From Pseudomonas fortuita (lineage in GTDB: Bacteria > Pseudomonadota > Gammaproteobacteria > Pseudomonadales > Pseudomonadaceae), in the NCBI RefSeq assembly GCF_026898135.2, contig NZ_CP114035.2:62001-126000 (forward strand): a stretch of DNA of 64,000 bases, written 5' to 3'. The notes below the pieces were generated by a model. The model ran no database searches, was not told the DNA's origin, and saw only the letters and a program-made list of their open reading frames with translations. This document shows positions 1-64,000 of the stretch, one piece after another (positions within the stretch are counted from its first letter, which is position 1; each line of letters starts with the position of its first letter). The translations under genes and the position numbers were made by a program.

Positions 1-364
1 TGGCCTTGCCTGGGATATGCTGGGAGAAGCGCAGCTTGGCGCCGCTCTGGTCGATTTCCGACAGATCTACACCGCATTTCTTGGCAAAGCCAAGAGCAGC
101 CTGGGTCGGCTCGCCGTCTTTGAAAGCAGCCTGCAGGGGCGGGCCGTCGATATTGATGCTGCGGTCAGGCTGCTGCACGTCCAGCTGGCGGATCAGCACG
201 GCCAGGCGGCGCGGCGCGGCGTACACCTGCTTGCCGGTGTAGTTCAGGCCAGCGGCCTGCAGGCCTTTCTCGATGCCGGCCAGGAAGGCGTCGCCGAGGG
301 TGGCGAGGGCCTTGGGTGGCAGCTCTTCGGTGCCCAGTTCTACCAGGAAATCTTGAGCACTCAT
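1..364 (-). CDS. glyS: Glycyl-tRNA synthetase beta subunit, N-terminal part (cut by window edge)
   Basis: This is the beta chain of the tetrameric (alpha2beta2) bacterial glycyl-tRNA synthetase, which charges tRNA-Gly in the cytoplasm. Only about 121 N-terminal codons are present. They begin [20 protein letters not shown], the conserved start of the family. The ATG at 364-362 overlaps the TGA of glyQ (361-363) in an ATGA arrangement, so the two subunits are probably translationally coupled. The rest of the gene lies to the left of the window. Identification is firm from the N-terminus and from the linkage to glyQ. Confidence 0.96.
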
Positions 365-1308
365 TGTGCAGCCTCCAGCTTAGCCAACACTTCGTCACGC
401 AATTCAGGGGTGGCCATCGGGAAGCCCAGGCGTGCGCGGGCTTGCAGATAGCTTTGCGCCACGTCCCGGGCCAGGGTACGTACACGCAAGATGTAACGCT
501 GGCGCTCGGTTACCGAGATGGCGCGGCGGGCGTCCAGCAGGTTGAAGGTGTGCGAGGCCTTCAGGACCATTTCATAGGTCGGCAACGGCAGATCCAGCTT
601 GATCAGGCGGTTGGCTTCGCTTTCGTAGAAGTCGAACAGTTCGAACAGCTTGTCGACATTGGCGTGCTCGAAGTTGTAGGTCGACTGCTCCACCTCGTTC
701 TGGTGGAACACGTCGCCATAGGTGACTTTGCCAAACGGGCCGTCGGCCCACACCAGGTCGTACACCGAGTCGACGCCCTGGATGTACATGGCCAGGCGCT
801 CCAGGCCGTAGGTGATTTCACCGGTGACCGGGTAGCACTCGATACCGCCTACCTGCTGGAAGTAGGTGAACTGGGTGACTTCCATCCCGTTGAGCCAGAT
901 TTCCCAGCCCAGACCCCAGGCGCCGAGGGTCGGCGATTCCCAGTTGTCTTCGACGAAGCGGATGTCGTGCACCAGCGGATCCAGGCCGATGGCTTTCAGC
1001 GAGCCGAGGTACAGCTCCTGGAAGTTGGCCGGGTTGGGCTTGAGCACGACCTGGAACTGGTAGTAGTGCTGCAGGCGGTTTGGGTTTTCGCCATACCGCC
1101 CGTCGGCAGGGCGACGGCTAGGCTGCACGTAGGCGGCGTTCCAGGTTTCTGGGCCGACGGCGCGCAGGAACGTGGCGGTATGGAAAGTGCCGGCGCCTAC
1201 TTCCATATCGTAGGGCTGAAGCACCACACAACCTTGAGCTGCCCAGTAGTTCTGCAGGGCGAGGATCAGGTCTTGGAAGGTACGCACGGCTGGCGTAGGC
1301 TGGCTCAC
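361..1308 (-). CDS. glyQ: Glycyl-tRNA synthetase alpha subunit
   Basis: This is the catalytic alpha chain of tetrameric glycyl-tRNA synthetase (class II aminoacyl-tRNA synthetase), which makes glycyl-tRNA with the GlyS beta chain. The protein has the family hallmarks [13 protein letters not shown] near the start, [14 protein letters not shown], and the region around [21 protein letters not shown] place the start at the GTG at 1308-1306 (315 residues, beginning MSQPTPAV) because an AGGTGA Shine-Dalgarno sits just upstream. A GTG three codons earlier falls inside that Shine-Dalgarno and is less likely. The gene is co-transcribed with glyS through an ATGA overlap and is divergent from tag. Confidence 0.97.
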
Positions 1309-1391
1309 GAAATTCACCTGTATCTGGGGATGCGGATGTAAAGAGCGGGAGTATAACCTGATTCGCCTCGCCCTCTACTCATTGGAGCCTT

Positions 1392-1961
1392 ATGCCACGC
1401 TGCTTTTGGTGTACCGACGATCCGTTGTACCAGGCCTACCATGACCAGGAATGGGGAACGCCACAGCGTGACCCGGCGTTGCTCTTCGAGATGCTTTTGC
1501 TCGAAGGGTTCCAGGCCGGGCTTTCGTGGATAACCGTTTTGCGCAAACGCGAGCGTTATCGCGAGGTGATGTACGGCTTCGACCCGGAAAAGCTGGCCGC
1601 CATGAGCGACGAGCGTATCGAAGAACTGATGCAGGATGCGGGTATCATCCGCAACCGCCTCAAGCTCAAGGCTGCGCGGCGCAATGCCCAGGCCTGGCGG
1701 GCTGTGGATAACCCGGCCGAATGGCTGTGGTCGTTCGTTGGCGGCGAGCCGAAGATCAACCACTTCAACGGGCGCGGCGACGTGCCGGCTATTACCGACG
1801 AAGCCAAGGCCATGAGCAAGGCCCTGCAGAAAGCCGGCTTCACCTTTGTCGGCCCGACCATCTGCTACGCCTTCATGCAGGCCACCGGCATGGTCATGGA
1901 CCACACCACCGATTGCGATCGCTATTCCACGCTAAGCGATTCAACAGGTACGATATTTTAA
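1392..1961 (+). CDS. tag: DNA-3-methyladenine glycosylase I
   Basis: The enzyme excises 3-methyladenine from alkylated DNA in base excision repair. The protein has 189 residues. It shows the Tag zinc ligands: C4 and H17 at the N-terminus, and H171 and C175 in MDHTTDCDRY. It also shows the GFQAGLSWITVLRKR helix and the VGPTICYAFMQATG segment. The final residues after DCDRY (about a dozen) run into AT-rich DNA that introduces the next orphan gene, so this tail may differ from relatives that lack that insertion. The gene is divergent from glyQ. A DnaA-box match (1703-1711) lies inside the coding sequence. Confidence 0.95.
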   Translation: MPRCFWCTDDPLYQAYHDQEWGTPQRDPALLFEMLLLEGFQAGLSWITVLRKRERYREVMYGFDPEKLAAMSDERIEELMQDAGIIRNRLKLKAARRNAQAWRAVDNPAEWLWSFVGGEPKINHFNGRGDVPAITDEAKAMSKALQKAGFTFVGPTICYAFMQATGMVMDHTTDCDRYSTLSDSTGTIF

Positions 1962-2041
1962 AAATATACCCACCCATGTTTATGTACATTTTGGTGGGGG
2001 TGGTTTAAATTCCTCTCTCGTCTACCTAAGAGGGGAGCATC

Positions 2042-2545
2042 ATGGCTGCCAAGATGAAATCGGGCACCTGGCAAGACTTTTCGCAGCGTTTTTTGCGTGC
2101 TCACGGCATGCCGGTAGGCTGTGAGCTACGCCTGTACAGGAAAGATGGGCGCAAAGTTCGTTCAGATCTTGGTATCAAGCGTAGAGCGATTAATCGTTCG
2201 AACATCACTGTATTGAAAGGAAGTGATCGCATTTCCGAACTCATTACGGATGCTGCTCGCCTTCTCTCAACAGATGTTCTTGCGCGTGGCTATGAGATGG
2301 GACTCTACAGCCCTGAAGGCGATCGTGTTTACGGGCAAACATACGTTGAGACAATCCGGTCATTGCAGGAGACAAAAAAGCAGGTTGACCCCATAGAGGT
2401 CTTCATCGATCTGCTTGAGGACGCGGGTGTTGATGACCTGACGCTTCGTCAAGTTGGTTCATTGTATTCGCGATTAAGCGAGATTTTCGACAATGGACAT
2501 TTTGAGAAAATGTTGTTGAAAGCCCCTGCTGCGCTGGGTAAGTGA
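2042..2545 (+). CDS. Orphan hypothetical protein in a low-GC segment
   Basis: This is a 167-residue soluble, basic protein that I do not recognise. No signal peptide, membrane helix or catalytic motif is obvious. It begins MAAKMKSGTWQDFSQRFLRA and has a charged middle with KDGRKVRSDLGIKRR. It has a good Shine-Dalgarno (GAGGGGAG before the ATG). Base composition is clearly more AT-rich than the neighbouring genes, codon use is unlike them, and the spacer upstream is AT-rich too. This suggests horizontal acquisition between tag and the acyltransferase gene. The open frame, ribosome binding site and stop make it a plausible real gene. Function is unknown. Confidence 0.7.
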   Translation: MAAKMKSGTWQDFSQRFLRAHGMPVGCELRLYRKDGRKVRSDLGIKRRAINRSNITVLKGSDRISELITDAARLLSTDVLARGYEMGLYSPEGDRVYGQTYVETIRSLQETKKQVDPIEVFIDLLEDAGVDDLTLRQVGSLYSRLSEIFDNGHFEKMLLKAPAALGK

Positions 2546-2668
2546 TTTGTGGCCAGGAGGTTACGGACACCGACGGGACGCCTTTAGCAAACTGCTTCGG
2601 ACCAATACGCTACTGCGCTGCAGTCGACCAGTTACAATGCGCGCCTTGCTGAAATAAGGAATTCGCCT

Positions 2669-3556
2669 GTGGAAAAGTTCAAGGGCGCCCTGATGGTCGG
2701 GGTGCTGCGCCTGTTTGCCAAGCTGCCCTGGGGCGCTGTACAGCGCGTCGGCGCGGGTATCGGTTGGCTGATGTGGAAAGTGCCCAATGGTTCGCGCAAC
2801 GTGGTGCGGATCAACCTGGCCAAGTGTTTCCCGGAGATGGACCCGGTTGCCCGTGAGCAGCTGGTTGGCCAGGCGCTGCGGGATATTGGCAAATCCTTTG
2901 TCGAAAGTGCCTGTGCCTGGATCTGGCCGCCGCAGCGTTCGCTGGAGCTGGTCAAGGAAGTGCACGGCCTGGAAGTGCTTGAGCAGGCTCTGGCCTCGGG
3001 CAAGGGCGTGGTGGGGATCACCAGCCACCTGGGCAACTGGGAAGTGCTGAACCACTTTTACTGTAACCAGTGCAAACCGATCATCTTCTATCGCCCGCCG
3101 AAGCTCAAAGCGGTGGATGACCTGTTGCGCGAGCAGCGTGTGCAGATGGGCAACCGCGTGGCGCCGTCGACCAAGGAAGGCATTCTCAGCGTGATCAAGG
3201 AAGTGCGCCGCGGTGGCCAGGTGGGTATTCCTGCCGACCCGGAGCCGGCCGAATCGGCAGGGGTGTTTGTGCCGTTCCTGGGCACCCAGGCGCTGACCAG
3301 CAAGTTCGTGCCGAACATGTTGGCGGGTGGCAAGGCGGTGGGTGTGTTCCTGCATGCGCTGCGGCTGCCGGATGGTTCGGGCTTTCGGGTGATTCTGGAG
3401 GCAGCGCCGGAAGCGATGTACAGCACCGATGTGACCGAATCGGCGGCGGCGATGAGCAAGGTGGTCGAGCGCTATGTGCGCGAGTACCCCAGCCAGTACA
3501 TGTGGAGCATGAAACGCTTCAAGAAGCGCCCGGCTGGCGAGCCGCGCTGGTACTGA
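2669..3556 (+). CDS. Lipid A biosynthesis-type lauroyl acyltransferase (LpxL/HtrB family)
   Basis: This is a 295-residue membrane-associated acyltransferase of the LpxL/HtrB/MsbB superfamily, which transfers an acyl chain to lipid A precursors at the inner membrane. The catalytic HX4E motif is present as HLGNWE at residues 120-125. The hydrophobic N-terminal segment (ALMVGVLRLFAKLP) would anchor it. The start is the GTG at 2669, with AAGGA nine bases upstream. The gene is followed directly by a GC hairpin with a T-run and a REP pair. Pseudomonads carry more than one member of this family, so I give no symbol. The exact acceptor and acyl length cannot be read from the sequence. Confidence 0.88.
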   Translation: MEKFKGALMVGVLRLFAKLPWGAVQRVGAGIGWLMWKVPNGSRNVVRINLAKCFPEMDPVAREQLVGQALRDIGKSFVESACAWIWPPQRSLELVKEVHGLEVLEQALASGKGVVGITSHLGNWEVLNHFYCNQCKPIIFYRPPKLKAVDDLLREQRVQMGNRVAPSTKEGILSVIKEVRRGGQVGIPADPEPAESAGVFVPFLGTQALTSKFVPNMLAGGKAVGVFLHALRLPDGSGFRVILEAAPEAMYSTDVTESAAAMSKVVERYVREYPSQYMWSMKRFKKRPAGEPRWY

Positions 3557-3563
3557 GATTTCT

Positions 3564-3722
3564 GGGGGCGCTTTGCGCCCCTTTCGCGGGACAAGCCCGC
3601 TCCCACATGGGATCGCGGTCACCTGAACGAGCGGCCTTGTGTCGCGATGTTCAGCGCAGCCCACGCTATCTCTGTGGGAGCGGGCTTGCCCCGCGAATGG
3701 GCTGCAAAGCAGCCCCGGCAAT
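3564..3722. repeat. REP pair with flanking GC hairpins, including a terminator
   Basis: Two REP elements in inverted orientation (GCGGGACAAGCCCGCTCCCACA near 3585-3607 and its reverse near 3672-3696) fill the gap between two convergent genes. At the left edge, GGGGCGC-TTT-GCGCCCC followed by TTT (3565-3584) can act as an intrinsic terminator for the acyltransferase gene. At the right edge, GGGCTGCAAAGCAGCCC forms a matching hairpin in front of the TPR gene's stop codon. Confidence 0.85.
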
Positions 3723-3723
3723 C

Positions 3724-4032
3724 TCAGGCCTTGTTGAGCTTCTTCAGGAATACGGCCATCTCCTTCTCGGCCTGCTTGTCCCCATGGGCCTGCGCCGCCA
3801 CGATCCCGTCTTCCCAGGCCCTGCGCGCTGCCGCCAGGTCACCCTGCAACTGATGCGCTTTGCCCAGTAACTTCCACGCTGCGGAGTACTTGGGATCCTG
3901 CTCCACACACCGTGCCAGGTGCACCGCCGCTTCAGCGCCATTGCCTTCATCCAGCCAGGCCTTCCCCAGCCCGAACCGCAGCAATGGGTTATCCACACCC
4001 TTGGCCAGCATCTTCTCCAGCGATTCGCGCAT
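3724..4032 (-). CDS. Small tetratricopeptide-repeat protein
   Basis: This is a 102-residue protein made almost wholly of TPR-like helix pairs. FGLGKAWLDEGNGAEAAVHLARCVEQDPKY and the following AAWKLLGKAHQLQGDLAAARRAWEDGI match the TPR pattern of small residues at positions 8 and 20. It has no signal peptide, so it is probably a cytoplasmic adaptor. It lies 11 bp downstream of trkA and is probably in the same transcript. The partner is unknown. A DnaA-box match (3989-3997) lies within the gene. Confidence 0.85.
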   Translation of the reverse strand: MRESLEKMLAKGVDNPLLRFGLGKAWLDEGNGAEAAVHLARCVEQDPKYSAAWKLLGKAHQLQGDLAAARRAWEDGIVAAQAHGDKQAEKEMAVFLKKLNKA

Positions 4033-4043
4033 GCCCTCTTCTC

Positions 4044-5417
4044 CTAGAAGAAACTCAAGCCAACGTGGAACAGCTTCTCCACATCCCGAATGTGTTTTTT
4101 ATCCACAACGAACAGGATCACATGGTCACCCGACGCGATCACGGTGTCGTCGTGGGCGATCATCACCTCTTCGTCGCGGATGATGGCGCCGATGGTGGTA
4201 CCCGGTGGCAGGGCGATGTCTTCGATGGCCTTGCCCACAACCTTGCTCGACTTCGAATCCCCGTGCGCCACCGCCTCGATGGCCTCGGCCGCACCACGGC
4301 GCAGCGAGTGCACGCTGACAATGTCACCCCGGCGCACGTGCGCAAGCAGGGTGCCGATGGTGGCCAGCTGCGGGCTGATGGCGATGTCGATATCACCGCC
4401 CTGCACCAGGTCGACATAGGCCGGGTTGTTGATGATGGTCATTACCTTGCCCGCGCCCAGGCGCTTGGCCAGCAGCGACGACATGATGTTGGCTTCGTCA
4501 TCGTTGGTCAGGGCCAGGAAGATGTCGGCGTCGGCGATGTTCTCTTCGAGCATCAAGTCCTTGTCCGAGGCGCTGCCCTGCAGCACCACAGTGCTTTCCA
4601 GGGTATCGGAGAGGTGCCGGCAGCGGGCCGGGTTCATCTCGATGATCTTCACCTGGTAGCGGCTCTCGATGGCTTCGGCCAGGCGTTCGCCGATCTGCCC
4701 ACCGCCGGCGATCACAATGCGTTTATTGGTTTCGTCGATGCGGCGCAGCTCGCCCATCACGGCGCGGATGTCCTTCTTGGCGGCGATGAAGAACACTTCG
4801 TCGTCAGCTTCGATCACCGTGTCGCCACGTGGGGTGATTGGCCGGTCGCGGCGGAAGATCGCCGCCACGCGGGTGTCGACGTTGGGCATGTGCGCGCGGA
4901 TCTGGCGCAACTGCTGGCCGACCAGTGGGCCGCCGTAGTAAGCCTTCACCGCCACAAGCTGGGCCTTGCCTTCGGCGAAGTCGATCACCTGCAGTGAGCC
5001 TGGGTGTTCGATCAGGCGCTTGATGTAGTTGGTCACCACTTGCTCTGGGCTGATCAGCACGTCGACCGGGATATGGTCGTTGTCGAACAACTCTTCGCGT
5101 GTCAGGTAGGACGATTCACGCACCCGGGCGATCTTGGTCGGGGTGTGGAACAGCGAATAGGCCACCTGACAGGCGACCATGTTGGTTTCGTCGCTGTTGG
5201 TCACTGCCACCAGCATGTCGGCGTCGTCGGCACCGGCCTGGCGCAGCACCGTCGGCAGCGAACCGCGGCCCTGCACGGTACGGATGTCCAGGCGGTCACC
5301 GAGGTCGCGCAAGCGCTCGCCATCGGTGTCGACCACGGTGATGTCGTTGGCTTCGCTGGCCAGGTGCTCTGCCAGCGTACCGCCTACCTGCCCTGCGCCG
5401 AGGATGATGATCTTCAT
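4044..5417 (-). CDS. trkA: Trk potassium uptake system NAD-binding protein TrkA
   Basis: This is the cytoplasmic, nucleotide-binding regulatory subunit of the Trk K+ transporter. Its 457 residues form two tandem RCK modules. Each has a Rossmann glycine motif ([16 protein letters not shown] at the N-terminus and [17 protein letters not shown] about halfway), and each is followed by a TrkA_C domain. The length equals the usual family length of about 458. It lies downstream of rsmB on the same strand with a 23-bp gap, the usual pseudomonad fmt-rsmB-trkA arrangement. Confidence 0.96.
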
Positions 5418-5440
5418 CCGCTACTCCCTACCGTTTGGTC

Positions 5441-6751
5441 TTATCCGCGTGAGGCGGCGATCTTGATCAGCTTGGCATAGTAGAAGCCGTCGTGGCCGCC
5501 CTCCTGGGCCAGCAACTGGCGGCCGTGGGGCTGGCGCAGGCCGGCCTCGGTGGCCAGGTCCAGTTCACGGGCGCCCGGGGTGCGGGCCAGGAATGCGCCG
5601 ATCACGTCGGTATTCTCGGTCGGCAGGCTGGAGCAGGTGGCGTACAGCAGCATGCCGCCTACTTCCAGGGTCGGCCACAGGGCGTCGAGAAGCTCGCCTT
5701 GCAGTGTTGCCAGGGCCGGGATGTCGTCGGCCTGGCGGGTCAGCTTGATGTCCGGGTGACGGCGGATTACGCCGGTGGCCGAACACGGCGCGTCGAGCAG
5801 GATGCGCTGGAACGGCTTGCCGTCCCACCAGCTGGCGGTGTCGCGGGCATCGCAGGCGATCAGCTCGGCGTCCAGTTGCAGGCGGTCGAGGTTCTCGCGC
5901 ACGCGGGTCAGGCGCTTGGCTTCAAGGTCGATGGCCACCATCTGCGCCAGGCCGGCTTCGGCCTCCAGCAAGTGGCAGGTTTTGCCCCCTGGGGCGCAGC
6001 AGGCGTCCAGTACGCGCTGGCCGGGGGCCAGTTCGAGCAAGTCGGCAGACAGCTGCGCGGCTTCGTCCTGCACGCTCACCCAGCCTTCGGCGAAGCCGGG
6101 CAGGCCGCGCACGTCGCAGGCCTCGGCCAGCACGATGCCGTCACGGCTGTACTGGCAGGCGCTGGCGTCAATGCCCGCGTCGGCCAGCAGTGCAAGGTAC
6201 GCATCGCGGCTGTGGTGACGGCGGTTGACCCGCAGAATCATCGGCGGGTGGGCGTTGTTGGCGGCGCAAATGGCTTCCCACTGCTCCGGCCAGAAGGCTT
6301 TCAGTGCCTTCTGCAGCCAGCGCGGGTGGGCGGTGCGTACCACTGGGTCGCGCTCCATGCCGGCGAGCAGTGCTTCGCCTTCGCGCTGGGCGCGGCGCAG
6401 CACGGCATTGAGCAGGCCCTTGGCCCACGGCTTTTTCAGCTTGTCGGCACACCCCACGGTTTCGCCGATGGCGGCGTGGGCCGGAATGCGGGTGTAGAAC
6501 AACTGGTAAAGGCCGACCAGCAGCAGCGCCTGCACATCGGCGTCGGCGGCCTTGAAAGGCTTTTGCAGCAGTTGCGCGGCCAGCAGGTCGAGGCGTGGCT
6601 GCCAGCGTGCGGTGCCGAACGCCAAGTCCTGGGTCAGGCCACGGTCGCGTTCATCGACCTTGTCCAGTTGTGCTGGCAGCGAGCTGTTCAGCGAGGCCTT
6701 GCCACTGAGTACAGCGGCAAGGGCACGGGCAGCGCCGAGACGTGGGTTCAT
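5441..6751 (-). CDS. rsmB: 16S rRNA (cytosine(967)-C5)-methyltransferase RsmB
   Basis: RsmB (Sun/Fmu) methylates C967 of 16S rRNA using SAM. The 436-residue protein starts at [16 protein letters not shown] much longer open frame exists upstream but lies over fmt and has no family similarity. There is an N-terminal NusB-like RNA-binding domain. It is followed by the methyltransferase core with [15 protein letters not shown] (SAM site), DAPCSATG (motif IV with its cysteine) and YATCSSLP (catalytic cysteine, motif VI). The ATG (6751-6749) overlaps the fmt TGA as ATGA, giving a tightly coupled fmt-rsmB unit. Confidence 0.96.
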
Positions 6752-7680
6752 TGGCCCAGCACCTTGCCAGCGGCGAACTTCTCGCGGCGGCTGTTGAACA
6801 GGTCGCTGAAGTTCAGCGCCTTGCCGCCGGGCAATTGCAGGCGGGTCAGGCTCAGCGCCTGGTCGCCGCACGCAACGACCAGGCCGTCCTTGCTGGCGGA
6901 CAGGATTTCGCCCGGGGCGCCCTTGCCTGTGGACAAGTTGGCGGCCAGCACCTTCACGCTTTCGCCATCGAGGGTGCTGTGGCACACCGGCCACGGGTTG
7001 AAGGCGCGGATCAGGCGCTCCAGCTCGACGGCCGGGCGGGTCCAGTCAATGCGCGCCTCGTCCTTGTTCAGCTTGTGGGCGTAGGTGGCCAGGGCATCGT
7101 CTTGCGTTTCACCTTGCAGCGAACCGTCGGCGAGGCCAGCGATGGCCTGAACGACTGCGGGCGGGCCCATTTCGGCCAGGCGATCATGCAAGGTGCCGCC
7201 GGTGTCGTCGGCGCTGATCGGGGTGACCACCTTGAGCAGCATTGGGCCGGTGTCCAGGCCAGCTTCCATGCGCATCACGGTTACCCCGCTCTCGGCGTCG
7301 CCGGCTTCCACGGCGCGCTGGATCGGCGCCGCACCGCGCCAGCGTGGCAGCAGGGAGGCGTGGCTGTTGATGCAGCCCAGGCGCGGGATATCCAGCACTG
7401 CCTGCGGCAGGATCAGGCCGTAGGCGACCACCACCATCAGGTCCGGCTGCAGCGCGGCCAGTTCGGCCTGGGCATCGGCGTTGCGCAGGGTCTGCGGCTG
7501 GAACACCGGGATGTCATGGGCGACGGCCAGTGCCTTGACCGCACTTGGCATCAGCTTCTGGCCACGACCGGCCGGGCGGTCGGGCTGGGTGTAGACGGCC
7601 ACGATCTCGTACGGGCTGTCGAGCAGGGCCTTGAGGTGTTCGGCGGCAAACTCTGGAGTGCCTGCAAAGACGATGCGCAT
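6748..7680 (-). CDS. fmt: Methionyl-tRNA formyltransferase
   Basis: Fmt formylates Met-tRNAi from 10-formyl-tetrahydrofolate to make the initiator tRNA. The protein has 310 residues, starting [16 protein letters not shown]. The catalytic/folate signature [20 protein letters not shown] and the C-terminal tRNA-binding domain are present. It is downstream of def (peptide deformylase), the standard functional pairing. However, a minus-strand hairpin with a U-tract lies in the def-fmt gap, so fmt may be partly uncoupled from def. Confidence 0.97.
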
Positions 7681-7699
7681 GGAGTTCTCGCTTCAAAAT

Positions 7700-7727
7700 A
7701 GAAAAAGGCTTGCCGGAGCAAGCCTTC
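7700..7727 (-). terminator. Intrinsic terminator-like hairpin between def and fmt
   Basis: Read on the minus strand, AAGGCTTG-CTCCGG-CAAGCCTT is a perfect 8-bp stem followed by a run of Ts. It lies just past the def stop codon and just before the fmt start, so it would end or attenuate transcription from def. Confidence 0.65.
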
Positions 7728-7740
7728 AGGAAGGGGGGGA

Positions 7741-8247
7741 TCAGGCTTGCTGGCGGTGCTGCTTTTCCAGCTTCTTCTTGATCCGGTCGCGTTTGAGCTG
7801 CGACAGGTAGTCAACGAACAGCTTGCCGTTGAGGTGATCGAATTCGTGCTGCACGCACACCGCCAGCAGGCCTTCGCATTCCAGCTCGAACGGCTTGCCG
7901 TCGCGGTCCTGGGCCTTGACCCGTACACGCAGCGGGCGGTCGACGTTCTCATAGAAGCCAGGCACCGACAGGCAGCCTTCCTGGTACTGGCCCATGTCGT
8001 GGGTCAGCTCTTCGACCGTGGGGTTGATAAAGACGCGCGGCTCGCTGCGGTCTTCGCTGAGGTCCATGACCACGACCTGCAGGTGCACGTTGACCTGGGT
8101 GGCGGCCAGGCCGATACCAGGGGCTTCGTACATGGTTTCAAACATGTCGTCGATCAGCTGACGCAGGGCGTCGTCGAACTCCGTCACCGGTTTGGCGATA
8201 GTGCGCAGGCGCGGGTCCGGGAATTCGAGAATGTTCAAGATGGCCAT
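7741..8247 (-). CDS. def: Peptide deformylase
   Basis: This metalloenzyme removes the N-formyl group from nascent proteins. The protein has 168 residues. All three deformylase motifs are present: GIGLAATQ (motif I), EGCLSVP (motif II, with the metal-ligand cysteine) and QHEFDHLNG (motif III, HEXXH). The start codon is ATG with a conventional N-terminus, [15 protein letters not shown]. It is divergent from dprA across a 206-bp gap that carries a DnaA box. Confidence 0.97.
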
Positions 8248-8399
8248 AAGGTCAGGCAGTCACTGTGCGTTCGGTTGAAAACTGAGCACACATAATAAAG
8301 GGAAACGGGGATTTCGGCACCTGGCAAGCTCGTCTAGGGTGTCTATGGGCTTGATAGCCCCCAGCCAATGGACAGGTTTTCAAAGTGTTACTCACAGAG

Positions 8400-8408
8400 T
8401 TATCCACA
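8400..8408 (+). promoter_or_regulatory. DnaA-box consensus (TTATCCACA) in the def-dprA gap
   Basis: This is an exact TTATCCACA in the divergent intergenic region, about 45 bp before the dprA start. It is the only one of the 13 exact matches in the first 22 kb that is clearly intergenic. DnaA could influence transcription of dprA or def here, or the site may be part of the DnaA-box cluster described under findings. Confidence 0.6.
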
Positions 8409-8453
8409 GGTTGTGCCACGTAGATGGCCCTGTTTCGATCAAGGACGATCCCC

Positions 8454-9551
8454 ATGCCCAGTTACCATTCGTCGCTCTGCCCGCCTGCCGAACTGGAGGC
8501 GCGATTACGCCTGCATCGCCTGCCCGAGACAGGACTGCGACGTTTTCGCACCTTGCTGGATGCGTTCGGCAGCGCCTCTAGCGCGCTTAGCGCTCCCGGT
8601 TCGGCCTGGCGAGCGTTGGGCATCCCCCAAGCCACCATCGATGCCCGGCGCAGTGCCGAGGTCCGCGATGGCGCGCTGGCCGCAATGGCCTGGTTAGAGC
8701 GCCCCGGCCAGCATTTGCTGATGTGGGACGGCCCTGGCTACCCAGCCTTGCTGGCAGAAATCGACGATGCCCCGCCGCTGCTTTTTGTTGCTGGCGACCC
8801 GGCCTTGCTCGACCGCCCTCAGTTGGCCATCGTGGGCAGCAGACGTGCCACACCCCCGGCGCTCGACACAGCCCGGGCATTTTCCCGCTACCTTGCGCAG
8901 GCAGGTTTCACCATTACCAGCGGGCTGGCGGTAGGCGTCGACGGTGCCGCTCATCGGGCTGCGTTGCAGGCTGGTGGGTGCACGATTGCCGTGCTCGGCA
9001 CGGGGCTGCAAAAACTTTATCCACAGCGCCATCAAGAGCTTGCGCAGGCGATGATCGACAACGGCAGTGCGCTGGTTTCCGAGTATCCGCTGGACGCCGG
9101 GCCACTGCCCGGCAACTTCCCACGGCGCAACCGCATCATCAGCGGCTTGTCGCTGGGCGTGCTGGTGGTCGAGGCCAGCTTGGCCAGTGGCTCGCTCATC
9201 ACGGCGCGCCTGGCGGCCGAGCAAGGCCGTGAGGTGTATGCCATTCCGGGTTCCATTCACCACCCGGGGGCCAAGGGCTGTCACCAGCTGATCCGTGACG
9301 GGGCGCTGCTGGTGGAAAGTGTGGAGCAGATCCTGGAAAGCCTGAAGGGTTGGCAGAACCTGCCGCCTGCAGTTGTGGACAGGTTCGACCATCCCCTGCT
9401 TGCCCTGCTGCATGCAGCGCCTCAAACCAGCGAAAGCCTCGCACACTGCAGCGAGCTGCCGCTGGCCGAAGTGTTGGCGCAGCTGACCGAGCTGGAGCTG
9501 GAAGGCCGGGTCAGCAATGAAGCGGGGCGTTGGTTTGCCCGCGCGGGCTAA
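8454..9551 (+). CDS. dprA: DNA processing protein DprA/Smf
   Basis: DprA binds incoming single-stranded DNA and loads RecA during transformation. It is also widely conserved in species not known to be competent. I choose the ATG at 8454 (365 residues, MPSYHSSLCPPAELEARL), preceded by AAGGAC. An in-frame ATG ten codons upstream is possible. The Rossmann-like core is clear: GSRRATPPALDTARAF, TSGLAVGVDGAAHRAAL, FPRRNRIISGLS and EASLASGSLITARLA. A C-terminal winged-helix region follows. tsaC lies 42 bp downstream on the same strand. Confidence 0.95.
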   Translation: MPSYHSSLCPPAELEARLRLHRLPETGLRRFRTLLDAFGSASSALSAPGSAWRALGIPQATIDARRSAEVRDGALAAMAWLERPGQHLLMWDGPGYPALLAEIDDAPPLLFVAGDPALLDRPQLAIVGSRRATPPALDTARAFSRYLAQAGFTITSGLAVGVDGAAHRAALQAGGCTIAVLGTGLQKLYPQRHQELAQAMIDNGSALVSEYPLDAGPLPGNFPRRNRIISGLSLGVLVVEASLASGSLITARLAAEQGREVYAIPGSIHHPGAKGCHQLIRDGALLVESVEQILESLKGWQNLPPAVVDRFDHPLLALLHAAPQTSESLAHCSELPLAEVLAQLTELELEGRVSNEAGRWFARAG

Positions 9552-9593
9552 GTACACTGCGCATAAGCAAGGTATTCAGGCGGAGAAGCAGCA

Positions 9594-10151
9594 ATGGTGA
9601 GCAGTTTTCGTGTGCAACAAGCCGCACGTGAGATCCGGGCGGGCGCAGTTATCGCCTACCCGACGGAAGCGGTCTGGGGCCTGGGCTGCGACCCGTGGAA
9701 CGAGGACGCGGTGTATCGCCTGCTGGCGCTGAAATCGCGGCCTGTGGATAAAGGGTTGATTCTGATCGCTGACAACATCCGCCAGTTCGACTTTTTGTTC
9801 GAGGACTTTCCCGAAGACTGGATCGACCGCATGGGCAGCACCTGGCCGGGGCCGAATACCTGGCTGGTGCCGCACCAGGACCTGCTGCCCGAGTGGGTGA
9901 CCGGGCAGCATGACACGGTGGCGCTGCGCGTCAGTGACCACCCGGTGGTGCGTGAACTGTGCGCACTGGTGGGGCCACTGATTTCCACCTCGTGCAACCC
10001 CGGCGGGCGCCCGGCGGCGAAGACCCGGTTGCGGGTGGAGCAGTACTTCCACGGCCAGCTGGACCTGGTGCTTGGCGGGGCGCTGGGCGGGCGGAAGAAC
10101 CCGAGTGTGATTCGCAACCTGGCAACCGGCGAGGTTGTGCGCCCGGGCTGA
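9594..10151 (+). CDS. tsaC: L-threonylcarbamoyladenylate synthase TsaC (YrdC/RimN)
   Basis: TsaC makes threonylcarbamoyl-AMP from threonine, bicarbonate and ATP for the t6A37 modification of tRNAs. The protein has 185 residues. The YrdC fold shows [14 protein letters not shown], the K-R motif within [13 protein letters not shown], and the S-N motif STSCNPGG. The ATG is preceded by GGCGGAGAAG. It is probably co-transcribed with dprA, as in many gammaproteobacteria. A DnaA-box match (9743-9751) is in the coding region. Confidence 0.95.
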
Positions 10152-10157
10152 TACCGC

Positions 10158-10262
10158 TGGCGAGGGCTTCGCCCTCGATCGCCGGCAAGCCAGCTCCCAC
10201 AGGTACTGCACATGGCTTGAAGCCGGTGCGCTCGGTGTGGGAGCTGGCTTGCCGGCGATTGG
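10158..10262. repeat. REP pair (GCCGGCAAGCCAGCTCCCACA type)
   Basis: Two inverted copies of the REP variant with core CGCCGGCAAGCCAGCTCCCACA (about 10179-10201 and 10235-10260) follow tsaC. They are preceded by the hairpin CGAGGGCTTCGCCCTCG. This variant recurs at 61158-61252. Confidence 0.85.
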
Positions 10263-10281
10263 GCGGCAAACCCCTGCAGAT

Positions 10282-10373
10282 TTTTCTGATTTTGTCTCGA
10301 ATGGTTGGCCGGCACGTAGTTCGGGAAAATTCCTACTGCCCGCGTCGTCAGTCGTCACCTTCCCTGCAGAACC
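10282..10373. repeat. Left copy of a diverged direct repeat flanking an orphan gene
   Basis: This roughly 92-bp stretch aligns with 11091-11183. The first 81 bases align without gaps at about two-thirds identity, and blocks such as TTTTCTGATTTT, TCCTAC, CCGCGTC and TCACCTTC are shared. On the minus strand both copies read in one frame with a common peptide pattern (KV..-DDA..R.FP....GQPF..KSE), and many differences are synonymous. The copy is probably a remnant of a coding sequence. Confidence 0.6.
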
Positions 10374-10468
10374 CCCTCCCTCTAGCTTGATGGCCAGGCG
10401 TCGCATGGGCGGCGCTCGATCTTTGCGCTAGCAAAGGCCGTCGTCATTCGGCGGGAGCACTGGGACAA

Positions 10469-10912
10469 ATGCCGCTATTCGAAAATGCCGAATACCTGAT
10501 AAGGGCGAATCTCGAGCAGCTTGCGTCCAACCATCGGGTCAGAGCGGTGGAAATCGGTAGATTCACCGCCGATCAGTTCGAAGCGATCAATAGGCAGAAA
10601 GAAGGGCAGGATTTGCCGCTGCTGGAGGACCCAGGCATCGTCTTTATTGGTAGCCATGCCTACAGGAGCCGGGTATTACGGGATGGTTACACCATCGATG
10701 ACATGGTTCTGCAGATTGAGGCAGCATTGGCGGTGACATCGATCTGGAAAGGCGCCACGCACATGACGGCCCTTCGCAGCACGATTGGCCGCAATGATGG
10801 CTATGGCAATGAGGTCCTTGATGAGGCGATTTTTGAACTGACGGCCCGCAAGCCCAAGGCAGAGCTCTATTCCATCATCCCTAAAGGGGATAGAAACAAG
10901 CCCAAAAAATAA
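10469..10912 (+). CDS. Orphan hypothetical protein between diverged direct repeats
   Basis: This is a 147-residue soluble protein, starting MPLFENAEYLIRANLEQLA, with no signal peptide or membrane helix. I recall similar stand-alone proteins in pseudomonads with a conserved C-terminal pattern (DGYGNEVLDEAIFELTARKPKAELYSIIPKGD, here from about residue 112), but I know no function for them. A weak GGGA lies just upstream of the ATG. GC content is lower than in flanking core genes. A perfect 18-bp palindrome (AGGCCGCTTAAGCGGCCT, 10914-10931) follows the stop codon. Diverged direct repeats lie on both sides (10282-10373 and 11091-11183). Confidence 0.72.
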   Translation: MPLFENAEYLIRANLEQLASNHRVRAVEIGRFTADQFEAINRQKEGQDLPLLEDPGIVFIGSHAYRSRVLRDGYTIDDMVLQIEAALAVTSIWKGATHMTALRSTIGRNDGYGNEVLDEAIFELTARKPKAELYSIIPKGDRNKPKK

Positions 10913-10913
10913 A

Positions 10914-10931
10914 GGCCGCTTAAGCGGCCTA
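10914..10931. terminator. Perfect palindrome after the orphan gene
   Basis: AGGCCGCTTAAGCGGCCT is fully self-complementary and immediately follows the stop codon. No T-run follows it, so it would be a weak or Rho-assisted terminator, or a transcript-end stabiliser. Confidence 0.45.
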
Positions 10932-11213
10932 AAGGGTGGGGATGCACTCGCCCGGATAACTTGAAACTCAACCGGCGCACCAGTACATCCACAAGCACAA
11001 AGGCTACCCTTCCGAATCTTTACGGTCAAGCCGGGACCTTTTTCTAGCGCGCTGTGCATGCGCTTCATGTTGGCTTTTACTGGATCAGGGTTTTCTGATT
11101 TTTGCCAAAATGGCTGTCCAGTTGGCCACTTCGGAAATATCCTACGAGCCGCGTCCTCTGCCATCACCTTCTCAGTGGGAACCTCTGCCCTTAGGCTTAA
11201 ACCGTCGCCGAAT
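10932..11213 (-). pseudogene. Possible decayed coding remnant (minus strand)
   Basis: Nothing on the plus strand here looks coding. On the minus strand one frame stays open from about 11213 leftward and reads ...EKVMAEDAARRIFPKWPTGQPF..., followed by a Cys-rich patch (CACGC). It has no convincing start and runs on through the antisense of 10469-10912. Its first part matches, codon by codon, the minus-strand reading of the repeat at 10282-10373. I interpret it as a truncated member of an unknown family rather than a functional gene. Confidence 0.35.
11091..11183. repeat. Right copy of the diverged direct repeat
   Basis: This is the partner of 10282-10373, in the same orientation and about 800 bp away, with the orphan gene between them. 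Similarity continues weakly to about 11210. Confidence 0.6.
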
Positions 11214-11220
11214 AACTTGG

Positions 11221-11396
11221 CGATCGGGTGTGGTAACCCGGATGTGCGAATTCTGAATGGCAGCCATGGCGGCTGTGCGCGGGAGGCTTTCGAGCCTGCC
11301 GGGTTTGGGATTCGTCCGGTTTACCACCCCGCGTGCAGCTGCCACCCATTTCGTGTGGTAACGGATTGAGCGGCCGCCCTGATCAGGTGAATTCCC
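11221..11396 (+). promoter_or_regulatory. Structured leader upstream of the DUF3077-like gene
   Basis: The spacer before 11397 is rich in local structure. CAGCC-ATGGC-GGCTG is followed by GGGAGGCT-TTCG-AGCCTGCC (about 11279-11301). The word GTGTGGTAAC occurs twice (near 11229 and 11356), and its complement GTTTACCACC occurs between them. This looks like a conserved leader or small-RNA segment rather than random spacer. The function is unknown. Confidence 0.4.
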
Positions 11397-11705
11397 ATGA
11401 GCAAGAAAATAGTCCCCGATCCACCCCTTCCATGCACCTCCACCCGCCCCTTCGGCCGCTGCGACGCCGGCCATGACCCGCTCTTCACCGTCAACCCGAA
11501 CATTTCCGCCGAGGACGCTCTGGTCCACGTAGCCCTGTACCTGCGCAGCGCCTACGAAACCGGCTACAAAGCCCTGGACTACATGCGCGAAGAGGGCCGT
11601 GGCATGTTCTGGTCGAACCTGCATGCGATTGAAATGGCGGAGGGTGTGATTGAGGCGATACTCGATGGCATCGAGTCGACACCGCAGCCGCAAAAGAAGG
11701 TGTGA
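11397..11705 (+). CDS. Small DUF3077-like protein
   Basis: This 102-residue protein begins MSKKIVPDPPLP, the N-terminal signature I associate with the multi-copy DUF3077 family of pseudomonads. The C-terminal half is helical (EDALVHVALYLRSAYETGYKAL, then a helix ending in EAILDGIES). There is no signal peptide or membrane segment. Members of this family are short and of unknown function. The start is ATG and no strong Shine-Dalgarno is visible. It is followed by the left arm of a 90-bp inverted repeat. Confidence 0.7.
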   Translation: MSKKIVPDPPLPCTSTRPFGRCDAGHDPLFTVNPNISAEDALVHVALYLRSAYETGYKALDYMREEGRGMFWSNLHAIEMAEGVIEAILDGIESTPQPQKKV

Positions 11706-11721
11706 GGGCTGACAGGTGCCT

Positions 11722-12022
11722 GCCTTGAGGGTTTCAGCGCCTGTGACATCGAGCGCCGCCCGCGCGGCGCTTCGCGGGGCAAGCCCGCTCCCACATTTGT
11801 TTCGGGCCAATCCCTCCTGGGAAGTCACCGCTGCCCGCTTTGTTTGTTCCATTTGATATCGAGGGTTGCGCAACTGCGGTTCCTCGATCTGCAGCCATGC
11901 ACCAAAGCTGCAACCCACCTGACACAGGAATAATTGGCCCGAAACAAATGTGGGAGCGGGCTTGCCCCGCGAAGCGCCGCGCGGGCGGCGCTCGATGTCA
12001 CAGGCGCTGAAACTCTCAAGGC
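11722..12022. repeat. Large inverted repeat: 90-bp arms with embedded REPs, 121-bp loop
   Basis: The arms 11722-11811 and 11933-12022 are reverse complements with a single mismatch over 90 bp. Each arm contains one REP core (GCGGGGCAAGCCCGCTCCCACA) plus unique flanking sequence out to GCCTTGAGGGTTTCAGCGCC. The 121-bp loop carries its own nested hairpin (ATCGAGG...CCTCGAT around GTTGCGCAAC). It separates the DUF3077-like gene from convergent qor. It differs from the other REP pairs in the window because the homology extends far beyond the REP core. Confidence 0.9.
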
Positions 12023-12059
12023 GTGCGCCTGGCCGCCCTGACGCAATTCCCCGCTTTTC

Positions 12060-14083
<2,024 letters not shown>

Positions 14084-14108
14084 GCCTGTGGATAACCAAG
14101 GAGCCGTC

Positions 14109-14933
14109 ATGGACCAGTATGTCGTTTTTGGTAACCCCATCGGCCACAGCAAGTCGCCGCTGATCCACCGCCTGTTTGCCGAGCAGACCGGCCAGGACCT
14201 GGAATACGCCACCCTGCTGGCGCCGCTGGACGAGTTCAGCGATTGCGCGCGCGGCTTCTTCAAGCAAGGCAGCGGCGGCAACGTCACCGTACCATTCAAG
14301 GAAGAGGCCTACCGCCTGTGCGACAGCCTGACCCCGCGTGCCCAGCGCGCTGGCGCAGTGAACACGCTAAGCAAGCTGGCTGATGGCACCCTGCAAGGCG
14401 ACAACACCGATGGCGCTGGCCTGGTGCGCGACCTGACGGTAAATGCCGGGGTCGAACTGGCTGGCAAGCGCATTCTCATCCTCGGTGCCGGTGGCGCCGT
14501 GCGAGGCGTGCTGGAGCCTATTCTGGCGCACAACCCGCAGTCCCTTGTGGTTGCCAACCGCACTGTGGAGAAAGCCGAGCAGCTGGCGCGTGAGTTCGAT
14601 GAGCTGGGGCCGGTGGTGGCCAGCGGGTTTGCCTGGTTGCAGGAGCCGGTGGATGTGATTATCAACGCCACTTCGGCGAGCCTGGCCGGAGAAATGCCGC
14701 CGATTGCCGACAGCCTGGTCGAGGCGGGGCGCACGGTTTGCTACGACATGATGTATGGCAAGGAGCCGACGCCGTTTTGCGCGTGGGCTACCCGGCTGGG
14801 TGCGGCCAAGGTCCTCGATGGGTTGGGGATGCTGGCTGAGCAGGCGGCTGAAGCGTTCTTTATCTGGCGTGGGGTGCGACCGGATACGGCGCCGGTGTTG
14901 GCGGAGCTGCGCCGGCAACTGGCTCGGGGCTGA
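14109..14933 (+). CDS. aroE: Shikimate dehydrogenase (NADP+)
   Basis: AroE reduces 3-dehydroshikimate to shikimate in aromatic amino acid synthesis. The protein has 274 residues from ATG 14109, with AAGGAG upstream. Motifs are [12 protein letters not shown] (substrate), GGNVTVPFK with the catalytic lysine, NTDGAG, the NADP loop [11 protein letters not shown], and the C-terminal [14 protein letters not shown] seven-codon upstream extension includes a DnaA-box word (14087-14095) and lacks a ribosome binding site, so it is rejected. Confidence 0.96.
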
Positions 14934-14935
14934 AA

Positions 14936-15058
14936 TTGCCGGGGCCGCTTTGCGGCCCATTCGCGGCACAAGGCCGCTCCCACAAAGTACTGCGTACGCC
15001 GATCCTCTGTAGGAGCGGCCTTGTGCCGCGAATGGGCTGCGCAGCAGCCCCAGGATCT
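14936..15058. repeat. REP pair with GC hairpins
   Basis: GGGCCGCTTTGCGGCCC, then two inverted REPs of the CGCGGCACAAGGCCGCTCCCACA type, then GGGCTGCGCAGCAGCCC. It separates convergent aroE and the SulP gene and could serve as a bidirectional terminator. Confidence 0.85.
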
Positions 15059-15063
15059 CAGCG

Positions 15064-16629
15064 TCACTCCTCAAACCGGATCGGACACAACTCCACCCCT
15101 TCCAGCTTCTGCAATTCCTCGATCACCTGCGGCCTGGCCCGGTGCAGGGTCAAACTCCCGCCCAATCTCCGCAACCGCCGCGCTTCGCGGTGCAACATAT
15201 CCACACCCGAGTAATCGATAAAATTCACCTGCCGGGCATCGATCACTACATGCGGCCCCTGGCAGCGCTGCAAGCGCACCTGCAGGTAATGCGCCGCACC
15301 AAAGAAAATCGACCCGCCCACCCGCAACACATCCGCGTCCCCTTCCCGGCTTAGCTGCACCCGTGGCCGTGACGTGCGCTTGAGGTAAAAGAACAGCGAA
15401 GCCAGCACGCCTGCATAGATGGCCGTCTGCAACTCCAGCAACAATGTCGCCGCCGCCGTCAGCGCCATCACCAGAAACTCCGAGCGGCTGACCCGAAACA
15501 GCGCGCGAATCGCCCGATGGTCCACCAACCCCCAGCAGATCAGCAGAATGCTGCCAGCCATGGCGGGTATCGGCAGGTGCGCGATCAGGCCGGCGCCGGT
15601 AACGGCAAACAACGCCACCCACAGCGCCGAGAACACCCCAGCCATGGGCGAGCGGGCACCTGCCTCATAACTCAGGCCTGAGCGGGTGAAGGAACCGGCA
15701 GACAGGTAACCGGAGAAAAATGCACCGGCGATGTTCGACAGGCCCTGTGCGCGGATTTCCTGGTCGGGGTCGATCAGTTGTTCTGAACGTGCCGACAACG
15801 AGCGGGCAATCGACAGGCTGGTGACCAGCCCCAGCATGCCTACCGCCACGGCGCTGGGCAGCAGGCGCAGCATCAGTTCCAGATCCAGCAAAGGCAGCGG
15901 GCTGAAGGGTGGGAGTTGCCCGGTAAACGCCGCCACCCTTTGCACATGGCCAAAGTAGCCCGGCAACAGCCAAGCCAGCAGGCTGACCAGCATCAGGCTT
16001 ATCAACAGGCTCGGCCAGCGTGGGCGCCACAGTTTGAAGGCTACGCCGATCACGACAGTGGCCAGGCCCAGAATAAAGGAAGGCAGGTCGACCTCCCCTG
16101 CATGGCTGGCCAGGTCCTGTACGGTTTTCAGTGCCGTGGCCTGGCTGGGCAGGTCCATGCCCAGCAGGTTGGGCAATTGGCCCAAGGCAATGACGATGGC
16201 AGCCCCCAGCGTGAAGCCGAGCACTACCGAGTGGGAGACGAAATTGACCAGCGCGCCAAAGCGCATAAGCCCGAGCAGCAACTGGAAGATGCCGCCGAGC
16301 AAGGTCAGCAACAGTACCAGGGTGATGTAATCGGCGCTGCCGGCCACGGCCAGCGGGCTGATGCTGGCGTAGAGCACGATGGAAATGGCGGCGGTGGGGC
16401 CGCAGATCAGGTGCCAGGACGAGCCCCACAGGCAGGCGATCAGCACCGGCACGATGGCGGCGTACAGGCCGTATTCGGCGGGCAGGCCGGCAATCAGGGC
16501 GTAGGCGATGGATTGTGGCAGGGCGAGGATGGCACCGCTCAGGCCGACCAGCAGGTCCTGGCGCAGGCTGCGGCCCGATTGGCGCGGGAGCCAGGTGAGG
16601 AAGGGCAGCAGGTGAATGATGCGATGCAT
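15064..16629 (-). CDS. SulP-family anion transporter with STAS domain (choline-sulfate locus)
   Basis: This is an inner-membrane SulP/SLC26 permease of 521 residues (ATG 16629; a GTG nine codons upstream is the alternative). About ten or more hydrophobic segments include GAILALPQSIAYALIAGLPAEYGLY, the SulP signature. A C-terminal STAS domain contains VVIDARQVNFIDYSGVDML. It is the last gene of a minus-strand run after a betX-like gene and betC. By context it probably moves sulfate or choline-O-sulfate. The substrate is an inference. The Shine-Dalgarno is weak, and a REP pair separates it from the binding-protein gene. Confidence 0.88.
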   Translation of the reverse strand: MHRIIHLLPFLTWLPRQSGRSLRQDLLVGLSGAILALPQSIAYALIAGLPAEYGLYAAIVPVLIACLWGSSWHLICGPTAAISIVLYASISPLAVAGSADYITLVLLLTLLGGIFQLLLGLMRFGALVNFVSHSVVLGFTLGAAIVIALGQLPNLLGMDLPSQATALKTVQDLASHAGEVDLPSFILGLATVVIGVAFKLWRPRWPSLLISLMLVSLLAWLLPGYFGHVQRVAAFTGQLPPFSPLPLLDLELMLRLLPSAVAVGMLGLVTSLSIARSLSARSEQLIDPDQEIRAQGLSNIAGAFFSGYLSAGSFTRSGLSYEAGARSPMAGVFSALWVALFAVTGAGLIAHLPIPAMAGSILLICWGLVDHRAIRALFRVSRSEFLVMALTAAATLLLELQTAIYAGVLASLFFYLKRTSRPRVQLSREGDADVLRVGGSIFFGAAHYLQVRLQRCQGPHVVIDARQVNFIDYSGVDMLHREARRLRRLGGSLTLHRARPQVIEELQKLEGVELCPIRFEE

Positions 16630-16667
16630 GAGATATTCACATTTCCAAAGGTCCACTGTCCCCTGTG

Positions 16668-16742
16668 GGGCGGGTTTACCCGCGAATGCGTCGGTACATG
16701 CAATGCAGCATTCGCGGGTGAACCCGCTCCCACAGGGGGCGC
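16668..16742. repeat. REP pair between the binding-protein gene and the SulP gene
   Basis: CCTGTGGGGCGGGTTTACCCGCGAATG and its inverted partner CATTCGCGGGTGAACCCGCTCCCACAGG form a stem of about 28 bp inside a co-directional gene pair. It may modulate the relative mRNA levels of the two genes. Confidence 0.85.
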
Positions 16743-16755
16743 GTCGTGTCTGAAA

Positions 16756-17679
16756 CTACAGTTTGGCTTTCACGGCCTCCAGGGCATTGCCATCGGCCTT
16801 GGTAGTCACCCCAGCCAACCACCCTTCCAGCAACTCGGGATGCGTTTTAATCCAAGCCCTGGCCGCGTCATCAAAGCTGATCTTGTTATCCACAACCTCG
16901 GCCATGATGGCGTTTTCCATGTCCAGGGTAAATTTCAGGTTGCCCAGCAGCTTCGCCGCATTCGGGCACGCTTGTGGATAACCTTTGCGGGTCAGCGTGT
17001 ACACTTCGCCCTTGGTGCCGAACCACTTTTCCCCACCGGTCAGGTAATGCATTTTCAGCTTCACGTTCATCGGGTGCGGGGTCCAGCCAAGGAAGGTGAT
17101 GAACTGCTGTTTCTTCGCCGCCCGGTCGACCTGGGCCAGCATCGCCTGCTCGCTGGACTCCACCAGTTTCCACTGGCCAAGGTTGAATTCATTCTTGTCG
17201 ATGATTGCCTTCAGCGACAGGTTGGCCGGTGCGCCGGAGCCGATCCCGTACAGCTTCTTGTCGAACTGGTCGGCATGCTTCTGCAGGTCGGCAAAATCCT
17301 TTACCCCGGCATTCCACACGTAATCGGGCACCGCCAGGGTGAACTCGGTTCCCTCCAGGTTGCGCGACAGCTGCTGCACATCGCCGTTGGCGATGAACTT
17401 GTCATGGAAGCCTTGATGCGCGGGCATCCAGCTGCCGAGGAAGGCGTCGACACGGCCGTCCTTGAGGCCGCCGTAGATGATCGGCACGGCCAGGCTGTCG
17501 ATTTTCACCTGGTAGCCCAGGCTTTCCAGTAACAGCCGCGCCACGGCATTGGTTGTGGCGATATCGCTCCAGCCGGGGTCGGCCATTTTTACGGTACTGC
17601 ATTGCGCGTCGCTGTCGGCGGCGTGGGCCGTGGCGGCGCCCAGGGCCAGGGCGAACACGGCGGCGGAGAACTTGTGCAT
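16756..17679 (-). CDS. Periplasmic choline/betaine-type substrate-binding protein
   Basis: This is a 307-residue exported solute-binding protein (OpuAC/ProX type II fold). The N-terminus MHKFSAAVFALALGAATAHAAD is a clear Sec signal peptide, and the mature part has KMADPGWSDIATTNAVARLL and YGGLKDGRVDAFLGSWMPAH. Relatives bind choline or related quaternary amines; in P. putida I recall this one as BetX. It is an orphan binding protein here, with no ABC permease or ATPase beside it. It lies 14 bp downstream of betC, so it probably captures choline or choline sulfate for that pathway. Confidence 0.85.
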   Translation of the reverse strand: MHKFSAAVFALALGAATAHAADSDAQCSTVKMADPGWSDIATTNAVARLLLESLGYQVKIDSLAVPIIYGGLKDGRVDAFLGSWMPAHQGFHDKFIANGDVQQLSRNLEGTEFTLAVPDYVWNAGVKDFADLQKHADQFDKKLYGIGSGAPANLSLKAIIDKNEFNLGQWKLVESSEQAMLAQVDRAAKKQQFITFLGWTPHPMNVKLKMHYLTGGEKWFGTKGEVYTLTRKGYPQACPNAAKLLGNLKFTLDMENAIMAEVVDNKISFDDAARAWIKTHPELLEGWLAGVTTKADGNALEAVKAKL

Positions 17680-17693
17680 GGCGGCCTCTCTTT

Positions 17694-19211
17694 TCAATCC
17701 AGGGGTGCGGGCTGTGGATAACGTGCCTTGCGCTCGAGGTCGTCGAGATCGATGTGGTTGCGCATGTACTGTTGGCTGGCGTCCACCAGCGGTTGGTGGT
17801 CCCAGCTTTTCAGCGTGCCGATAGCCAGCGCCTCGGCCACCAGGCGGCGGCGCCGCTGGCTGGCGAGTACCTGCTGGCGCAGGCTGGGGATATCCCAACG
17901 CTGTCGTGCTTCATCGGCAAATGCCTGCAGCAGCGCCTGGTGGTCCGGGCTGCCGGCGAGGTTCTCCCGCTCGTGCGGGTCGCGGCTCAGGTCATAGAGT
18001 AGACATGGGTCGTCTTCGCTGTACACGAACTTGTAAGGCCCGCGGCGGATCATCATCAGCGGGCCGACGGTGCCTTCGGCCATGTATTCGCCGATCACTT
18101 CATCGTGGCCGCCCTGCCCTTGGAGGTGGCCAAGCAGTGAGCGGCCGTCCAGGTGCAGGTTGTTATCCACAATGCCGCCAGCCAGTTCTACCAAGGTTGG
18201 CAGCAGGTCGCAGGTCGATACCGAGGCACTGACCCGAGCCGCCGCAAAGTGCTTGGGCGCATGGATCAGCAGCGGTACCCGCGCCGACATCTCGAACCAG
18301 TGCATCTTGTACCAGAGGCCACGCTCGCCAAGCATGTCGCCGTGGTCGCCTGAGAACACGATCAGGGTTTCGTCGGCCAGGTTGCACTCATCCAGGGTTT
18401 GCAGCAGCTGACCGATGTTGTCGTCAATGTAACTGCAGGCGCCGAAGTAGGCGCGGCGGGCATCGCGGATCTTGTCCACAGGCAGCGGCTTGTTCCACAG
18501 GTCGTAGACTTTCAGCAGGCGCTGCGAATGCGGGTCGAGCTCTGTCTGGCTCAACTCTGCACGGGGCATGGGGATATCCACACCCTCGTACCGGTCCCAG
18601 TAGCGTTTTGGAATGGTGTACGGATCGTGCGGGTGAGTCATCGAAACGGTCAGGCAGAACGGCCGACCGTCGTTTTCGCGCACATGGTCGTACAGGTACT
18701 GGCGTGCCTTGAACACCACCTCCTCGTCGAAATCCAGCTGGTTGGTACGCACGCACGGGCCGGCCTGCAGCACCGAGGACATATTGTGGTACCAGCTTGG
18801 GCGCACATCCGGTTCGTCCCAGTTCACTGCCCAGCCATAGTCGGCCGGGTAGATGTCGCTGGTCAGGCGCTCTTCGTAGCCATGCAGCTGGTCCGGGCCG
18901 CAAAAGTGCATCTTGCCTGACAGCGCAGTGCGGTAGCCCAGACGGCGCAGGTAGTGCGCATAGGTCGGTATATCGGCGGGGAAATCGGCGGCATTGTCGT
19001 AGGCGCCGATGCGGCTGGGCAGCTGGCCGCTGACCAGGGTGAAGCGTGACGGCGCGCACAGCGGGCTGTTGCAGTAGGCTGAATCGAACACCACCGCCTG
19101 CTCGGCCAGGCGGCTCAGGTGCGGCATCTGGACGGGCGAAGGGGCGTAGATGGGCATCAAGGGTGCGGCCATCTGGTCGGCCATGATGAACAGGATATTC
19201 GGGCGCGTCAT
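17694..19211 (-). CDS. betC: Choline-sulfatase
   Basis: BetC hydrolyses choline-O-sulfate to choline and sulfate, feeding glycine betaine synthesis and sulfur supply. The protein has 505 residues from the ATG at 19211 (MTRPNILFIMADQMAAPLMP). An ATG four codons upstream is the alternative, but GGAAG is better spaced for this one. The formylglycine sulfatase motif CxPxR is present as CAPSR at residues 52-56, with metal-site motifs DQ near the start and SGDHGDMLGERGLWYK. The cysteine needs conversion to formylglycine. It is divergent from a LysR gene. Confidence 0.94.
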   Translation of the reverse strand: MTRPNILFIMADQMAAPLMPIYAPSPVQMPHLSRLAEQAVVFDSAYCNSPLCAPSRFTLVSGQLPSRIGAYDNAADFPADIPTYAHYLRRLGYRTALSGKMHFCGPDQLHGYEERLTSDIYPADYGWAVNWDEPDVRPSWYHNMSSVLQAGPCVRTNQLDFDEEVVFKARQYLYDHVRENDGRPFCLTVSMTHPHDPYTIPKRYWDRYEGVDIPMPRAELSQTELDPHSQRLLKVYDLWNKPLPVDKIRDARRAYFGACSYIDDNIGQLLQTLDECNLADETLIVFSGDHGDMLGERGLWYKMHWFEMSARVPLLIHAPKHFAAARVSASVSTCDLLPTLVELAGGIVDNNLHLDGRSLLGHLQGQGGHDEVIGEYMAEGTVGPLMMIRRGPYKFVYSEDDPCLLYDLSRDPHERENLAGSPDHQALLQAFADEARQRWDIPSLRQQVLASQRRRRLVAEALAIGTLKSWDHQPLVDASQQYMRNHIDLDDLERKARYPQPAPLD

Positions 19212-19319
19212 GGTGGCTTCCATCGTTGAGGGTTATGCGATTTGCTTTCCTTCCAAGATGCGACTGCGGATAACATGGGTAAAGCCCATGCCGGGCAATA
19301 ACTGGGATTAGCTGAGCTT

Positions 19320-20219
19320 ATGTTTGAGCACCTTGCCGAGCTGTCGCTGGATACCTTGCGTGTGTTCGAAGCCGCGGCCCGCCTGCGGGGGTTTACAGCT
19401 GCGGCGCTGGAGCTGGGCACCACGCAACCGGCAGTAAGCCAGCAGGTGAAACGCCTGGAAGCCCAGCTGGGCACGCGCCTATTCGACCGTATTTATCGGG
19501 GCATCGAGCTCACCGAGGCCGGCCAGCTGTTGTTTGAACAGGTACACCAGGGCCTGCAAGCCATGGATGACGGCATTTCCCAGGCCAGCGGGCGCGGTCA
19601 GCGCGAAGTGCTGCAGGTGGCCACCGACTTTGCCTTTGCCGCGTTCTGGCTGATGCCAAGGCTGCAACGCTTTCACGAGGCTTATCCACAGGTGGATGTG
19701 AGCCTGGTGACCGGTGAACGCAGCCAGGGGATGTTGCGCCCGGACGTGGATGTGGCGGTGCTGTTTGGTGATGGGCGCTTTCATCAGGGTGAAAGCCGCT
19801 GGCTGTTCGATGAGGAAGTGTTCCCGGTGTGCAGCCCCCGGCTGACCGATGGCAAACCCTTGTCAGCCGTGGGTTTGCAACGATTGCCCTTGCTGCATTT
19901 GAAGGGCGAGCAGGCCAGCCGCTGGTTTGACTGGGCCGGCGTTTTTCGCGGGTTTGGCGTGGCCAGCCCACCGCCTGCGGGGCAGTTGCGGTTCGATAAC
20001 TATACGTTGCTGATTCAGGCAGCGATTGCCGGGCAAGGGGTGGCGATCGGTTGGGGGCACCTGGTGGATGGGTTGGTGGAGCAAGGGTTGCTGTGCCGGC
20101 CGCTGCAGGGGAGTTTGCGCTCGCAGCGCGGTTATTACGCGGTGCTGCCGCCGCGCAAGCGGCGTGGGGCGCTGATCGAGCGGTTTGTGGGGTGGCTGGA
20201 GGATGAGCGCAGCCTTTGA
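19320..20219 (+). CDS. LysR-family regulator, probable choline-sulfatase regulator
   Basis: This is a 299-residue LysR transcription factor. The N-terminal helix-turn-helix is LRVFEAAARLRGFTAAALELGTTQPAVSQQVKRLE, and an effector-binding domain follows. It is divergent from betC with a 108-bp gap, the usual arrangement in which a LysR protein controls its neighbour. In pseudomonads and rhizobia the equivalent gene is called betR or a choline-sulfate utilisation regulator. The role is inferred from position, so the symbol is left blank. Confidence 0.88.
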   Translation: MFEHLAELSLDTLRVFEAAARLRGFTAAALELGTTQPAVSQQVKRLEAQLGTRLFDRIYRGIELTEAGQLLFEQVHQGLQAMDDGISQASGRGQREVLQVATDFAFAAFWLMPRLQRFHEAYPQVDVSLVTGERSQGMLRPDVDVAVLFGDGRFHQGESRWLFDEEVFPVCSPRLTDGKPLSAVGLQRLPLLHLKGEQASRWFDWAGVFRGFGVASPPPAGQLRFDNYTLLIQAAIAGQGVAIGWGHLVDGLVEQGLLCRPLQGSLRSQRGYYAVLPPRKRRGALIERFVGWLEDERSL

Positions 20220-20250
20220 GATTTTGGTGCTGCGCAGCAGCCCCGACGAT

Positions 20251-20805
20251 CTAGACCACAAAGTTCAGATGCTCGCCCCGGTGCAGGTCCAGTTCCAGCA
20301 TATCCGCCATCCCCGCCGCCACGCGTGCCCACCCCTCATCGGGCAACGCCTGCGGCATATTGATCAAGGTCCAGTGCAAAGCACTGCGCTGCAACCGATC
20401 AACCACCTGGTCCACATATGCCCGCTCTACCTCACTGTACTTGGCCGGCTCATCCAGCACAGCGAAATCGCCCACCAGCAACAGCCGGCGTATAGTCGTA
20501 CGCTCAAGCCCCGCCACCAGCGCCTCGCTCAGGCGTGCTTGCCCCGGCAAGTCACCTGGCGCCAGCGCCGACAACAGGGCAATTACCGCCGAGCCGCCTG
20601 CCGCGCCCTGCTCTGCCTGGTCGGCATCGTCCAGCCCGCCTATCTTGAAGTGCAGGCCCGGGCGTGCGGTATGGCGGTTGAGGTCATCGACCACGGCGGT
20701 GACTTCGTGCTGGCGCGACAGCAGCTCGGCCATCATGGCTTTGCCCAGGCTGCTTTCAGGCCCGAACAGGACCAGTTTGAATACTGGGGTTTCGGCGTTT
20801 TTCAC
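20251..20805 (-). CDS. NAD(P)-binding Rossmann-fold (NmrA/SDR-like) protein
   Basis: This is a 184-residue protein with an N-terminal dinucleotide-binding fold (FKLVLFGPESSLGKAMMAELLSRQHEVTAVVDDL) and a core resembling atypical short-chain dehydrogenases. I use the GTG at 20805 because AAGGAAG lies seven bases upstream. An extended frame to 20871 has no ribosome binding site. No YxxxK catalytic pair is obvious, so it may be a redox sensor or regulator rather than an enzyme. It is divergent from the gene at 20858. Confidence 0.75.
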   Translation of the reverse strand: MKNAETPVFKLVLFGPESSLGKAMMAELLSRQHEVTAVVDDLNRHTARPGLHFKIGGLDDADQAEQGAAGGSAVIALLSALAPGDLPGQARLSEALVAGLERTTIRRLLLVGDFAVLDEPAKYSEVERAYVDQVVDRLQRSALHWTLINMPQALPDEGWARVAAGMADMLELDLHRGEHLNFVV

Positions 20806-20857
20806 TGCATCACTTCCTTTGCAGGTGGTGATGGTTGGACCGCAATCAGGAGTTATC

Positions 20858-21190
20858 GTGCAGAGGATCAAGGGTTACCACGCCCACGTTTATTACGACG
20901 CAGCGACCATGGAGCAGGCGCGGGAGCTGTGCGAGGAGGCGACGCGGCTGTTTCCCGTGACCATGGGGCGCATGCATCAAAAGCCGGTGGGGCCGCATCC
21001 GGACTGGAGCTGCCAGCTGGCGTTCGGGCCTGAAGTGGTGGGGGTGGTTTTGCCTTGGTTGGCGCTGTACCGCAAGGGTTTGGTGGTATTCATGCACCCC
21101 GAAACCGGGGATGAACTGGCGGACCACCGGGATCATGCGATCTGGATGGGGGCCGTGCGGCCATTGAAGCTGTCGATATTTGGTGGGTAG
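20858..21190 (+). CDS. DOPA 4,5-dioxygenase-family protein
   Basis: This is a 110-residue single-domain protein starting at GTG 20858 after AGGAG. IKGYHAHVYYD near the N-terminus and the histidine-containing GRMHQKPVGPHPDWSCQLAF and HPETGDELADHRDHAIWMG match the small DOPA 4,5-dioxygenase (ring-cleaving) family. The conserved histidines would bind iron. Bacterial substrates are mostly unknown. It is followed by a REP pair and convergent trpA. Confidence 0.8.
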   Translation: MQRIKGYHAHVYYDAATMEQARELCEEATRLFPVTMGRMHQKPVGPHPDWSCQLAFGPEVVGVVLPWLALYRKGLVVFMHPETGDELADHRDHAIWMGAVRPLKLSIFGG

Positions 21191-21192
21191 AT

Positions 21193-21300
21193 GTGTATTG
21201 CCTGTGCCGGCCTCTTCGCGGCACAAGGCCGCTCCTACAAGGCGATCGCAATACCCTGTAGGAGCGGCCTTGTGCCGCGAACGAGGGCGGAGCCCTCGCG
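21193..21300. repeat. REP pair between the dioxygenase-family gene and trpA
   Basis: Inverted REPs (CGCGGCACAAGGCCGCTCCTACA and its complement) are followed by the hairpin GAGGGCGGAGCCCTC. They lie between convergent genes. Confidence 0.85.
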
Positions 21301-21301
21301 A

Positions 21302-22111
21302 TCAATTGCGAGCTGAGCGCACGCCTTCAGCCAGTGCCGAGCACAGGCTCAATACATCAGTCACCGCCTGATCGGCACTTTTGGCCTGGGCAATCTTGTC
21401 GACCAGCGCCGAGCCCACCACTACACCATCCGCCAGACGGGCGATGTTCGCAGCTTGCTCCGGGGTACGAATGCCGAAACCCACGCTGATTGGCAGATCG
21501 GTATGCCGGCGCAGGCGGGCAATGGCCTCGGTCACGTGCTCGGTGGTCGCTGAGCCGGCACCGGTCACACCGGCCACCGACACGTAATAGACGAACCCGG
21601 AGCTGCGCTCCAGCACGCGCGGCAGGCGCGCATCGTCGGTGGTCGGGGTGGTCAGGCGAATGAAGTCGATGCCTGCAGCCTGGGCCGGGGTGGCCAGTTC
21701 GGCGTCGTGCTCTGGCGGCAGGTCGACGATGATCAGGCCATCGACGCCCGCTTCCTTGGCTTCTGCCACGAACGTGTCCACACCAAAGCGGTGGATCGGG
21801 TTGTAGTAGCCCATCAGCACGATTGGCGTGGTGTGGTTATCCACACGGAACTCGCGCACCATCTGCAGGGTTTTGGCCAAGGTCTGGCCAGCTTCCAGCG
21901 CGCGCAAGGTGGCCAGCTGGATGGCCACGCCGTCGGCCATCGGGTCGGTGAACGGCATGCCCAGTTCGATCACATCGGCGCCGGCTGCTGGCAGGCCCTT
22001 GAGGATCTGCAGCGAGGCGTCGTAGCCCGGGTCACCCGCGGTGACGAAGGTGACCAGTGCCGAACGGCCTTCGGCCTTAAGTTCGGCGAAGCGTTGTTCA
22101 AGACGGCTCAT
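21302..22111 (-). CDS. trpA: Tryptophan synthase alpha chain
   Basis: TrpA cleaves indole-3-glycerol phosphate to indole, which is channelled to TrpB. The protein has 269 residues starting [16 protein letters not shown]. The catalytic residues E49 (in [11 protein letters not shown]) and D60 (in DPMADG) are at the canonical positions, and the phosphate-binding end [12 protein letters not shown] is present. The ATG overlaps the trpB stop as ATGA, so TrpA and TrpB are translationally coupled. Confidence 0.97.
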
Positions 22112-23325
22112 GCCTGTTTCTCCTGGGCGGCCATGTGGCTCATGACGGTTTGCATGTCTTTGTCGCCGCGGCCCGACAGGCACACCACCATCAGGTGGTC
22201 CTTGGGCAGCTTCGGCGCGCGCTTGATGGCTTCGGCCAAGGCGTGGGAGCTTTCCAGAGCTGGAATGATGCCTTCCAGGCGGCAGCTGGCGTGGAACGCA
22301 TCCAGCGCTTCGTCATCGGTGATGCTGACGTATTCGACACGTTTCACTTCGTGCAGGTAGGCGTGTTCAGGGCCGATACCCGGGTAGTCCAGGCCTGCAG
22401 AAATCGAGTGGGCGTCAGTGATCTGGCCGTCCGAGTCTTGCAGCAGGTAGGTGCGGTTGCCGTGCAGTACACCCGGCACGCCGCCGTTCAGGCTGGCGGC
22501 GTGCTTGTCGGTGTGCACGCCGTGGCCACCGGCTTCGACGCCGATGATCTGTACGCTTGGTTCTTCGAGGAACTCATGGAACAGGCCCATGGCGTTGGAA
22601 CCACCACCCACGCAGGCAACCAGGCTGTCTGGCAGGCGGCCTTCCTTCTCTTGCAGCTGGGCGCGGGTTTCTTTGCCGATGATCGACTGGAAGTCGCGGA
22701 CCATGGCCGGGTACGGGTGAGGGCCAGCGACAGTGCCGATCAGGTAGAAGGTGTCTTCGACGTTGGTGACCCAGTCGCGCAGGGCTTCGTTCATGGCGTC
22801 TTTCAGGGTGCCGGTACCGGCCGTGACCGGGACGATTTCGGCGCCCAGCAGTTTCATGCGGAACACGTTGGCCTGCTGGCGCTCGATGTCGGTAGCGCCC
22901 ATGTAGATCACGCACGGCAGGCCGAAGCGGGCAGCGACGGTGGCGGTGGCCACGCCGTGCATGCCGGCGCCGGTTTCGGCGATCAGGCGCTTTTTGCCCA
23001 TGCGCTTGGCCAGCAGCACCTGGCCGATGCAGTTGTTCACCTTGTGCGCGCCGGTGTGGTTGAGCTCTTCACGCTTGAAGAAGATCTTTGCACCGCCACA
23101 GTGCTCGGTCAGGCGCTCGGCGAAGTACAGCGGGTTGGGGCGGCCGATGTAGTCACGCTGGAAGTAGGCCAGCTCTTCGAGAAACTTGGGGTCTGCCTTG
23201 GCCGCTTCATATTCGCGGGCCAGGTCCAGCACCAGTGGCATCAGGGTTTCGGCCACGTAGCGGCCGCCGAACGAGCCGAACAGGCCATTGGCGTCGGGGC
23301 CGGGGCGGTATTGGGACTGGGTCAT
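22108..23325 (-). CDS. trpB: Tryptophan synthase beta chain
   Basis: This PLP enzyme condenses indole with serine to give tryptophan. The protein has 405 residues. The PLP lysine is K95 in HTGAHKVNN, and the phosphate loop is [10 protein letters not shown]. Together with trpA it forms the trpBA operon, which in pseudomonads is separate from the other trp genes. It is activated by the divergent TrpI regulator in response to indoleglycerol phosphate. Confidence 0.97.
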
Positions 23326-23412
23326 GGGGCGCTCCAGGGCGTAATGAATGAGTGATGGGCTTTACTGTAACCACGGCACGTCCGGCTGAAAACCGATAAG
23401 ATTGCGCAAACT

Positions 23413-23429
23413 TGTCAGAAAAACTCACA
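23413..23429. promoter_or_regulatory. Candidate TrpI-binding site
   Basis: TGTCAG-AAAAA-CTCACA is a near-perfect inverted repeat in the trpB-trpI gap, a few bases before the trpI start. It resembles the TGTGAG-N5-CTGACA arrangement I recall for TrpI sites in other pseudomonads. Its position would allow activation of trpBA and autorepression of trpI. Confidence 0.55.
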
Positions 23430-23435
23430 GGTAAA

Positions 23436-24332
23436 ATGGCCCACGATCTCCCTCCCCTGAATGCTCTGCGCGCCTTCGAGGCTACCGCCAGGCTTAACAG
23501 CGTCAGCCAGGCGGCTGAAGCGCTGCATGTTACCCATGGCGCTGTCAGTCGGCAGATCAAGGTGCTGGAGGAGCACCTGGGGGTGGCGCTTTTCGTCAAG
23601 GACGGGCGTGGCATCAAACTCACAGATGCCGGTGTGCGTCTGCGCGATGCCAGCGGTGAGGCCTTCGACCGGTTGCGCAGCGTGTGTACTGAACTCAGCC
23701 GCGATGTCAGCGAGGCGCCATTTGTGCTGGGCTGCTCGGGGAGCCTGCTGGCGCGTTGGTTTATCCCAAGGCTTGGTCGCCTGAAGGCGGATTTGCCTGA
23801 GCTGCGCCTGCACTTGTCCGCCGGTGAAGGTGATCTCGACCCACGTCGTCCAGGGCTCGATGCATTGCTGGTGTACGCTGAACCCCCGTGGCCGGCGGAC
23901 ATGCAGGTGCATGTGCTGGCTGAGGAGCGTATCGGGCCGGTACTTAGCCCGCATTTTGCCGGCTTCGATCGCTTGCGAGATGCGCCCGCCAAAGCCCTGC
24001 TGGACGAGGCCCTGTTGCATACCACCTCGCGGCCACAAGCATGGCCGACATGGGCAGGGCAACAGGGATTGGACCCGGCCGGGTTGCAGTATGGCCAGGC
24101 ATTCGAGCATTTGTACTATTTGCTGGAGGCTGCGGTTGCTGGCCTTGGGGTGGCCATCGCGCCACAACCACTGGTGGCTGATGACTTGCGGGCCGGGCGC
24201 CTCAGCGCGCCATGGGGCTTTTCCCCTACCCGCGCAGCGCTGGCCTTGTGGGTGCCCCGGCGCGCCGCAGATGGGCGCGCCGAGCAGTTGGCGCAGTGGC
24301 TGCGCCGCGAATTGGAACGGCAGGCGGCTTAG
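23436..24332 (+). CDS. trpI: LysR-type activator of trpBA
   Basis: TrpI activates the divergent trpBA operon with indoleglycerol phosphate as co-inducer. The protein has 298 residues from ATG 23436 ([20 protein letters not shown]). A TTG eight codons upstream would overlap the putative binding site. The helix-turn-helix is [28 protein letters not shown]. The divergent position next to trpB is diagnostic in Pseudomonas. Confidence 0.93.
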
Positions 24333-24652
24333 TTGCGACGGGTCAGCAGGTAGGCCGCCAGCAGACCCAGGGCGCCAATCGCCACGCCCGCTGTGGTAAC
24401 CGGGTGCTCCTGTGCGTACTCACGGGTGGCGATCCCGGTCTGGCGAGTGCGGGTCTTTACCTCCTCATAGGCATCGCTGAGCAAGCTACGCGAATGTTTC
24501 AGCGCGCTTTCGGCATTGCTGCGGATTGCCTTCACCGACTTCTGGGACTCTTCCGATGCGTCATGCTTGAGGTTTTCCAGGCTTTTCAGAAGGCTCTCGA
24601 TCTCTGCTTCCATGCTTTCCAGGGATGATTTACGCAGCGAGTTGCGGTGCAT
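24329..24652 (-). CDS. DUF883-family (ElaB/YqjD-like) membrane-anchored protein
   Basis: This is a 107-residue protein with a long charged helical N-terminal part ([30 protein letters not shown]), then one C-terminal membrane helix, [18 protein letters not shown], ending in TRRN. E. coli ElaB and YqjD are inner-membrane proteins that bind ribosomes in stationary phase. ATG 24652 has GGAGAG upstream. It is divergent from the dodecin gene, and its stop overlaps the end of convergent trpI by four bases. Confidence 0.85.
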
Positions 24653-24716
24653 GTTGACTCTCCTTTGCAGTATGGGCTGTAAGGTTGCGACCCTTGGCTT
24701 GCGCGAAAGTGCGATC

Positions 24717-24744
24717 GAACTTTCACCTTGGCGGACGGCTCGCA
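24717..24744 (+). promoter_or_regulatory. Possible AlgU-type promoter for dodecin
   Basis: GAACTT (24717-24722), a 17-bp spacer and TCGCA (24740-24744) resemble the AlgU consensus GAACTT-N16/17-TCTGA, with two mismatches in the -10. It lies 56 bp before the dodecin start. Confidence 0.35.
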
Positions 24745-24800
24745 GGTAAACCGGGCCTACGCTGCTAGGCTGAATTTCACCGTTACCAAGGAGCGTGAAC

Positions 24801-25016
24801 ATGACTGACCATCACACGTACAAGAAGATCGAGCTGGTGGGCTCCTCGCCAACCAGTATCGAAGACGCAATCAACAATGCCCTGGCTGAAGCCGGCAAGA
24901 GCATCAAGCACCTGGAATGGTTCGAAGTGGTGGATACCCGTGGGCATATCCGCGACAACAAGGCGGCGCACTTCCAGGTCACGTTGAAGGTGGGCTTCCG
25001 TATCGCCAATAGCTGA
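24801..25016 (+). CDS. Dodecin family flavin-binding protein
   Basis: This is a 71-residue dodecin, which assembles as a dodecamer that stores or sequesters flavins. [19 protein letters not shown] followed by [32 protein letters not shown] is the full family pattern, including the tryptophan that stacks on the flavin. The start is ATG 24801 with AGGAG upstream; a GTG two codons earlier is less well placed. An intrinsic terminator follows at 25065-25087. Confidence 0.93.
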
Positions 25017-25064
25017 AACATTGCGGGACTGGATGATCCCGGCTTGATGGGGTATTTAGAAGAG

Positions 25065-25087
25065 AGGCGCCTTGGCGGCGCCTTTTC
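25065..25087 (+). terminator. Intrinsic terminator after dodecin
   Basis: AGGCGCC-TTGGC-GGCGCCT followed by TTT is a 7-bp GC stem with a T-run, 49 bp past the dodecin stop and ahead of the next gene. Confidence 0.75.
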
Positions 25088-25116
25088 TGATTTCATCTGC
25101 ACAAGGAAAGCGATCG

Positions 25117-25338
25117 ATGAATAAACTGATTCTGGCGCTTGGCCTGATGACACTGGCCGGTGGTGCGCTGGCGGCGGGCAAGCCGTGCGAGGAACTGAAG
25201 GCGGAGATTGCCGCCAAGCTCGATGCCAAAGGGGTTACTGGCTACAAGCTGGAGATCGTCAACAAGGGCGAGCCGGCCGGCAAGGTGATTGGCAGCTGCG
25301 AGGCGGGTACCAAAGAGATTGTGTACCGTCGCGGTTGA
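25117..25338 (+). CDS. DUF1161 small exported protein (copy 1)
   Basis: This is a 73-residue protein with a signal peptide (MNKLILALGLMTLAGGALAAG) and a mature part with two cysteines (KPCEELKAEIAAKLDAKGV...IGSCEAGTKEIVYRR), as in the DUF1161 family. It is probably periplasmic, with a disulfide between the two cysteines. AAGGAAA precedes the ATG. A second paralog lies at 27095-27328 with the same PCEELKAEI start to its mature region. Function is unknown. Confidence 0.88.
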   Translation: MNKLILALGLMTLAGGALAAGKPCEELKAEIAAKLDAKGVTGYKLEIVNKGEPAGKVIGSCEAGTKEIVYRRG

Positions 25339-25347
25339 TGCGTTTGC

Positions 25348-25432
25348 TTTTTCGCGGGCTCGCCCGCTCCCCCAGGTAATACACAGGGTCAGGCACCCGT
25401 GCAGTCCTGTGGGAGCGGGCGAGCCCGCGAAG
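25348..25432. repeat. REP pair after the first DUF1161 gene
   Basis: TTCGCGGGCTCGCCCGCTCCCCCAGG and inverted CCTGTGGGAGCGGGCGAGCCCGCGAAG lie between convergent genes. The left copy has a substitution in the CCCACA end. Confidence 0.85.
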
Positions 25433-25436
25433 AAGG

Positions 25437-26441
25437 TCAGGCGGTCTTGAGGGCCTGCGCCAACAGCTCATAGGACCGGATCCGGTCCGCATGCTCATAC
25501 AGGTCACAGGTAAAGATCAGCTCGTCCGCCCCGGTCTGCTCCAGCAGCACCTCCACCTTGGCCCTTACCTTCTGCGGGCTGCCGATCATCGCCAGGCCGA
25601 GGAAACTGCCAACCGTATCCCGCTCATGGGGCAACCACAGCCCATCCATGCTTTCTACCGGCGGCTTCTGCATCAGGCTCTGGCCGCGAATCAGCGCCAG
25701 GATGCGCTGGTACACCGAGGTGGCCAGGTATTCGGCCCTTTCGTCGGTTTCTGCCACCACCATGGGGATGCCCAGCATCACATACGGCTTGTCCAGTGTG
25801 GTCGATGGCTTGAAATGATTGCGGTACACGCGAATGGCCTCGTGCATGTAGCGCGGCGCAAAGTGCGAAGCGAAGGCATAGGGCATGCCGCGCATGCCTG
25901 CCAGCTGGGCGCTGAACAGGCTGGAACCCAGCAGCCACATTGGCACGTCAGTGTCGTGCCCCGGCACGGCGATCACTTTTTGATCGTCGGTACGTGGGCC
26001 GAGGTAGCGCGACAGCTCCTCGACATCGTCCGGGAAGTCGTCCGGGCCGCCAGCACGGTCGCGGCGCAAAGCATAAGCCGTCATCTGGTCTGAACCCGGC
26101 GCACGGCCCAGGCCCAGGTCGATACGCCCCGGGTACAAGCTGGCCAGGGTGCCGAATTGCTCGGCGATCACCAGCGGTGCGTGGTTGGGCAGCATCACCC
26201 CGCCCGAGCCCACGCGAATGGTCGAAGTACCCCCGGCCAGGTAGCCGATCAGCACCGAAGTCGCTGAACTGGCGATGCCGTCCATGTTGTGGTGCTCGGC
26301 CACCCAGAAGCGGTTGTAGCCAAAACGCTCGACGTGTTGCGCCAGGTCCAGCGAGTTGCGCAGCGATTGCGCCGGGCCTGCATCGGCGCGCACGGGCACC
26401 AGGTCGAGGGTGGATATTTTCAGGTCACGCAGCTGCGTCAT
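25437..26441 (-). CDS. Luciferase-like (LLM class) flavin-dependent oxidoreductase
   Basis: This is a 334-residue TIM-barrel protein of the bacterial luciferase-like superfamily, subgroup MsnO8/YhbW-like. It begins [20 protein letters not shown] after [70 protein letters not shown] and the C-terminal [17 protein letters not shown] match the family. It probably uses FMN or F420-like chemistry; in proteobacteria the cofactor is FMNH2. The substrate is unknown. It is divergent from osmC. Confidence 0.88.
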
Positions 26442-26531
26442 GGGAGCCTCCGTAAAGGTGGTTGGCCAGAGGCCTTTGTAACTCTGTATGGGCATATTCG
26501 GGGGATTCAATGTTTGCTGTGCGATTGGTCT

Positions 26532-26559
26532 GAACTTGCCGTAAGCCGCTGGCCTCTGA
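26532..26559 (+). promoter_or_regulatory. AlgU (sigma-22) promoter of osmC
   Basis: GAACTT (26532-26537), exactly 17 bp, then TCTGA (26555-26559) is a perfect match to the AlgU/RpoE-type consensus GAACTT-N16/17-TCTGA. It ends about 37 bp before the osmC start. osmC is known as an AlgU-dependent gene in P. aeruginosa. Confidence 0.8.
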
Positions 26560-26595
26560 ATCCATAACCACATAACCGAATGACCAGGAGGCAGT

Positions 26596-27021
26596 ATGAA
26601 AAAGACAGCATCGGCGATCTGGCAAGGTGGCTTGAAAGATGGCAAGGGCCTGCTCTCTACCGAAAGCGGGGCGCTCAAGCAGAACCCGTATGGCTTCAAC
26701 ACCCGTTTCGAGGGTACACCTGGAACCAACCCGGAGGAGCTGATTGGCGCGGCGCATGCCGGCTGTTTCTCGATGGCGTTGTCGATGATGCTTGGGGAAG
26801 CAGGGCTGACAGCGGACCGGATCGACACCGCTGCCGAGGTGACACTCGACAAGCAGCCTGACGGTTTTGCCATTACGGCCGTGCATCTGGTGCTCAGGGC
26901 CAAGGTGCCTGGGGCCAGCGAGGCGCAGTTCCTGGACATTGCCAAAAAGGCCAAGGAAGGGTGCCCGGTGTCCAAGGTGCTGAACGCCAAAATCAGCCTG
27001 GATGCGGCGCTCGTGGGCTGA
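26596..27021 (+). CDS. osmC: Organic hydroperoxide reductase, OsmC
   Basis: OsmC reduces organic hydroperoxides through two reactive cysteines and is induced by osmotic and envelope stress. The protein has 141 residues. The peroxidatic cysteine is C57 in [11 protein letters not shown] and the second is C123 in [17 protein letters not shown] precedes the ATG. It has its own promoter of AlgU type upstream and is divergent from the luciferase-like gene. Confidence 0.95.
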
Positions 27022-27094
27022 AGCGGCGCAACGGCAGCGGTTTGCTGTAGTCTAAACAGCGTCGGCAGCACGCTGCCTTTTCAGGAGCCGTTCC

Positions 27095-27328
27095 ATGATT
27101 CGCGTAGCAATCGCCGTGTTGGCTTCCCTGGTCGCCGCATCCACGTTGGCGGCAGTCAAGCCGTGCGAGGAGCTCAAGGCTGAGATCGAGGCCAAGATCC
27201 AGGCTCAGGGTGTGCCGTCCTACACCCTGGAGATCGTGCCCAACAGTGAGGTCAAGGACCAGAACATGGTCGTCGGTACTTGCGATGGCGGCACGAAGAA
27301 GATCATTTACCAGAAGAATGATCAGTAG
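27095..27328 (+). CDS. DUF1161 small exported protein (copy 2)
   Basis: This is a 77-residue paralog of the gene at 25117-25338. It has a signal peptide (MIRVAIAVLASLVAASTLAAV), then KPCEELKAEIEAKIQAQGVPSYTLEIV and a second cysteine in VGTCDGGTKKIIYQK. It is probably periplasmic with one disulfide. TTCAGGAGCC precedes the ATG. It may be cotranscribed with osmC (73-bp gap) and thus stress-induced. It ends at the hairpin 27341-27359. Confidence 0.88.
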   Translation: MIRVAIAVLASLVAASTLAAVKPCEELKAEIEAKIQAQGVPSYTLEIVPNSEVKDQNMVVGTCDGGTKKIIYQKNDQ

Positions 27329-27340
27329 ATTCGGGATTGT

Positions 27341-27359
27341 GGGGCTGCAAAGCAGCCCC
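27341..27359. terminator. GC hairpin between convergent genes
   Basis: GGGGCTGC-AAA-GCAGCCCC lies between the DUF1161 gene and a convergent lipoprotein gene. It is a possible bidirectional terminator, although no long T-run follows. Confidence 0.55.
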
Positions 27360-27362
27360 GAC

Positions 27363-27776
27363 TCACGGAATGCAGAACACGTTGCTAGGCTCGTTCACCA
27401 GTACCTTGCGGCTCGCGTCATACAGCAGCACCTGCGGTTCCATCACCGGCGCCCGCGCTTCCAGGCGGTAACGCTCGCCGGCCTTGAAGTCGTCAAAGCG
27501 CACGGTCAGGTAGCAGGTTCGGTCCCTGGGTTCAGACATGATGCCGCCTGAATAGATTTCGTAATCAAAGCGCACCACCAGTTCGTGCTTGCCCGGCGTT
27601 ACCTGGAAGTAACGGCCGTCCTCCAGGCGCTTGCCATCGAGGCGGTCGGCCATGATCACCCGGCCAGGGGTCATGGTGTACAGATCGACCCAGGCCTGTT
27701 TGGGGTCGACGGGTGGCAAGGGGCTGGCGCAAGCCCCCAGTGCACTGAGGGCGATCAGCATCATGGGCTGGCGCAT
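27363..27776 (-). CDS. Small lipoprotein (paralog A)
   Basis: This is a 137-residue predicted lipoprotein. MRQPMMLIALSALGACASPLPPV has a lipobox, LGAC. The mature part has PKQAWVDLYTMTPGRVIMADRLDGKRLEDGRYFQVTPGKHELVVRFDYEI and an RDRTCYLTVRFDDFKAGERY segment. The same order of motifs occurs in the adjacent gene at 27832-28245, so the two are tandem paralogs. The beta-rich fold with a conserved cysteine suggests an outer-membrane or periplasmic role. Function is unknown. Confidence 0.83.
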   Translation of the reverse strand: MRQPMMLIALSALGACASPLPPVDPKQAWVDLYTMTPGRVIMADRLDGKRLEDGRYFQVTPGKHELVVRFDYEIYSGGIMSEPRDRTCYLTVRFDDFKAGERYRLEARAPVMEPQVLLYDASRKVLVNEPSNVFCIP

Positions 27777-27831
27777 GGCAAAACTCCCACTTGCGATTTA
27801 CACGTTACAAGCATAGCGCCGTTTGTACGGT

Positions 27832-28245
27832 TCAGGTGCGTTGGCAGCCTGCCGGTAAGCCTTGGCCGACCATTTTTTGCTGGTCGTCGTAGAGCTTGAT
27901 CCAGGGACGGAAGCCGATACTGCCAGCGTGCAGCTGATAGCGCTGGCCGGCGCCGAAGTCCTTGAAGGTGAGTTTGACCTGGCAATCGCGCCACAACGGC
28001 TCGTCGACCGGGCCGATATTGCTGGGAGTGACCGGGAACTGATAGCGCACGGTCAGCTCGTGGCTGCCGGGCTGTACTTCGAAATAGCGGCTGTCGGCCC
28101 AGTCACGTTCATCGACCTGCACGGCGTCCAGCGAAGTGTTGTCGTAGGGGGTGAGGTCGATCCAGGCCTGGTTCGGGTCCGGGGCTGGCAACGTGGAACA
28201 GGCGGATATCAGCAACAGTGAACCGGCGACCAGCAATGCACGCAT
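27832..28245 (-). CDS. Small lipoprotein (paralog B)
   Basis: This is a 137-residue lipoprotein with signal MRALLVAGSLLLISACSTLPAP and lipobox ISAC. It parallels its downstream neighbour: PNQAWIDLTPYD, DSRYFEVQPGSHELTVRYQF, WRDCQVKLTFKDFGAGQRYQLHAG and a final cysteine near the C-terminus. ATG 28245 is preceded by AAGGGGGAG. The 55-bp gap to paralog A suggests one operon produced by tandem duplication. Function is unknown. Confidence 0.83.
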   Translation of the reverse strand: MRALLVAGSLLLISACSTLPAPDPNQAWIDLTPYDNTSLDAVQVDERDWADSRYFEVQPGSHELTVRYQFPVTPSNIGPVDEPLWRDCQVKLTFKDFGAGQRYQLHAGSIGFRPWIKLYDDQQKMVGQGLPAGCQRT

Positions 28246-28311
28246 GGCGAAACTCCCCCTTGGCGAGATAGTCTTGGAGCGAATTGGCCTTGAGCGAGTC
28301 ATACAGCCCGG

Positions 28312-29403
28312 ATGCTTCGACTTTTTTTTATGCAGCGCTCAGGCCCTGGGGCACTCGACCGCGTTTTCACCCGTTTGGTTCCCCTGCTGGGGGCGATCCT
28401 GCTGAACGGTTGCAGCAGCGTCGCCTACTATGGGCAGCTGGCCGAGGGGCAGTTTCAGTTGCTGCGTGCGCGTCAGCCTGTTGCGCAGGTGGTGGCCGAC
28501 CCGGCCACGTCACCGCAATTACGCTCGCGTCTTGCGCACGCTGAACAGGCGCGGGTTTTCGCCAGCGAGCAGTTGAAACTGCCGGATAACCGTAGCTATC
28601 GGGTGTATGCCGACATAGCCCGGCCTTATGTGGTGTGGAATGTGTTCGCCACGCCCGAACTGTCGCTGCAGCCGGTGACGCACTGTTTCCCGATTGCCGG
28701 GTGCGTGGCTTATCGCGGTTACTACCAGCAAGGTGCAGCACGCGGGGCGGCGGCGTTGATGCGCCAAGACGGCCTGGATGTGTATGTCGGTGGCGTGGAG
28801 GCTTATTCGACCCTGGGCTGGTTCGACGACCCGATCTTGTCATCGATGGTGGGTTGGGGTGATGAACGCCTGGCGACGTTAATTTTTCATGAGCTGGCCC
28901 ACCAGCGCTTTTATGTGCAAGACGATACCGAGTTCAACGAATCGTTTGCCTCGTTCGTAGAGCAGGAAGGCACACGCCAATGGCGTGCGGCGCGAGGGCT
29001 GGCTGCCATTGGCGAAAACCAGGGGCGCCAGCGTGACCAGTTCATCCGCCTGGTGCTGGCCAGCCGCGAGCGGTTGCAGGCGATTTATGCCGGGCCGCTG
29101 GACGATGCACACAAGCGGCTGGCCAAGCAGGCCGAGTTTGAGCGTTTGAGGCGTGAGTACCGGCAGATGCGTGATGGCCAGTGGGGCGGCGACAAGCGCT
29201 ATGACGCCTGGATGTATGGGCCGATGAGTAATGCCAAGTTGTTGCCGTTCGGGCTTTATGACCAGTGGGTGCCGGCGTTTGCGGCGGTGTTTCGTGAGGT
29301 GGGTGGGGACTGGCTTCGGTTTTACCAGCGGGTCGAGCAGTTGGGGCGGTTGCCGATTGAAGAAAGGAAAGCGGCGCTGCAGCGTCTGGTGGTTAGCCTG
29401 TGA
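28312..29403 (+). CDS. Predicted lipoprotein aminopeptidase (COG4324 family)
   Basis: This is a 363-residue predicted zinc metallopeptidase tethered to the envelope. A lipobox (LLNGC) follows the hydrophobic stretch LVPLLGAILL, and HELAH at about residue 193 gives the HEXXH zinc site, with a downstream glutamate in ESFASFVEQEG. An in-frame ATG at 28330 would also keep the signal, and neither start has a strong Shine-Dalgarno. The family is annotated as putative aminopeptidase, but the substrate is not known. Confidence 0.82.
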   Translation: MLRLFFMQRSGPGALDRVFTRLVPLLGAILLNGCSSVAYYGQLAEGQFQLLRARQPVAQVVADPATSPQLRSRLAHAEQARVFASEQLKLPDNRSYRVYADIARPYVVWNVFATPELSLQPVTHCFPIAGCVAYRGYYQQGAARGAAALMRQDGLDVYVGGVEAYSTLGWFDDPILSSMVGWGDERLATLIFHELAHQRFYVQDDTEFNESFASFVEQEGTRQWRAARGLAAIGENQGRQRDQFIRLVLASRERLQAIYAGPLDDAHKRLAKQAEFERLRREYRQMRDGQWGGDKRYDAWMYGPMSNAKLLPFGLYDQWVPAFAAVFREVGGDWLRFYQRVEQLGRLPIEERKAALQRLVVSL

Positions 29404-29409
29404 GATTTT

Positions 29410-29428
29410 GGGGCCGCAACGCGGCCCC
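29410..29428. terminator. GC hairpin between convergent genes
   Basis: GGGGCCGC-AAC-GCGGCCCC lies just after the aminopeptidase-family stop and before the HAD gene stop. It is a likely bidirectional terminator. Confidence 0.55.
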
Positions 29429-29437
29429 CTAGGGCAC

Positions 29438-30088
29438 TCAAGCCTTGATGAATGCCTGATGCATCTCGGCCAAGGTCGCAAAGTGGTAGGCCGGCTCTTC
29501 TGCCATCAGTTCTTCCCGGCTACCAAACCCATACCCCACCGCCACCGCCTGTAAGCCATTGCTGCGCGCGCCAATCAGGTCATGTTTGCGGTCGCCGATC
29601 ATCAGGGTCTGCGCCGGGTCCAGTCCTTCTTCATCCAGCAGATGGCGAATCAGCTCGACCTTGTTGGTACGCGTGCCGTCCAGTTCACTGCCGTAGATCA
29701 CCTTGAAGTGTTGGTCGAAAGCGAAATGCCGGGCGATTTCGCGGGCGAATTCCCACGGTTTGGAAGTGGCGATATACAGCGTGCGGCCCTGCCCGTTAAG
29801 GGCTTCAAGCAACTCAGGCACACCTTGGAACACCAGGTTCTCGTAAAGGCCGGTGACGCGGAAACGCTCCCGGTAGAAGTTCACCGCGTCCCAAGCCTTT
29901 GCTTCGTCGAAGCTGTAGAACTGCATGAAGGCCTGCAGCAGGGGTGGGCCGATGAAGTGCTCGAGGCGGGTCAGGTCCGGCTCGTCGATGCCCAGCTTGG
30001 CCAGGGCATACTGGATCGAGCGGGTGATGCCCAGGCGTGGGTCGGTCAGGGTGCCGTCGAGGTCGAAGAGGATGTTTTGCTGTTGCAT
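29438..30088 (-). CDS. HAD-family phosphatase (phosphoglycolate phosphatase-like)
   Basis: This is a 216-residue HAD hydrolase. Motif I is FDLDGTLTD, with nucleophile D9 and acid D11. Motif II is IATSKPWEF, the motif III lysine is in the TNKVELIRHLL region, and motif IV is MIGDRKHDLIGA. The helical cap between motifs I and II is of the PGP/Gph type. Substrate assignment within this family is unreliable, so I leave the symbol empty. It lies 20 bp downstream of the gamma-carbonic-anhydrase-like gene. Confidence 0.85.
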   Translation of the reverse strand: MQQQNILFDLDGTLTDPRLGITRSIQYALAKLGIDEPDLTRLEHFIGPPLLQAFMQFYSFDEAKAWDAVNFYRERFRVTGLYENLVFQGVPELLEALNGQGRTLYIATSKPWEFAREIARHFAFDQHFKVIYGSELDGTRTNKVELIRHLLDEEGLDPAQTLMIGDRKHDLIGARSNGLQAVAVGYGFGSREELMAEEPAYHFATLAEMHQAFIKA

Positions 30089-30108
30089 GTTCGTCTCGTT
30101 AGTCGGGT

Positions 30109-30657
30109 TTATTCCGGTTGGTCGTAGCCTTCGGCCAGGTGCTGGTCCTTGAGCTTCACGTAGTTGCCGGCGCTGTAGGAGAAGAACGCGCGCTCTTTGT
30201 CGTTCAGCAACCTGGCCTGTTTCACCGGGCTGCCCATGTACAGGTAACCACTGACCAGGCGTTTGCCCGGCGGTACCAGGCTGCCTGCACCGATGATCAC
30301 TTCGTCTTCAACGATGGCGCCATCCATGATGGTGCTGCCCATGCCGACCAGGATGCGGTTGCCCAGGGTGCAGCCATGCAGCATCACCTTATGGCCAATG
30401 GTCACTTCGTCACCGATGATCAGCGGGAAGCCGTCCGGGTTGAACGGGCCGGCGTGGGTGATGTGCAGCACGCTGGCGTCCTGCACGCTGGTGCGCGCAC
30501 CGATGCGGATGCGGTGCATGTCGCCGCGCACCACGGTCATGGGCCAGATCGAGCTGTCTTCACCAATCTCCACGTCGCCCAGCACCACCGCCGAACGGTC
30601 GACGAAGGCACGGAGTCCCACTTTCGGAGTGTGTTGCTGGAAGCTTCGGATGGCCAT
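30109..30657 (-). CDS. Gamma-carbonic anhydrase-family (left-handed beta-helix) protein
   Basis: This is a 182-residue protein made of hexapeptide repeats. VGLRAFVDRSAVVLGDVEIGEDSSIWPMTVVRGDMHRIRIG is the standard start of YrdA/PaaY-like proteins, and metal-site histidines occur in VLHITHAG and GHKVMLHGCTLGN. ATG 30657 is chosen (MAIRSFQQHTPKVGL). Many such proteins show weak or no carbonic anhydrase activity, so the reaction is uncertain. It is divergent from prlC. Confidence 0.88.
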   Translation of the reverse strand: MAIRSFQQHTPKVGLRAFVDRSAVVLGDVEIGEDSSIWPMTVVRGDMHRIRIGARTSVQDASVLHITHAGPFNPDGFPLIIGDEVTIGHKVMLHGCTLGNRILVGMGSTIMDGAIVEDEVIIGAGSLVPPGKRLVSGYLYMGSPVKQARLLNDKERAFFSYSAGNYVKLKDQHLAEGYDQPE

Positions 30658-30759
30658 GATAGCGTCTCTCATCTGTGCCGATAGGCAGGCTGCCTGCTGC
30701 GGTCGGCGTCGATTGTAATTAAGATGGGGCAGTGTTTCTTCTGCCAAGGTATCCAAACC

Positions 30760-32811
30760 GTGACTGCGAACAACCCGCTTTTGCAATCCCACGATCTGCC
30801 GCCCTTCTCGCAAATCCGTGCCGAACACGTGTTGCCGGCGATCGAAGCGATCCTGGCCGACAACCGTAAAGCCATTGCCGAGATCCTCGAAAAGCAGGGC
30901 AAGGCCCCTACCTGGGCTGGCCTGGTGCTGGCGATAGACGAACTGAACGACCGCCTGGGCGCTGCCTGGAGCCCGGTCAGCCACCTCAACGCAGTGTGCA
31001 ATAGCGCAGAGCTGCGCGAGGCTTACGAGTCGTGCCTGCCAGCGCTGAGCGCCTACTCTACCGAACTGGGCCAGAACCGTGCGCTGTTCGACGCCTACCA
31101 GGCGTTGATCAACAGCCCTGAAGCCGCCGGTTTCGACGTGGCGCAAAAAACTATCCTCGAGCATGCGCTGCGTGACTTCCGCCTGTCGGGTATCGACCTG
31201 CCGGCGGACAAGCAGCAGCGCTATGCCGAAGTGCAAAGCAAGCTCAGCGAGCTGGGCAGCCGCTTCTCCAACCAGCTGCTCGACGCTACCCAGGCCTGGA
31301 CCAAGCACGTTACCGACGAAGCCGCGCTGGCCGGCCTGACCGACTCGGCCAAGGCGCAGATGGCCGCTGCGGCCCAGGCCAAGGGCCTTGAAGGCTGGCT
31401 GATTACCCTGGAATTCCCCAGCTACTACGCCGTGATGACCTACGCCAGCGACCGCGCCCTGCGCGAAGAGGTGTACGCCGCCTACTGCACCCGCGCCTCG
31501 GACCAGGGCCCGAATGCCGGCCAGTTCGACAACGGCCCGGTCATGCAGCAAATCCTTGACCTGCGCCAGGAGCTGGCCGAACTGCTGGGCTACAAGAACT
31601 ACGCCGAGCTGAGCCTGGCCACCAAAATGGCTGAGTCCAGCGACCAGGTGCTGAGCTTCCTGCGTGACCTGGCCAAGCGTTCCAAGCCTTTTGCAGCCCA
31701 GGACCTGGAGCAGCTCAAGGCCTACGCCGCTGAGCAAGGCTGCCCTGAACTGGCCAGCTGGGACGCCGGCTACTTTGGCGAGAAGCTGCGCGAGCAGCGC
31801 TACAGCGTGTCGCAGGAAGCCCTGCGTGCCTATTTCCCGATCGATAAGGTGCTGGGTGGCCTGTTCAGCATTGTGCAGCGCCTGTACGGCATCGAAATCG
31901 CCGAACTCAAGGGCTTCGACAGCTGGCACCCGGACGTACGCCTGTTCGAGATCAAGGAAAACGGCCAGCATGTCGGCCGCTTCTTCTTCGACCTTTACGC
32001 CCGCGCCAACAAGCGCGGCGGGGCCTGGATGGATGGCGCCCGCGACCGTCGTCGTACTGCCGGTGGCGAACTGCAGAGCCCGGTGGCCAACCTGGTGTGC
32101 AACTTCACTCCGGCCGCACCCGGCAAGCCGGCACTGCTGACCCATGATGAAGTCACCACCCTGTTCCACGAATTCGGCCACGGCCTGCACCACCTGCTGA
32201 CCCGCATCGAGCATGCCGGTGTTTCGGGTATCAACGGCGTGGCCTGGGACGCGGTCGAGCTGCCGAGCCAGTTCATGGAAAACTGGTGCTGGGAGCCAGA
32301 AGGCCTGGCACTGATCTCCGGCCATTACGAAACCGGCGCGGCCTTGCCTCAGGACCTGCTGGACAAAATGCTGGCGGCGAAGAACTTCCAGTCGGGCATG
32401 ATGATGGTGCGCCAGCTTGAATTCTCGCTGTTCGACTTCGAGCTACACGCCAGCCATGGCGACGGCCGCAGCGTGCTGCAGGTGCTCGAAGGCGTGCGCG
32501 ACGAGGTGTCGGTCATGCGCCCACCGGCGTACAACCGCTTCCCCAATAGCTTCGCGCACATCTTTGCTGGCGGTTATGCGGCGGGCTACTACAGCTACAA
32601 GTGGGCTGAAGTGCTGTCGGCTGACGCCTTCTCGCGCTTCGAGGAAGAAGGTGTGCTGAATGCCGAGACCGGCCGCGCCTTCCGCGAGGCTATCCTGGCC
32701 CGTGGCGGTTCGCGCGAGCCGATGGTGCTGTTTGTCGACTTCCGTGGCCGTGAGCCTTCCATTGATGCGCTGCTGCGGCACAGCGGCCTTACCGAAGGCG
32801 CTGCGGCGTGA
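30760..32811 (+). CDS. prlC: Oligopeptidase A (M3 metallopeptidase)
   Basis: This is a cytoplasmic zinc oligopeptidase that degrades short peptides, including cleaved signal peptides. It has 683 residues from the GTG at 30760 (MTANNPLLQSHDLPPFSQIR). An open frame begins 12 codons earlier but lacks family similarity. The zinc motif HEFGH sits at about residue 470 in TLFHEFGHGLHHLLTRIEHAGVSGI. Length matches the roughly 680 residues of the family. Its stop overlaps the next start (GTGA). Confidence 0.95.
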   Translation: MTANNPLLQSHDLPPFSQIRAEHVLPAIEAILADNRKAIAEILEKQGKAPTWAGLVLAIDELNDRLGAAWSPVSHLNAVCNSAELREAYESCLPALSAYSTELGQNRALFDAYQALINSPEAAGFDVAQKTILEHALRDFRLSGIDLPADKQQRYAEVQSKLSELGSRFSNQLLDATQAWTKHVTDEAALAGLTDSAKAQMAAAAQAKGLEGWLITLEFPSYYAVMTYASDRALREEVYAAYCTRASDQGPNAGQFDNGPVMQQILDLRQELAELLGYKNYAELSLATKMAESSDQVLSFLRDLAKRSKPFAAQDLEQLKAYAAEQGCPELASWDAGYFGEKLREQRYSVSQEALRAYFPIDKVLGGLFSIVQRLYGIEIAELKGFDSWHPDVRLFEIKENGQHVGRFFFDLYARANKRGGAWMDGARDRRRTAGGELQSPVANLVCNFTPAAPGKPALLTHDEVTTLFHEFGHGLHHLLTRIEHAGVSGINGVAWDAVELPSQFMENWCWEPEGLALISGHYETGAALPQDLLDKMLAAKNFQSGMMMVRQLEFSLFDFELHASHGDGRSVLQVLEGVRDEVSVMRPPAYNRFPNSFAHIFAGGYAAGYYSYKWAEVLSADAFSRFEEEGVLNAETGRAFREAILARGGSREPMVLFVDFRGREPSIDALLRHSGLTEGAAA

Positions 32812-33089
32812 GCGAGGTAGCTGTGAACAAGACCAAGAAGCGCTTCATTGCCGGGGCGGTATGCCCCGCATGCAGCGAGCCTGACAAGCTGATGATGTGG
32901 AGCGAAGACGACGTACCGCACCGCGAGTGCGTCGCCTGCGGGTTCACCGACACCCTCAACGAGCAGGGCTTGTCGGTGCCCAAGGAGCTCGGTACCCGGG
33001 TTAACCACCTGGCACCCAAGGCGGCGCCGGCCAAAGTACAGACGGTGCAGTTCTTCCCTAATCCGAAGCTGAAGAAACCGACAGAGTAA
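32808..33089 (+). CDS. YheV-family zinc-ribbon protein
   Basis: This is a 93-residue protein with two CxxC pairs (CPAC at about residue 19 and CVAC at about residue 42) forming a putative zinc ribbon. The frame FIAGAVCPACSEPDKLMMW...HRECVACGFTDTLNEQG is typical of YheV/DUF2072. The GTG at 32808 overlaps the prlC stop; a GTG five codons in (32823), preceded by GAGG, is also plausible. Co-occurrence with prlC is a standard gammaproteobacterial arrangement. Function is unknown. Confidence 0.88.
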   Translation: MSEVAVNKTKKRFIAGAVCPACSEPDKLMMWSEDDVPHRECVACGFTDTLNEQGLSVPKELGTRVNHLAPKAAPAKVQTVQFFPNPKLKKPTE

Positions 33090-33139
33090 GCACTGGCTGT
33101 CGGATCAGAGGCGCTGGTGGATTCATGGTAGTCGCGATA

Positions 33140-33155
33140 CTGTATGTAAATACAG
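33140..33155. promoter_or_regulatory. LexA (SOS) box
   Basis: CTGTATGTAAATACAG fits the LexA consensus CTGT-N8-ACAG with an AT-rich centre and extended dyad symmetry (ACTGTATGTAAATACAGT). It lies 15 bp before the start codon of the radical SAM gene, so it would repress that gene until DNA damage. Confidence 0.9.
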
Positions 33156-33169
33156 TATAGGGGTTAGCC

Positions 33170-34228
33170 ATGAATCCTCCAGCACCATTAAAGGGCCGTG
33201 GCACGGCGCACAATCCGCATAACCGCTTTGCCCCCAACCATTCGGTGGTCGAGGACGACGGCTGGTATCAGGAAGTGCCGCAGACCCAAGGCACCGAAGT
33301 GCGCAGCGAGACAGCGAAATCGGTCATCACCCGCAATACATCGCCCGACCTGCCCTTTGACCGCTCCATCAACCCTTACCGCGGCTGCGAGCATGGCTGC
33401 ATCTACTGCTATGCCCGGCCTTCCCATGCCTATTGGGACCTCTCCCCCGGCCTGGACTTCGAAACCAAGCTGATCGCCAAGACCAATGCCGCCGAGATAC
33501 TCGCGCAGCAGTTGAGCAAACCGGGCTACGTGTGCGCGCCGATCAACCTGGGCTCCAATACCGACCCGTACCAGCCGATCGAGCGGGACCAGTTGCTGAC
33601 ACGGCGCCTGCTCGAAGTGTTGCTGCGTTTTCGTCACCCGGTGACCATCGTGACCAAGGGCTCGCTGGTGTTGCGTGACCTCGACCTGCTGGCCGAAATG
33701 GCCCGGCAACGACTGGCGCGAGTGATGATCAGCCTGACGACGCTGGACGACGACCTCAAGCGGGTACTGGAACCGCGGGCGGCGTCACCCAATGCCCGGT
33801 TGAGGGCCATCCGCGTGCTACGCGAGGCGGGTGTGCCAGTGGGGGTGCTGTGTTCGCCGATGATTCCGATGATCAACGACAGTGAGCTGGAGCGCTTGCT
33901 GGAGGCTGCCAAGGAAGCTGGCGCACAGAGCGCGGCCTACATGATGCTGCGCCTGCCACTGGAGGTGGCGCCGCTGTTCGAGCAGTGGCTGCAGGACCAT
34001 TATCCGCAACGGGCGGCCCATGTGTTGAGCCTGATCCGCCAGAGCCGGGGCGGCGAGCTGTATGACAGCCGGTTTGGTGCGCGCATGCGCGGGGAAGGGG
34101 TATTTGCCGAGTTGTTGGCTCAGCGCTTTGCCAAAGCCATGAAGCGGCTGGATTTTGAAGGGCGCGAGGCGCAGACGCTGGATTGCTCTGCCTTCTGCCC
34201 GCCCGGTGGGCAGATGCCCCTATTTTGA
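33170..34228 (+). CDS. PA0069-family radical SAM protein, SOS-controlled
   Basis: This is a 352-residue radical SAM enzyme. The cluster motif is CEHGCIYC at residues 73-80, spaced Cx3Cx2C like spore photoproduct lyase-type and Rv2578c/PA0069 proteins. Other features are INLGSNTDPYQPIERD and VLCSPMIPMIND. A LexA box immediately upstream implies a DNA-damage role, and the P. aeruginosa homolog PA0069 is reported in the SOS regulon. The reaction is unknown; repair of a DNA lesion is the natural guess. A hairpin (TGATCT...AGATCA then a T-run) covers its stop. Confidence 0.9.
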   Translation: MNPPAPLKGRGTAHNPHNRFAPNHSVVEDDGWYQEVPQTQGTEVRSETAKSVITRNTSPDLPFDRSINPYRGCEHGCIYCYARPSHAYWDLSPGLDFETKLIAKTNAAEILAQQLSKPGYVCAPINLGSNTDPYQPIERDQLLTRRLLEVLLRFRHPVTIVTKGSLVLRDLDLLAEMARQRLARVMISLTTLDDDLKRVLEPRAASPNARLRAIRVLREAGVPVGVLCSPMIPMINDSELERLLEAAKEAGAQSAAYMMLRLPLEVAPLFEQWLQDHYPQRAAHVLSLIRQSRGGELYDSRFGARMRGEGVFAELLAQRFAKAMKRLDFEGREAQTLDCSAFCPPGGQMPLF

Positions 34229-34251
34229 TCTTTGAACAGATCACGGTTTTT
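34226..34251 (+). terminator. Terminator of the radical SAM gene
   Basis: TGATCT-TTGAAC-AGATCA, then CGG and a T-run. The 6-bp stem begins at the stop codon and gives a plausible intrinsic terminator. Confidence 0.5.
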
Positions 34252-34343
34252 GTGGGAGCGGGCGTGCCCGCGAACACCGGCGCAGCCGGTGCCATATACC
34301 GAGTTGCCCTTTTCGCGGGCATGCCCGCTCCCACAGGTACCTT
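34252..34343. repeat. REP pair upstream of the carbonic anhydrase gene
   Basis: GTGGGAGCGGGCGTGCCCGCGAA and inverted TTCGCGGGCATGCCCGCTCCCACAGG surround the hairpin ACCGGCGCAGCCGGT. The rest of the 34344-34650 gap is AT-rich and holds a promoter candidate, but no gene is seen. Confidence 0.85.
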
Positions 34344-34423
34344 GGAGGTCTCAGGTTCCCAAATGGGGCCTATTGCCAGCCCTCAATACAACTAATCCGA
34401 GTTAATAATTGCGCTAATACATA

Positions 34424-34451
34424 TTGGCAGTTGATGTTTTTTTGCTATTAT
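34424..34451 (+). promoter_or_regulatory. Sigma-70 promoter candidate for the carbonic anhydrase gene
   Basis: TTGGCA (34424-34429), 16 bp, TATTAT (34446-34451) in an AT-rich patch. It implies a leader of about 190 nt before the start codon at 34651. Confidence 0.5.
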
Positions 34452-34650
34452 CCAGCTCCCGCCTTTTACATCTGGAACACCCGTTCTAGAGCCTCCGAAT
34501 TAAGTTTCAGTTAAGTTTTCCCCGCTAGCGTAGGCAATCAGTCCACACCGACTGTGATCTATGGCCCGTGCGTGTCATCTAAAACCCTGCATAGCCATAA
34601 TCTTTCCCCGGTAAAATGGATTTACCACCACACCGTCAAGAGGATGAATC

Positions 34651-35370
34651 ATGCCCGTCAAGGACCCATCCAAGGTCGTTCCGGATGTACCCGCCGAGGG
34701 CGCCGATGCCGCCCTGAAGCACATCGTCGACGGCTTCCTGCGCTTTCACCATGACGTCTTCCCCGAGCAGCAAGAGCTGTTCAAGAAGCTCGCCACTGCG
34801 CAAACGCCGCGTGCCATGTTCATCACCTGCGCCGACTCGCGCATCGTCCCCGAGTTGATCACCCAGAGCTCGCCCGGCGACCTGTTCGTAACCCGTAACG
34901 TGGGTAACGTGGTACCGCCCTACGGCCAGATGAACGGCGGCGTTTCCAGCGCCATCGAATACGCCGTGCTTGCGCTGAAAGTGCACCACATCATCGTCTG
35001 TGGCCACTCCGACTGTGGCGCCATGCGTGCGGTACTCAACCCGCAATCGCTGACCAAGATGCCGACTGTTTCTGCCTGGCTGCGCCATGCCGAAGTGGCA
35101 CGTACCGTGGTCGAGAACAACTGCTCGTGCGGTACCGAACACGAAACCATGCAGGTGCTGACCAAGGAAAACGTGATCGCCCAGTTGCATCACCTGCGCA
35201 CCCACCCTTCGGTTGCCTCGCGCCTTGCAGCCGGTGAGCTGTTCATTCATGGCTGGGTTTACGACATCGAAACCAGCAAGATCGAAGCCTACGACGCCAT
35301 CAGCGACAGCTTCCTGCCCCTGGCTGCTGGCGAGCCGGTCCCCTGCGCTACTCCGAGAGGCCGCTACTAA
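34651..35370 (+). CDS. Beta-class carbonic anhydrase
   Basis: This enzyme interconverts CO2 and bicarbonate. It has 239 residues. The zinc ligands and catalytic dyad are clear: C60, D62 and R64 in TCADSR, and H119 and C122 in CGHSDCGAM. The start MPVKDPSKVV follows CAAGAGGATG. A SulP-family permease gene follows 191 bp downstream on the same strand; such pairs are thought to supply bicarbonate together. Homologs are sometimes called cynT or can, but no cyanase gene is nearby, so no symbol is given. Confidence 0.94.
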   Translation: MPVKDPSKVVPDVPAEGADAALKHIVDGFLRFHHDVFPEQQELFKKLATAQTPRAMFITCADSRIVPELITQSSPGDLFVTRNVGNVVPPYGQMNGGVSSAIEYAVLALKVHHIIVCGHSDCGAMRAVLNPQSLTKMPTVSAWLRHAEVARTVVENNCSCGTEHETMQVLTKENVIAQLHHLRTHPSVASRLAAGELFIHGWVYDIETSKIEAYDAISDSFLPLAAGEPVPCATPRGRY

Positions 35371-35561
35371 GCGACCCATCCACCGCTAGAACCTTGATAG
35401 CCGGCTGCACCCTGCTGGGGTGTGGCGCGGCCTTCGGCTGCCTTGAATTCCCTGACTGCCCTGCCGGCAAGCCCGCTGGCGGCCCGCGCTTGCGCGCTAG
35501 TCAGGGGCAAACGTGCCCACGGTCAGAGGAATGACCGTGTGACAAAGAAAGGAGAAACACG

Positions 35562-37094
35562 GTGAACATTACACAGTTGAAAGCGGCCCTGCCGCGTGAG
35601 TTGCTGGCGTCGGTGGTGGTCTTTCTGGTGGCCCTGCCATTGTGCATGGGTATCGCGATTGCATCGGGCATGCCGCCGGCCAAGGGCCTGATTACCGGCA
35701 TTATCGGCGGGGTTGTGGTGGGTTTCCTCGCCGGTTCGCCATTGCAGGTCAGTGGCCCGGCCGCCGGCTTGGCGGTACTGGTGTTCGAGCTGGTGCGCCA
35801 GCATGGCGTTGCCATGCTCGGGCCGATCTTGTTGCTGGCGGGGCTGCTGCAGTTGCTGGCTGGGCGCCTGCGTCTGGGTTGCTGGTTTCGCGTCACTGCG
35901 CCAGCGGTGGTGTACGGCATGTTGGCGGGCATCGGCGTGCTGATCGTGTTGTCGCAGATACATGTGATGTTCGATACAGCGCCGCAGCCTTCGGGGCTGC
36001 AGAACCTGCTGGAATTCCCGTCCACCGTGGCCGCAGCCCTGCCACAGGAACGCTCAGGCTCCGGCTGGATGGCGGGTGCGCTCGGCCTGGGTACCATCGC
36101 TATCATGTGGGGCTGGGAGCGCCTGCGGCCCCAGCGGCTGCGCTTCGTCCCTGGGGCCCTGTTGGGTGTTGCAGCCATGACCGTCATCAGTATGTGGCTG
36201 GCCTTGCCGGTAAACCGGGTGCAGGTGCCGGCAGACCTGTCCGAGGCCGTCGACTGGATCCGCCCGGGTGACCTGATGCAACTGGCCGACCCTACCCTGC
36301 TGGTTGCCGCCTTTGCCCTGGCCTTCATCGCCAGCGCCGAAACCTTGCTGTCGGCTGCGGCGGTGGACCGGATGCACAGCGGCCAGCGTTCGGACTTCGA
36401 CCGTGAGCTGTCGGCCCAAGGTATCGGCAACATGCTCTGTGGCGTGCTCGGAGCGCTGCCGATGACGGGCGTGATCGTGCGCAGTTCGGCCAATGTGCAG
36501 GCGGGCGCGCAGACACGGGCATCGGCAATCTTCCACGGGCTGTGGCTGTTGGCCTTCGTGGTGGTGTTGAGCAGCGTACTGCAGCAGATTCCGGTGGCGA
36601 GCCTGGCGGGTGTGCTGGTGTTTACCGGGGTGAAGTTGGTTGATTTCAAGGCGTTTCGTGGCCTGGGCCGTTATGGCCGCATGCCGATGTTCACCTATGC
36701 GGCGACAGCCCTGGCGATCATCTTCACCGACCTGCTGACCGGCGTGCTGCTGGGCTTTGCCCTGACCCTGCTGAAGCTGGCGTTCAAGGCGGCGCGGCTG
36801 AAGATCAACCTGGTGAGCCTGGAGAAGGCCGGGCACATGGAACTGCGCCTCAGTGGCGCGGCGACGTTCCTCAAGGTGCCGGCGCTGACCCAGGTGCTGG
36901 ATACGGTACCGGCGGGCACTACGCTGCATGTGCCGTTGGGTAACCTGAGCTATATCGATCACTCGTGCCTTGAGTTGCTGGAGGACTGGAGCCGCAGCAA
37001 TTCGGCCAATGGGTCACGGTTGCTGATAGAGCAGCGGCGCCTGAAGCGGCGGATCGAGGGGCGGTTGCGGACTACGGCGGGGGTTGGGGCCTGA
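35562..37094 (+). CDS. SulP-family permease paired with carbonic anhydrase
   Basis: This is a 510-residue inner-membrane SulP transporter starting at GTG 35562 after AAGGAG. It has about 11 hydrophobic segments, with SVVVFLVALPLCMGIAIASGMPPAKGLITGIIGG and the conserved QVSGPAAGLAVLV, plus a short C-terminal STAS domain (LHVPLGNLSYIDHSCLELL). The neighbour is a beta-carbonic anhydrase, so bicarbonate is the likely substrate, as inferred for other SulP-CA pairs. It is only distantly similar to the SulP protein at 15064-16629. Confidence 0.87.
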   Translation: MNITQLKAALPRELLASVVVFLVALPLCMGIAIASGMPPAKGLITGIIGGVVVGFLAGSPLQVSGPAAGLAVLVFELVRQHGVAMLGPILLLAGLLQLLAGRLRLGCWFRVTAPAVVYGMLAGIGVLIVLSQIHVMFDTAPQPSGLQNLLEFPSTVAAALPQERSGSGWMAGALGLGTIAIMWGWERLRPQRLRFVPGALLGVAAMTVISMWLALPVNRVQVPADLSEAVDWIRPGDLMQLADPTLLVAAFALAFIASAETLLSAAAVDRMHSGQRSDFDRELSAQGIGNMLCGVLGALPMTGVIVRSSANVQAGAQTRASAIFHGLWLLAFVVVLSSVLQQIPVASLAGVLVFTGVKLVDFKAFRGLGRYGRMPMFTYAATALAIIFTDLLTGVLLGFALTLLKLAFKAARLKINLVSLEKAGHMELRLSGAATFLKVPALTQVLDTVPAGTTLHVPLGNLSYIDHSCLELLEDWSRSNSANGSRLLIEQRRLKRRIEGRLRTTAGVGA

Positions 37095-37116
37095 AAACTT
37101 CTATCGCCTGAACTGG

Positions 37117-37207
37117 CCTCTTCGCGGGTGAACCCGCTGCCACAGGGACCGCGCAGACACTCAATGCTGTGCAGTACCTGTGGCAGCGGGCGAGCCCGCG
37201 AAGAGGC
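37117..37207. repeat. REP pair after the SulP permease gene
   Basis: CTCTTCGCGGGTGAACCCGCTGCCACAGG and inverted CCTGTGGCAGCGGGCGAGCCCGCGAAGAGG. Both copies carry GCCACA in place of CCCACA, a compensating or shared change. Confidence 0.85.
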
Positions 37208-37220
37208 CGTTACTGGAATA

Positions 37221-37862
37221 TCAGGCTGGTTGACCCAGCTCCACACCCAGCTGGCGCGACAGGCAAGGCCAGCGCTTCCACGCCTCGCCGGTTGCCGGGC
37301 TGCTCAGCTTCTCGCGGTACGCCTCCACCGACTCCACCGCAAAGCTTTCGTCATTGAGCATTTCGTCAACCGAGTGGTGCACCACTTCATCCAGCTGGTT
37401 GGCAAAGCTTTCGCCAATCAACTGGTGGGCAATCAGGTTGGCGACAGTGGTGTCGACCGGGATCAATGGCTGCTGGAAGTGGCGGATGTACAAGTCATTC
37501 ACCTCTTCCACCAGGCGGTGCGCCAGGTAGGCCTCATCCAGCAAGCAGTCCAGGCCGACATGCCCTTGCATCACGCTGGGCGGCTGCAGGAAGTAGGCTT
37601 CGGCAATTTTCAGTACGGGTTTGATCTGCGATTCGATCCCGGCTTCGCGGGCGACCGCGTGGGCGGCCTCCAGCAGTTCCGGAACCTGATCGATGTAGGC
37701 GCTGACGAAGCGCGCCAAAGTACCCTGGGCGTCCTGCTCAGGCAGTTGGATCGAGGGATGCAGGTGGGGCAGTTGCAGCTCGAGACGCTCTTTCAATTGG
37801 CCGGTCTGGCCTTCATGTTGATGGGCTTGGCTTACCTGCTCGCGTACAGCAGCGATGTTCAT
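37221..37862 (-). CDS. Conserved hypothetical protein of pseudomonads
   Basis: This is a 213-residue soluble, acidic, helix-rich protein starting MNIAAVREQVSQAHQHEGQTGQLKERLELQL after TGGAG. There is no signal peptide or membrane segment. I do not recognise a catalytic motif; there are many His, Glu and Asp residues (for example EVVHHSVDEMLNDE). It sits divergently upstream of the cytochrome oxidase operon across a 369-bp gap. I recall a hypothetical gene at this spot in P. putida but no function. Confidence 0.78.
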   Translation of the reverse strand: MNIAAVREQVSQAHQHEGQTGQLKERLELQLPHLHPSIQLPEQDAQGTLARFVSAYIDQVPELLEAAHAVAREAGIESQIKPVLKIAEAYFLQPPSVMQGHVGLDCLLDEAYLAHRLVEEVNDLYIRHFQQPLIPVDTTVANLIAHQLIGESFANQLDEVVHHSVDEMLNDESFAVESVEAYREKLSSPATGEAWKRWPCLSRQLGVELGQPA

Positions 37863-38063
37863 GACAACTCCAGGGACATTACGTTTCAAACGGAAGACAC
37901 TAAATTAGCTCGGTATACAGAATACCTAAGACGTATTTGTTATAAGTCGCGCAAACGTGTGCGCTATCAGGCATATAGCCGTGCCATTATTACGCCATTC
38001 CCCATCAAGCACGCGGCTTTCAGGCCATTCAGCCATTTCGTGAAGTTCATTTCACACGCTTCA

Positions 38064-38091
38064 TTGCGTGCCATTGGTCGCTGTCTATACT
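38064..38091 (+). promoter_or_regulatory. Sigma-70 promoter candidate for the aa3 oxidase operon
   Basis: TTGCGT (38064-38069), a 16-bp spacer and TATACT (38086-38091) lie about 140 bp before coxB. The rest of the 37863-38231 gap is AT-rich near 37900-37950, where the promoter of the divergent hypothetical gene probably lies. No gene or RNA is seen there. Confidence 0.5.
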
Positions 38092-38231
38092 CCCGTTGAA
38101 CGTGATTCGTTGATGAGGCCCGACTGCTTTTAGCAGGGGCTCGGTCGTCGAAGCCAGGCAGTCTTGACCGCCGTTCCCTCTTGCCGCAGGCCACGCCTCC
38201 GGGACAACAAGAATTAGAAGGGGAACCCGCA

Positions 38232-39359
38232 ATGATGCGACATCCACATGTCTGGATGGGCCTCCTGTTGTGGTCGGTTTTTGGTCAGGCCAATGCCGCC
38301 TGGACCGTGAACATGCACCCGGGGGCGACGGAAGTTTCCAACGCCGTCTTCGACCTGCACATGACCATCTTCTGGATCTGCGTGATCATTGGCATCGTGG
38401 TGTTTGGCGCGATGTTCTGGTCGATGGTCGTCCACCGCCGCTCCACTGGCCAGCAGGCTGCGCATTTCCACGAGCACACTTGGGTGGAAATCCTCTGGAC
38501 CGTGGTGCCCTTCCTGATTCTGGTGGTGATGGCCATTCCGGCCACCAAGACCCTGATCGACATCTACGACGCCAGCGAGTCGGACATCGACATCCAGGTC
38601 ACCGGCTACCAGTGGAAGTGGCACTACAAATACCTGGGTCAGGACGTGGAGTTCTTCAGCAACCTCGCCACCCCTGCCGATCAGATTCACAACAAGGCCC
38701 CCAAGGACGAGCATTACCTGCTTGAAGTCGACCAGCCGCTGGTGCTGCCGGTGGGTGCCAAGGTGCGCTTCCTGGTGACCGCCGCGGATGTCATCCACTC
38801 CTGGTGGGTGCCGGCTTTTGCGGTCAAGCGTGACGCCATCCCCGGCTTCGTCAATGAAGCCTGGACCCGTATCGAGAAGCCCGGCATCTACCGTGGCCAG
38901 TGCACCGAGTTGTGCGGCAAGGACCACGGCTTCATGCCGGTGGTGGTCGAGGTCAAGTCCAAGGCCGACTACGACACCTGGCTGGGCGAGCGCAAGGCTG
39001 AAGCCGCCAAGCTCAAGGAGCTGACCAGCAAGGAATGGACCCTGGAAGAGCTGGTGGCGCGTGGCGACAAGGTCTACCACACCACCTGCGTGGCCTGTCA
39101 CCAGCCCGAAGGCCAGGGCCTGCCGCCGATGTTCCCGGCGCTCAAGGGCTCGAAGATTGCCACCGGGCCGAAGGAAGGCCACCTGAGCATTGTCTTCCAC
39201 GGCAAGCCCGGCACGGCCATGGCCGCCTTTGGCAAGCAACTGTCGGAAGTCGACATCGCTGCTGTGGTCACCTACGAGCGCAATGCCTGGGGTAACAACA
39301 AAGGCGACATGGTCACGCCGAAGGACGTGCTGGCGCTGAAGCAGGCAGAAGCCAAGTGA
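38232..39359 (+). CDS. coxB: Cytochrome c oxidase subunit II with fused cytochrome c domain
   Basis: Subunit II of the aa3-type terminal oxidase receives electrons at the CuA centre on the periplasmic side. The protein has 375 residues. It has a signal peptide, two membrane helices, and the CuA site GQCTELCGKDHGFM with an upstream histidine in DVIHSWW. A C-terminal cytochrome c domain has heme motif CVACH and a distal methionine region (MFPALKG). This fusion is typical of Pseudomonas aa3 oxidases. ATG 38232 follows AGAAGGGG. It is the first gene of the cox operon. Confidence 0.95.
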   Translation: MMRHPHVWMGLLLWSVFGQANAAWTVNMHPGATEVSNAVFDLHMTIFWICVIIGIVVFGAMFWSMVVHRRSTGQQAAHFHEHTWVEILWTVVPFLILVVMAIPATKTLIDIYDASESDIDIQVTGYQWKWHYKYLGQDVEFFSNLATPADQIHNKAPKDEHYLLEVDQPLVLPVGAKVRFLVTAADVIHSWWVPAFAVKRDAIPGFVNEAWTRIEKPGIYRGQCTELCGKDHGFMPVVVEVKSKADYDTWLGERKAEAAKLKELTSKEWTLEELVARGDKVYHTTCVACHQPEGQGLPPMFPALKGSKIATGPKEGHLSIVFHGKPGTAMAAFGKQLSEVDIAAVVTYERNAWGNNKGDMVTPKDVLALKQAEAK

Positions 39360-39402
39360 ACCGGGTTACTCGCGGCAACCAATGGGTTGCAGGAGACAGG
39401 AC

Positions 39403-40992
39403 ATGAGTGCAGTGATCGACGACCAAGCCCACGGCCATGACCATGCGCACGGCCCGGCCAAGGGCCTGATGCGCTGGGTGCTGACCACCAACCATAAAGA
39501 CATCGGCACGATGTACCTGTGGTTCAGCTTCATCATGTTCCTGCTGGGTGGCTCGTTCGCCATGGTCATCCGGGCCGAACTGTTCCAGCCAGGCTTGCAG
39601 ATCGTGGAGCCGGCGTTCTTCAACCAGATGACCACCATGCATGGCCTGATCATGGTGTTCGGTGCAGTGATGCCGGCTTTCGTCGGCCTGGCCAACTGGA
39701 TGATCCCGTTGATGATCGGGGCGCCCGACATGGCCTTGCCGCGGATGAACAACTTCAGCTTCTGGCTGCTGCCGGCGGCGTTCCTGCTGCTGGTTTCGAC
39801 CCTGTTCAGCCCGGGTGGCGGGCCGAACTTCGGCTGGACCTTCTACGCCCCGCTGTCCACCACCTATGCACCCGCCAGCGTCACCTTCTTCATTTTCGCC
39901 ATCCACCTGATGGGCATCAGCTCGATCATGGGCGCGATCAACGTGATTGCCACCATCCTCAATCTGCGTGCGCCAGGCATGACCCTGATGAAGATGCCGC
40001 TGTTTGTCTGGACCTGGCTGATCACGGCCTTTCTGTTGATCGCGGTGATGCCGGTGCTGGCCGGCGTGGTGACCATGATGCTGATGGACATTCACTTCGG
40101 CACCAGTTTCTTCAGCGCGGCCGGTGGCGGTGACCCGGTGCTGTTCCAGCACGTGTTCTGGTTCTTCGGCCACCCCGAGGTGTACATCATGATCCTGCCG
40201 GCGTTCGGCGCGGTCAGCTCGATCATCCCGGCGTTCTCGCGCAAGCCGCTGTTCGGCTACACCTCGATGGTGTACGCCACCGGCGCAATTGCCTTTCTGT
40301 CGTTCATCGTCTGGGCCCACCACATGTTCGTGGTCGGCATCCCGGTAGTGGGCGAGCTGTTCTTCATGTACGCCACCATGCTGATTGCCGTGCCCACAGG
40401 GGTGAAGGTGTTCAACTGGGTCAGCACAATGTGGGAAGGCTCGCTCACCTTCGAGACGCCGATGCTGTTCGCCATCGCCTTCGTCATCCTGTTCACCATC
40501 GGCGGTTTCTCCGGGCTGATGCTGGCGATCGCCCCGGCGGACTTCCAGTACCACGACACCTACTTCGTGGTGGCGCACTTCCACTACGTGCTGGTACCCG
40601 GGGCGATTTTTGGCATCTTTGCCTCGGCTTACTACTGGCTACCGAAATGGACCGGCCACATGTACGACGAAACCCTCGGCAAGTTGCACTTCTGGCTGTC
40701 GTTCATCGGCATGAACATGGCCTTCTTCCCGATGCACTTCGTAGGGCTGGCCGGCATGCCGCGTCGCATCCCCGACTACAACCTGCAGTTCGCCGACTTC
40801 AATATGGTGTCGTCGATCGGTGCCTTCATGTTCGGCGCCACGCAAATCTTCTTCCTGTTCATTGTCATCAAGTGCATTCGCGGTGGCGCGCCGGCACCGG
40901 CCAAACCCTGGGATGGCGCCGAGGGCCTGGAGTGGTCGATCCCCTCCCCTGCGCCTTACCACACCTTCCAGACCCCACCGGAAGTGAAATAG
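39403..40992 (+). CDS. coxA: Cytochrome c oxidase subunit I
   Basis: This is the catalytic subunit of the aa3 oxidase, which binds heme a, heme a3 and CuB and pumps protons. The protein has 529 residues and 12 membrane helices. Motifs are TTNHKDIGTMYLWF near the start, the CuB/tyrosine region HVFWFFGHPEVYIMILP, and the heme-ligand pair AHFHYVL. It has a His-rich N-terminus (HGHDHAHGP). AGGAGACAGG precedes ATG 39403. It lies 43 bp after coxB. Confidence 0.97.
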   Translation: MSAVIDDQAHGHDHAHGPAKGLMRWVLTTNHKDIGTMYLWFSFIMFLLGGSFAMVIRAELFQPGLQIVEPAFFNQMTTMHGLIMVFGAVMPAFVGLANWMIPLMIGAPDMALPRMNNFSFWLLPAAFLLLVSTLFSPGGGPNFGWTFYAPLSTTYAPASVTFFIFAIHLMGISSIMGAINVIATILNLRAPGMTLMKMPLFVWTWLITAFLLIAVMPVLAGVVTMMLMDIHFGTSFFSAAGGGDPVLFQHVFWFFGHPEVYIMILPAFGAVSSIIPAFSRKPLFGYTSMVYATGAIAFLSFIVWAHHMFVVGIPVVGELFFMYATMLIAVPTGVKVFNWVSTMWEGSLTFETPMLFAIAFVILFTIGGFSGLMLAIAPADFQYHDTYFVVAHFHYVLVPGAIFGIFASAYYWLPKWTGHMYDETLGKLHFWLSFIGMNMAFFPMHFVGLAGMPRRIPDYNLQFADFNMVSSIGAFMFGATQIFFLFIVIKCIRGGAPAPAKPWDGAEGLEWSIPSPAPYHTFQTPPEVK

Positions 40993-41002
40993 GAAACCTG
41001 TC

Positions 41003-41569
41003 ATGAACGGCCTGTCGCTGAAACGCCTGGTAACGCGCCTGTTGATGCTGACGGTGGTGATGTTCGCCTTCGGCTTCGCCCTGGTGCCGATCTACGACGT
41101 GATGTGCAAGGCCTTTGGCATCAACGGCAAGACCGGTGGGCAATACGAGGGCAGCCAGGTTAGCGACCCGTCGCGTTCGGTGCGGGTGCAGTTCATGTCG
41201 ACCAATGCCAGTGACATGGTCTGGGATTTCTATTCCACTGCCGACCAGCTGGAGGTCAACCCGGGTGCGGTGAACCAGATGATATTCGTTGCGCACAATC
41301 CGACCGATCGGCCGATGAGCGCGCAAGCCATACCCAGCATCACCCCGGCCGAGGCCGCGGCGTACTTCCACAAGACCGAGTGCTTCTGTTTTACCCAGCA
41401 GGTGCTGCAGCCCGGCGAACGCATCGAGATGCCGGTGCGCTTCATCGTCGACCGCGACCTGCCGGCCAGCGTGAAGCACCTGACACTGGCCTACACCTTG
41501 TTCGACATCACCGCTCGCCACCCGCCGGTCGCGCATGTTGCGGCCCAGGACGTCCAGGGCGCCCGTTAA
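41003..41569 (+). CDS. ctaG: Cytochrome c oxidase assembly protein CtaG/Cox11
   Basis: CtaG is a membrane-anchored copper chaperone that helps build the CuB site of subunit I. The protein has 188 residues. One N-terminal helix (LVTRLLMLTVVMFAFGFALVP) is followed by a periplasmic domain with the copper motif CFCF in HKTECFCFTQQ and a conserved C in YDVMCKAFG. The position between coxA and coxC is standard. Confidence 0.95.
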   Translation: MNGLSLKRLVTRLLMLTVVMFAFGFALVPIYDVMCKAFGINGKTGGQYEGSQVSDPSRSVRVQFMSTNASDMVWDFYSTADQLEVNPGAVNQMIFVAHNPTDRPMSAQAIPSITPAEAAAYFHKTECFCFTQQVLQPGERIEMPVRFIVDRDLPASVKHLTLAYTLFDITARHPPVAHVAAQDVQGAR

Positions 41570-41585
41570 GGGAAGGAGAACAGCA

Positions 41586-42473
41586 ATGGCAAGTCATCAG
41601 CACTACTACGTTCCGGCGCAGAGCAAGTGGCCCATCATCGCCACCATCGGCATGTTCATCACGGTGTTTGGCCTGGGCACCTGGTTCAACGACATGAAGG
41701 CCGGCCACCCGGAATCGCACGGGCCGCTGATTTTCTTCGTGGGCGCTTTGTTCCTGGCCTACATGCTGTTCGGCTGGTTTGGGGCGGTGGTCAAGGAGAG
41801 CCGCGCCGGGTTGTACAGCCCGCAGCTGGACCGCTCGTTCCGCTGGGGGATGAGCTGGTTCATCTTCTCTGAAGTCATGTTCTTCCTGGCCTTCTTCGGT
41901 GCGCTGTTCTACGTGCGCGTGCTTGCCGGGCCGTGGCTGGGAGGTGAAGGCGCCAAAGGGGTTGCACACATGCTGTGGCCGACTTTCGAGTTCACCTGGC
42001 CGCTGCTGCACACGCCGGATCCGAAACTGTTCCCGCCGCCCAAAGAAGTAATCGACCCGTGGCACCTGCCACTGATCAACACGATCTTGCTGGTCAGTTC
42101 CAGTGTGACCATCACCATCGCCCACCACGCCCTGCGCCGTGACCACCGTGGTCCGCTGAAATTCTGGATGGCCCTGACCATCCTGCTGGGGCTCAGCTTC
42201 ATTGCATTGCAAGCCTTCGAGTATCACGAAGCCTATACCAAGCTGGGGCTGACGCTGGGGTCGGGGATCTATGGCGCGACGTTCTTCATGCTCACCGGGT
42301 TCCACGGTGCCCACGTGACCTTGGGCACGATCATCCTGATCGTGATGTTCGTGCGCATCTTGCGCGGGCATTTCAACCCCGAGAAACACTTCGGCTTCGA
42401 GGCAGCCAGCTGGTATTGGCACTTCGTCGACGTGGTGTGGGTGGGGTTGTTCATTTTTGTGTATGTGCTGTAG
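41586..42473 (+). CDS. coxC: Cytochrome c oxidase subunit III
   Basis: Subunit III of the aa3 oxidase. The protein has 295 residues and about seven membrane helices. It starts at ATG 41586 (MASHQHYYVPAQSKWPI) after GGAAGGAGA. Signatures include RWGMSWFIFSEVMFFLAFFGALFYVR and the final HFGFEAASWYWHFVDVVWVGLFIFVY. It is followed by a convergent small membrane-protein gene. Confidence 0.96.
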   Translation: MASHQHYYVPAQSKWPIIATIGMFITVFGLGTWFNDMKAGHPESHGPLIFFVGALFLAYMLFGWFGAVVKESRAGLYSPQLDRSFRWGMSWFIFSEVMFFLAFFGALFYVRVLAGPWLGGEGAKGVAHMLWPTFEFTWPLLHTPDPKLFPPPKEVIDPWHLPLINTILLVSSSVTITIAHHALRRDHRGPLKFWMALTILLGLSFIALQAFEYHEAYTKLGLTLGSGIYGATFFMLTGFHGAHVTLGTIILIVMFVRILRGHFNPEKHFGFEAASWYWHFVDVVWVGLFIFVYVL

Positions 42474-42502
42474 GGCCAATCGCCGGCAAAACGAGTGCAG
42501 TT

Positions 42503-42706
42503 TCAGAAGGGGGCGTGTGAAACCAGCTGACCGCTGAGCAAACCCCAGGCGACCAGGGCAATTGTCAGGGCCGCCAGGGTCACCCGCACGGTCAGAGCCT
42601 TCAGCAGACGCGTCGAGTTTTCGTCGTCCTTGACCAGAAACACCAGGCCACTGAACAGGCTGGCAATCGTGGCCAACAGCATCAGGACAATCGCGGCCTT
42701 GAGCAT
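42503..42706 (-). CDS. DUF2909 twin-transmembrane protein
   Basis: This is a 67-residue protein with two membrane helices, AAIVLMLLATIASLFSGLVFLV and VTLAALTIALVAWGLLSG, joined by the charged loop KDDENSTRLLKAL. It is a common small gene within pseudomonad cox clusters and is encoded on the opposite strand. No direct function is known, but its conserved place suggests a link with oxidase assembly. Confidence 0.83.
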   Translation of the reverse strand: MLKAAIVLMLLATIASLFSGLVFLVKDDENSTRLLKALTVRVTLAALTIALVAWGLLSGQLVSHAPF

Positions 42707-42757
42707 GGCGCTACTCCGGGGGGATGCGGTGATGTGGATAAGTATAGCGAGGCGCCC

Positions 42758-43495
42758 GTGAGGCGGTTTCGCCCAGGCTGGATTCCGACCCTGGTGGTGC
42801 TTGCACTGCTGCCAGGGCTGATCGCGCTTGGCTGCTGGCAACTCGGCCGGGCCGAGGAAAAGCGCGTGCTGCTGGCCACTTATGCCGAACGGCGGGTCGA
42901 AGCGCCGATCGCCACGGCCCAGCTCGCATCAAACGACGACAACGCCTTCCGCCGCGTGCACCTGTACGGCCGCTTCGATGCCGAGCACAGCGTGCTGCTG
43001 GACAACCGCATGCGCGATGGCCAGGCCGGTGTCGAACTGCTGCAACCCTTCCATGACCAGGCCAGTGGCCAGTGGCTGCTGATCAACCGCGGCTGGCTGC
43101 CATGGCCAGACCGCCGCGTGCCGGTGCATTTCAATACCCCTCCACAGGCCTTGGCACTGGACGCTTCGGTGTATGTGTCGCCCGGCAGCACGTTCCAGCT
43201 GCATCCCGACCCTGAAGGCGGCCAATGGCCGCACCTGCTCACCGCCGTTGATGCCGCGCAGCTATGGCCGCAGCTAGCCCGCGAAGGCTATGCCCATGAG
43301 TTGCGCCTGGAGCCCGGCCCGGCGGCCTATCGCCTGGACTGGCCGGTTGTCGCCATGGGCCCGGAAAAACACCTGGGCTACGCCGTGCAGTGGTTTGCCC
43401 TGGCGGGTGCACTGGTTCTGCTTTACCTCTATTTCGGCTGGCACCACAACAAGGAGAAACGCCATGGCCACCGCCACTCCACTGGACGTGCCTGA
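42758..43495 (+). CDS. SURF1-family cytochrome oxidase assembly protein
   Basis: This is a 245-residue SURF1/Shy1-type protein, implicated in heme a insertion into subunit I. It has two terminal membrane helices (WIPTLVVLALLPGLIALGCWQLGRAEEK and YAVQWFALAGALVLLYLYFGW) around a periplasmic domain. The C-terminal PEKHLGYAVQWFALA is the family signature. I use the GTG at 42758 with GAGG upstream. The GTG at 42734 lies inside a DnaA-box word and lacks a ribosome binding site. Confidence 0.9.
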   Translation: MRRFRPGWIPTLVVLALLPGLIALGCWQLGRAEEKRVLLATYAERRVEAPIATAQLASNDDNAFRRVHLYGRFDAEHSVLLDNRMRDGQAGVELLQPFHDQASGQWLLINRGWLPWPDRRVPVHFNTPPQALALDASVYVSPGSTFQLHPDPEGGQWPHLLTAVDAAQLWPQLAREGYAHELRLEPGPAAYRLDWPVVAMGPEKHLGYAVQWFALAGALVLLYLYFGWHHNKEKRHGHRHSTGRA

Positions 43496-44045
43496 ACGTA
43501 GCAAACCCAGAGCCCGCGGGCGTTTGCAGCTTTTGCTGATCCTGCTGGTAGTGCTCGGGCCGATGATTTTGGCCACCAGCATGTACAAGCTGAAGTTCTG
43601 GGTGCCGGAGGGCCGCAGCTACCACGGCGATATGATCGGCAACGGTGAGAGCCGTACTGATATCGGCGTGTCAGGCGAGGACGAGCGTTGGCAATTGCTG
43701 GTCAGCGCCCCCGAAGCCTGTGCCGAGGACTGCCAGCGCCTGGTGTACCTCGCCCGGCAGATCCAGGTGGGCCTGGGCCGCGACGCCAGCCGTGCCAGCC
43801 ATGCACTGGCCACAGCCCAGCCGCTGAGCGCCGACTACCAGGCGCTGCTGGGCCGCGAGTACCCGCAGCTGCAACGCTACCCGCTGGATGCCCCGCGCTA
43901 TTTGCAGAAGGTGGGCGAGCCTGGCCCGCAACTGTGGATCGTCGACCCCCACGGCAACCTGGTGCTGCGTTACGACGGCAAGGCCAACGGCAAGCATGTG
44001 CTGGATGACCTGCGCCACCTGCTCAAGCTGTCCAACATCGGCTAG
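43464..44045 (+). CDS. Membrane-anchored cytochrome oxidase-cluster protein, thioredoxin-like
   Basis: This is a 193-residue protein with one N-terminal helix (LQLLLILLVVLGPMILATSMYKL) and a periplasmic domain ending PQLWIVDPHGNLVLRYDGKANGKHVLDDLRHLLKL, which resembles a SCO/thioredoxin-like fold without its CxxxC. ATG 43464 follows AAGGAG and overlaps the end of the SURF1 gene. It is found in the same place in other pseudomonads and is presumably an oxidase assembly factor. Confidence 0.82.
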   Translation: MATATPLDVPERSKPRARGRLQLLLILLVVLGPMILATSMYKLKFWVPEGRSYHGDMIGNGESRTDIGVSGEDERWQLLVSAPEACAEDCQRLVYLARQIQVGLGRDASRASHALATAQPLSADYQALLGREYPQLQRYPLDAPRYLQKVGEPGPQLWIVDPHGNLVLRYDGKANGKHVLDDLRHLLKLSNIG

Positions 44046-44054
44046 GAGCCTGCC

Positions 44055-45134
44055 ATGGCCAGACCTGGATTCCGCATCGCTGTGTTCGCCACCCTGCTGG
44101 CACTGCTGGTTGTCCTGCTCGGTGCCTATACCCGCCTGACCCATGCCGGCCTTGGCTGCCCTGACTGGCCGGGTTGCTATGGCTTCATCAGCGTACCCAA
44201 GAGCGAGGCCCAGCTCGCCCATGCCGAGCTGCACTTCCCCGATCACCCGGTGGAAGAGGCCAAGGGCTGGGCCGAGATGGTCCATCGGTATTTCGCAGGT
44301 ACCTTGGCCATGGTGATTGCCCTGCTCGCCTTCCAGGCGCTGCGTCGGCATGCCCGCGATGGCCAACCGTATCGCCTGCCGGTGCTGCTGCTGGGTGTGG
44401 TGCTGGCCCAGGCAGCCTTCGGCATGTGGACGGTTACCCTGAAGCTGTGGCCGCAGGTGGTCACGGCGCATTTGCTGGGTGGCTTTACTACCTTGAGCTT
44501 GTTGTTCCTGTTGTCCTTGCGCCTGTCCCGTGCCTTTGCGCCTTTGCCGAAACTGCCGTTGAGCCTGCGGCGGATCGCTGCGCTGGCCTTGTTGGTGGTG
44601 ATCGGCCAGATCGCTTTGGGGGGCTGGGTCAGTGCCAACTACGCAGCAGTCGCCTGCATCGACCTGCCTACCTGTCACGGCCAGTGGTGGCCGGCGGCGG
44701 ACTTCAGCAATGGCTTCCACCTGACGCAGCACGTCGGCCCCAATTACCTGGGCGGGCAACTGGACAGTGATGCCCGCACGGCCATCCACATCAGCCACCG
44801 CCTGGGCGCGCTACTGGTGACTTGCGTGCTGCTGATGCTCAGCTGGAAGCTGCACCGCTGTGGCCTCCCCGGCCTGGCGCGGCTGGTAATGCTGGCGCTG
44901 GCCCTGCAAGTGGGCCTGGGTATCAGCAACGTGGTGTTTCACCTGCCGCTGGCGGTAGCTGTTGCGCACAATGCCGGCGGGGCGCTGTTGCTGCTGAGCA
45001 TGGTGCTGGTGAACTACCGCATTCGAGTGGTCGACAAGGTTCGCGTGGGCGTCGGCCAAGGCTGGCGCCTGCGGCCGGTGGCCGGTGTGGGCATCTCCCA
45101 TCACATGAGGAACGATTCGTGGCGACGCTTCTGA
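44055..45134 (+). CDS. ctaA: Heme A synthase
   Basis: CtaA oxidises heme O to heme A for the aa3 oxidase. It has 359 residues with eight membrane helices arranged as two similar four-helix halves. Conserved features include GAYTRLTHAGLGCPDWPGCYG, the heme-ligand histidines in EMVHRYFAG and AHLLGG, and the corresponding ISHRLGA and AHNAGG in the second half. It overlaps ctaB by 16 bp. Confidence 0.95.
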   Translation: MARPGFRIAVFATLLALLVVLLGAYTRLTHAGLGCPDWPGCYGFISVPKSEAQLAHAELHFPDHPVEEAKGWAEMVHRYFAGTLAMVIALLAFQALRRHARDGQPYRLPVLLLGVVLAQAAFGMWTVTLKLWPQVVTAHLLGGFTTLSLLFLLSLRLSRAFAPLPKLPLSLRRIAALALLVVIGQIALGGWVSANYAAVACIDLPTCHGQWWPAADFSNGFHLTQHVGPNYLGGQLDSDARTAIHISHRLGALLVTCVLLMLSWKLHRCGLPGLARLVMLALALQVGLGISNVVFHLPLAVAVAHNAGGALLLLSMVLVNYRIRVVDKVRVGVGQGWRLRPVAGVGISHHMRNDSWRRF

Positions 45135-46012
45135 GCGCACGGCGGGCCAGTTGGCGCGATTACCTGGAGCTGACCAAGCCCAAGGTGGTGGTTCTGATGC
45201 TGATCACCTCGCTGGCAGGCATGTTCCTGGCCACGCGGGCGGGTGTCGGCTGGAGCGTGCTGCTGTTCGGCAACCTGGGCATCGGCCTGTGCGCTGGCGC
45301 TGCGGCGGTGGTCAACCATGTGGTGGACCGGCGCATCGATGCGCTGATGGCCCGTACCCACAAGCGGCCGCTGGCCCAAGGCCGGGTCGAACCGCTACCG
45401 GCGTTGCTGTTCGCTCTGGCGCTGGCGCTGCTGGGCATGGCCCTGCTGCTGGTGTTCACCAACGCCCTCACTGCCTGGCTGACCCTGGCTTCGCTGCTGG
45501 GTTATGCGGTGCTCTACACCGGCTTTCTCAAACGGGCCACGCCACAGAACATCGTCATTGGCGGCCTGGCCGGCGCCGCCCCGCCGCTGCTCGGCTGGGT
45601 GGCGGTAAGCGGCCATGTCAGCGCTGAACCCTTGCTGCTGGTGCTGATCATCTTCGCCTGGACCCCGCCGCACTTCTGGGCGCTGGCCATTCACCGCAAG
45701 GAAGAATACGCCAAGGCCGATATCCCGATGCTGCCGGTGACCCACGGGGAGCGCTACACCAAGCTGCATATCCTGCTGTACACCCTGATACTGCTGGCGG
45801 TGAGCCTGCTGCCGTATGCCATCCACATGAGCGGTTTGCTGTACCTGGCCTCTGCCCTGGCGTTGGGCCTGCGCTTCCTGCAATGGGCCTGGGTGCTGTA
45901 CCGTGGCAGCCGGCCGCACGCGGCGATCGGTACCTTCAAGTACTCTATTGGCTACCTGTTCGCGCTGTTCATCGCGTTGCTCCTCGACCACTACTTGTTG
46001 CTGAACCTATGA
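45119..46012 (+). CDS. ctaB: Protoheme IX farnesyltransferase (heme O synthase)
   Basis: This enzyme adds a farnesyl group to heme B to form heme O, the substrate of CtaA. The protein has 297 residues from GTG 45119 (MATLLSARRASWRDYLELTKPKVV), with GAGGA upstream. It is a UbiA-superfamily protein with Asp-rich motifs NHVVDRRIDALMARTHKRPL and the second segment WALAIHRKEEYAKADIPMLP, and about eight membrane helices. Its stop overlaps the sco start as ATGA. The name cyoE is used for the same family. Confidence 0.95.
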   Translation: MATLLSARRASWRDYLELTKPKVVVLMLITSLAGMFLATRAGVGWSVLLFGNLGIGLCAGAAAVVNHVVDRRIDALMARTHKRPLAQGRVEPLPALLFALALALLGMALLLVFTNALTAWLTLASLLGYAVLYTGFLKRATPQNIVIGGLAGAAPPLLGWVAVSGHVSAEPLLLVLIIFAWTPPHFWALAIHRKEEYAKADIPMLPVTHGERYTKLHILLYTLILLAVSLLPYAIHMSGLLYLASALALGLRFLQWAWVLYRGSRPHAAIGTFKYSIGYLFALFIALLLDHYLLLNL

Positions 46013-46641
46013 CCCGAACCCAGAAAACCGTCTTCATCCTCGTCGCCCTGGTCGCGTTGATCCTGGGCCTTACCGTCAACAAGGTGCTCAATGGCCGCGA
46101 CCAGGCCAACCCCGCCGAGCTGATCGATGCCGGCATCATCCTGCTGCCGCAGAGCCGCAGCGTGGCCGACGTGACCATGACCAACCAGGACGGCCAGCCC
46201 GTGCAGCTGGATGACCTGAAAGGCAAATGGTCGCTGTTGTTCTTCGGCTACACCTACTGCCCGGACATCTGCCCGACCACTCTGGCCCAGTTGCGCCAAG
46301 TGAAGAGCGAGCTGCCCAAGGAAGCCGTCGACCGGCTGCAGGTGGTGCTGGTGAGCGTGGACCCGAACCGCGATACGCCGAACCAGCTGAAGCAGTACCT
46401 GGGCTATTTCGACAAGGACTTTGTCGGGGTGGCGGGGTCGATCGAAGATACCCAGAAGCTGGCCAATGCCTTGAGCATTCCGTTCATCCCGGCCGATACC
46501 AGCAAGCCGGGGTACACCGTGGACCACAGCGGCAACCTGGCGGTTGTCGGGCCGGATGGGCGTCAGCGTGGGTTCATTCGGGCGCCCTTCAACAACCAGA
46601 AGCTGGTGGCGCAGTTGCCTGGGCTTGTGAAGCGGGATTGA
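46009..46641 (+). CDS. SCO1/SenC-family copper chaperone
   Basis: This is a 210-residue inner-membrane-anchored thioredoxin-like protein that delivers copper to the CuA centre of subunit II. One N-terminal helix (VFILVALVALILGLTVNKVL) is followed by the copper motif CPDIC (C84, C88) and a distal histidine in YTVDHSGNL. It is the last gene of the cox operon. Its 3' end (46562-46641) is the left boundary of the four-unit tandem array, so three further copies of its last 26 codons lie downstream. Confidence 0.93.
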   Translation: MTRTQKTVFILVALVALILGLTVNKVLNGRDQANPAELIDAGIILLPQSRSVADVTMTNQDGQPVQLDDLKGKWSLLFFGYTYCPDICPTTLAQLRQVKSELPKEAVDRLQVVLVSVDPNRDTPNQLKQYLGYFDKDFVGVAGSIEDTQKLANALSIPFIPADTSKPGYTVDHSGNLAVVGPDGRQRGFIRAPFNNQKLVAQLPGLVKRD

Positions 46642-46770
46642 GATTTAGGGCCTGCTGCACAGGCCTTTCGCGGCGCAAGGCCGCTCCCCACATGGATCGG
46701 CGTACGCCTTACTTTATGGGAGCGGCCTTGTGCCGCGAAAGGGCCGCAAAGCGGCCCCGGGGATGTTGGA

Positions 46771-46978
46771 TCAGAACGCCGGAACCACAGCGCCCTTGTA
46801 CTTCTCGATGATGAACTGCTTCACCTCTGGCGAGTGCAGTGCAGCCGCCAGTTTTTTCATGTCTTCCGAGTCCTTGTTGTCCGGGCGGGCAACCAGGAGT
46901 CAGCGTGGGTTCATTCGGGCGCCCTTCAACAACCAGAAGCTGGTGGCGCAGTTGCCTGGGCTTGTGAAGCGGGATTGA
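46771..46978. pseudogene. Chimeric gene fragments: metQ tail (minus) joined to sco tail (plus), junction 1
   Basis: 46771-46898 is an intact copy of the last 128 bp of metQ on the minus strand, with no start or upstream gene. 46899-46978 is a copy of the sco end on the plus strand, with its stop. By chance the plus-strand frame of the antisense metQ part joins the sco frame, giving an 82-codon open frame from 46730. I do not consider it a real gene. Confidence 0.85.
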
Positions 46979-47107
46979 GATTTAGGGCCTGCTGCACAGG
47001 CCTTTCGCGGCGCAAGGCCGCTCCCCACATGGATCGGCGTACGCCTTACTTTATGGGAGCGGCCTTGTGCCGCGAAAGGGCCGCAAAGCGGCCCCGGGGA
47101 TGTTGGA

Positions 47108-47315
47108 TCAGAACGCCGGAACCACAGCGCCCTTGTACTTCTCGATGATGAACTGCTTCACCTCTGGCGAGTGCAGTGCAGCCGCCAGTTTTTTCATGTC
47201 TTCCGAGTCCTTGTTGTCCGGGCGGGCAACCAGGAGTCAGCGTGGGTTCATTCGGGCGCCCTTCAACAACCAGAAGCTGGTGGCGCAGTTGCCTGGGCTT
47301 GTGAAGCGGGATTGA
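47108..47315. pseudogene. Chimeric gene fragments, junction 2
   Basis: Second metQ-tail/sco-tail fusion with the same junction as the first. The metQ tail (47108-47235) is intact, and the sco tail is 47236-47315. The 82-codon chimeric frame (from 47067) is repeated exactly. Confidence 0.85.
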
Positions 47316-47443
47316 GATTTAGGGCCTGCTGCACAGGCCTTTCGCGGCACAAGGCCGCTCCCACATGGATCGGCGTACGCCTTACTTGGTGGGAGCGGCC
47401 TTGTGCCGCGAAAGGGCCGCAAAGCGGCCCCGGGGATGTTGGA

Positions 47444-47651
47444 TCAGAACGCCGGAACAACAGCGCCCTTGTACTTCTCGATGATGAACTGCTTCACCTC
47501 TGGCGAGTGCAGCGCAGCCGCCAGTTTCTTCATGTCGTCCGAGTCCTAGTTGTCCGGGCGGGCAGCCAGGCGTCAGCGTGGATTCATTCGTGCGCCGTTC
47601 AACAACCAGAAGCTGGTGGCGCAGTTGCCTGGGCTTGTGAAGCGGGATTGA
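47444..47651. pseudogene. Chimeric gene fragments, junction 3 (decayed)
   Basis: Third fusion. The metQ tail (47444-47571) has acquired substitutions, including one that turns an AAG codon into TAG in the metQ frame (CTAG at about 47547), so it could not encode a MetQ end. The sco tail (47572-47651) differs from the functional one by three substitutions (GGGTTC to GGATTC, GGGCGC to GTGCGC, CCCTTC to CCGTTC). Confidence 0.85.
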
Positions 47652-47779
47652 GATTTAGGGCCTGCTGCGCAGGCCTTTCGCGGCGCAAGGCCGCTCCCAC
47701 ATGGATCGGCGTACGCCTTACTTGGTGGGAGCGGCCTTGTGCCGCGAAAGGGCCGCAAAGCGGCCCCGGGGATGTTGGA

Positions 47780-48550
47780 TCAGAACGCCGGAACCACAGC
47801 GCCCTTGTACTTCTCGATGATGAACTGCTTCACCTCTGGCGAGTGCAGCGCAGCCGCCAGTTTTTTCATGTCTTCCGAGTCCTTGTTGTCCGGGCGGGCA
47901 ACCAGGATGTTCACGTACGGCGAGTCGCTGCCTTCGATGGCCAGGGCGTCTTTTTCCGGGTTCAGCTTGGCTTCCAGCGCGTAGTTGGTGTTGATCAAGG
48001 CGGCATCGACTTGGGTCAGCACACGCGGGATGGTGGCGGCTTCCAGCTCACGGAACTTGATGCTTTTCGGGTTTTCGGCAACATCCTTCACGGTGGACAG
48101 GATGTTCTTGTTGTCCTTGAGCTTGATCACACCGGCCTTGTCCAGCAGCAGCAGGGCGCGGCCGCCGTTGGTGGCGTCGTTGGGGATGACCACGGTGGCG
48201 CCGGAGGACAGCTCGTCCAGCTTCTTGATCTTGGTCGAATACACCCCCAGCGGCTCGATGTGCACGCCGGCCACGCTGACCAGTTGGGTGCCCTTGGCCT
48301 TGTTGAACTCATCCAGGTACGGCTGGTGCTGGAAGAAGTTGGCGTCCAGGCGCTTTTCGGCAACCTGTACGTTCGGCTGGACGTAGTCGGTGAATTCCTT
48401 GACCTTCAGATCAACGCCTTCTTTGTCGAGTTGCGGTTTGACGAAGTTGAGGATTTCGGCATGCGGCACCGGGGTGGCGGCAACGGTCAGGGTATCGGCG
48501 TGGGCCGAGAAGGCCGCAACAGCGGCAGCAACAGCAAGCAGCTTCTTCAT
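47780..48550 (-). CDS. metQ: Methionine ABC transporter substrate-binding protein
   Basis: This is a periplasmic D/L-methionine-binding protein (NlpA/MetQ family) of 256 residues. The signal peptide MKKLLAVAAAVAAFSAHADTL lacks a lipobox, so it is probably soluble rather than a lipoprotein as in E. coli. The family core PHAEILNFVKPQLDKEGVDLKVKEFTDYVQPNVQVAEKRLDANFFQHQPYL is complete. It is the last gene of metNIQ on the minus strand, convergent with sco. Its 3' 128 bp is repeated three more times in the adjacent array. Several metQ-like genes usually occur in pseudomonads, so the exact substrate is inferred. Confidence 0.92.
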   Translation of the reverse strand: MKKLLAVAAAVAAFSAHADTLTVAATPVPHAEILNFVKPQLDKEGVDLKVKEFTDYVQPNVQVAEKRLDANFFQHQPYLDEFNKAKGTQLVSVAGVHIEPLGVYSTKIKKLDELSSGATVVIPNDATNGGRALLLLDKAGVIKLKDNKNILSTVKDVAENPKSIKFRELEAATIPRVLTQVDAALINTNYALEAKLNPEKDALAIEGSDSPYVNILVARPDNKDSEDMKKLAAALHSPEVKQFIIEKYKGAVVPAF

Positions 48551-48614
48551 TGATCACTCCTTGTGAGGGCCGCGACGGCCCCCGAACGGGTCGGCCAGGC
48601 CGACCCCATTGGGG

Positions 48615-49286
48615 TTACTTACGGGAAAAATGCACGACCAGTTTGTCGCCCACGCTCTGCAGTACTTGAACCAGTACCAGCAGCAGTACCACGGTCACGA
48701 CCATCACGTCGGTCTGGAAACGCTGGTAACCGAAGCGGATAGCCAGGTCGCCCAGGCCACCGGCACCCACCACACCGGCCATGGCGGTGTACGAAACGAG
48801 GGTGATGGCGGTGACGGTAATGGCCGCGAAGATACCCGGGCGGGCCTCCGGCAGCAGCGCGCTGGTGATGATCTGGCGGGTGGTAGCGCCCATCGACTGG
48901 GTAGCTTCGATGATGCCGCGGTCCACTTCACGCAGGGCGGTTTCCACCAGGCGCGCGAAGAACGGCGTTGCACCCACCACCAGCGGCGGGATGGCGCCGG
49001 CAACGCCCAGCGAGGTGCCGGTGATCAGCACGGTGAACGGGATCATCACGATCAGCAGGATGATGAACGGCAGCGAGCGCAGGATGTTGACCACCAGCGA
49101 AAGCAGCGCATATACGCCCTTCTGTTCGAACATTTGCTTCGGCCCGCAGAGGAACAGCAGCACACCCAGTGGCAGGCCCAGCAGCACGGTGAAGAACAGC
49201 GAGCCGAACAGCATGATCATGGTGTCGATGGTGGCCAGCCAGATTTCGGCCCAGTCGACGTTGGCAAAGAAATTCAGGGCGTCCAT
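48615..49286 (-). CDS. metI: Methionine ABC transporter permease
   Basis: This is the inner-membrane permease of the MetNIQ importer, with 223 residues and about five membrane helices. The coupling-loop motif is EATQSMGATTRQIITSALLPEARPGI. ATG 49286 overlaps the metN stop as TGATG, implying coupled translation. A TTG one codon upstream is an artefact of the long frame. metQ follows after 64 bp. Confidence 0.94.
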   Translation of the reverse strand: MDALNFFANVDWAEIWLATIDTMIMLFGSLFFTVLLGLPLGVLLFLCGPKQMFEQKGVYALLSLVVNILRSLPFIILLIVMIPFTVLITGTSLGVAGAIPPLVVGATPFFARLVETALREVDRGIIEATQSMGATTRQIITSALLPEARPGIFAAITVTAITLVSYTAMAGVVGAGGLGDLAIRFGYQRFQTDVMVVTVVLLLVLVQVLQSVGDKLVVHFSRK

Positions 49287-50293
49287 CAACGCAGTACCTC
49301 CATATGTACGTCAGCTGCCTTGAAGCGGGCGAACGCCGCTTCCATGTCACCGCCGATCAGGGCGAGGGTGAGCTGGCCATAGGGGACATCCTTGATGCGG
49401 TCGATACGCCCGGCGAGGATGCTGTAGTCCACACCGGTTTCGCGGGCCACGGTGCCCAGCAGTGGGGCGTAGGTGGCGTCGCCCTGGAAGGTCAGGCGCA
49501 CGATGCGGCCCGGCACGTGGGCAAAGTCGTCGCGTTGCTCGCCTTCGTCGACCTGCTCGTCTTCCTGGACGAAGCGCTTGGTGGTGGGGTGCTGCGGGTG
49601 CAGGAACACATCGGCCACCGAGCCTTGCTCGACGATCTGGCCGGCGTCCATCACGGCCACGCAGTCGCAGACACGGCGGATCACGTCCATCTCGTGGGTG
49701 ATCAGCACGATGGTCAGCTTCAGCTCACGGTTGATTTCGGCCAGCAGTTGCAGGACCGAGGCCGTGGTTTGCGGGTCGAGGGCACTGGTGGCCTCGTCGC
49801 ACAGCAGGATCTTCGGGTTGGTGGACAGGGCGCGGGCGATGCCGACACGCTGCTTTTGGCCGCCGGACAGCTGCGCCGGGTACTTTCTGGCGTGGTCCGA
49901 CAGGCCCACGCGGGCCAGCAGCTCGGTAACGCGCTTGTCGATTTCGCTGCGCGACAGCTCGCCGGCCAGAGTGAGCGGCAGGGCGACGTTGTCGGCGACT
50001 GTCTTGGAAGCCAGCAGGTTGAAGTGCTGGAAAATCATCCCGATCTGCTGGCGGAAGCCGCGCAGCTGGCTGGCGTTGAACGCGGTGACGTCTTCGCCGT
50101 CGACGATGATCTTGCCGCCGGAGGGTTCTTCCAGGCGGTTGATCAGGCGCAGCATGGTGCTTTTGCCGGCGCCGGAATGGCCGATCAGGCCGAACACCTG
50201 GCCATCTTCGATGGTCAGGCTGGTCGGATTCAGTGCGGGGATTTCCCTACCGGCAACGCGGTAGGTTTTATGTACCTGTTGGAACTCGATCAC
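49286..50293 (-). CDS. metN: Methionine ABC transporter ATP-binding protein
   Basis: This ATPase drives methionine import. It has 335 residues. Walker A is GHSGAGKST (residues 38-46), the ABC signature is LSGGQKQR, and Walker B is [12 protein letters not shown]. The C-terminal NIL domain (about residues 255-335, ending [25 protein letters not shown]) binds methionine and gives feedback inhibition in this family. It is the first gene of the metNIQ operon. The 227-bp gap to katE upstream holds no gene. Confidence 0.95.
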
Positions 50294-50520
50294 GTAGCGA
50301 ACCTTGTGGGGCGCATTGAAATTTGGGTCAGCGGTTAGCTGGGGTCGCGCATTTTAGCCTTTTCCAATAGCTGTTCTTAGCATTTATTTCGTAATGCACC
50401 AATCCTTCGGGCATATCGCGACAACTGGTAATCCTGATTGAACGCTCGGCCACGCCCTCCAGTCACTACTTGGACAAGCCCTGAACGGGCAAGCCTTAAG
50501 ACTGATGAGGAGAGCCGATC

Positions 50521-52665
50521 ATGCCCAGCAAGAAAACGGACGCGCCCAAGCAGAGTGAAGCCGCCGGCACCCAGACCCCTGACCGGGCCAATACCAATGC
50601 CAAGCTGCAAAGCCTGGAGGCCGACCGCAGTGATGCGACCGGGCATGCGCTGCGCACCAACCAAGGCGTACGTATTGCGGACAATCAGAACACCCTGAAG
50701 GCGGGTGACCGCGGGCCTTCGCTGCTTGAAGACTTCATCATGCGCGAGAAGATCACCCACTTCGACCATGAGCGGATCCCCGAGCGCATCGTGCACGCAC
50801 GCGGTACCGGTGCACACGGGTTCTTCCAGAGCTATGGCAATCACGCGGAACTGACCAAGGCCGGTTTCCTGCAGGATCCGGAAAAGATCACCCCGGTTTT
50901 TGTGCGCTTTTCCACGGTTCAGGGCCCACGTGGTTCTGGCGACACGGTGCGAGATGTGCGGGGCTTTGCAGTCAAGTTCTATACCGACGAGGGTAATTTC
51001 GACCTGGTTGGCAACAACATGCCGGTGTTTTTCATCCAGGATGCCATCAAGTTCCCCGATTTTGTTCACGCGGTTAAGCCGGAGCCACACAACGAAATAC
51101 CTACCGGCGGCTCGGCGCATGACACTTTCTGGGATTTTGTCTCGCTGGTACCGGAATCGGCCCACATGGTCATGTGGGCCATGTCTGACCGCGCCATCCC
51201 GCGCAGCCTGCGCATGATGGAAGGCTTTGGCGTGCACACCTTCCGGCTGATCAATGCCGAGGGCGTGGCCAGCTTCGTCAAGTTTCACTGGAAGCCGAGC
51301 CAGGGCGTGCATTCGCTGCTGTGGGACGAAGCCCAGAAACTGGCGGGCAAGGATACAGACTTCCAGCGCCGTGACCTGTGGGAAGCCATTGAAACCGGTG
51401 ACTACCCGGAATGGGAACTGGGCGTGCAGATTGTGCCTGAGGCTGACGAACACAAATTCGACTTCGACCTGCTGGACCCGACCAAGATCATTCCCGAAGA
51501 ACTGGTACCGGTTACCCCGCTGGGCAAGATGGTCCTGAACCGCAACCCGGACAATTTCTTTGCCGAGGTCGAGCAGGTTGCCTTCTGCCCTGGCCATATC
51601 GTGCCGGGTATCGACTTCACCAATGACCCCTTGCTGCAGGGCCGGCTGTTCTCCTATACCGACACGCAACTGAGCCGGCTGGGTGGGCCGAATTTCCACC
51701 AGATCCCGATCAACCGCCCGGTGGCGCCCAACCACAACAACCAGCGTGACGCGTTGCACCAGCACATCGTGCACAGGGGCCGTGCCTCGTATGAGCCGAA
51801 CTCCATCGACGGCGGCTGGCCGAAGGAAACGCCACCTGCGGCGCAGGATGGCGGCTTCGAGAGCTACCAGGAACGCGTTGATGCGCACAAGATTCGCCAG
51901 CGCAGCGAGTCGTTTGGCGACCACTTCTCGCAGGCGCGGTTGTTCTTCCAGAGCATGAGCCCGACAGAGCAACAGCACATCATCAAGGCCTACAGCTTCG
52001 AACTGGGCAAGGTGGAGCGCGAGGCCATTCGTTCCCGTGAGGTGAACGAAATTCTAGCCAACATCGACCTCAAGCTGGCCGCCGCCGTGGCCGCCAACCT
52101 GGGGTTGCCGGCACCCAAGGCGGGCACCGTTCAGGTGAAGGGCAGCAAACTGGCCGAGTCCCCCGCGCTGAGCCAGATGAACCACCCGGGGGTTGTGGGC
52201 ATCAAGGGGCGCAAGATAGCCGTGCTGCTGGCCGATGGCGTGGATGCCGGCAGTGTCGACCGGCTGGTCAAGGCGCTTGAGGCGCATAGCGCACGCATCA
52301 TGCTGCTTGGCCCAACCTCGGCACCGGTCAAGGCTGCTGACGGCAAGGCACTGCCAGTGGATGCGTCGATGGAGGGCATGCCTTCGATCATGTTCGACGG
52401 GGTATTGGTACCGGCCGGCAAGGCCGCGCTGGATGCGCTGGGGGCGAGTGGGTTGGCCAAGCACTTCCTGCTCGAGGCCTACAAGCACCTGAAGGCGATC
52501 GGCTTTGCCAAAGAAGGCAAGGTGCTGGTGGACGCACTGGGCCTCAAGGAAGACAAGGGGCTGTTGCTGGGCGATGACCAGAAGACGCTGGACGCTTTCG
52601 TCAAAGCGGTCGAGGGGCATAGGGTGTGGGAGCGTGAAGCTGCCGCGGAGGCTGTGCCGGCCTAA
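50521..52665 (+). CDS. katE: Catalase HPII (monofunctional, large subunit)
   Basis: This heme catalase breaks down hydrogen peroxide in the cytoplasm. The protein has 714 residues, the size of large-subunit clade 2 catalases. The catalytic histidine is H92 in [15 protein letters not shown], and the heme-ligand tyrosine is in [19 protein letters not shown]. From about residue 560 a C-terminal DJ-1/GATase-like domain follows ([22 protein letters not shown]). Stationary-phase (RpoS) control is expected for katE, but I could not identify a convincing promoter. AGGAG precedes the ATG. Confidence 0.96.
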
Positions 52666-52674
52666 GGGCTGCTT

Positions 52675-52755
52675 CGACACCCCATCGCGACACAAGGCCG
52701 CCCCTACAGGGATAGCAGTTCCCTGTAGGGGCGGCCTTGTGTCGCGATGGGGAGC
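52675..52755. repeat. REP pair after katE
   Basis: CCCCATCGCGACACAAGGCCGCCCCTACAGGGA and its inverted partner form a stem of about 32 bp with a very short loop, a near-perfect long palindrome. It lies between convergent katE and a lipoprotein gene. Confidence 0.85.
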
Positions 52756-52772
52756 ACAGCGCCCCCAGATTC

Positions 52773-53480
52773 TCAATGCTGGTGCGGAACCAGAACCACC
52801 TGCGCCGGCAGCGAGCGCTGGATTTCATGCTTCTGCTTCAGCTCGAACCCGCTGTCGATCTTGCGCACGCGTTTCTCCAGCAAGGTCTTCAGCCACGGCG
52901 CATCGTCGGTACGCGGCACCTGAAACACCACTTCGCAGTCATAGCTCACCACATCGGCGGCAATGTCATCGAGCTGGCGGCGCATGGCACGGCTGTCAGT
53001 GGTCTTCAAGGCCACCACCGTGCTTGGCGCCGTTGGGTCAATGAGGCGTGCCTGGGGCTTGGATTCGGCGGCTTTCAAGGCAGCCTCCGCTTTTTCCAGC
53101 TCGGCCTTGCGTGCCTGGGTCAGGGGGTCGCCCCCGGTCACGGCCGGGGCTTGTGGCATCAGAGCTCGGGCGCGGGCCAGGGCGGTAGCCGCTGCGTTCA
53201 CATCGCCCTTTTGCAAGACGATCTGGCTGCGTTGCAGGTAGGCTTCGGCCAACTGACGCTGGTATTGCTCCAGGCGTGCGTCGTCGGGCGACTGAGCCTG
53301 CAGGGCTGCAAGCTGGTCTTCGGCGGTGGCCAGTTCGTTGCTGGCGATGTTTTGTTGCAACTGCTGCCAGGCATCGGCTTGGGCAGGTGCGGTGGCCTGT
53401 TCGACCGGCGCGCTGGAGCAGGCACCCAGGAACAGGGAAAACGCGGCAACAAGCAGATAACGGGAGGCGAACGGCTTCAT
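52773..53480 (-). CDS. Lipoprotein with coiled-coil segment
   Basis: This is a 235-residue predicted lipoprotein. MKPFASRYLLVAAFSLFLGACSSAP contains the lipobox LGAC. The following 100 residues are helical and Ala/Gln/Leu-rich (WQQLQQNIASNELATAEDQLAALQAQ), like a TPR or coiled-coil, with a C-terminal domain containing RRQLDDIAADVVSYDCEVVFQVPRTD. It is located between katE and the znu locus, as in P. aeruginosa (PA5502-like from memory). Function is unknown. Confidence 0.83.
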   Translation of the reverse strand: MKPFASRYLLVAAFSLFLGACSSAPVEQATAPAQADAWQQLQQNIASNELATAEDQLAALQAQSPDDARLEQYQRQLAEAYLQRSQIVLQKGDVNAAATALARARALMPQAPAVTGGDPLTQARKAELEKAEAALKAAESKPQARLIDPTAPSTVVALKTTDSRAMRRQLDDIAADVVSYDCEVVFQVPRTDDAPWLKTLLEKRVRKIDSGFELKQKHEIQRSLPAQVVLVPHQH

Positions 53481-53607
53481 TCCTGCGACTCTCTATTTGC
53501 GCAAAAAGCGAGCAAGTCTACACCCAGGTGCGCACGCTCGAAAACAGGTCTTACAGACCCTTTACCCGGCAAAAGGTTGCAAGGCGTGCCTGCACACGCC
53601 CTGTCTT

Positions 53608-54390
53608 TCAGCGTTTCGGCAGGGCCAGGCTCAGCAAGAATAGCACCGCCGCGCAGACCACGATCGACGGGCCAGCGGGGGTATCCTTGAACCAGGACAT
53701 GGCCAGGCCACCGCAGACGGCGGTGACGCCCAGCAAGCTGGCGCCCAGGGCCATCTGCTCGGGGGAGCGGGCGTGTCGCTGCGCCGCAGCAGCAGGGATG
53801 ATCAGTAGCGAGGTGATCAGCAGCACACCGACGATCTTCATGGCCACGGCAATCACCACCGCAATCAGCAGCATCAATGCCAGGCGCAAGCCGGCCACCG
53901 GCAGGCCTTCGACCATGGCCAGTTCTTCGTGCACGGTAACCGCCAGCAGCGGCCGCCACAGCGCGGCGAGTAGCAGCAACACCAGCGCACTGCCGCCGAG
54001 GATCCAGGCCAGGTCGGTGGTGCTGATGGCCAGCAGGTCGCCGAACAGGTAGGCCATAAGGTCGATGCGCACGTCGTGCATGAAACTCAGTACCACCAGG
54101 CCCAGCGACAGGGTGCTGGGGGCGAGAATGCCGAGCAGGGTATCGGAGGCCAGCGGTTGGCGTTGCTGCAAGGTGACCAGCAGGATCGCCAGCAACAGGC
54201 AGCCGATAGTAACTGCCAGCGTCGGGCTGACATCCAGGGCGAACCCCAGGGCCACGCCGAGCAGGGCCGCGTGGGACAGCGTGTCGCCAAAATAGGCCAT
54301 GCGTCGCCACACCACGAAGGAGCCCAGCGGGCCAGCCACCAGCGCCAGGGACAAACCGGCAAGCAGGGCGTAGAGAAGAAAATCAGCCAT
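53608..54390 (-). CDS. znuB: Zinc ABC transporter permease
   Basis: This is the inner-membrane permease of the high-affinity zinc importer, with 260 residues and seven or more hydrophobic segments. It starts at ATG 54390 ([23 protein letters not shown]). A longer frame to 54414 overlaps znuC further. [17 protein letters not shown] is the ABC-3 permease signature. Its start overlaps the znuC stop by 8 bp. It is the last gene of zur-znuC-znuB. Confidence 0.93.
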
Positions 54391-55156
54391 GCTTGCAGTG
54401 CTCTCCGTGAACATGGGTGCCAGGGGCGACCACCGAACCGTGCAGGTCGTGGCTGTGGTCGTGGTGATGGTGGTAAATGGCCAGGCTTGGCGCGGTCTGG
54501 CCGAACAGCTCGACGAACGCCGGGTCGCCGCTGACTTGCTCGGGGTGACCCGAGCAGCACACGTGACGGTTCAGGCATACCACCTGGTCGGTGGCGCTCA
54601 TTACCAGGTGCAGGTCGTGGGACACCATCAGCACGCCGCAACCATGACGATCACGCAGGCGGGTGATGAGGTTGTACAGCTCGGTCTGGCCGACCACATC
54701 CACGCCCTGCACCGGCTCGTCGAGCACCAGCAACTGGGGTTCGCGCAGCAGGGCGCGGGCCAGCAGCACGCGTTGCATCTCGCCGCCGGAAATGGTCTGG
54801 ATCGGGTTGTCGATGACCTGTTCGGCGCCTACCTCCTGTAGCGCCGACAAGGCTGCTGCACGGTCTACGCCGGGCACCAGGCGCAAAAAGCGCAGCACCG
54901 ACAGCGGCAGCGTGGCATCGACCTGAATCTTTTGCGGCATGTAGCCAATGCGCAGCTTCGGCTTGCGCCATACCTTGCCGCGGTGCGGCTTGAGCAGCCC
55001 GAGTACGGCACGGACCAAGGTCGTCTTGCCCGCCCCGTTGGGGCCGATCAGGGTGACGATCTGGCCGGGGGCGACCGACAGGTCGATGCTGTCGAGCACC
55101 GCCTCGCCGCCATAGGTGACGCCGACCTGCTCAAGACGGATCAGGGCATCGCTCAT
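54383..55156 (-). CDS. znuC: Zinc ABC transporter ATP-binding protein
   Basis: This is the ATPase of the zinc importer, with 257 residues. Walker A is GPNGAGKTT (38-46), the signature is ISGGEMQR, and Walker B is [12 protein letters not shown]. The C-terminus is unusually histidine-rich ([13 protein letters not shown] and [10 protein letters not shown]), which may bind zinc. The start ATG overlaps the zur stop as ATGA, so zur, znuC and znuB form one operon. Confidence 0.94.
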
Positions 55157-55638
55157 GCCGCGCTCCGGCAGCTGCCGCACAGGCCGACCACTTCCACGGT
55201 CTGGGTCTCGACCGCAAAGCCCACGCCTTTGGCGCTGCTGATGATGGCCTCGCTGATGCTGCTCTGCTCCAGCTCGATGGCCACATGGCAGGCCCGGCAA
55301 ATAAGGAACTGGCCCTGGTGCACGTGCTCGGGGTGGCTGCAGCCGATGAAGGCGTTGAGCGAGGCGATGCGGTGGACCAGGCCGTTTTCCAGCAGGAAAT
55401 CCAGCGCGCGGTATACCGTGGGCGGGGCGGCACGGCGGCCGTCCTGCTCGCTGAGCACGGCGAGAATGTCATAGGCGCCCAGCGGCTTGTGGCTTTGCCA
55501 CACCAGCTCCAGCACACGGCGGCGTAGCGCGGTCAGGCGCAGGCCTTGGCGGGTGCACAAGGCGTCGGCTTCAGCCAGTGCGCTGTGTACGCAATGGGAG
55601 TGATCGTGAGGACGGTTGGCCAGCGGCGTGATGGACAT
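55153..55638 (-). CDS. zur: Zinc uptake regulator, Fur family
   Basis: Zur represses zinc import genes when zinc is plentiful. It has 161 residues. There is an N-terminal winged helix ([28 protein letters not shown] and [19 protein letters not shown]) and a metal-binding C-terminal half with HPEHVHQG. A structural zinc site is formed by CRAC and CGSC. A His-rich N-terminus (HDHSHCVH) precedes the DNA-binding domain. It is the first gene of zur-znuCB, divergent from znuA. Confidence 0.95.
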
Positions 55639-55664
55639 GGGCAGCGACGGTTCTGGATGGAGAC

Positions 55665-55677
55665 GTTATTATGTTAC
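55665..55677. promoter_or_regulatory. Candidate Zur box between zur and znuA
   Basis: GTTATTATGTTAC matches 10 of 13 positions of the palindrome GTTATAATATAAC that I recall for Zur boxes. It sits 27 bp upstream of the znuA start and 26 bp upstream of the zur start, well placed to repress both divergent transcripts. Confidence 0.65.
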
Positions 55678-55704
55678 CTGTTTCTGACGACTCGAGTATC
55701 CACC

Positions 55705-56613
55705 GTGTCCCGATTCCTAGCTCTGTTTGTCGCTTTCATCGCATTTTCCGCTCACGCCGATGTGCGTGTGCTCACCAGTATCAAGCCCCTGCAGCAGATT
55801 GCCGCCGCCGTGCAGGATGGCGTAGGCAGCCCTGACGTATTGCTGCCGCCAGGTGCCTCGCCGCACCACTATGCATTGCGCCCCTCCGATGTGCGGCGGG
55901 TAGGTGATGCCGACCTGCTGTACTGGATCGGCCCGGACATGGAGAATTTCCTGCCTCGGGTACTGGCGAGCCGTAGCAAGGCGACGGTGGCTGTGCAGTC
56001 GCTGACCGGCATGAAGCTGCGCCACTTTGGTGAGGACAGCCATTCCCATGAGGAAGAGGATCACGACGATCATGACCACGATCACCGCCCGGGCAGCCTG
56101 GATGCTCATTTGTGGCTATCGTCGGTCAACGCGCGGGTAATCGCGGCAAAAATGGCGTCTGACCTGGCCCAGGTCGACCCGGCTAATGCTGCCCGCTACC
56201 AAAACAACCTCAAGGCCTTCGACGAACGCCTGGATGCTTTGGATGAGCGTATCAAGGCGCGGGTGGCCGGTATTGCCGACAAGCCGTACTTCGTGTTCCA
56301 CGAAGCGTTCGATTATTTCGAAGCTGAGTATGGCTTGAAGCACGCCGGCGTGTTCAGCGTGGCGTCCGAGGTGCAGCCTGGGGCGCAACATGTAGCGGCC
56401 ATGCGCAAGCGCCTGCAGGAAGTGGGCAAGACGTGCGTGTTCAGCGAACCGCCATTGCGACCGCGCCTGGCCGAGACCCTGACTGCCGGGCTGCCGGTGC
56501 GTCTGGCCGAGCTGGATGCACTCGGCGGTACCGACCCGGTGGATGGCAAAGGGTATGAGCGCTTGCTTGAGAAGCTGGGTGGTGAGCTGGCGGGGTGCCT
56601 GGAACAGCTCTAA
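55705..56613 (+). CDS. znuA: Periplasmic zinc-binding protein ZnuA
   Basis: This is the substrate-binding protein of the ZnuABC importer, with 302 residues from GTG 55705. The signal peptide is MSRFLALFVAFIAFSAHAD. Metal-site histidines occur in GASPHHYALRPSD and VFHEAFDYFEAEYGL. A histidine/acidic loop (HSHEEEDHDDHDHDH) lies before the second lobe, as usual for ZnuA. No strong Shine-Dalgarno was seen; the GTG is the first start that leaves a proper signal peptide. Confidence 0.94.
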   Translation: MSRFLALFVAFIAFSAHADVRVLTSIKPLQQIAAAVQDGVGSPDVLLPPGASPHHYALRPSDVRRVGDADLLYWIGPDMENFLPRVLASRSKATVAVQSLTGMKLRHFGEDSHSHEEEDHDDHDHDHRPGSLDAHLWLSSVNARVIAAKMASDLAQVDPANAARYQNNLKAFDERLDALDERIKARVAGIADKPYFVFHEAFDYFEAEYGLKHAGVFSVASEVQPGAQHVAAMRKRLQEVGKTCVFSEPPLRPRLAETLTAGLPVRLAELDALGGTDPVDGKGYERLLEKLGGELAGCLEQL

Positions 56614-56624
56614 GCCTGTACCTG

Positions 56625-56716
56625 CCTCTTCGCGGGCATGCCCGCTCCCACAGAAACAACGATAACTTTCAGGGTTGTGTTATCCCTGTGGGAGCGGGCG
56701 TGCCCGCGAAGAAGCA
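56625..56716. repeat. REP pair between znuA and thrB
   Basis: CTCTTCGCGGGCATGCCCGCTCCCACAG and inverted CTGTGGGAGCGGGCGTGCCCGCGAAGA, between convergent genes. Confidence 0.85.
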
Positions 56717-56724
56717 GACGCGGT

Positions 56725-57675
56725 CTAGAGGGCGAATGGCAGGTGCAAGGCCACTTGCTGGCGCTGCGCCAGGCGCACTTCGAACTCGCTCGGGTCATGG
56801 ATCATCACATCCATCCCGGCGAACGATTCTGCCGCAATCAGGCGCGACAGCCAGAACCGCACGCAGCCCACGCGCAACATTTCCGGCCACAGCTCGGCTT
56901 CGGCGGCAGTGAACGGCCGCAGCGCCGCATAGGCTGCCAGCAGTGCCTGGGCACGCGGTACATCCACTGCGCCCTGCTCGTCCAGGCACCAGTCGTTCAC
57001 GGTGATGGCGATGTCATACAGCATCGGCCCGGAGCAGGCGTTGTAGAAGTCGATCACACCGGTCAGGTGGGTGCCTTCGAACATCACGTTGTCGCGGAAC
57101 AGATCGGCATGCAGGTTGGACCGCGGCAAAGCCAGGATCTGCGCCTTGTGCGCGCTGATCTCTTGCAGTGCCGGCTGCAGCAGTGCGGCTTGCTCGGCGG
57201 ACAGGCGTGGCAACAACTCGGCACCCGAAGCCAGCATCCAGTCCAGGCCACGGTCGGTCTTGCGCTCGATGATGTGCTCGCGGGTGGCCAGGTGAATGTG
57301 CGCCAGCAGCTCGCCGACCTGGGCGCAGTGCTGGTTGTTGGGCGCCTTGATGTGCTTGCCCGACAGCCGTGGCTGCAGCAACGCCGGCTTGCCACACAGC
57401 TCGCGCAGGCCGTTGCCGTCGCGGTCACGAACGGCATAGGGCACCGGCATGTCAGCGTCGTGCAGGGTGTCTAGCAGTTCTATGAAGAACGGCATGTCTT
57501 CGCTTGGCCCACGCTCGATCAGCGTCAGGACGAACTCCCCCTGTTCGAGGCTGACGAAGAAATTGCTGTTCTCGGTGCCGGCGGCAATGCCCTGGAAGTC
57601 GAGCAGACGGCCCAGCTCATACGGTGCCAGAAAGGTTTCCAGCTCAGGCCGGGTCACGGGGGTGAAGACTGACAT
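56725..57675 (-). CDS. thrB: Homoserine kinase (aminoglycoside phosphotransferase-like type)
   Basis: The enzyme phosphorylates homoserine in threonine synthesis. It has 316 residues and the protein-kinase-like fold of pseudomonad ThrB (ThrB2), not the GHMP fold of E. coli. The start is MSVFTPVTRPELETFLAPYELG. The catalytic loop is SNLHADLFRDNVMFEG with the acid in HAD, and the metal-site motif is GVIDFYNACSGPMLYDIA. It lies downstream of a DUF2782 gene on the same strand. Confidence 0.92.
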   Translation of the reverse strand: MSVFTPVTRPELETFLAPYELGRLLDFQGIAAGTENSNFFVSLEQGEFVLTLIERGPSEDMPFFIELLDTLHDADMPVPYAVRDRDGNGLRELCGKPALLQPRLSGKHIKAPNNQHCAQVGELLAHIHLATREHIIERKTDRGLDWMLASGAELLPRLSAEQAALLQPALQEISAHKAQILALPRSNLHADLFRDNVMFEGTHLTGVIDFYNACSGPMLYDIAITVNDWCLDEQGAVDVPRAQALLAAYAALRPFTAAEAELWPEMLRVGCVRFWLSRLIAAESFAGMDVMIHDPSEFEVRLAQRQQVALHLPFAL

Positions 57676-57744
57676 GATGAAAATTTGCCCATACGGGCAC
57701 TTCCGCCGGGAAGTGCCGGGTTGATGTGAACGGTGCGCGTCAGA

Positions 57745-58032
57745 TTACCACTCGAAAATCTTCCAGGACGGAATCAGCATGTCCGGCTGGTCGGATCGAA
57801 TGAAATTGGCATCAGTGCCATCAGCGCGCACCAGAAAATAAGGCTTGCCGTTTTTCGGCGTGATCTTGATCGCATACAGGAACCCGTTCTGCCGGTACTC
57901 CTGGATGGTTTTGTCGCCTTCCGTGCGAATGGTCACCTCGGGATCGGCCGAGGGGGCGTCGTCCGCCGCCAGGGTGACGACTGGCGTGGTTGCCAACAGG
58001 CCGAGCAGTAACAGGCGATTGAGTGTACGCAT
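57745..58032 (-). CDS. DUF2782-family small exported protein
   Basis: This is a 95-residue protein with a signal peptide ([27 protein letters not shown]) and a short mature domain containing [40 protein letters not shown], the DUF2782 pattern. It is probably periplasmic. It is conserved next to polA and thrB in pseudomonads and is divergent from polA. Function is unknown. Confidence 0.88.
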
Positions 58033-58107
58033 GATAACCTAGTCCCTTTGTCGTCAATGATTCTGGCTATTCTAGCGCCGGACCCGTCGAAAAGGTTGAT
58101 TCTGCTC

Positions 58108-60855
58108 ATGAGCCAAGCCCCCCTCGTCCTGGTGGACGGTTCCTCCTACCTGTACCGCGCCTTCCACGCGCTGCCGCCGCTGACCACGTCCAAGGGCATG
58201 CCGACCGGTGCGGTGAAGGGTGTGCTGAACATGCTCAAGAGCCTGCGCAAGCAGTACCCGGACAGCTTGTTCGCGGTGGTATTCGACGCCAAGGGCGGCA
58301 CATTCCGCGATGCCATGTTCGCAGAGTACAAGGCAAACCGCCCAAGCATGCCTGACGACCTGCGGGTGCAGGTCGAGCCGCTGCATGCCAGCGTGCGGGC
58401 ACTTGGCTACCCGCTGCTGTGCGTCGAGGGTGTCGAAGCTGATGACGTGATTGGCACCCTGGCGCGCAGCAGCGCCGCCCAGGGCCGCCCGGTGATCATC
58501 TCGACCGGCGACAAGGACATGGCGCAGCTGGTGGACGGGCACATTACCTTGGTCAACACCATGACCGGTAGCGTGCTGGACGTGGCTGGCGTGCACGAGA
58601 AATTTGGCGTCGGCCCGGAACATATCATCGACTTCCTGGCGCTGATGGGCGACAAGGTCGACAACATCCCCGGCGTACCCGGCGTTGGCGAAAAAACCGC
58701 TGTGGGCCTGCTGACCGGTATTGGCGGCGGCCTCAGCGACCTGTACGCCAATCTGGACAAGGTGCCGGCACTGGCCATTCGCGGTGCCAAGACCCTGCCG
58801 GCCAAGCTGGAGGAACACCGCGATGCGGCGTTCCTGTCCTACGAGCTGGCTACCATCAAGGTAGACGTGCCACTGGATGTCGAGGTCGAGGCGTTGGTCT
58901 GCGGTGAGCCTGATCGTGAGGCGTTGCTGGCGTTGTACACCGAGATGGAGTTCAAGAGCTGGGTTGCCGAGGTGCAGCGTGATGCCGCAAGGGCTGGCGA
59001 TGACGTTGCGCCGGTCGAAGAGCCGGCAGCCAAGGTCGAGCCGCAGTATGAAACCATTCTTGACCAAGCCCGTTTTGAAGCCTGGCTGGAAAAGCTGCGC
59101 CAGGCGCCGCTGTTCGCCTTCGATACCGAAACTACCGGCCTTGACGCCCAGAAGGCGCAGCTGGTTGGCCTGTCTTTCGCTGTCGCGCCCCATGAGGCGG
59201 CTTATGTGCCGTTGGCCCACGACTATGAAGGTGCACCGGCCCAGCTGGACCGTGAGGCCGTATTGCTGGCACTGAAACCGTTGCTGGAAGACCCGGCCAA
59301 GGCCAAGGTCGGGCAGAACGCCAAGTACGACATCAACATCCTCGCCAATGGCTCACCCGCCATCGAAATGCGTGGCGTGGCCTACGACACCATGCTCGAG
59401 TCGTACGTGCTGAACTCCACCGCCACCCGTCATGACATGGATAGCCTGGCGCAGAAGTACCTCGACCACACCACCATTGCCTTCGAGGACATCGCCGGCA
59501 AGGGCGCCAAGCAGCTGACCTTCAACCAGATCCACCTGGACAAGGCCGGCCCCTACGCTGCCGAAGACGCCGACATTACCCTGCGCCTGCACCAGGCGTT
59601 GCAGGCGCGCCTGGCACAGACGCCTAGCCTGCAGCCGGTGCTGATGGACATCGAGATGCCGCTGGTGCCGGTGCTGGCCAAGATCGAACGCCAGGGAGCG
59701 CTGGTCGATGCTGCGCTGCTGCATGTGCAAAGCGGTGAACTGGGCGTGAAGATGGCCGAACTGGAGCAGCGCGCCTACGCGCTGGCCGGTGAAGAGTTCA
59801 ACCTCGGTTCACCCAAGCAGCTGGGCGCGATCCTTTACGACAAGCTAGGCATGCCGGTGCTGAGCAAGACCGCCAAGGGCCAGCCATCCACTGCCGAAGC
59901 CGTGCTCGATGAGCTGGCCTTGCTCGGTTATCCACTGCCTGAGGTACTGATGCAGTACCGCAGCCTGAGCAAGCTCAAGAGCACCTACACCGACAAGCTG
60001 CCGGGCCAGATCAACCCCCGCACCGGGCGTATCCATACCTCCTATCAGCAGGCAGTGGCAGCCACCGGCCGGCTGTCGTCGAGCGACCCGAACCTGCAGA
60101 ACATCCCGATTCGTACCGCCGAAGGCCGGCGTATTCGCCAGGCGTTCATTGCCAGCCCGGGTTACAAACTGCTGGCGGCGGACTATTCGCAGATCGAACT
60201 GCGCATCATGGCTCATCTGGCCAAGGACGAAGGCCTGCTGCACGCCTTCCGCAACGACCTCGATGTGCACCGGGCAACGGCGGCGGAAGTGTTCGGTGTG
60301 GCCCTGGAAGACGTCACCACCGACCAGCGCCGTAAAGCCAAGGCCATCAACTTCGGCCTTATCTACGGGATGAGCGCCTTTGGGCTGGCCAAGCAGATCG
60401 GTGTCGACCGCAAGCAGTCGCAGGACTACATCGACCGCTACTTCGCCCGCTATCCGGGCGTGCTGGCCTACATGGAGCGCACCCGTGCCCAGGCCGCCGA
60501 GCAAGGATTTGTCGAAACCCTGTTCGGCCGCCGCCTGTACCTGCCAGACATCAACGCCAAGAACCCGGCCCTGCGCAAAGGCGCGGAGCGTACGGCGATC
60601 AACGCGCCGATGCAGGGCACTGCCGCCGATATCATCAAGCGGGCCATGGTCAATGTGGATAACTGGCTGAGCGAGAGCGGGCTGGATGCCCGGGTGATCC
60701 TGCAGGTACACGACGAATTGGTCCTGGAGGTGCGTGAGGACCTGGTGCAGCAGGTGAAAGATGAAATTCGCCAGCACATGAGCCAGGCCGCACAACTGGA
60801 TGTGCCGCTGCTGGTGGAGGCAGGAATTGGTGCGAATTGGGACGAAGCTCACTGA
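58108..60855 (+). CDS. polA: DNA polymerase I
   Basis: DNA polymerase I removes RNA primers and fills gaps in replication and repair. The protein has 915 residues from ATG 58108 ([22 protein letters not shown]). The 5' nuclease domain comes first ([37 protein letters not shown]). The 3'-5' exonuclease follows with intact acidic motif [11 protein letters not shown]. The polymerase domain has [16 protein letters not shown] (motif A), the O-helix [15 protein letters not shown] and [10 protein letters not shown] (motif C). The sRNA candidate lies downstream. Confidence 0.97.
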
Positions 60856-60970
60856 TTGAGCGCGGAAAGCTGTGTAGGATCTGCGGCGTAGTGACGCGGA
60901 TCCTGGCACTGCTCAGTGCCGTCGGTATGGAAGTTTCATGAAACTATCGCAAATAGTTTTCAGGGCTTCG

Positions 60971-60998
60971 GAACTAAACCGGTGAAGCGGAACTCAGA
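60971..60998 (+). promoter_or_regulatory. AlgU-type promoter in the polA-engB gap
   Basis: GAACTA (60971-60976), 17 bp, TCAGA (60994-60998) is close to the AlgU/sigma-22 consensus GAACTT-N16/17-TCTGA. Transcription would start near 61003-61006, in front of the candidate sRNA. Confidence 0.65.
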
Positions 60999-61003
60999 GT
61001 AAC

Positions 61004-61134
61004 TGAATGGCTGGTGAAGCCCTTCGATGCTCCTATGTTGTGTTAAGTGTTGGCAGATATCTGGACCCCGCCCTAGCGGTCCGGACTTGGACCCCGAACT
61101 TCCCCCTCCCCATACGAAGTCCGGGGTTTTTTTT
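61004..61134 (+). ncRNA. ersA: Candidate sRNA, ErsA/Spot 42-position homolog
   Basis: The gap between polA and engB is where P. aeruginosa ErsA (and enterobacterial Spot 42) is encoded. Here an AlgU-type promoter is followed by about 130 bp with no open frame and a C/U-rich unpaired stretch (CCCTTCGATGCTCC). It ends in a strong terminator: CCCCG-AACTTC / GAAGT-CCGGGG, then eight Ts (about 61092-61134). Size, place, sigma factor and terminator all fit ErsA. Sequence identity with ErsA was not checked. Confidence 0.72.
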
Positions 61135-61157
61135 GCCCGGAATTTGGGTCGACCGTA

Positions 61158-61252
61158 CCGGCCTCATCGCCGGCAAGCCAGCTCCCACAGGGGTATCACT
61201 TCCCTTGAGGCCTGTGTTGAACCTGTGGGAGCTGGCTTGCCGGCGATAGGGC
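61158..61252. repeat. REP pair between the sRNA and engB
   Basis: CATCGCCGGCAAGCCAGCTCCCACAGG and inverted CCTGTGGGAGCTGGCTTGCCGGCGAT, the same variant as at 10158-10262. Confidence 0.85.
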
Positions 61253-61254
61253 CC

Positions 61255-61887
61255 TCAAACAGCAGGCTTGTCTTCCAGCTCCATCCAGCCCGCCAGCACG
61301 CGGTAGGCGTCTTCCACGCCCAGGCGCTTGGGTGCCGAAAACAGCTGGATGGTCACGCCATCGCCCCAGCCCTTGCGGATTTCCGACTGCACTTTCAGCA
61401 GGGTGTTCTTGCCCGCGCCGTGGGTCAGCTTGTCGGCCTTGGTCAGCAGAATATGCATGGGCATATGGCTGGCCTTGGCCCAGTCGAGCATCATTTTGTC
61501 GAAGTCGGTCATCGGGTGGCGCACGTCCATCATCAGAATCACGCCGCGCAGGCACTCACGGCTGCCCAGGTAGGCTTCCAGGTGTTTTTGCCAGTGTTGC
61601 TTGAGCGGGATCGGCACTTTTGCATAACCGTAGCCCGGCAGGTCGACCAAACGCCGTTCATCGTCCAGACTGAAGAAATTCAGCAGTTGGGTGCGCCCGG
61701 GGGTTTTCGAGGTGCGCGCCAGGCTGGCATGGGTCAGGGTGTTGAGGGCGCTGGATTTGCCGGCATTGGAGCGGCCGGCAAAAGCCACCTCGTAACCCTG
61801 GTCGTCCGGGCATTGTTCGACCTTGGCAGCGCTGAGGGCGAATGTGGCTTTCTGGCAGAGGCCGAGGATGGGGTTCTTGACTTGCAT
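61255..61887 (-). CDS. engB: Ribosome biogenesis GTP-binding protein EngB/YihA
   Basis: This is an essential-type GTPase in ribosome assembly and cell division. It has 210 residues from ATG 61887 ([20 protein letters not shown]). An extended frame to 62394 has no similarity. G1 is GRSNAGKSS (39-46), the G2 threonine is in [13 protein letters not shown]3 is [11 protein letters not shown] and G4 is TKADKL. It is convergent with the sRNA and polA and divergent from the cytochrome genes. Confidence 0.95.
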
Positions 61888-61946
61888 GGGATATCCGATG
61901 TGGGTGTTGCCTGACTCTGAAGGCCCGAGCCTGGCAAGCGGTGTCG

Positions 61947-61975
61947 TTTCCGTTTGGATGGCGGAAGTATATAAT
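61947..61975 (+). promoter_or_regulatory. Sigma-70 promoter candidate for the cytochrome c genes
   Basis: TTTCCG (61947-61952), 17 bp, TATAAT (61970-61975). It implies a leader of about 107 nt before the cytochrome gene at 62089, containing the hairpin TTCTCC-cagcgaa-GGAGAA. Confidence 0.6.
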
Positions 61976-62088
61976 GCCCCAGTTTTTGTGTGCTCATTCT
62001 CCCAGCGAAGGAGAACGGGCATGGGGTGTCGAACAATAGCTCGCGCATCAGAACGCAGCGCGGCCCCCAACCCTGAAGGTCGTTCCGC

Positions 62089-62391
62089 ATGGCGAAATGG
62101 CTGCTTGCTGTCGGTATGTTCCTGCCGGTTTTCAGCGCACAGGCTACACAGGATCCCGAGGTGTTGTACAACCGCACGTGTGCGGCCTGTCACACCGGGC
62201 AGTTGCCACAGGCACCCAGACAGGGTGACCGGGCAGCATGGGAGCCAAGGCTGGCGCAAGGCATGGATGTACTGGTGAAGCACGTGACCCAGGGTTTCAA
62301 GGCTATGCCGCCGCGTGGATTGTGCATGGACTGCAGTGCCGAGGACTACCGTTTGGTCATCCTTTGGATGAGCGGCAGTCCCGATACATAA
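62089..62391 (+). CDS. Cytochrome c5-type monoheme protein
   Basis: This is a 100-residue exported cytochrome c. The signal peptide is [20 protein letters not shown], and heme is attached at CAACH (C31, C34, H35). A methionine in FKAMPPRG is the likely axial ligand, and an extra cysteine pair (CMDC) follows, as in cytochrome c5 proteins. It is close upstream of the cytochrome c4 gene on the same strand (31-bp gap). It probably acts as a periplasmic electron carrier. Confidence 0.9.
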
Positions 62392-62422
62392 CATTTCACC
62401 CTTAGCCGTGTTGGATTAGCTG

Positions 62423-63040
62423 ATGAACAAACTAGTCGTGAGTCTGCTGTTGACCCTGGGTGTCGCAGGTGCGGCCACTGCTGCGCAAACTGTCAAGGGC
62501 GATGCCGCCGCCGGTCAGGCCAAGACGGCCGTCTGTGGCGCCTGCCACAACCCCGACGGCAATAGCCTGGCACCGAACTTCCCTAAACTGGCCGGCCAAG
62601 GCCAGCGTTACCTTGAAAAACAACTGCACGATATCAAGTCGGGCAAGCGCACGGTGCTGGAGATGACCGGCATGCTGGCCGCGTTCAACGACCAGGACCT
62701 TGCCGACATCGCCGCCTATTTCTCCAGCCAGAAAGGCAGCGTGGGTGCCGCCGATCCCAAGCTGGTCGAACGTGGCCGTGCGCTGTTCAATGGCGGCGAC
62801 CTGGAGAAAGGCATGCCTGCCTGCACCGGTTGCCACTCCCCCAACGGCGCAGGTATTGCTTTGGCCGGCTTCCCGCACCTGAGCGGCCAGCACTCGCAGT
62901 ACGTGACCAAGCAGCTCACGGACTTCCGCGAAGGCAACCGCACCAACGATGGTGATGCCATGACCATGCGCACCATTGCCGGCAAGCTGAGCAACCACGA
63001 CATCGAGGCGTTGGCCAGCTACATCCAGGGCCTGCATTAA
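62423..63040 (+). CDS. Diheme cytochrome c4
   Basis: This is a 205-residue periplasmic diheme cytochrome made of two similar domains. It has a signal peptide MNKLVVSLLLTLGVAGAATAAQ, and heme sites CGACH (C38, C41, H42) and CTGCH (C134, C137, H138). Axial methionines are in LEMTGMLAAF and AMTMRTIAGK. Cytochrome c4 donates electrons to terminal oxidases such as the cbb3 type. A strong terminator follows. Confidence 0.94.
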   Translation: MNKLVVSLLLTLGVAGAATAAQTVKGDAAAGQAKTAVCGACHNPDGNSLAPNFPKLAGQGQRYLEKQLHDIKSGKRTVLEMTGMLAAFNDQDLADIAAYFSSQKGSVGAADPKLVERGRALFNGGDLEKGMPACTGCHSPNGAGIALAGFPHLSGQHSQYVTKQLTDFREGNRTNDGDAMTMRTIAGKLSNHDIEALASYIQGLH

Positions 63041-63072
63041 CTTTCGGTTAATGTTGTAGGCCAATGATGAAA

Positions 63073-63098
63073 GGGCGGCCGGGCCGCCCTTTTTTCAG
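63073..63098 (+). terminator. Intrinsic terminator after cytochrome c4
   Basis: GGGCGGCC-GGGCCGCCC then TTTTTT: a strong GC stem with a six-T run between cytochrome c4 and dsbA. Confidence 0.85.
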
Positions 63099-63191
63099 TC
63101 CGCAGCCGTTACACTACAGAACTCGATCCCTTCCCGGCCTGTCTCAGTGCAGGTAGGGTCGTGGCGACCTATGACTGCTCAGGAGTAAAGC

Positions 63192-63824
63192 ATGCGTAAA
63201 CTGATTCTCAGCGCCGCGCTGGTCGCTGCCAGCGTATTGGGTATGACTGCCGTCCAGGCCGCCGAGCCTGTTGCTGGCAAGGAATACTTCGAGCTGAGCA
63301 ACCCTGTTCAGGTTTCCGTGCCTGGCAAGATCGAAGTGGTCGAGCTGTTCTGGTACGGCTGCCCACATTGCTACCACTTCGAGCCGGTCATCAACCCCTG
63401 GGTTGAAAAACTGCCACAGGATGTCAACTTCAAGCGCGTACCGGCCATGTTTGGCGGCCCATGGGACGCTCATGGCCAGATGTTCCTGACCCTCGAAGCC
63501 ATGGGCGTCGAGCACAAGGTGCACGCCGCGGTGTTCGACGCCATCCAGAACCAGAAAAAGCGCCTGACCGACCCGCAGGACATGGCTGACTTCCTCGCCA
63601 CCCAAGGTGTGGACAAGGACAAGTTCCTGGCCACCTTCAACTCGTTCGCCATCAAGGGCCAGGTCAACCAGGCCAAGGAACTGGCGAAGAAGTATGAAAT
63701 CACCGGCGTACCGAGCATGGTCGTCAACGGCAAGTACCGCTTCGACCTGGGTACCGCAGGCGGGCCGAAAGAGGTGCTGGACGTCGCCGACCAACTGATC
63801 GCCAAGGAGCGCGCCGCCAAGTAG
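63192..63824 (+). CDS. dsbA: Thiol:disulfide interchange protein DsbA
   Basis: DsbA is the periplasmic oxidase that introduces disulfide bonds into exported proteins. It has 210 residues. The signal peptide is MRKLILSAALVAASVLGMTAVQAAE. The active site CPHC (C57-C60) sits in ELFWYGCPHCYHFEP, and the cis-proline region is TGVPSMVVNGKYRF. It has its own upstream region after the cytochrome terminator. AGGAG precedes the ATG. Confidence 0.96.
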   Translation: MRKLILSAALVAASVLGMTAVQAAEPVAGKEYFELSNPVQVSVPGKIEVVELFWYGCPHCYHFEPVINPWVEKLPQDVNFKRVPAMFGGPWDAHGQMFLTLEAMGVEHKVHAAVFDAIQNQKKRLTDPQDMADFLATQGVDKDKFLATFNSFAIKGQVNQAKELAKKYEITGVPSMVVNGKYRFDLGTAGGPKEVLDVADQLIAKERAAK

Positions 63825-63836
63825 GCGGCGTAACCC

Positions 63837-64000
63837 ATGCCCCGCTTCAGAACCACGCGTGGCATTGGCCTGCACCAGCCGCAGGTCAACGAGCATCACC
63901 TGCAGGCCTCCGGCCTGCCCGAGGATGGTCGACTGCGGCTGCTCAGTTTCAACATTCAGGTCGGCATCAGCACCGAGCGCTACCGGCATTACCTGACCCG
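63837..64000 (+). CDS. Endonuclease/exonuclease/phosphatase-family protein, N-terminal part
   Basis: Only about 54 codons lie in the window. After MPRFRTTRGIGLHQPQ the sequence LRLLSFNIQVGISTERYRHYL matches the first strand of the EEP (exonuclease III/DNase I-like) fold, with the metal-site asparagine in FNIQ. AGGCGG precedes ATG 63837. It lies 12 bp after the dsbA stop, so it is probably in the same transcript. The remainder is beyond the right edge. Confidence 0.8.
   Translation, partial: MPRFRTTRGIGLHQPQVNEHHLQASGLPEDGRLRLLSFNIQVGISTERYRHYLT

Follow-up and report, generated by a model that had tools for sequence, protein, structure and literature searches.

A four-unit tandem array across the convergent sco-metQ junction of Pseudomonas fortuita, probably a REPIN-associated duplication

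The array and its parts

The window analysed here, a 64,000-nucleotide stretch of the single 6.31-Mb contig that makes up the Pseudomonas fortuita genome, contains the convergent genes sco (+ strand) and metQ (- strand), between which lie four head-to-tail units of 337, 337, 336 and 336 bp (1346 bp overall). TRF reports the array in the window at 46562-47907, with a period of 336, 4.0 copies, 97% matches and a score of 2559. Together with the comparison of the units, this confirms the tandem amplification over the sco-metQ junction, with units of these lengths, that had been proposed in a sequence-only reading of the window. Each unit runs from the last 80 bases of sco, through a spacer with an inverted REP pair, to the last 128 bases of metQ on the opposite strand. 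The features, in order, are as follows.

46009..46641, + strand: sco (SCO1/SenC family by Pfam), intact, ATG start at 46009; its last 80 bases open unit 1
46562..46898, + strand: unit 1, 337 bp; sco tail live and metQ tail dead, on either side of the REPIN spacer
46666..46740, no strand: REPIN hairpin of unit 1 (DNA fold z -6.0)
46898/46899: joint of units 1 and 2, metQ-tail/sco-tail
46899..47235, + strand: unit 2, 337 bp; no differences from unit 1; sco and metQ tails both dead
47003..47077, no strand: REPIN of unit 2 (position transferred from the identical unit 1)
47235/47236: joint of units 2 and 3, metQ-tail/sco-tail
47236..47571, + strand: unit 3, 336 bp; apparently mosaic; one stop and two missense changes in its dead metQ tail
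47340..47413, no strand: REPIN of unit 3 (position transferred from unit 4 by alignment)
47571/47572: joint of units 3 and 4, metQ-tail/sco-tail
47572..47907, + strand: unit 4, 336 bp; dead sco tail with ancestral bases, live metQ tail
47676..47749, no strand: REPIN hairpin of unit 4 (DNA fold z -8.5)
47780..48550, - strand: metQ (NlpA lipoprotein family by Pfam), intact; unit 4 ends with its last 128 bases

Both outer genes are whole, as had been claimed, and the three predicted metQ-tail/sco-tail chimeras are present at the three joints. The dead metQ tail of unit 3 reads LAARPDN*DSDD and the live metQ tail reads LVARPDNKDSED; a stop codon and missense changes are expected where constraint is absent. 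The dead sco tail of unit 4 retains bases that the live sco has lost. Two further open frames, one of 460 aa (47171-48550, + strand) and a chimeric one of 82 aa, had no Pfam match and were taken as spurious.

At the joints, metQ (...CCAGG(A)) passes directly to sco ((C)GTCAG), the ambiguous base being the A of metQ at two joints and the C of sco at one; the units abut, with no extra bases between them. The breakpoints had thus been read correctly as having few bases in common: the two ends share 0-2 bases, GG at most, which is too little for homologous exchange.

When the REPINs of two units are folded as single-stranded DNA, the unit 4 copy reaches -53.1 kcal/mol (its shuffles average -28.8, sd 2.9; z -8.5) and the unit 1 copy -48.0 kcal/mol (z -6.0); for neither of these two copies, out of the four in the array, was any of 200 shuffles as good as the native fold. 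These folds bear out the inverted REP pair described earlier. As in REPINs generally, two inverted REPs form a long hairpin and many dispersed, mainly intergenic copies exist, at least 84 matches being found in the genome among the 40 scored of 503 first-look candidates (self and both orientations counted). The unit had also been said to hold convergent-gene terminators, but a scan for intrinsic terminators (a stem followed by a T run) found none in the array, its sole hit lying inside metQ at 47929-47948, and this element of the description finds no support. An Rfam scan of the array returned no match at the gathering score; mir-306 matches below that score, on both strands of the window at 47332-47421, were rejected as chance matches to the REPIN hairpin.

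Among the same 40 of 503 candidates, the full unit was found at the sco-metQ locus only, and the remaining matches in the genome were of at most 141 bp, mostly over the REPIN. The same array at unrelated loci had been named as the mark of a mobile element, and this result speaks against one. A match to the metQ tail at 6045608-6045736 of the genome (77% identity) is probably a metQ paralogue, and plasmids searched for the array sequence gave no match. The genome has four Y1_Tnp matches and two Ku matches. One Y1_Tnp (RAYT-like) gene, at 671375-671689, lies about 100 bp from a REPIN match (671791-671882) that is 86% identical to the REPIN of the array. The two Ku-domain genes, of 281 aa, are at 2554722-2555273 and 2620106-2620657.

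The junction in relatives and the history of the units

The loci of 29 relatives were fetched from collections holding one genome per species. In one of them sco is absent nearby, and each of the 28 with both tails has a single sco tail and a single metQ tail, and the stretch equivalent to the unit measures 265-418 bp. The comparison with related genomes that the sequence-only reading had called for therefore finds the junction single in 28/28, and on this evidence the single copy is the ancestral state. By MetQ, the nearest named relatives are Pseudomonas sp. CM27 and P. putida NBRC 14671 (98% identity), which places the genome in the P. putida group. The sco end is present in 54 of 80 named loci, and in 53 of those 54 the tails are single; named and unnamed relatives overlap, and their counts are not summed. 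The exception is Pseudomonas sp. UFMG81, in which a 209-bp metQ tail is doubled (3585-4001 of the locus) with an N at the joint; the public record probably contains a scaffolding error here, and the case was set aside. A TRF row with a 654-bp period was also seen in one named locus (L085; rows of period >=40).

In a genus-wide screen, the sco tail was matched in 386 of 398 genomes, our own included, and no second array was found among the 398; this screen is weak, with two candidates scored per genome, so that our own array appeared as two of its four copies. Two sco-tail matches were seen in 14 other genomes, 13 of them having a short unrelated second match and one (G286) a contig-end piece. 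The junction pattern had no match in the contigs of other species, a set that perhaps leaves out our own genome.

Units 1 and 2 are identical; between unit 1 and unit 4 there are 8 differing columns, and unit 3 differs from every other unit at 11. Counting substitutions only, unit 1 differs from unit 4 at 7 of 336 positions; units 1 and 4 differ at 21-22 of 336 from the corresponding sequence of relative G265, and at 29-32 of 330 from that of relative G217. Under a constant clock, and leaving conversion aside, the age of the first duplication would be about one third of that of the split from G265. The divergence points to an array that is old but has gained one copy recently, in which unit 2 would derive from unit 1. 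The divergence of units 3 and 4 and the stop in the metQ tail of unit 3 speak against a plain assembly error.

At each of the 13 tabulated sites, the three nearest relatives (L010, L011 and L012, the first and last being the loci of G217 and G265) are in agreement. Measured against them, derived bases are common to units 1-3 at sites 20, 26 and 98, to units 3-4 at sites 154 and 279, and to units 1, 2 and 4 at sites 114 and 294. No one rooted tree fits this polarity, so the simplest reading is that recombination or conversion between units has made them mosaic. That reading draws on seven shared sites, some of which vary among the wider relatives: site 26 is G in 28/28, and the weaker sites are 98 (A in 8 of the 28), 20 (G in 12), 114 (G in 15) and 279 (C in 15), columns in the spacer being poorly aligned to distant relatives.

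Other tandem arrays in the genome

About a third of the genome, 2.064 Mb made up of the window and a further 100 stretches of 20 kb each, was surveyed with TRF, which gave 15 rows of period 60 or more. Seven rows, located at 183-204 kb and 909-919 kb, were excluded as coding repeats in giant open frames, namely one of at least 1299 aa (stretch L128), one taking up the whole 6666-aa length of stretch L129, and one of 6625 aa in stretch L158. The frames in L129 (186001-206000) and L158 (900001-920000) thus exceed 6600 aa within the stretch, and consist of long repeats of 300-1989 bp. REP cores occur in seven of the eight non-coding arrays that remain, which besides the sco-metQ array are the following.

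5219066-5219617: 276 bp x 2; central REPIN and tails of facing ORFs (from ORFs, homology unconfirmed)
783361-783948: 298 bp x 2; central REPIN and tails of facing ORFs (from ORFs, homology unconfirmed)
6021838-6022183: 116 bp x 3; REP core; includes the tail of one ORF
2283184-2283403: period 73; REP core; mostly REP region and its spacer
2380186-2380580: period 167; REP core; mostly REP region and its spacer
6182724-6182912: period 92; REP core; mostly REP region and its spacer
735621-736018: period 204; REP-free; a tRNA-Pro/tRNA-Lys pair doubled in tandem, retained as a miss

In four of the seven REP-bearing arrays, most of the repeat consists of the REP region, so that just three of the seven independently display flanks copied on both sides. 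Between its two units, the 276-bp array shows 4 differences in 276 positions and the 298-bp array 5 in 212; reading by eye, the joint of the latter contains some nine additional bases. Among ten relatives, five have a single stretch to which both units of the 276-bp array match, hence one copy, and four have no match to its REPIN-bearing middle; in the remaining one (G289) the two sides lie at the ends of different contigs. The 298-bp array has one copy in nine of ten relatives, G081 included, G368 being without the middle. Five of the relative loci for the 276-bp array and six for the 298-bp array were re-aligned.

The surveyed 2.064 Mb contain 404 REP-core hits, and REP cores are found in 147 of 1068 crude intergenic regions and in 62 of 245 convergent spacers. 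By chance, 8-16% of random unit-length segments overlapping intergenic DNA would hold a REP core, an estimate that depends on crude gene calls, in which the sco-metQ locus itself was miscalled. At the rate of the convergent spacers (25%), the chance of REPs in at least seven of eight arrays is about 4 × 10-4 by our own arithmetic. A 400-kb sample of relative G217, with 71 REP cores, contained no array of period >=60; about 1.4 would be expected at the rate of our own genome, so the zero is not decisive. Because REPs are found in a quarter of convergent spacers, part of their association with arrays may stem from location. Of the earlier suggestion that REPs provoke the breaks behind such arrays, the association therefore stands, and extends beyond one case, but the causal role does not follow from it.

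Origin of the array and its relation to known repeats

In our judgement (probability about 0.68), the array arose by a REPIN-associated duplication with almost no homology at its ends, followed by unequal recombination or conversion between the units, and is an ordered REPIN cluster. The starting point would be an inverted REP pair in the spacer between the convergent sco and metQ. A segment of 336 bp, enclosing this REPIN and bounded by gene tails, with ends that share 0-2 bases, would then have been duplicated head to tail, either by template switching or by joining after a break at the hairpin; ends with so little in common fit these better than homologous exchange. With both joined ends situated in gene tails, the outer genes stayed whole. 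The long direct repeats would then have permitted unequal recombination and gene conversion, by which copy number was altered and units were mixed, unit 2 being presumably a recent copy of unit 1. We infer that the hairpin triggered the first duplication, by way of some enzyme route, and that recombination came later; given the Y1_Tnp and Ku matches in the genome, either RAYT or end joining could have provided the route. The default is to regard the array as a neutral by-product, there being no sign of function.

The array might instead be a random short-junction tandem duplication, kept where harmless, with the REPIN as a bystander common in convergent spacers. The joint with almost no common bases, the REPs in 62 of 245 such spacers and the 400 kb of G217 free of arrays would all agree with this, but REP cores in seven of eight non-coding arrays would be a chance event of about 4 × 10-4 even at 25%, and we consider it unlikely. 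There is very little probability that one or more units are artefacts of read joining across the repeat. The identical units 1 and 2 are the exposed pair, and the look-alike duplication in UFMG81, with its N at the joint, probably reflects a scaffolding error; however, units 3 and 4 have distinct substitutions, the stop codon included, the genome is one contig, and at least three units (1 or 2, 3 and 4) are hard to derive as copies of one. The assembly artefact envisaged in the earlier reading is accordingly improbable for the array as a whole, though it may apply to the identical pair of units 1 and 2. Selection, for instance because a row of hairpins keeps the two convergent transcript ends apart or shields them, seems a most improbable reason for the array to persist. 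Functional roles for clusters are suggested in passages of Bertels and Rainey (PMC3116915), and a divergence between units 1 and 4 (7 of 336) of about a third of that from G265 would mean long survival of direct repeats that are easily lost. Against this, the array has no terminator-like T tract and no Rfam match at the gathering score, and the junction is single copy in 28/28 relatives.

The locus gives ordered steps, from the single copy of the relatives, through a near-homology-free joint, to old diverged units and a recent identical copy. Together with six further REP-bearing arrays in a third of the genome, it offers a testable case for REPINs seeding small duplications, which would bear on the growth of intergenic spacers, on strain typing and on assembly errors. 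More tentatively, and with somewhat less than even odds, REPINs may be duplication hot spots, whose hairpins provoke breaks or template switches that copy about 100-340 bp around them and leave lineage-specific arrays, above all at convergent junctions, where copying a gene tail costs nothing. If so, REPIN populations would reshape the 3' surroundings of genes besides copying themselves.

Short-junction tandem duplications place copies head to tail at a joint that has next to no homology, and recombination then amplifies them; they usually cover whole genes selected for dosage. The sco-metQ array resembles them in being head to tail with near-homology-free joints (at most GG in common) and in having a single-copy ancestor, to judge from 28/28 relatives, but differs in that no complete gene is duplicated. 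The BIMEs of E. coli, as described in part of PMC8266576, consist of a REP and an inverted REP, often in consecutive tandem copies, and TnpAREP of the same species cuts single-stranded REP DNA beside the structure. The present array is like BIMEs in having a REP and an inverted REP in tandem copies and unlike them in its unit, which is 3-4 times the length of the REPIN and includes gene tails.

The closest counterpart is in P. fluorescens SBW25, for which the passages of Bertels and Rainey (2011; PMC3116915) drawn on here report 16 clusters of tandem near-identical REPINs including their flanks, the largest having four REPINs and one REP in more than 700 bp. These passages take the clusters to indicate a second mechanism of cluster formation, locate cluster-type arrangements chiefly in P. 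syringae and P. fluorescens, give P. putida two REP classes, and mention reads consistent with REPIN excision. The sco-metQ array fits an ordered REPIN cluster of this kind, being made of tandem near-identical REPINs with flanks. According to the legend of their Figure S7, the units have the form f1-REPIN-f2 and a short unrepeated stretch usually lies between them; the sco-metQ units abut, but, as the paper says 'usually', this is not taken as excluding an ordered cluster, and our own 298-bp array resembles the SBW25 clusters in the nine or so extra bases at its joint. This situation is different from that of SBW25 in that the flanks enter the coding tails of both facing genes, in an array of 1346 bp; gene tails in flanks are not stated in the passages of PMC3116915 concerned. 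Our literature search gave no title naming the sco-metQ array locus, from which absence from print is not claimed. Tandem REPIN clusters have been known since 2011, and the present array adds one with both gene tails in the unit. Separately, a 96-bp REPIN repeat (2.4 copies) was observed at 3803-4034 of the locus of Pseudomonas sp. 10-1B (L045), at a contig end of the sco-metQ junction with sco outside the locus, and is perhaps an independent cluster at the same junction.
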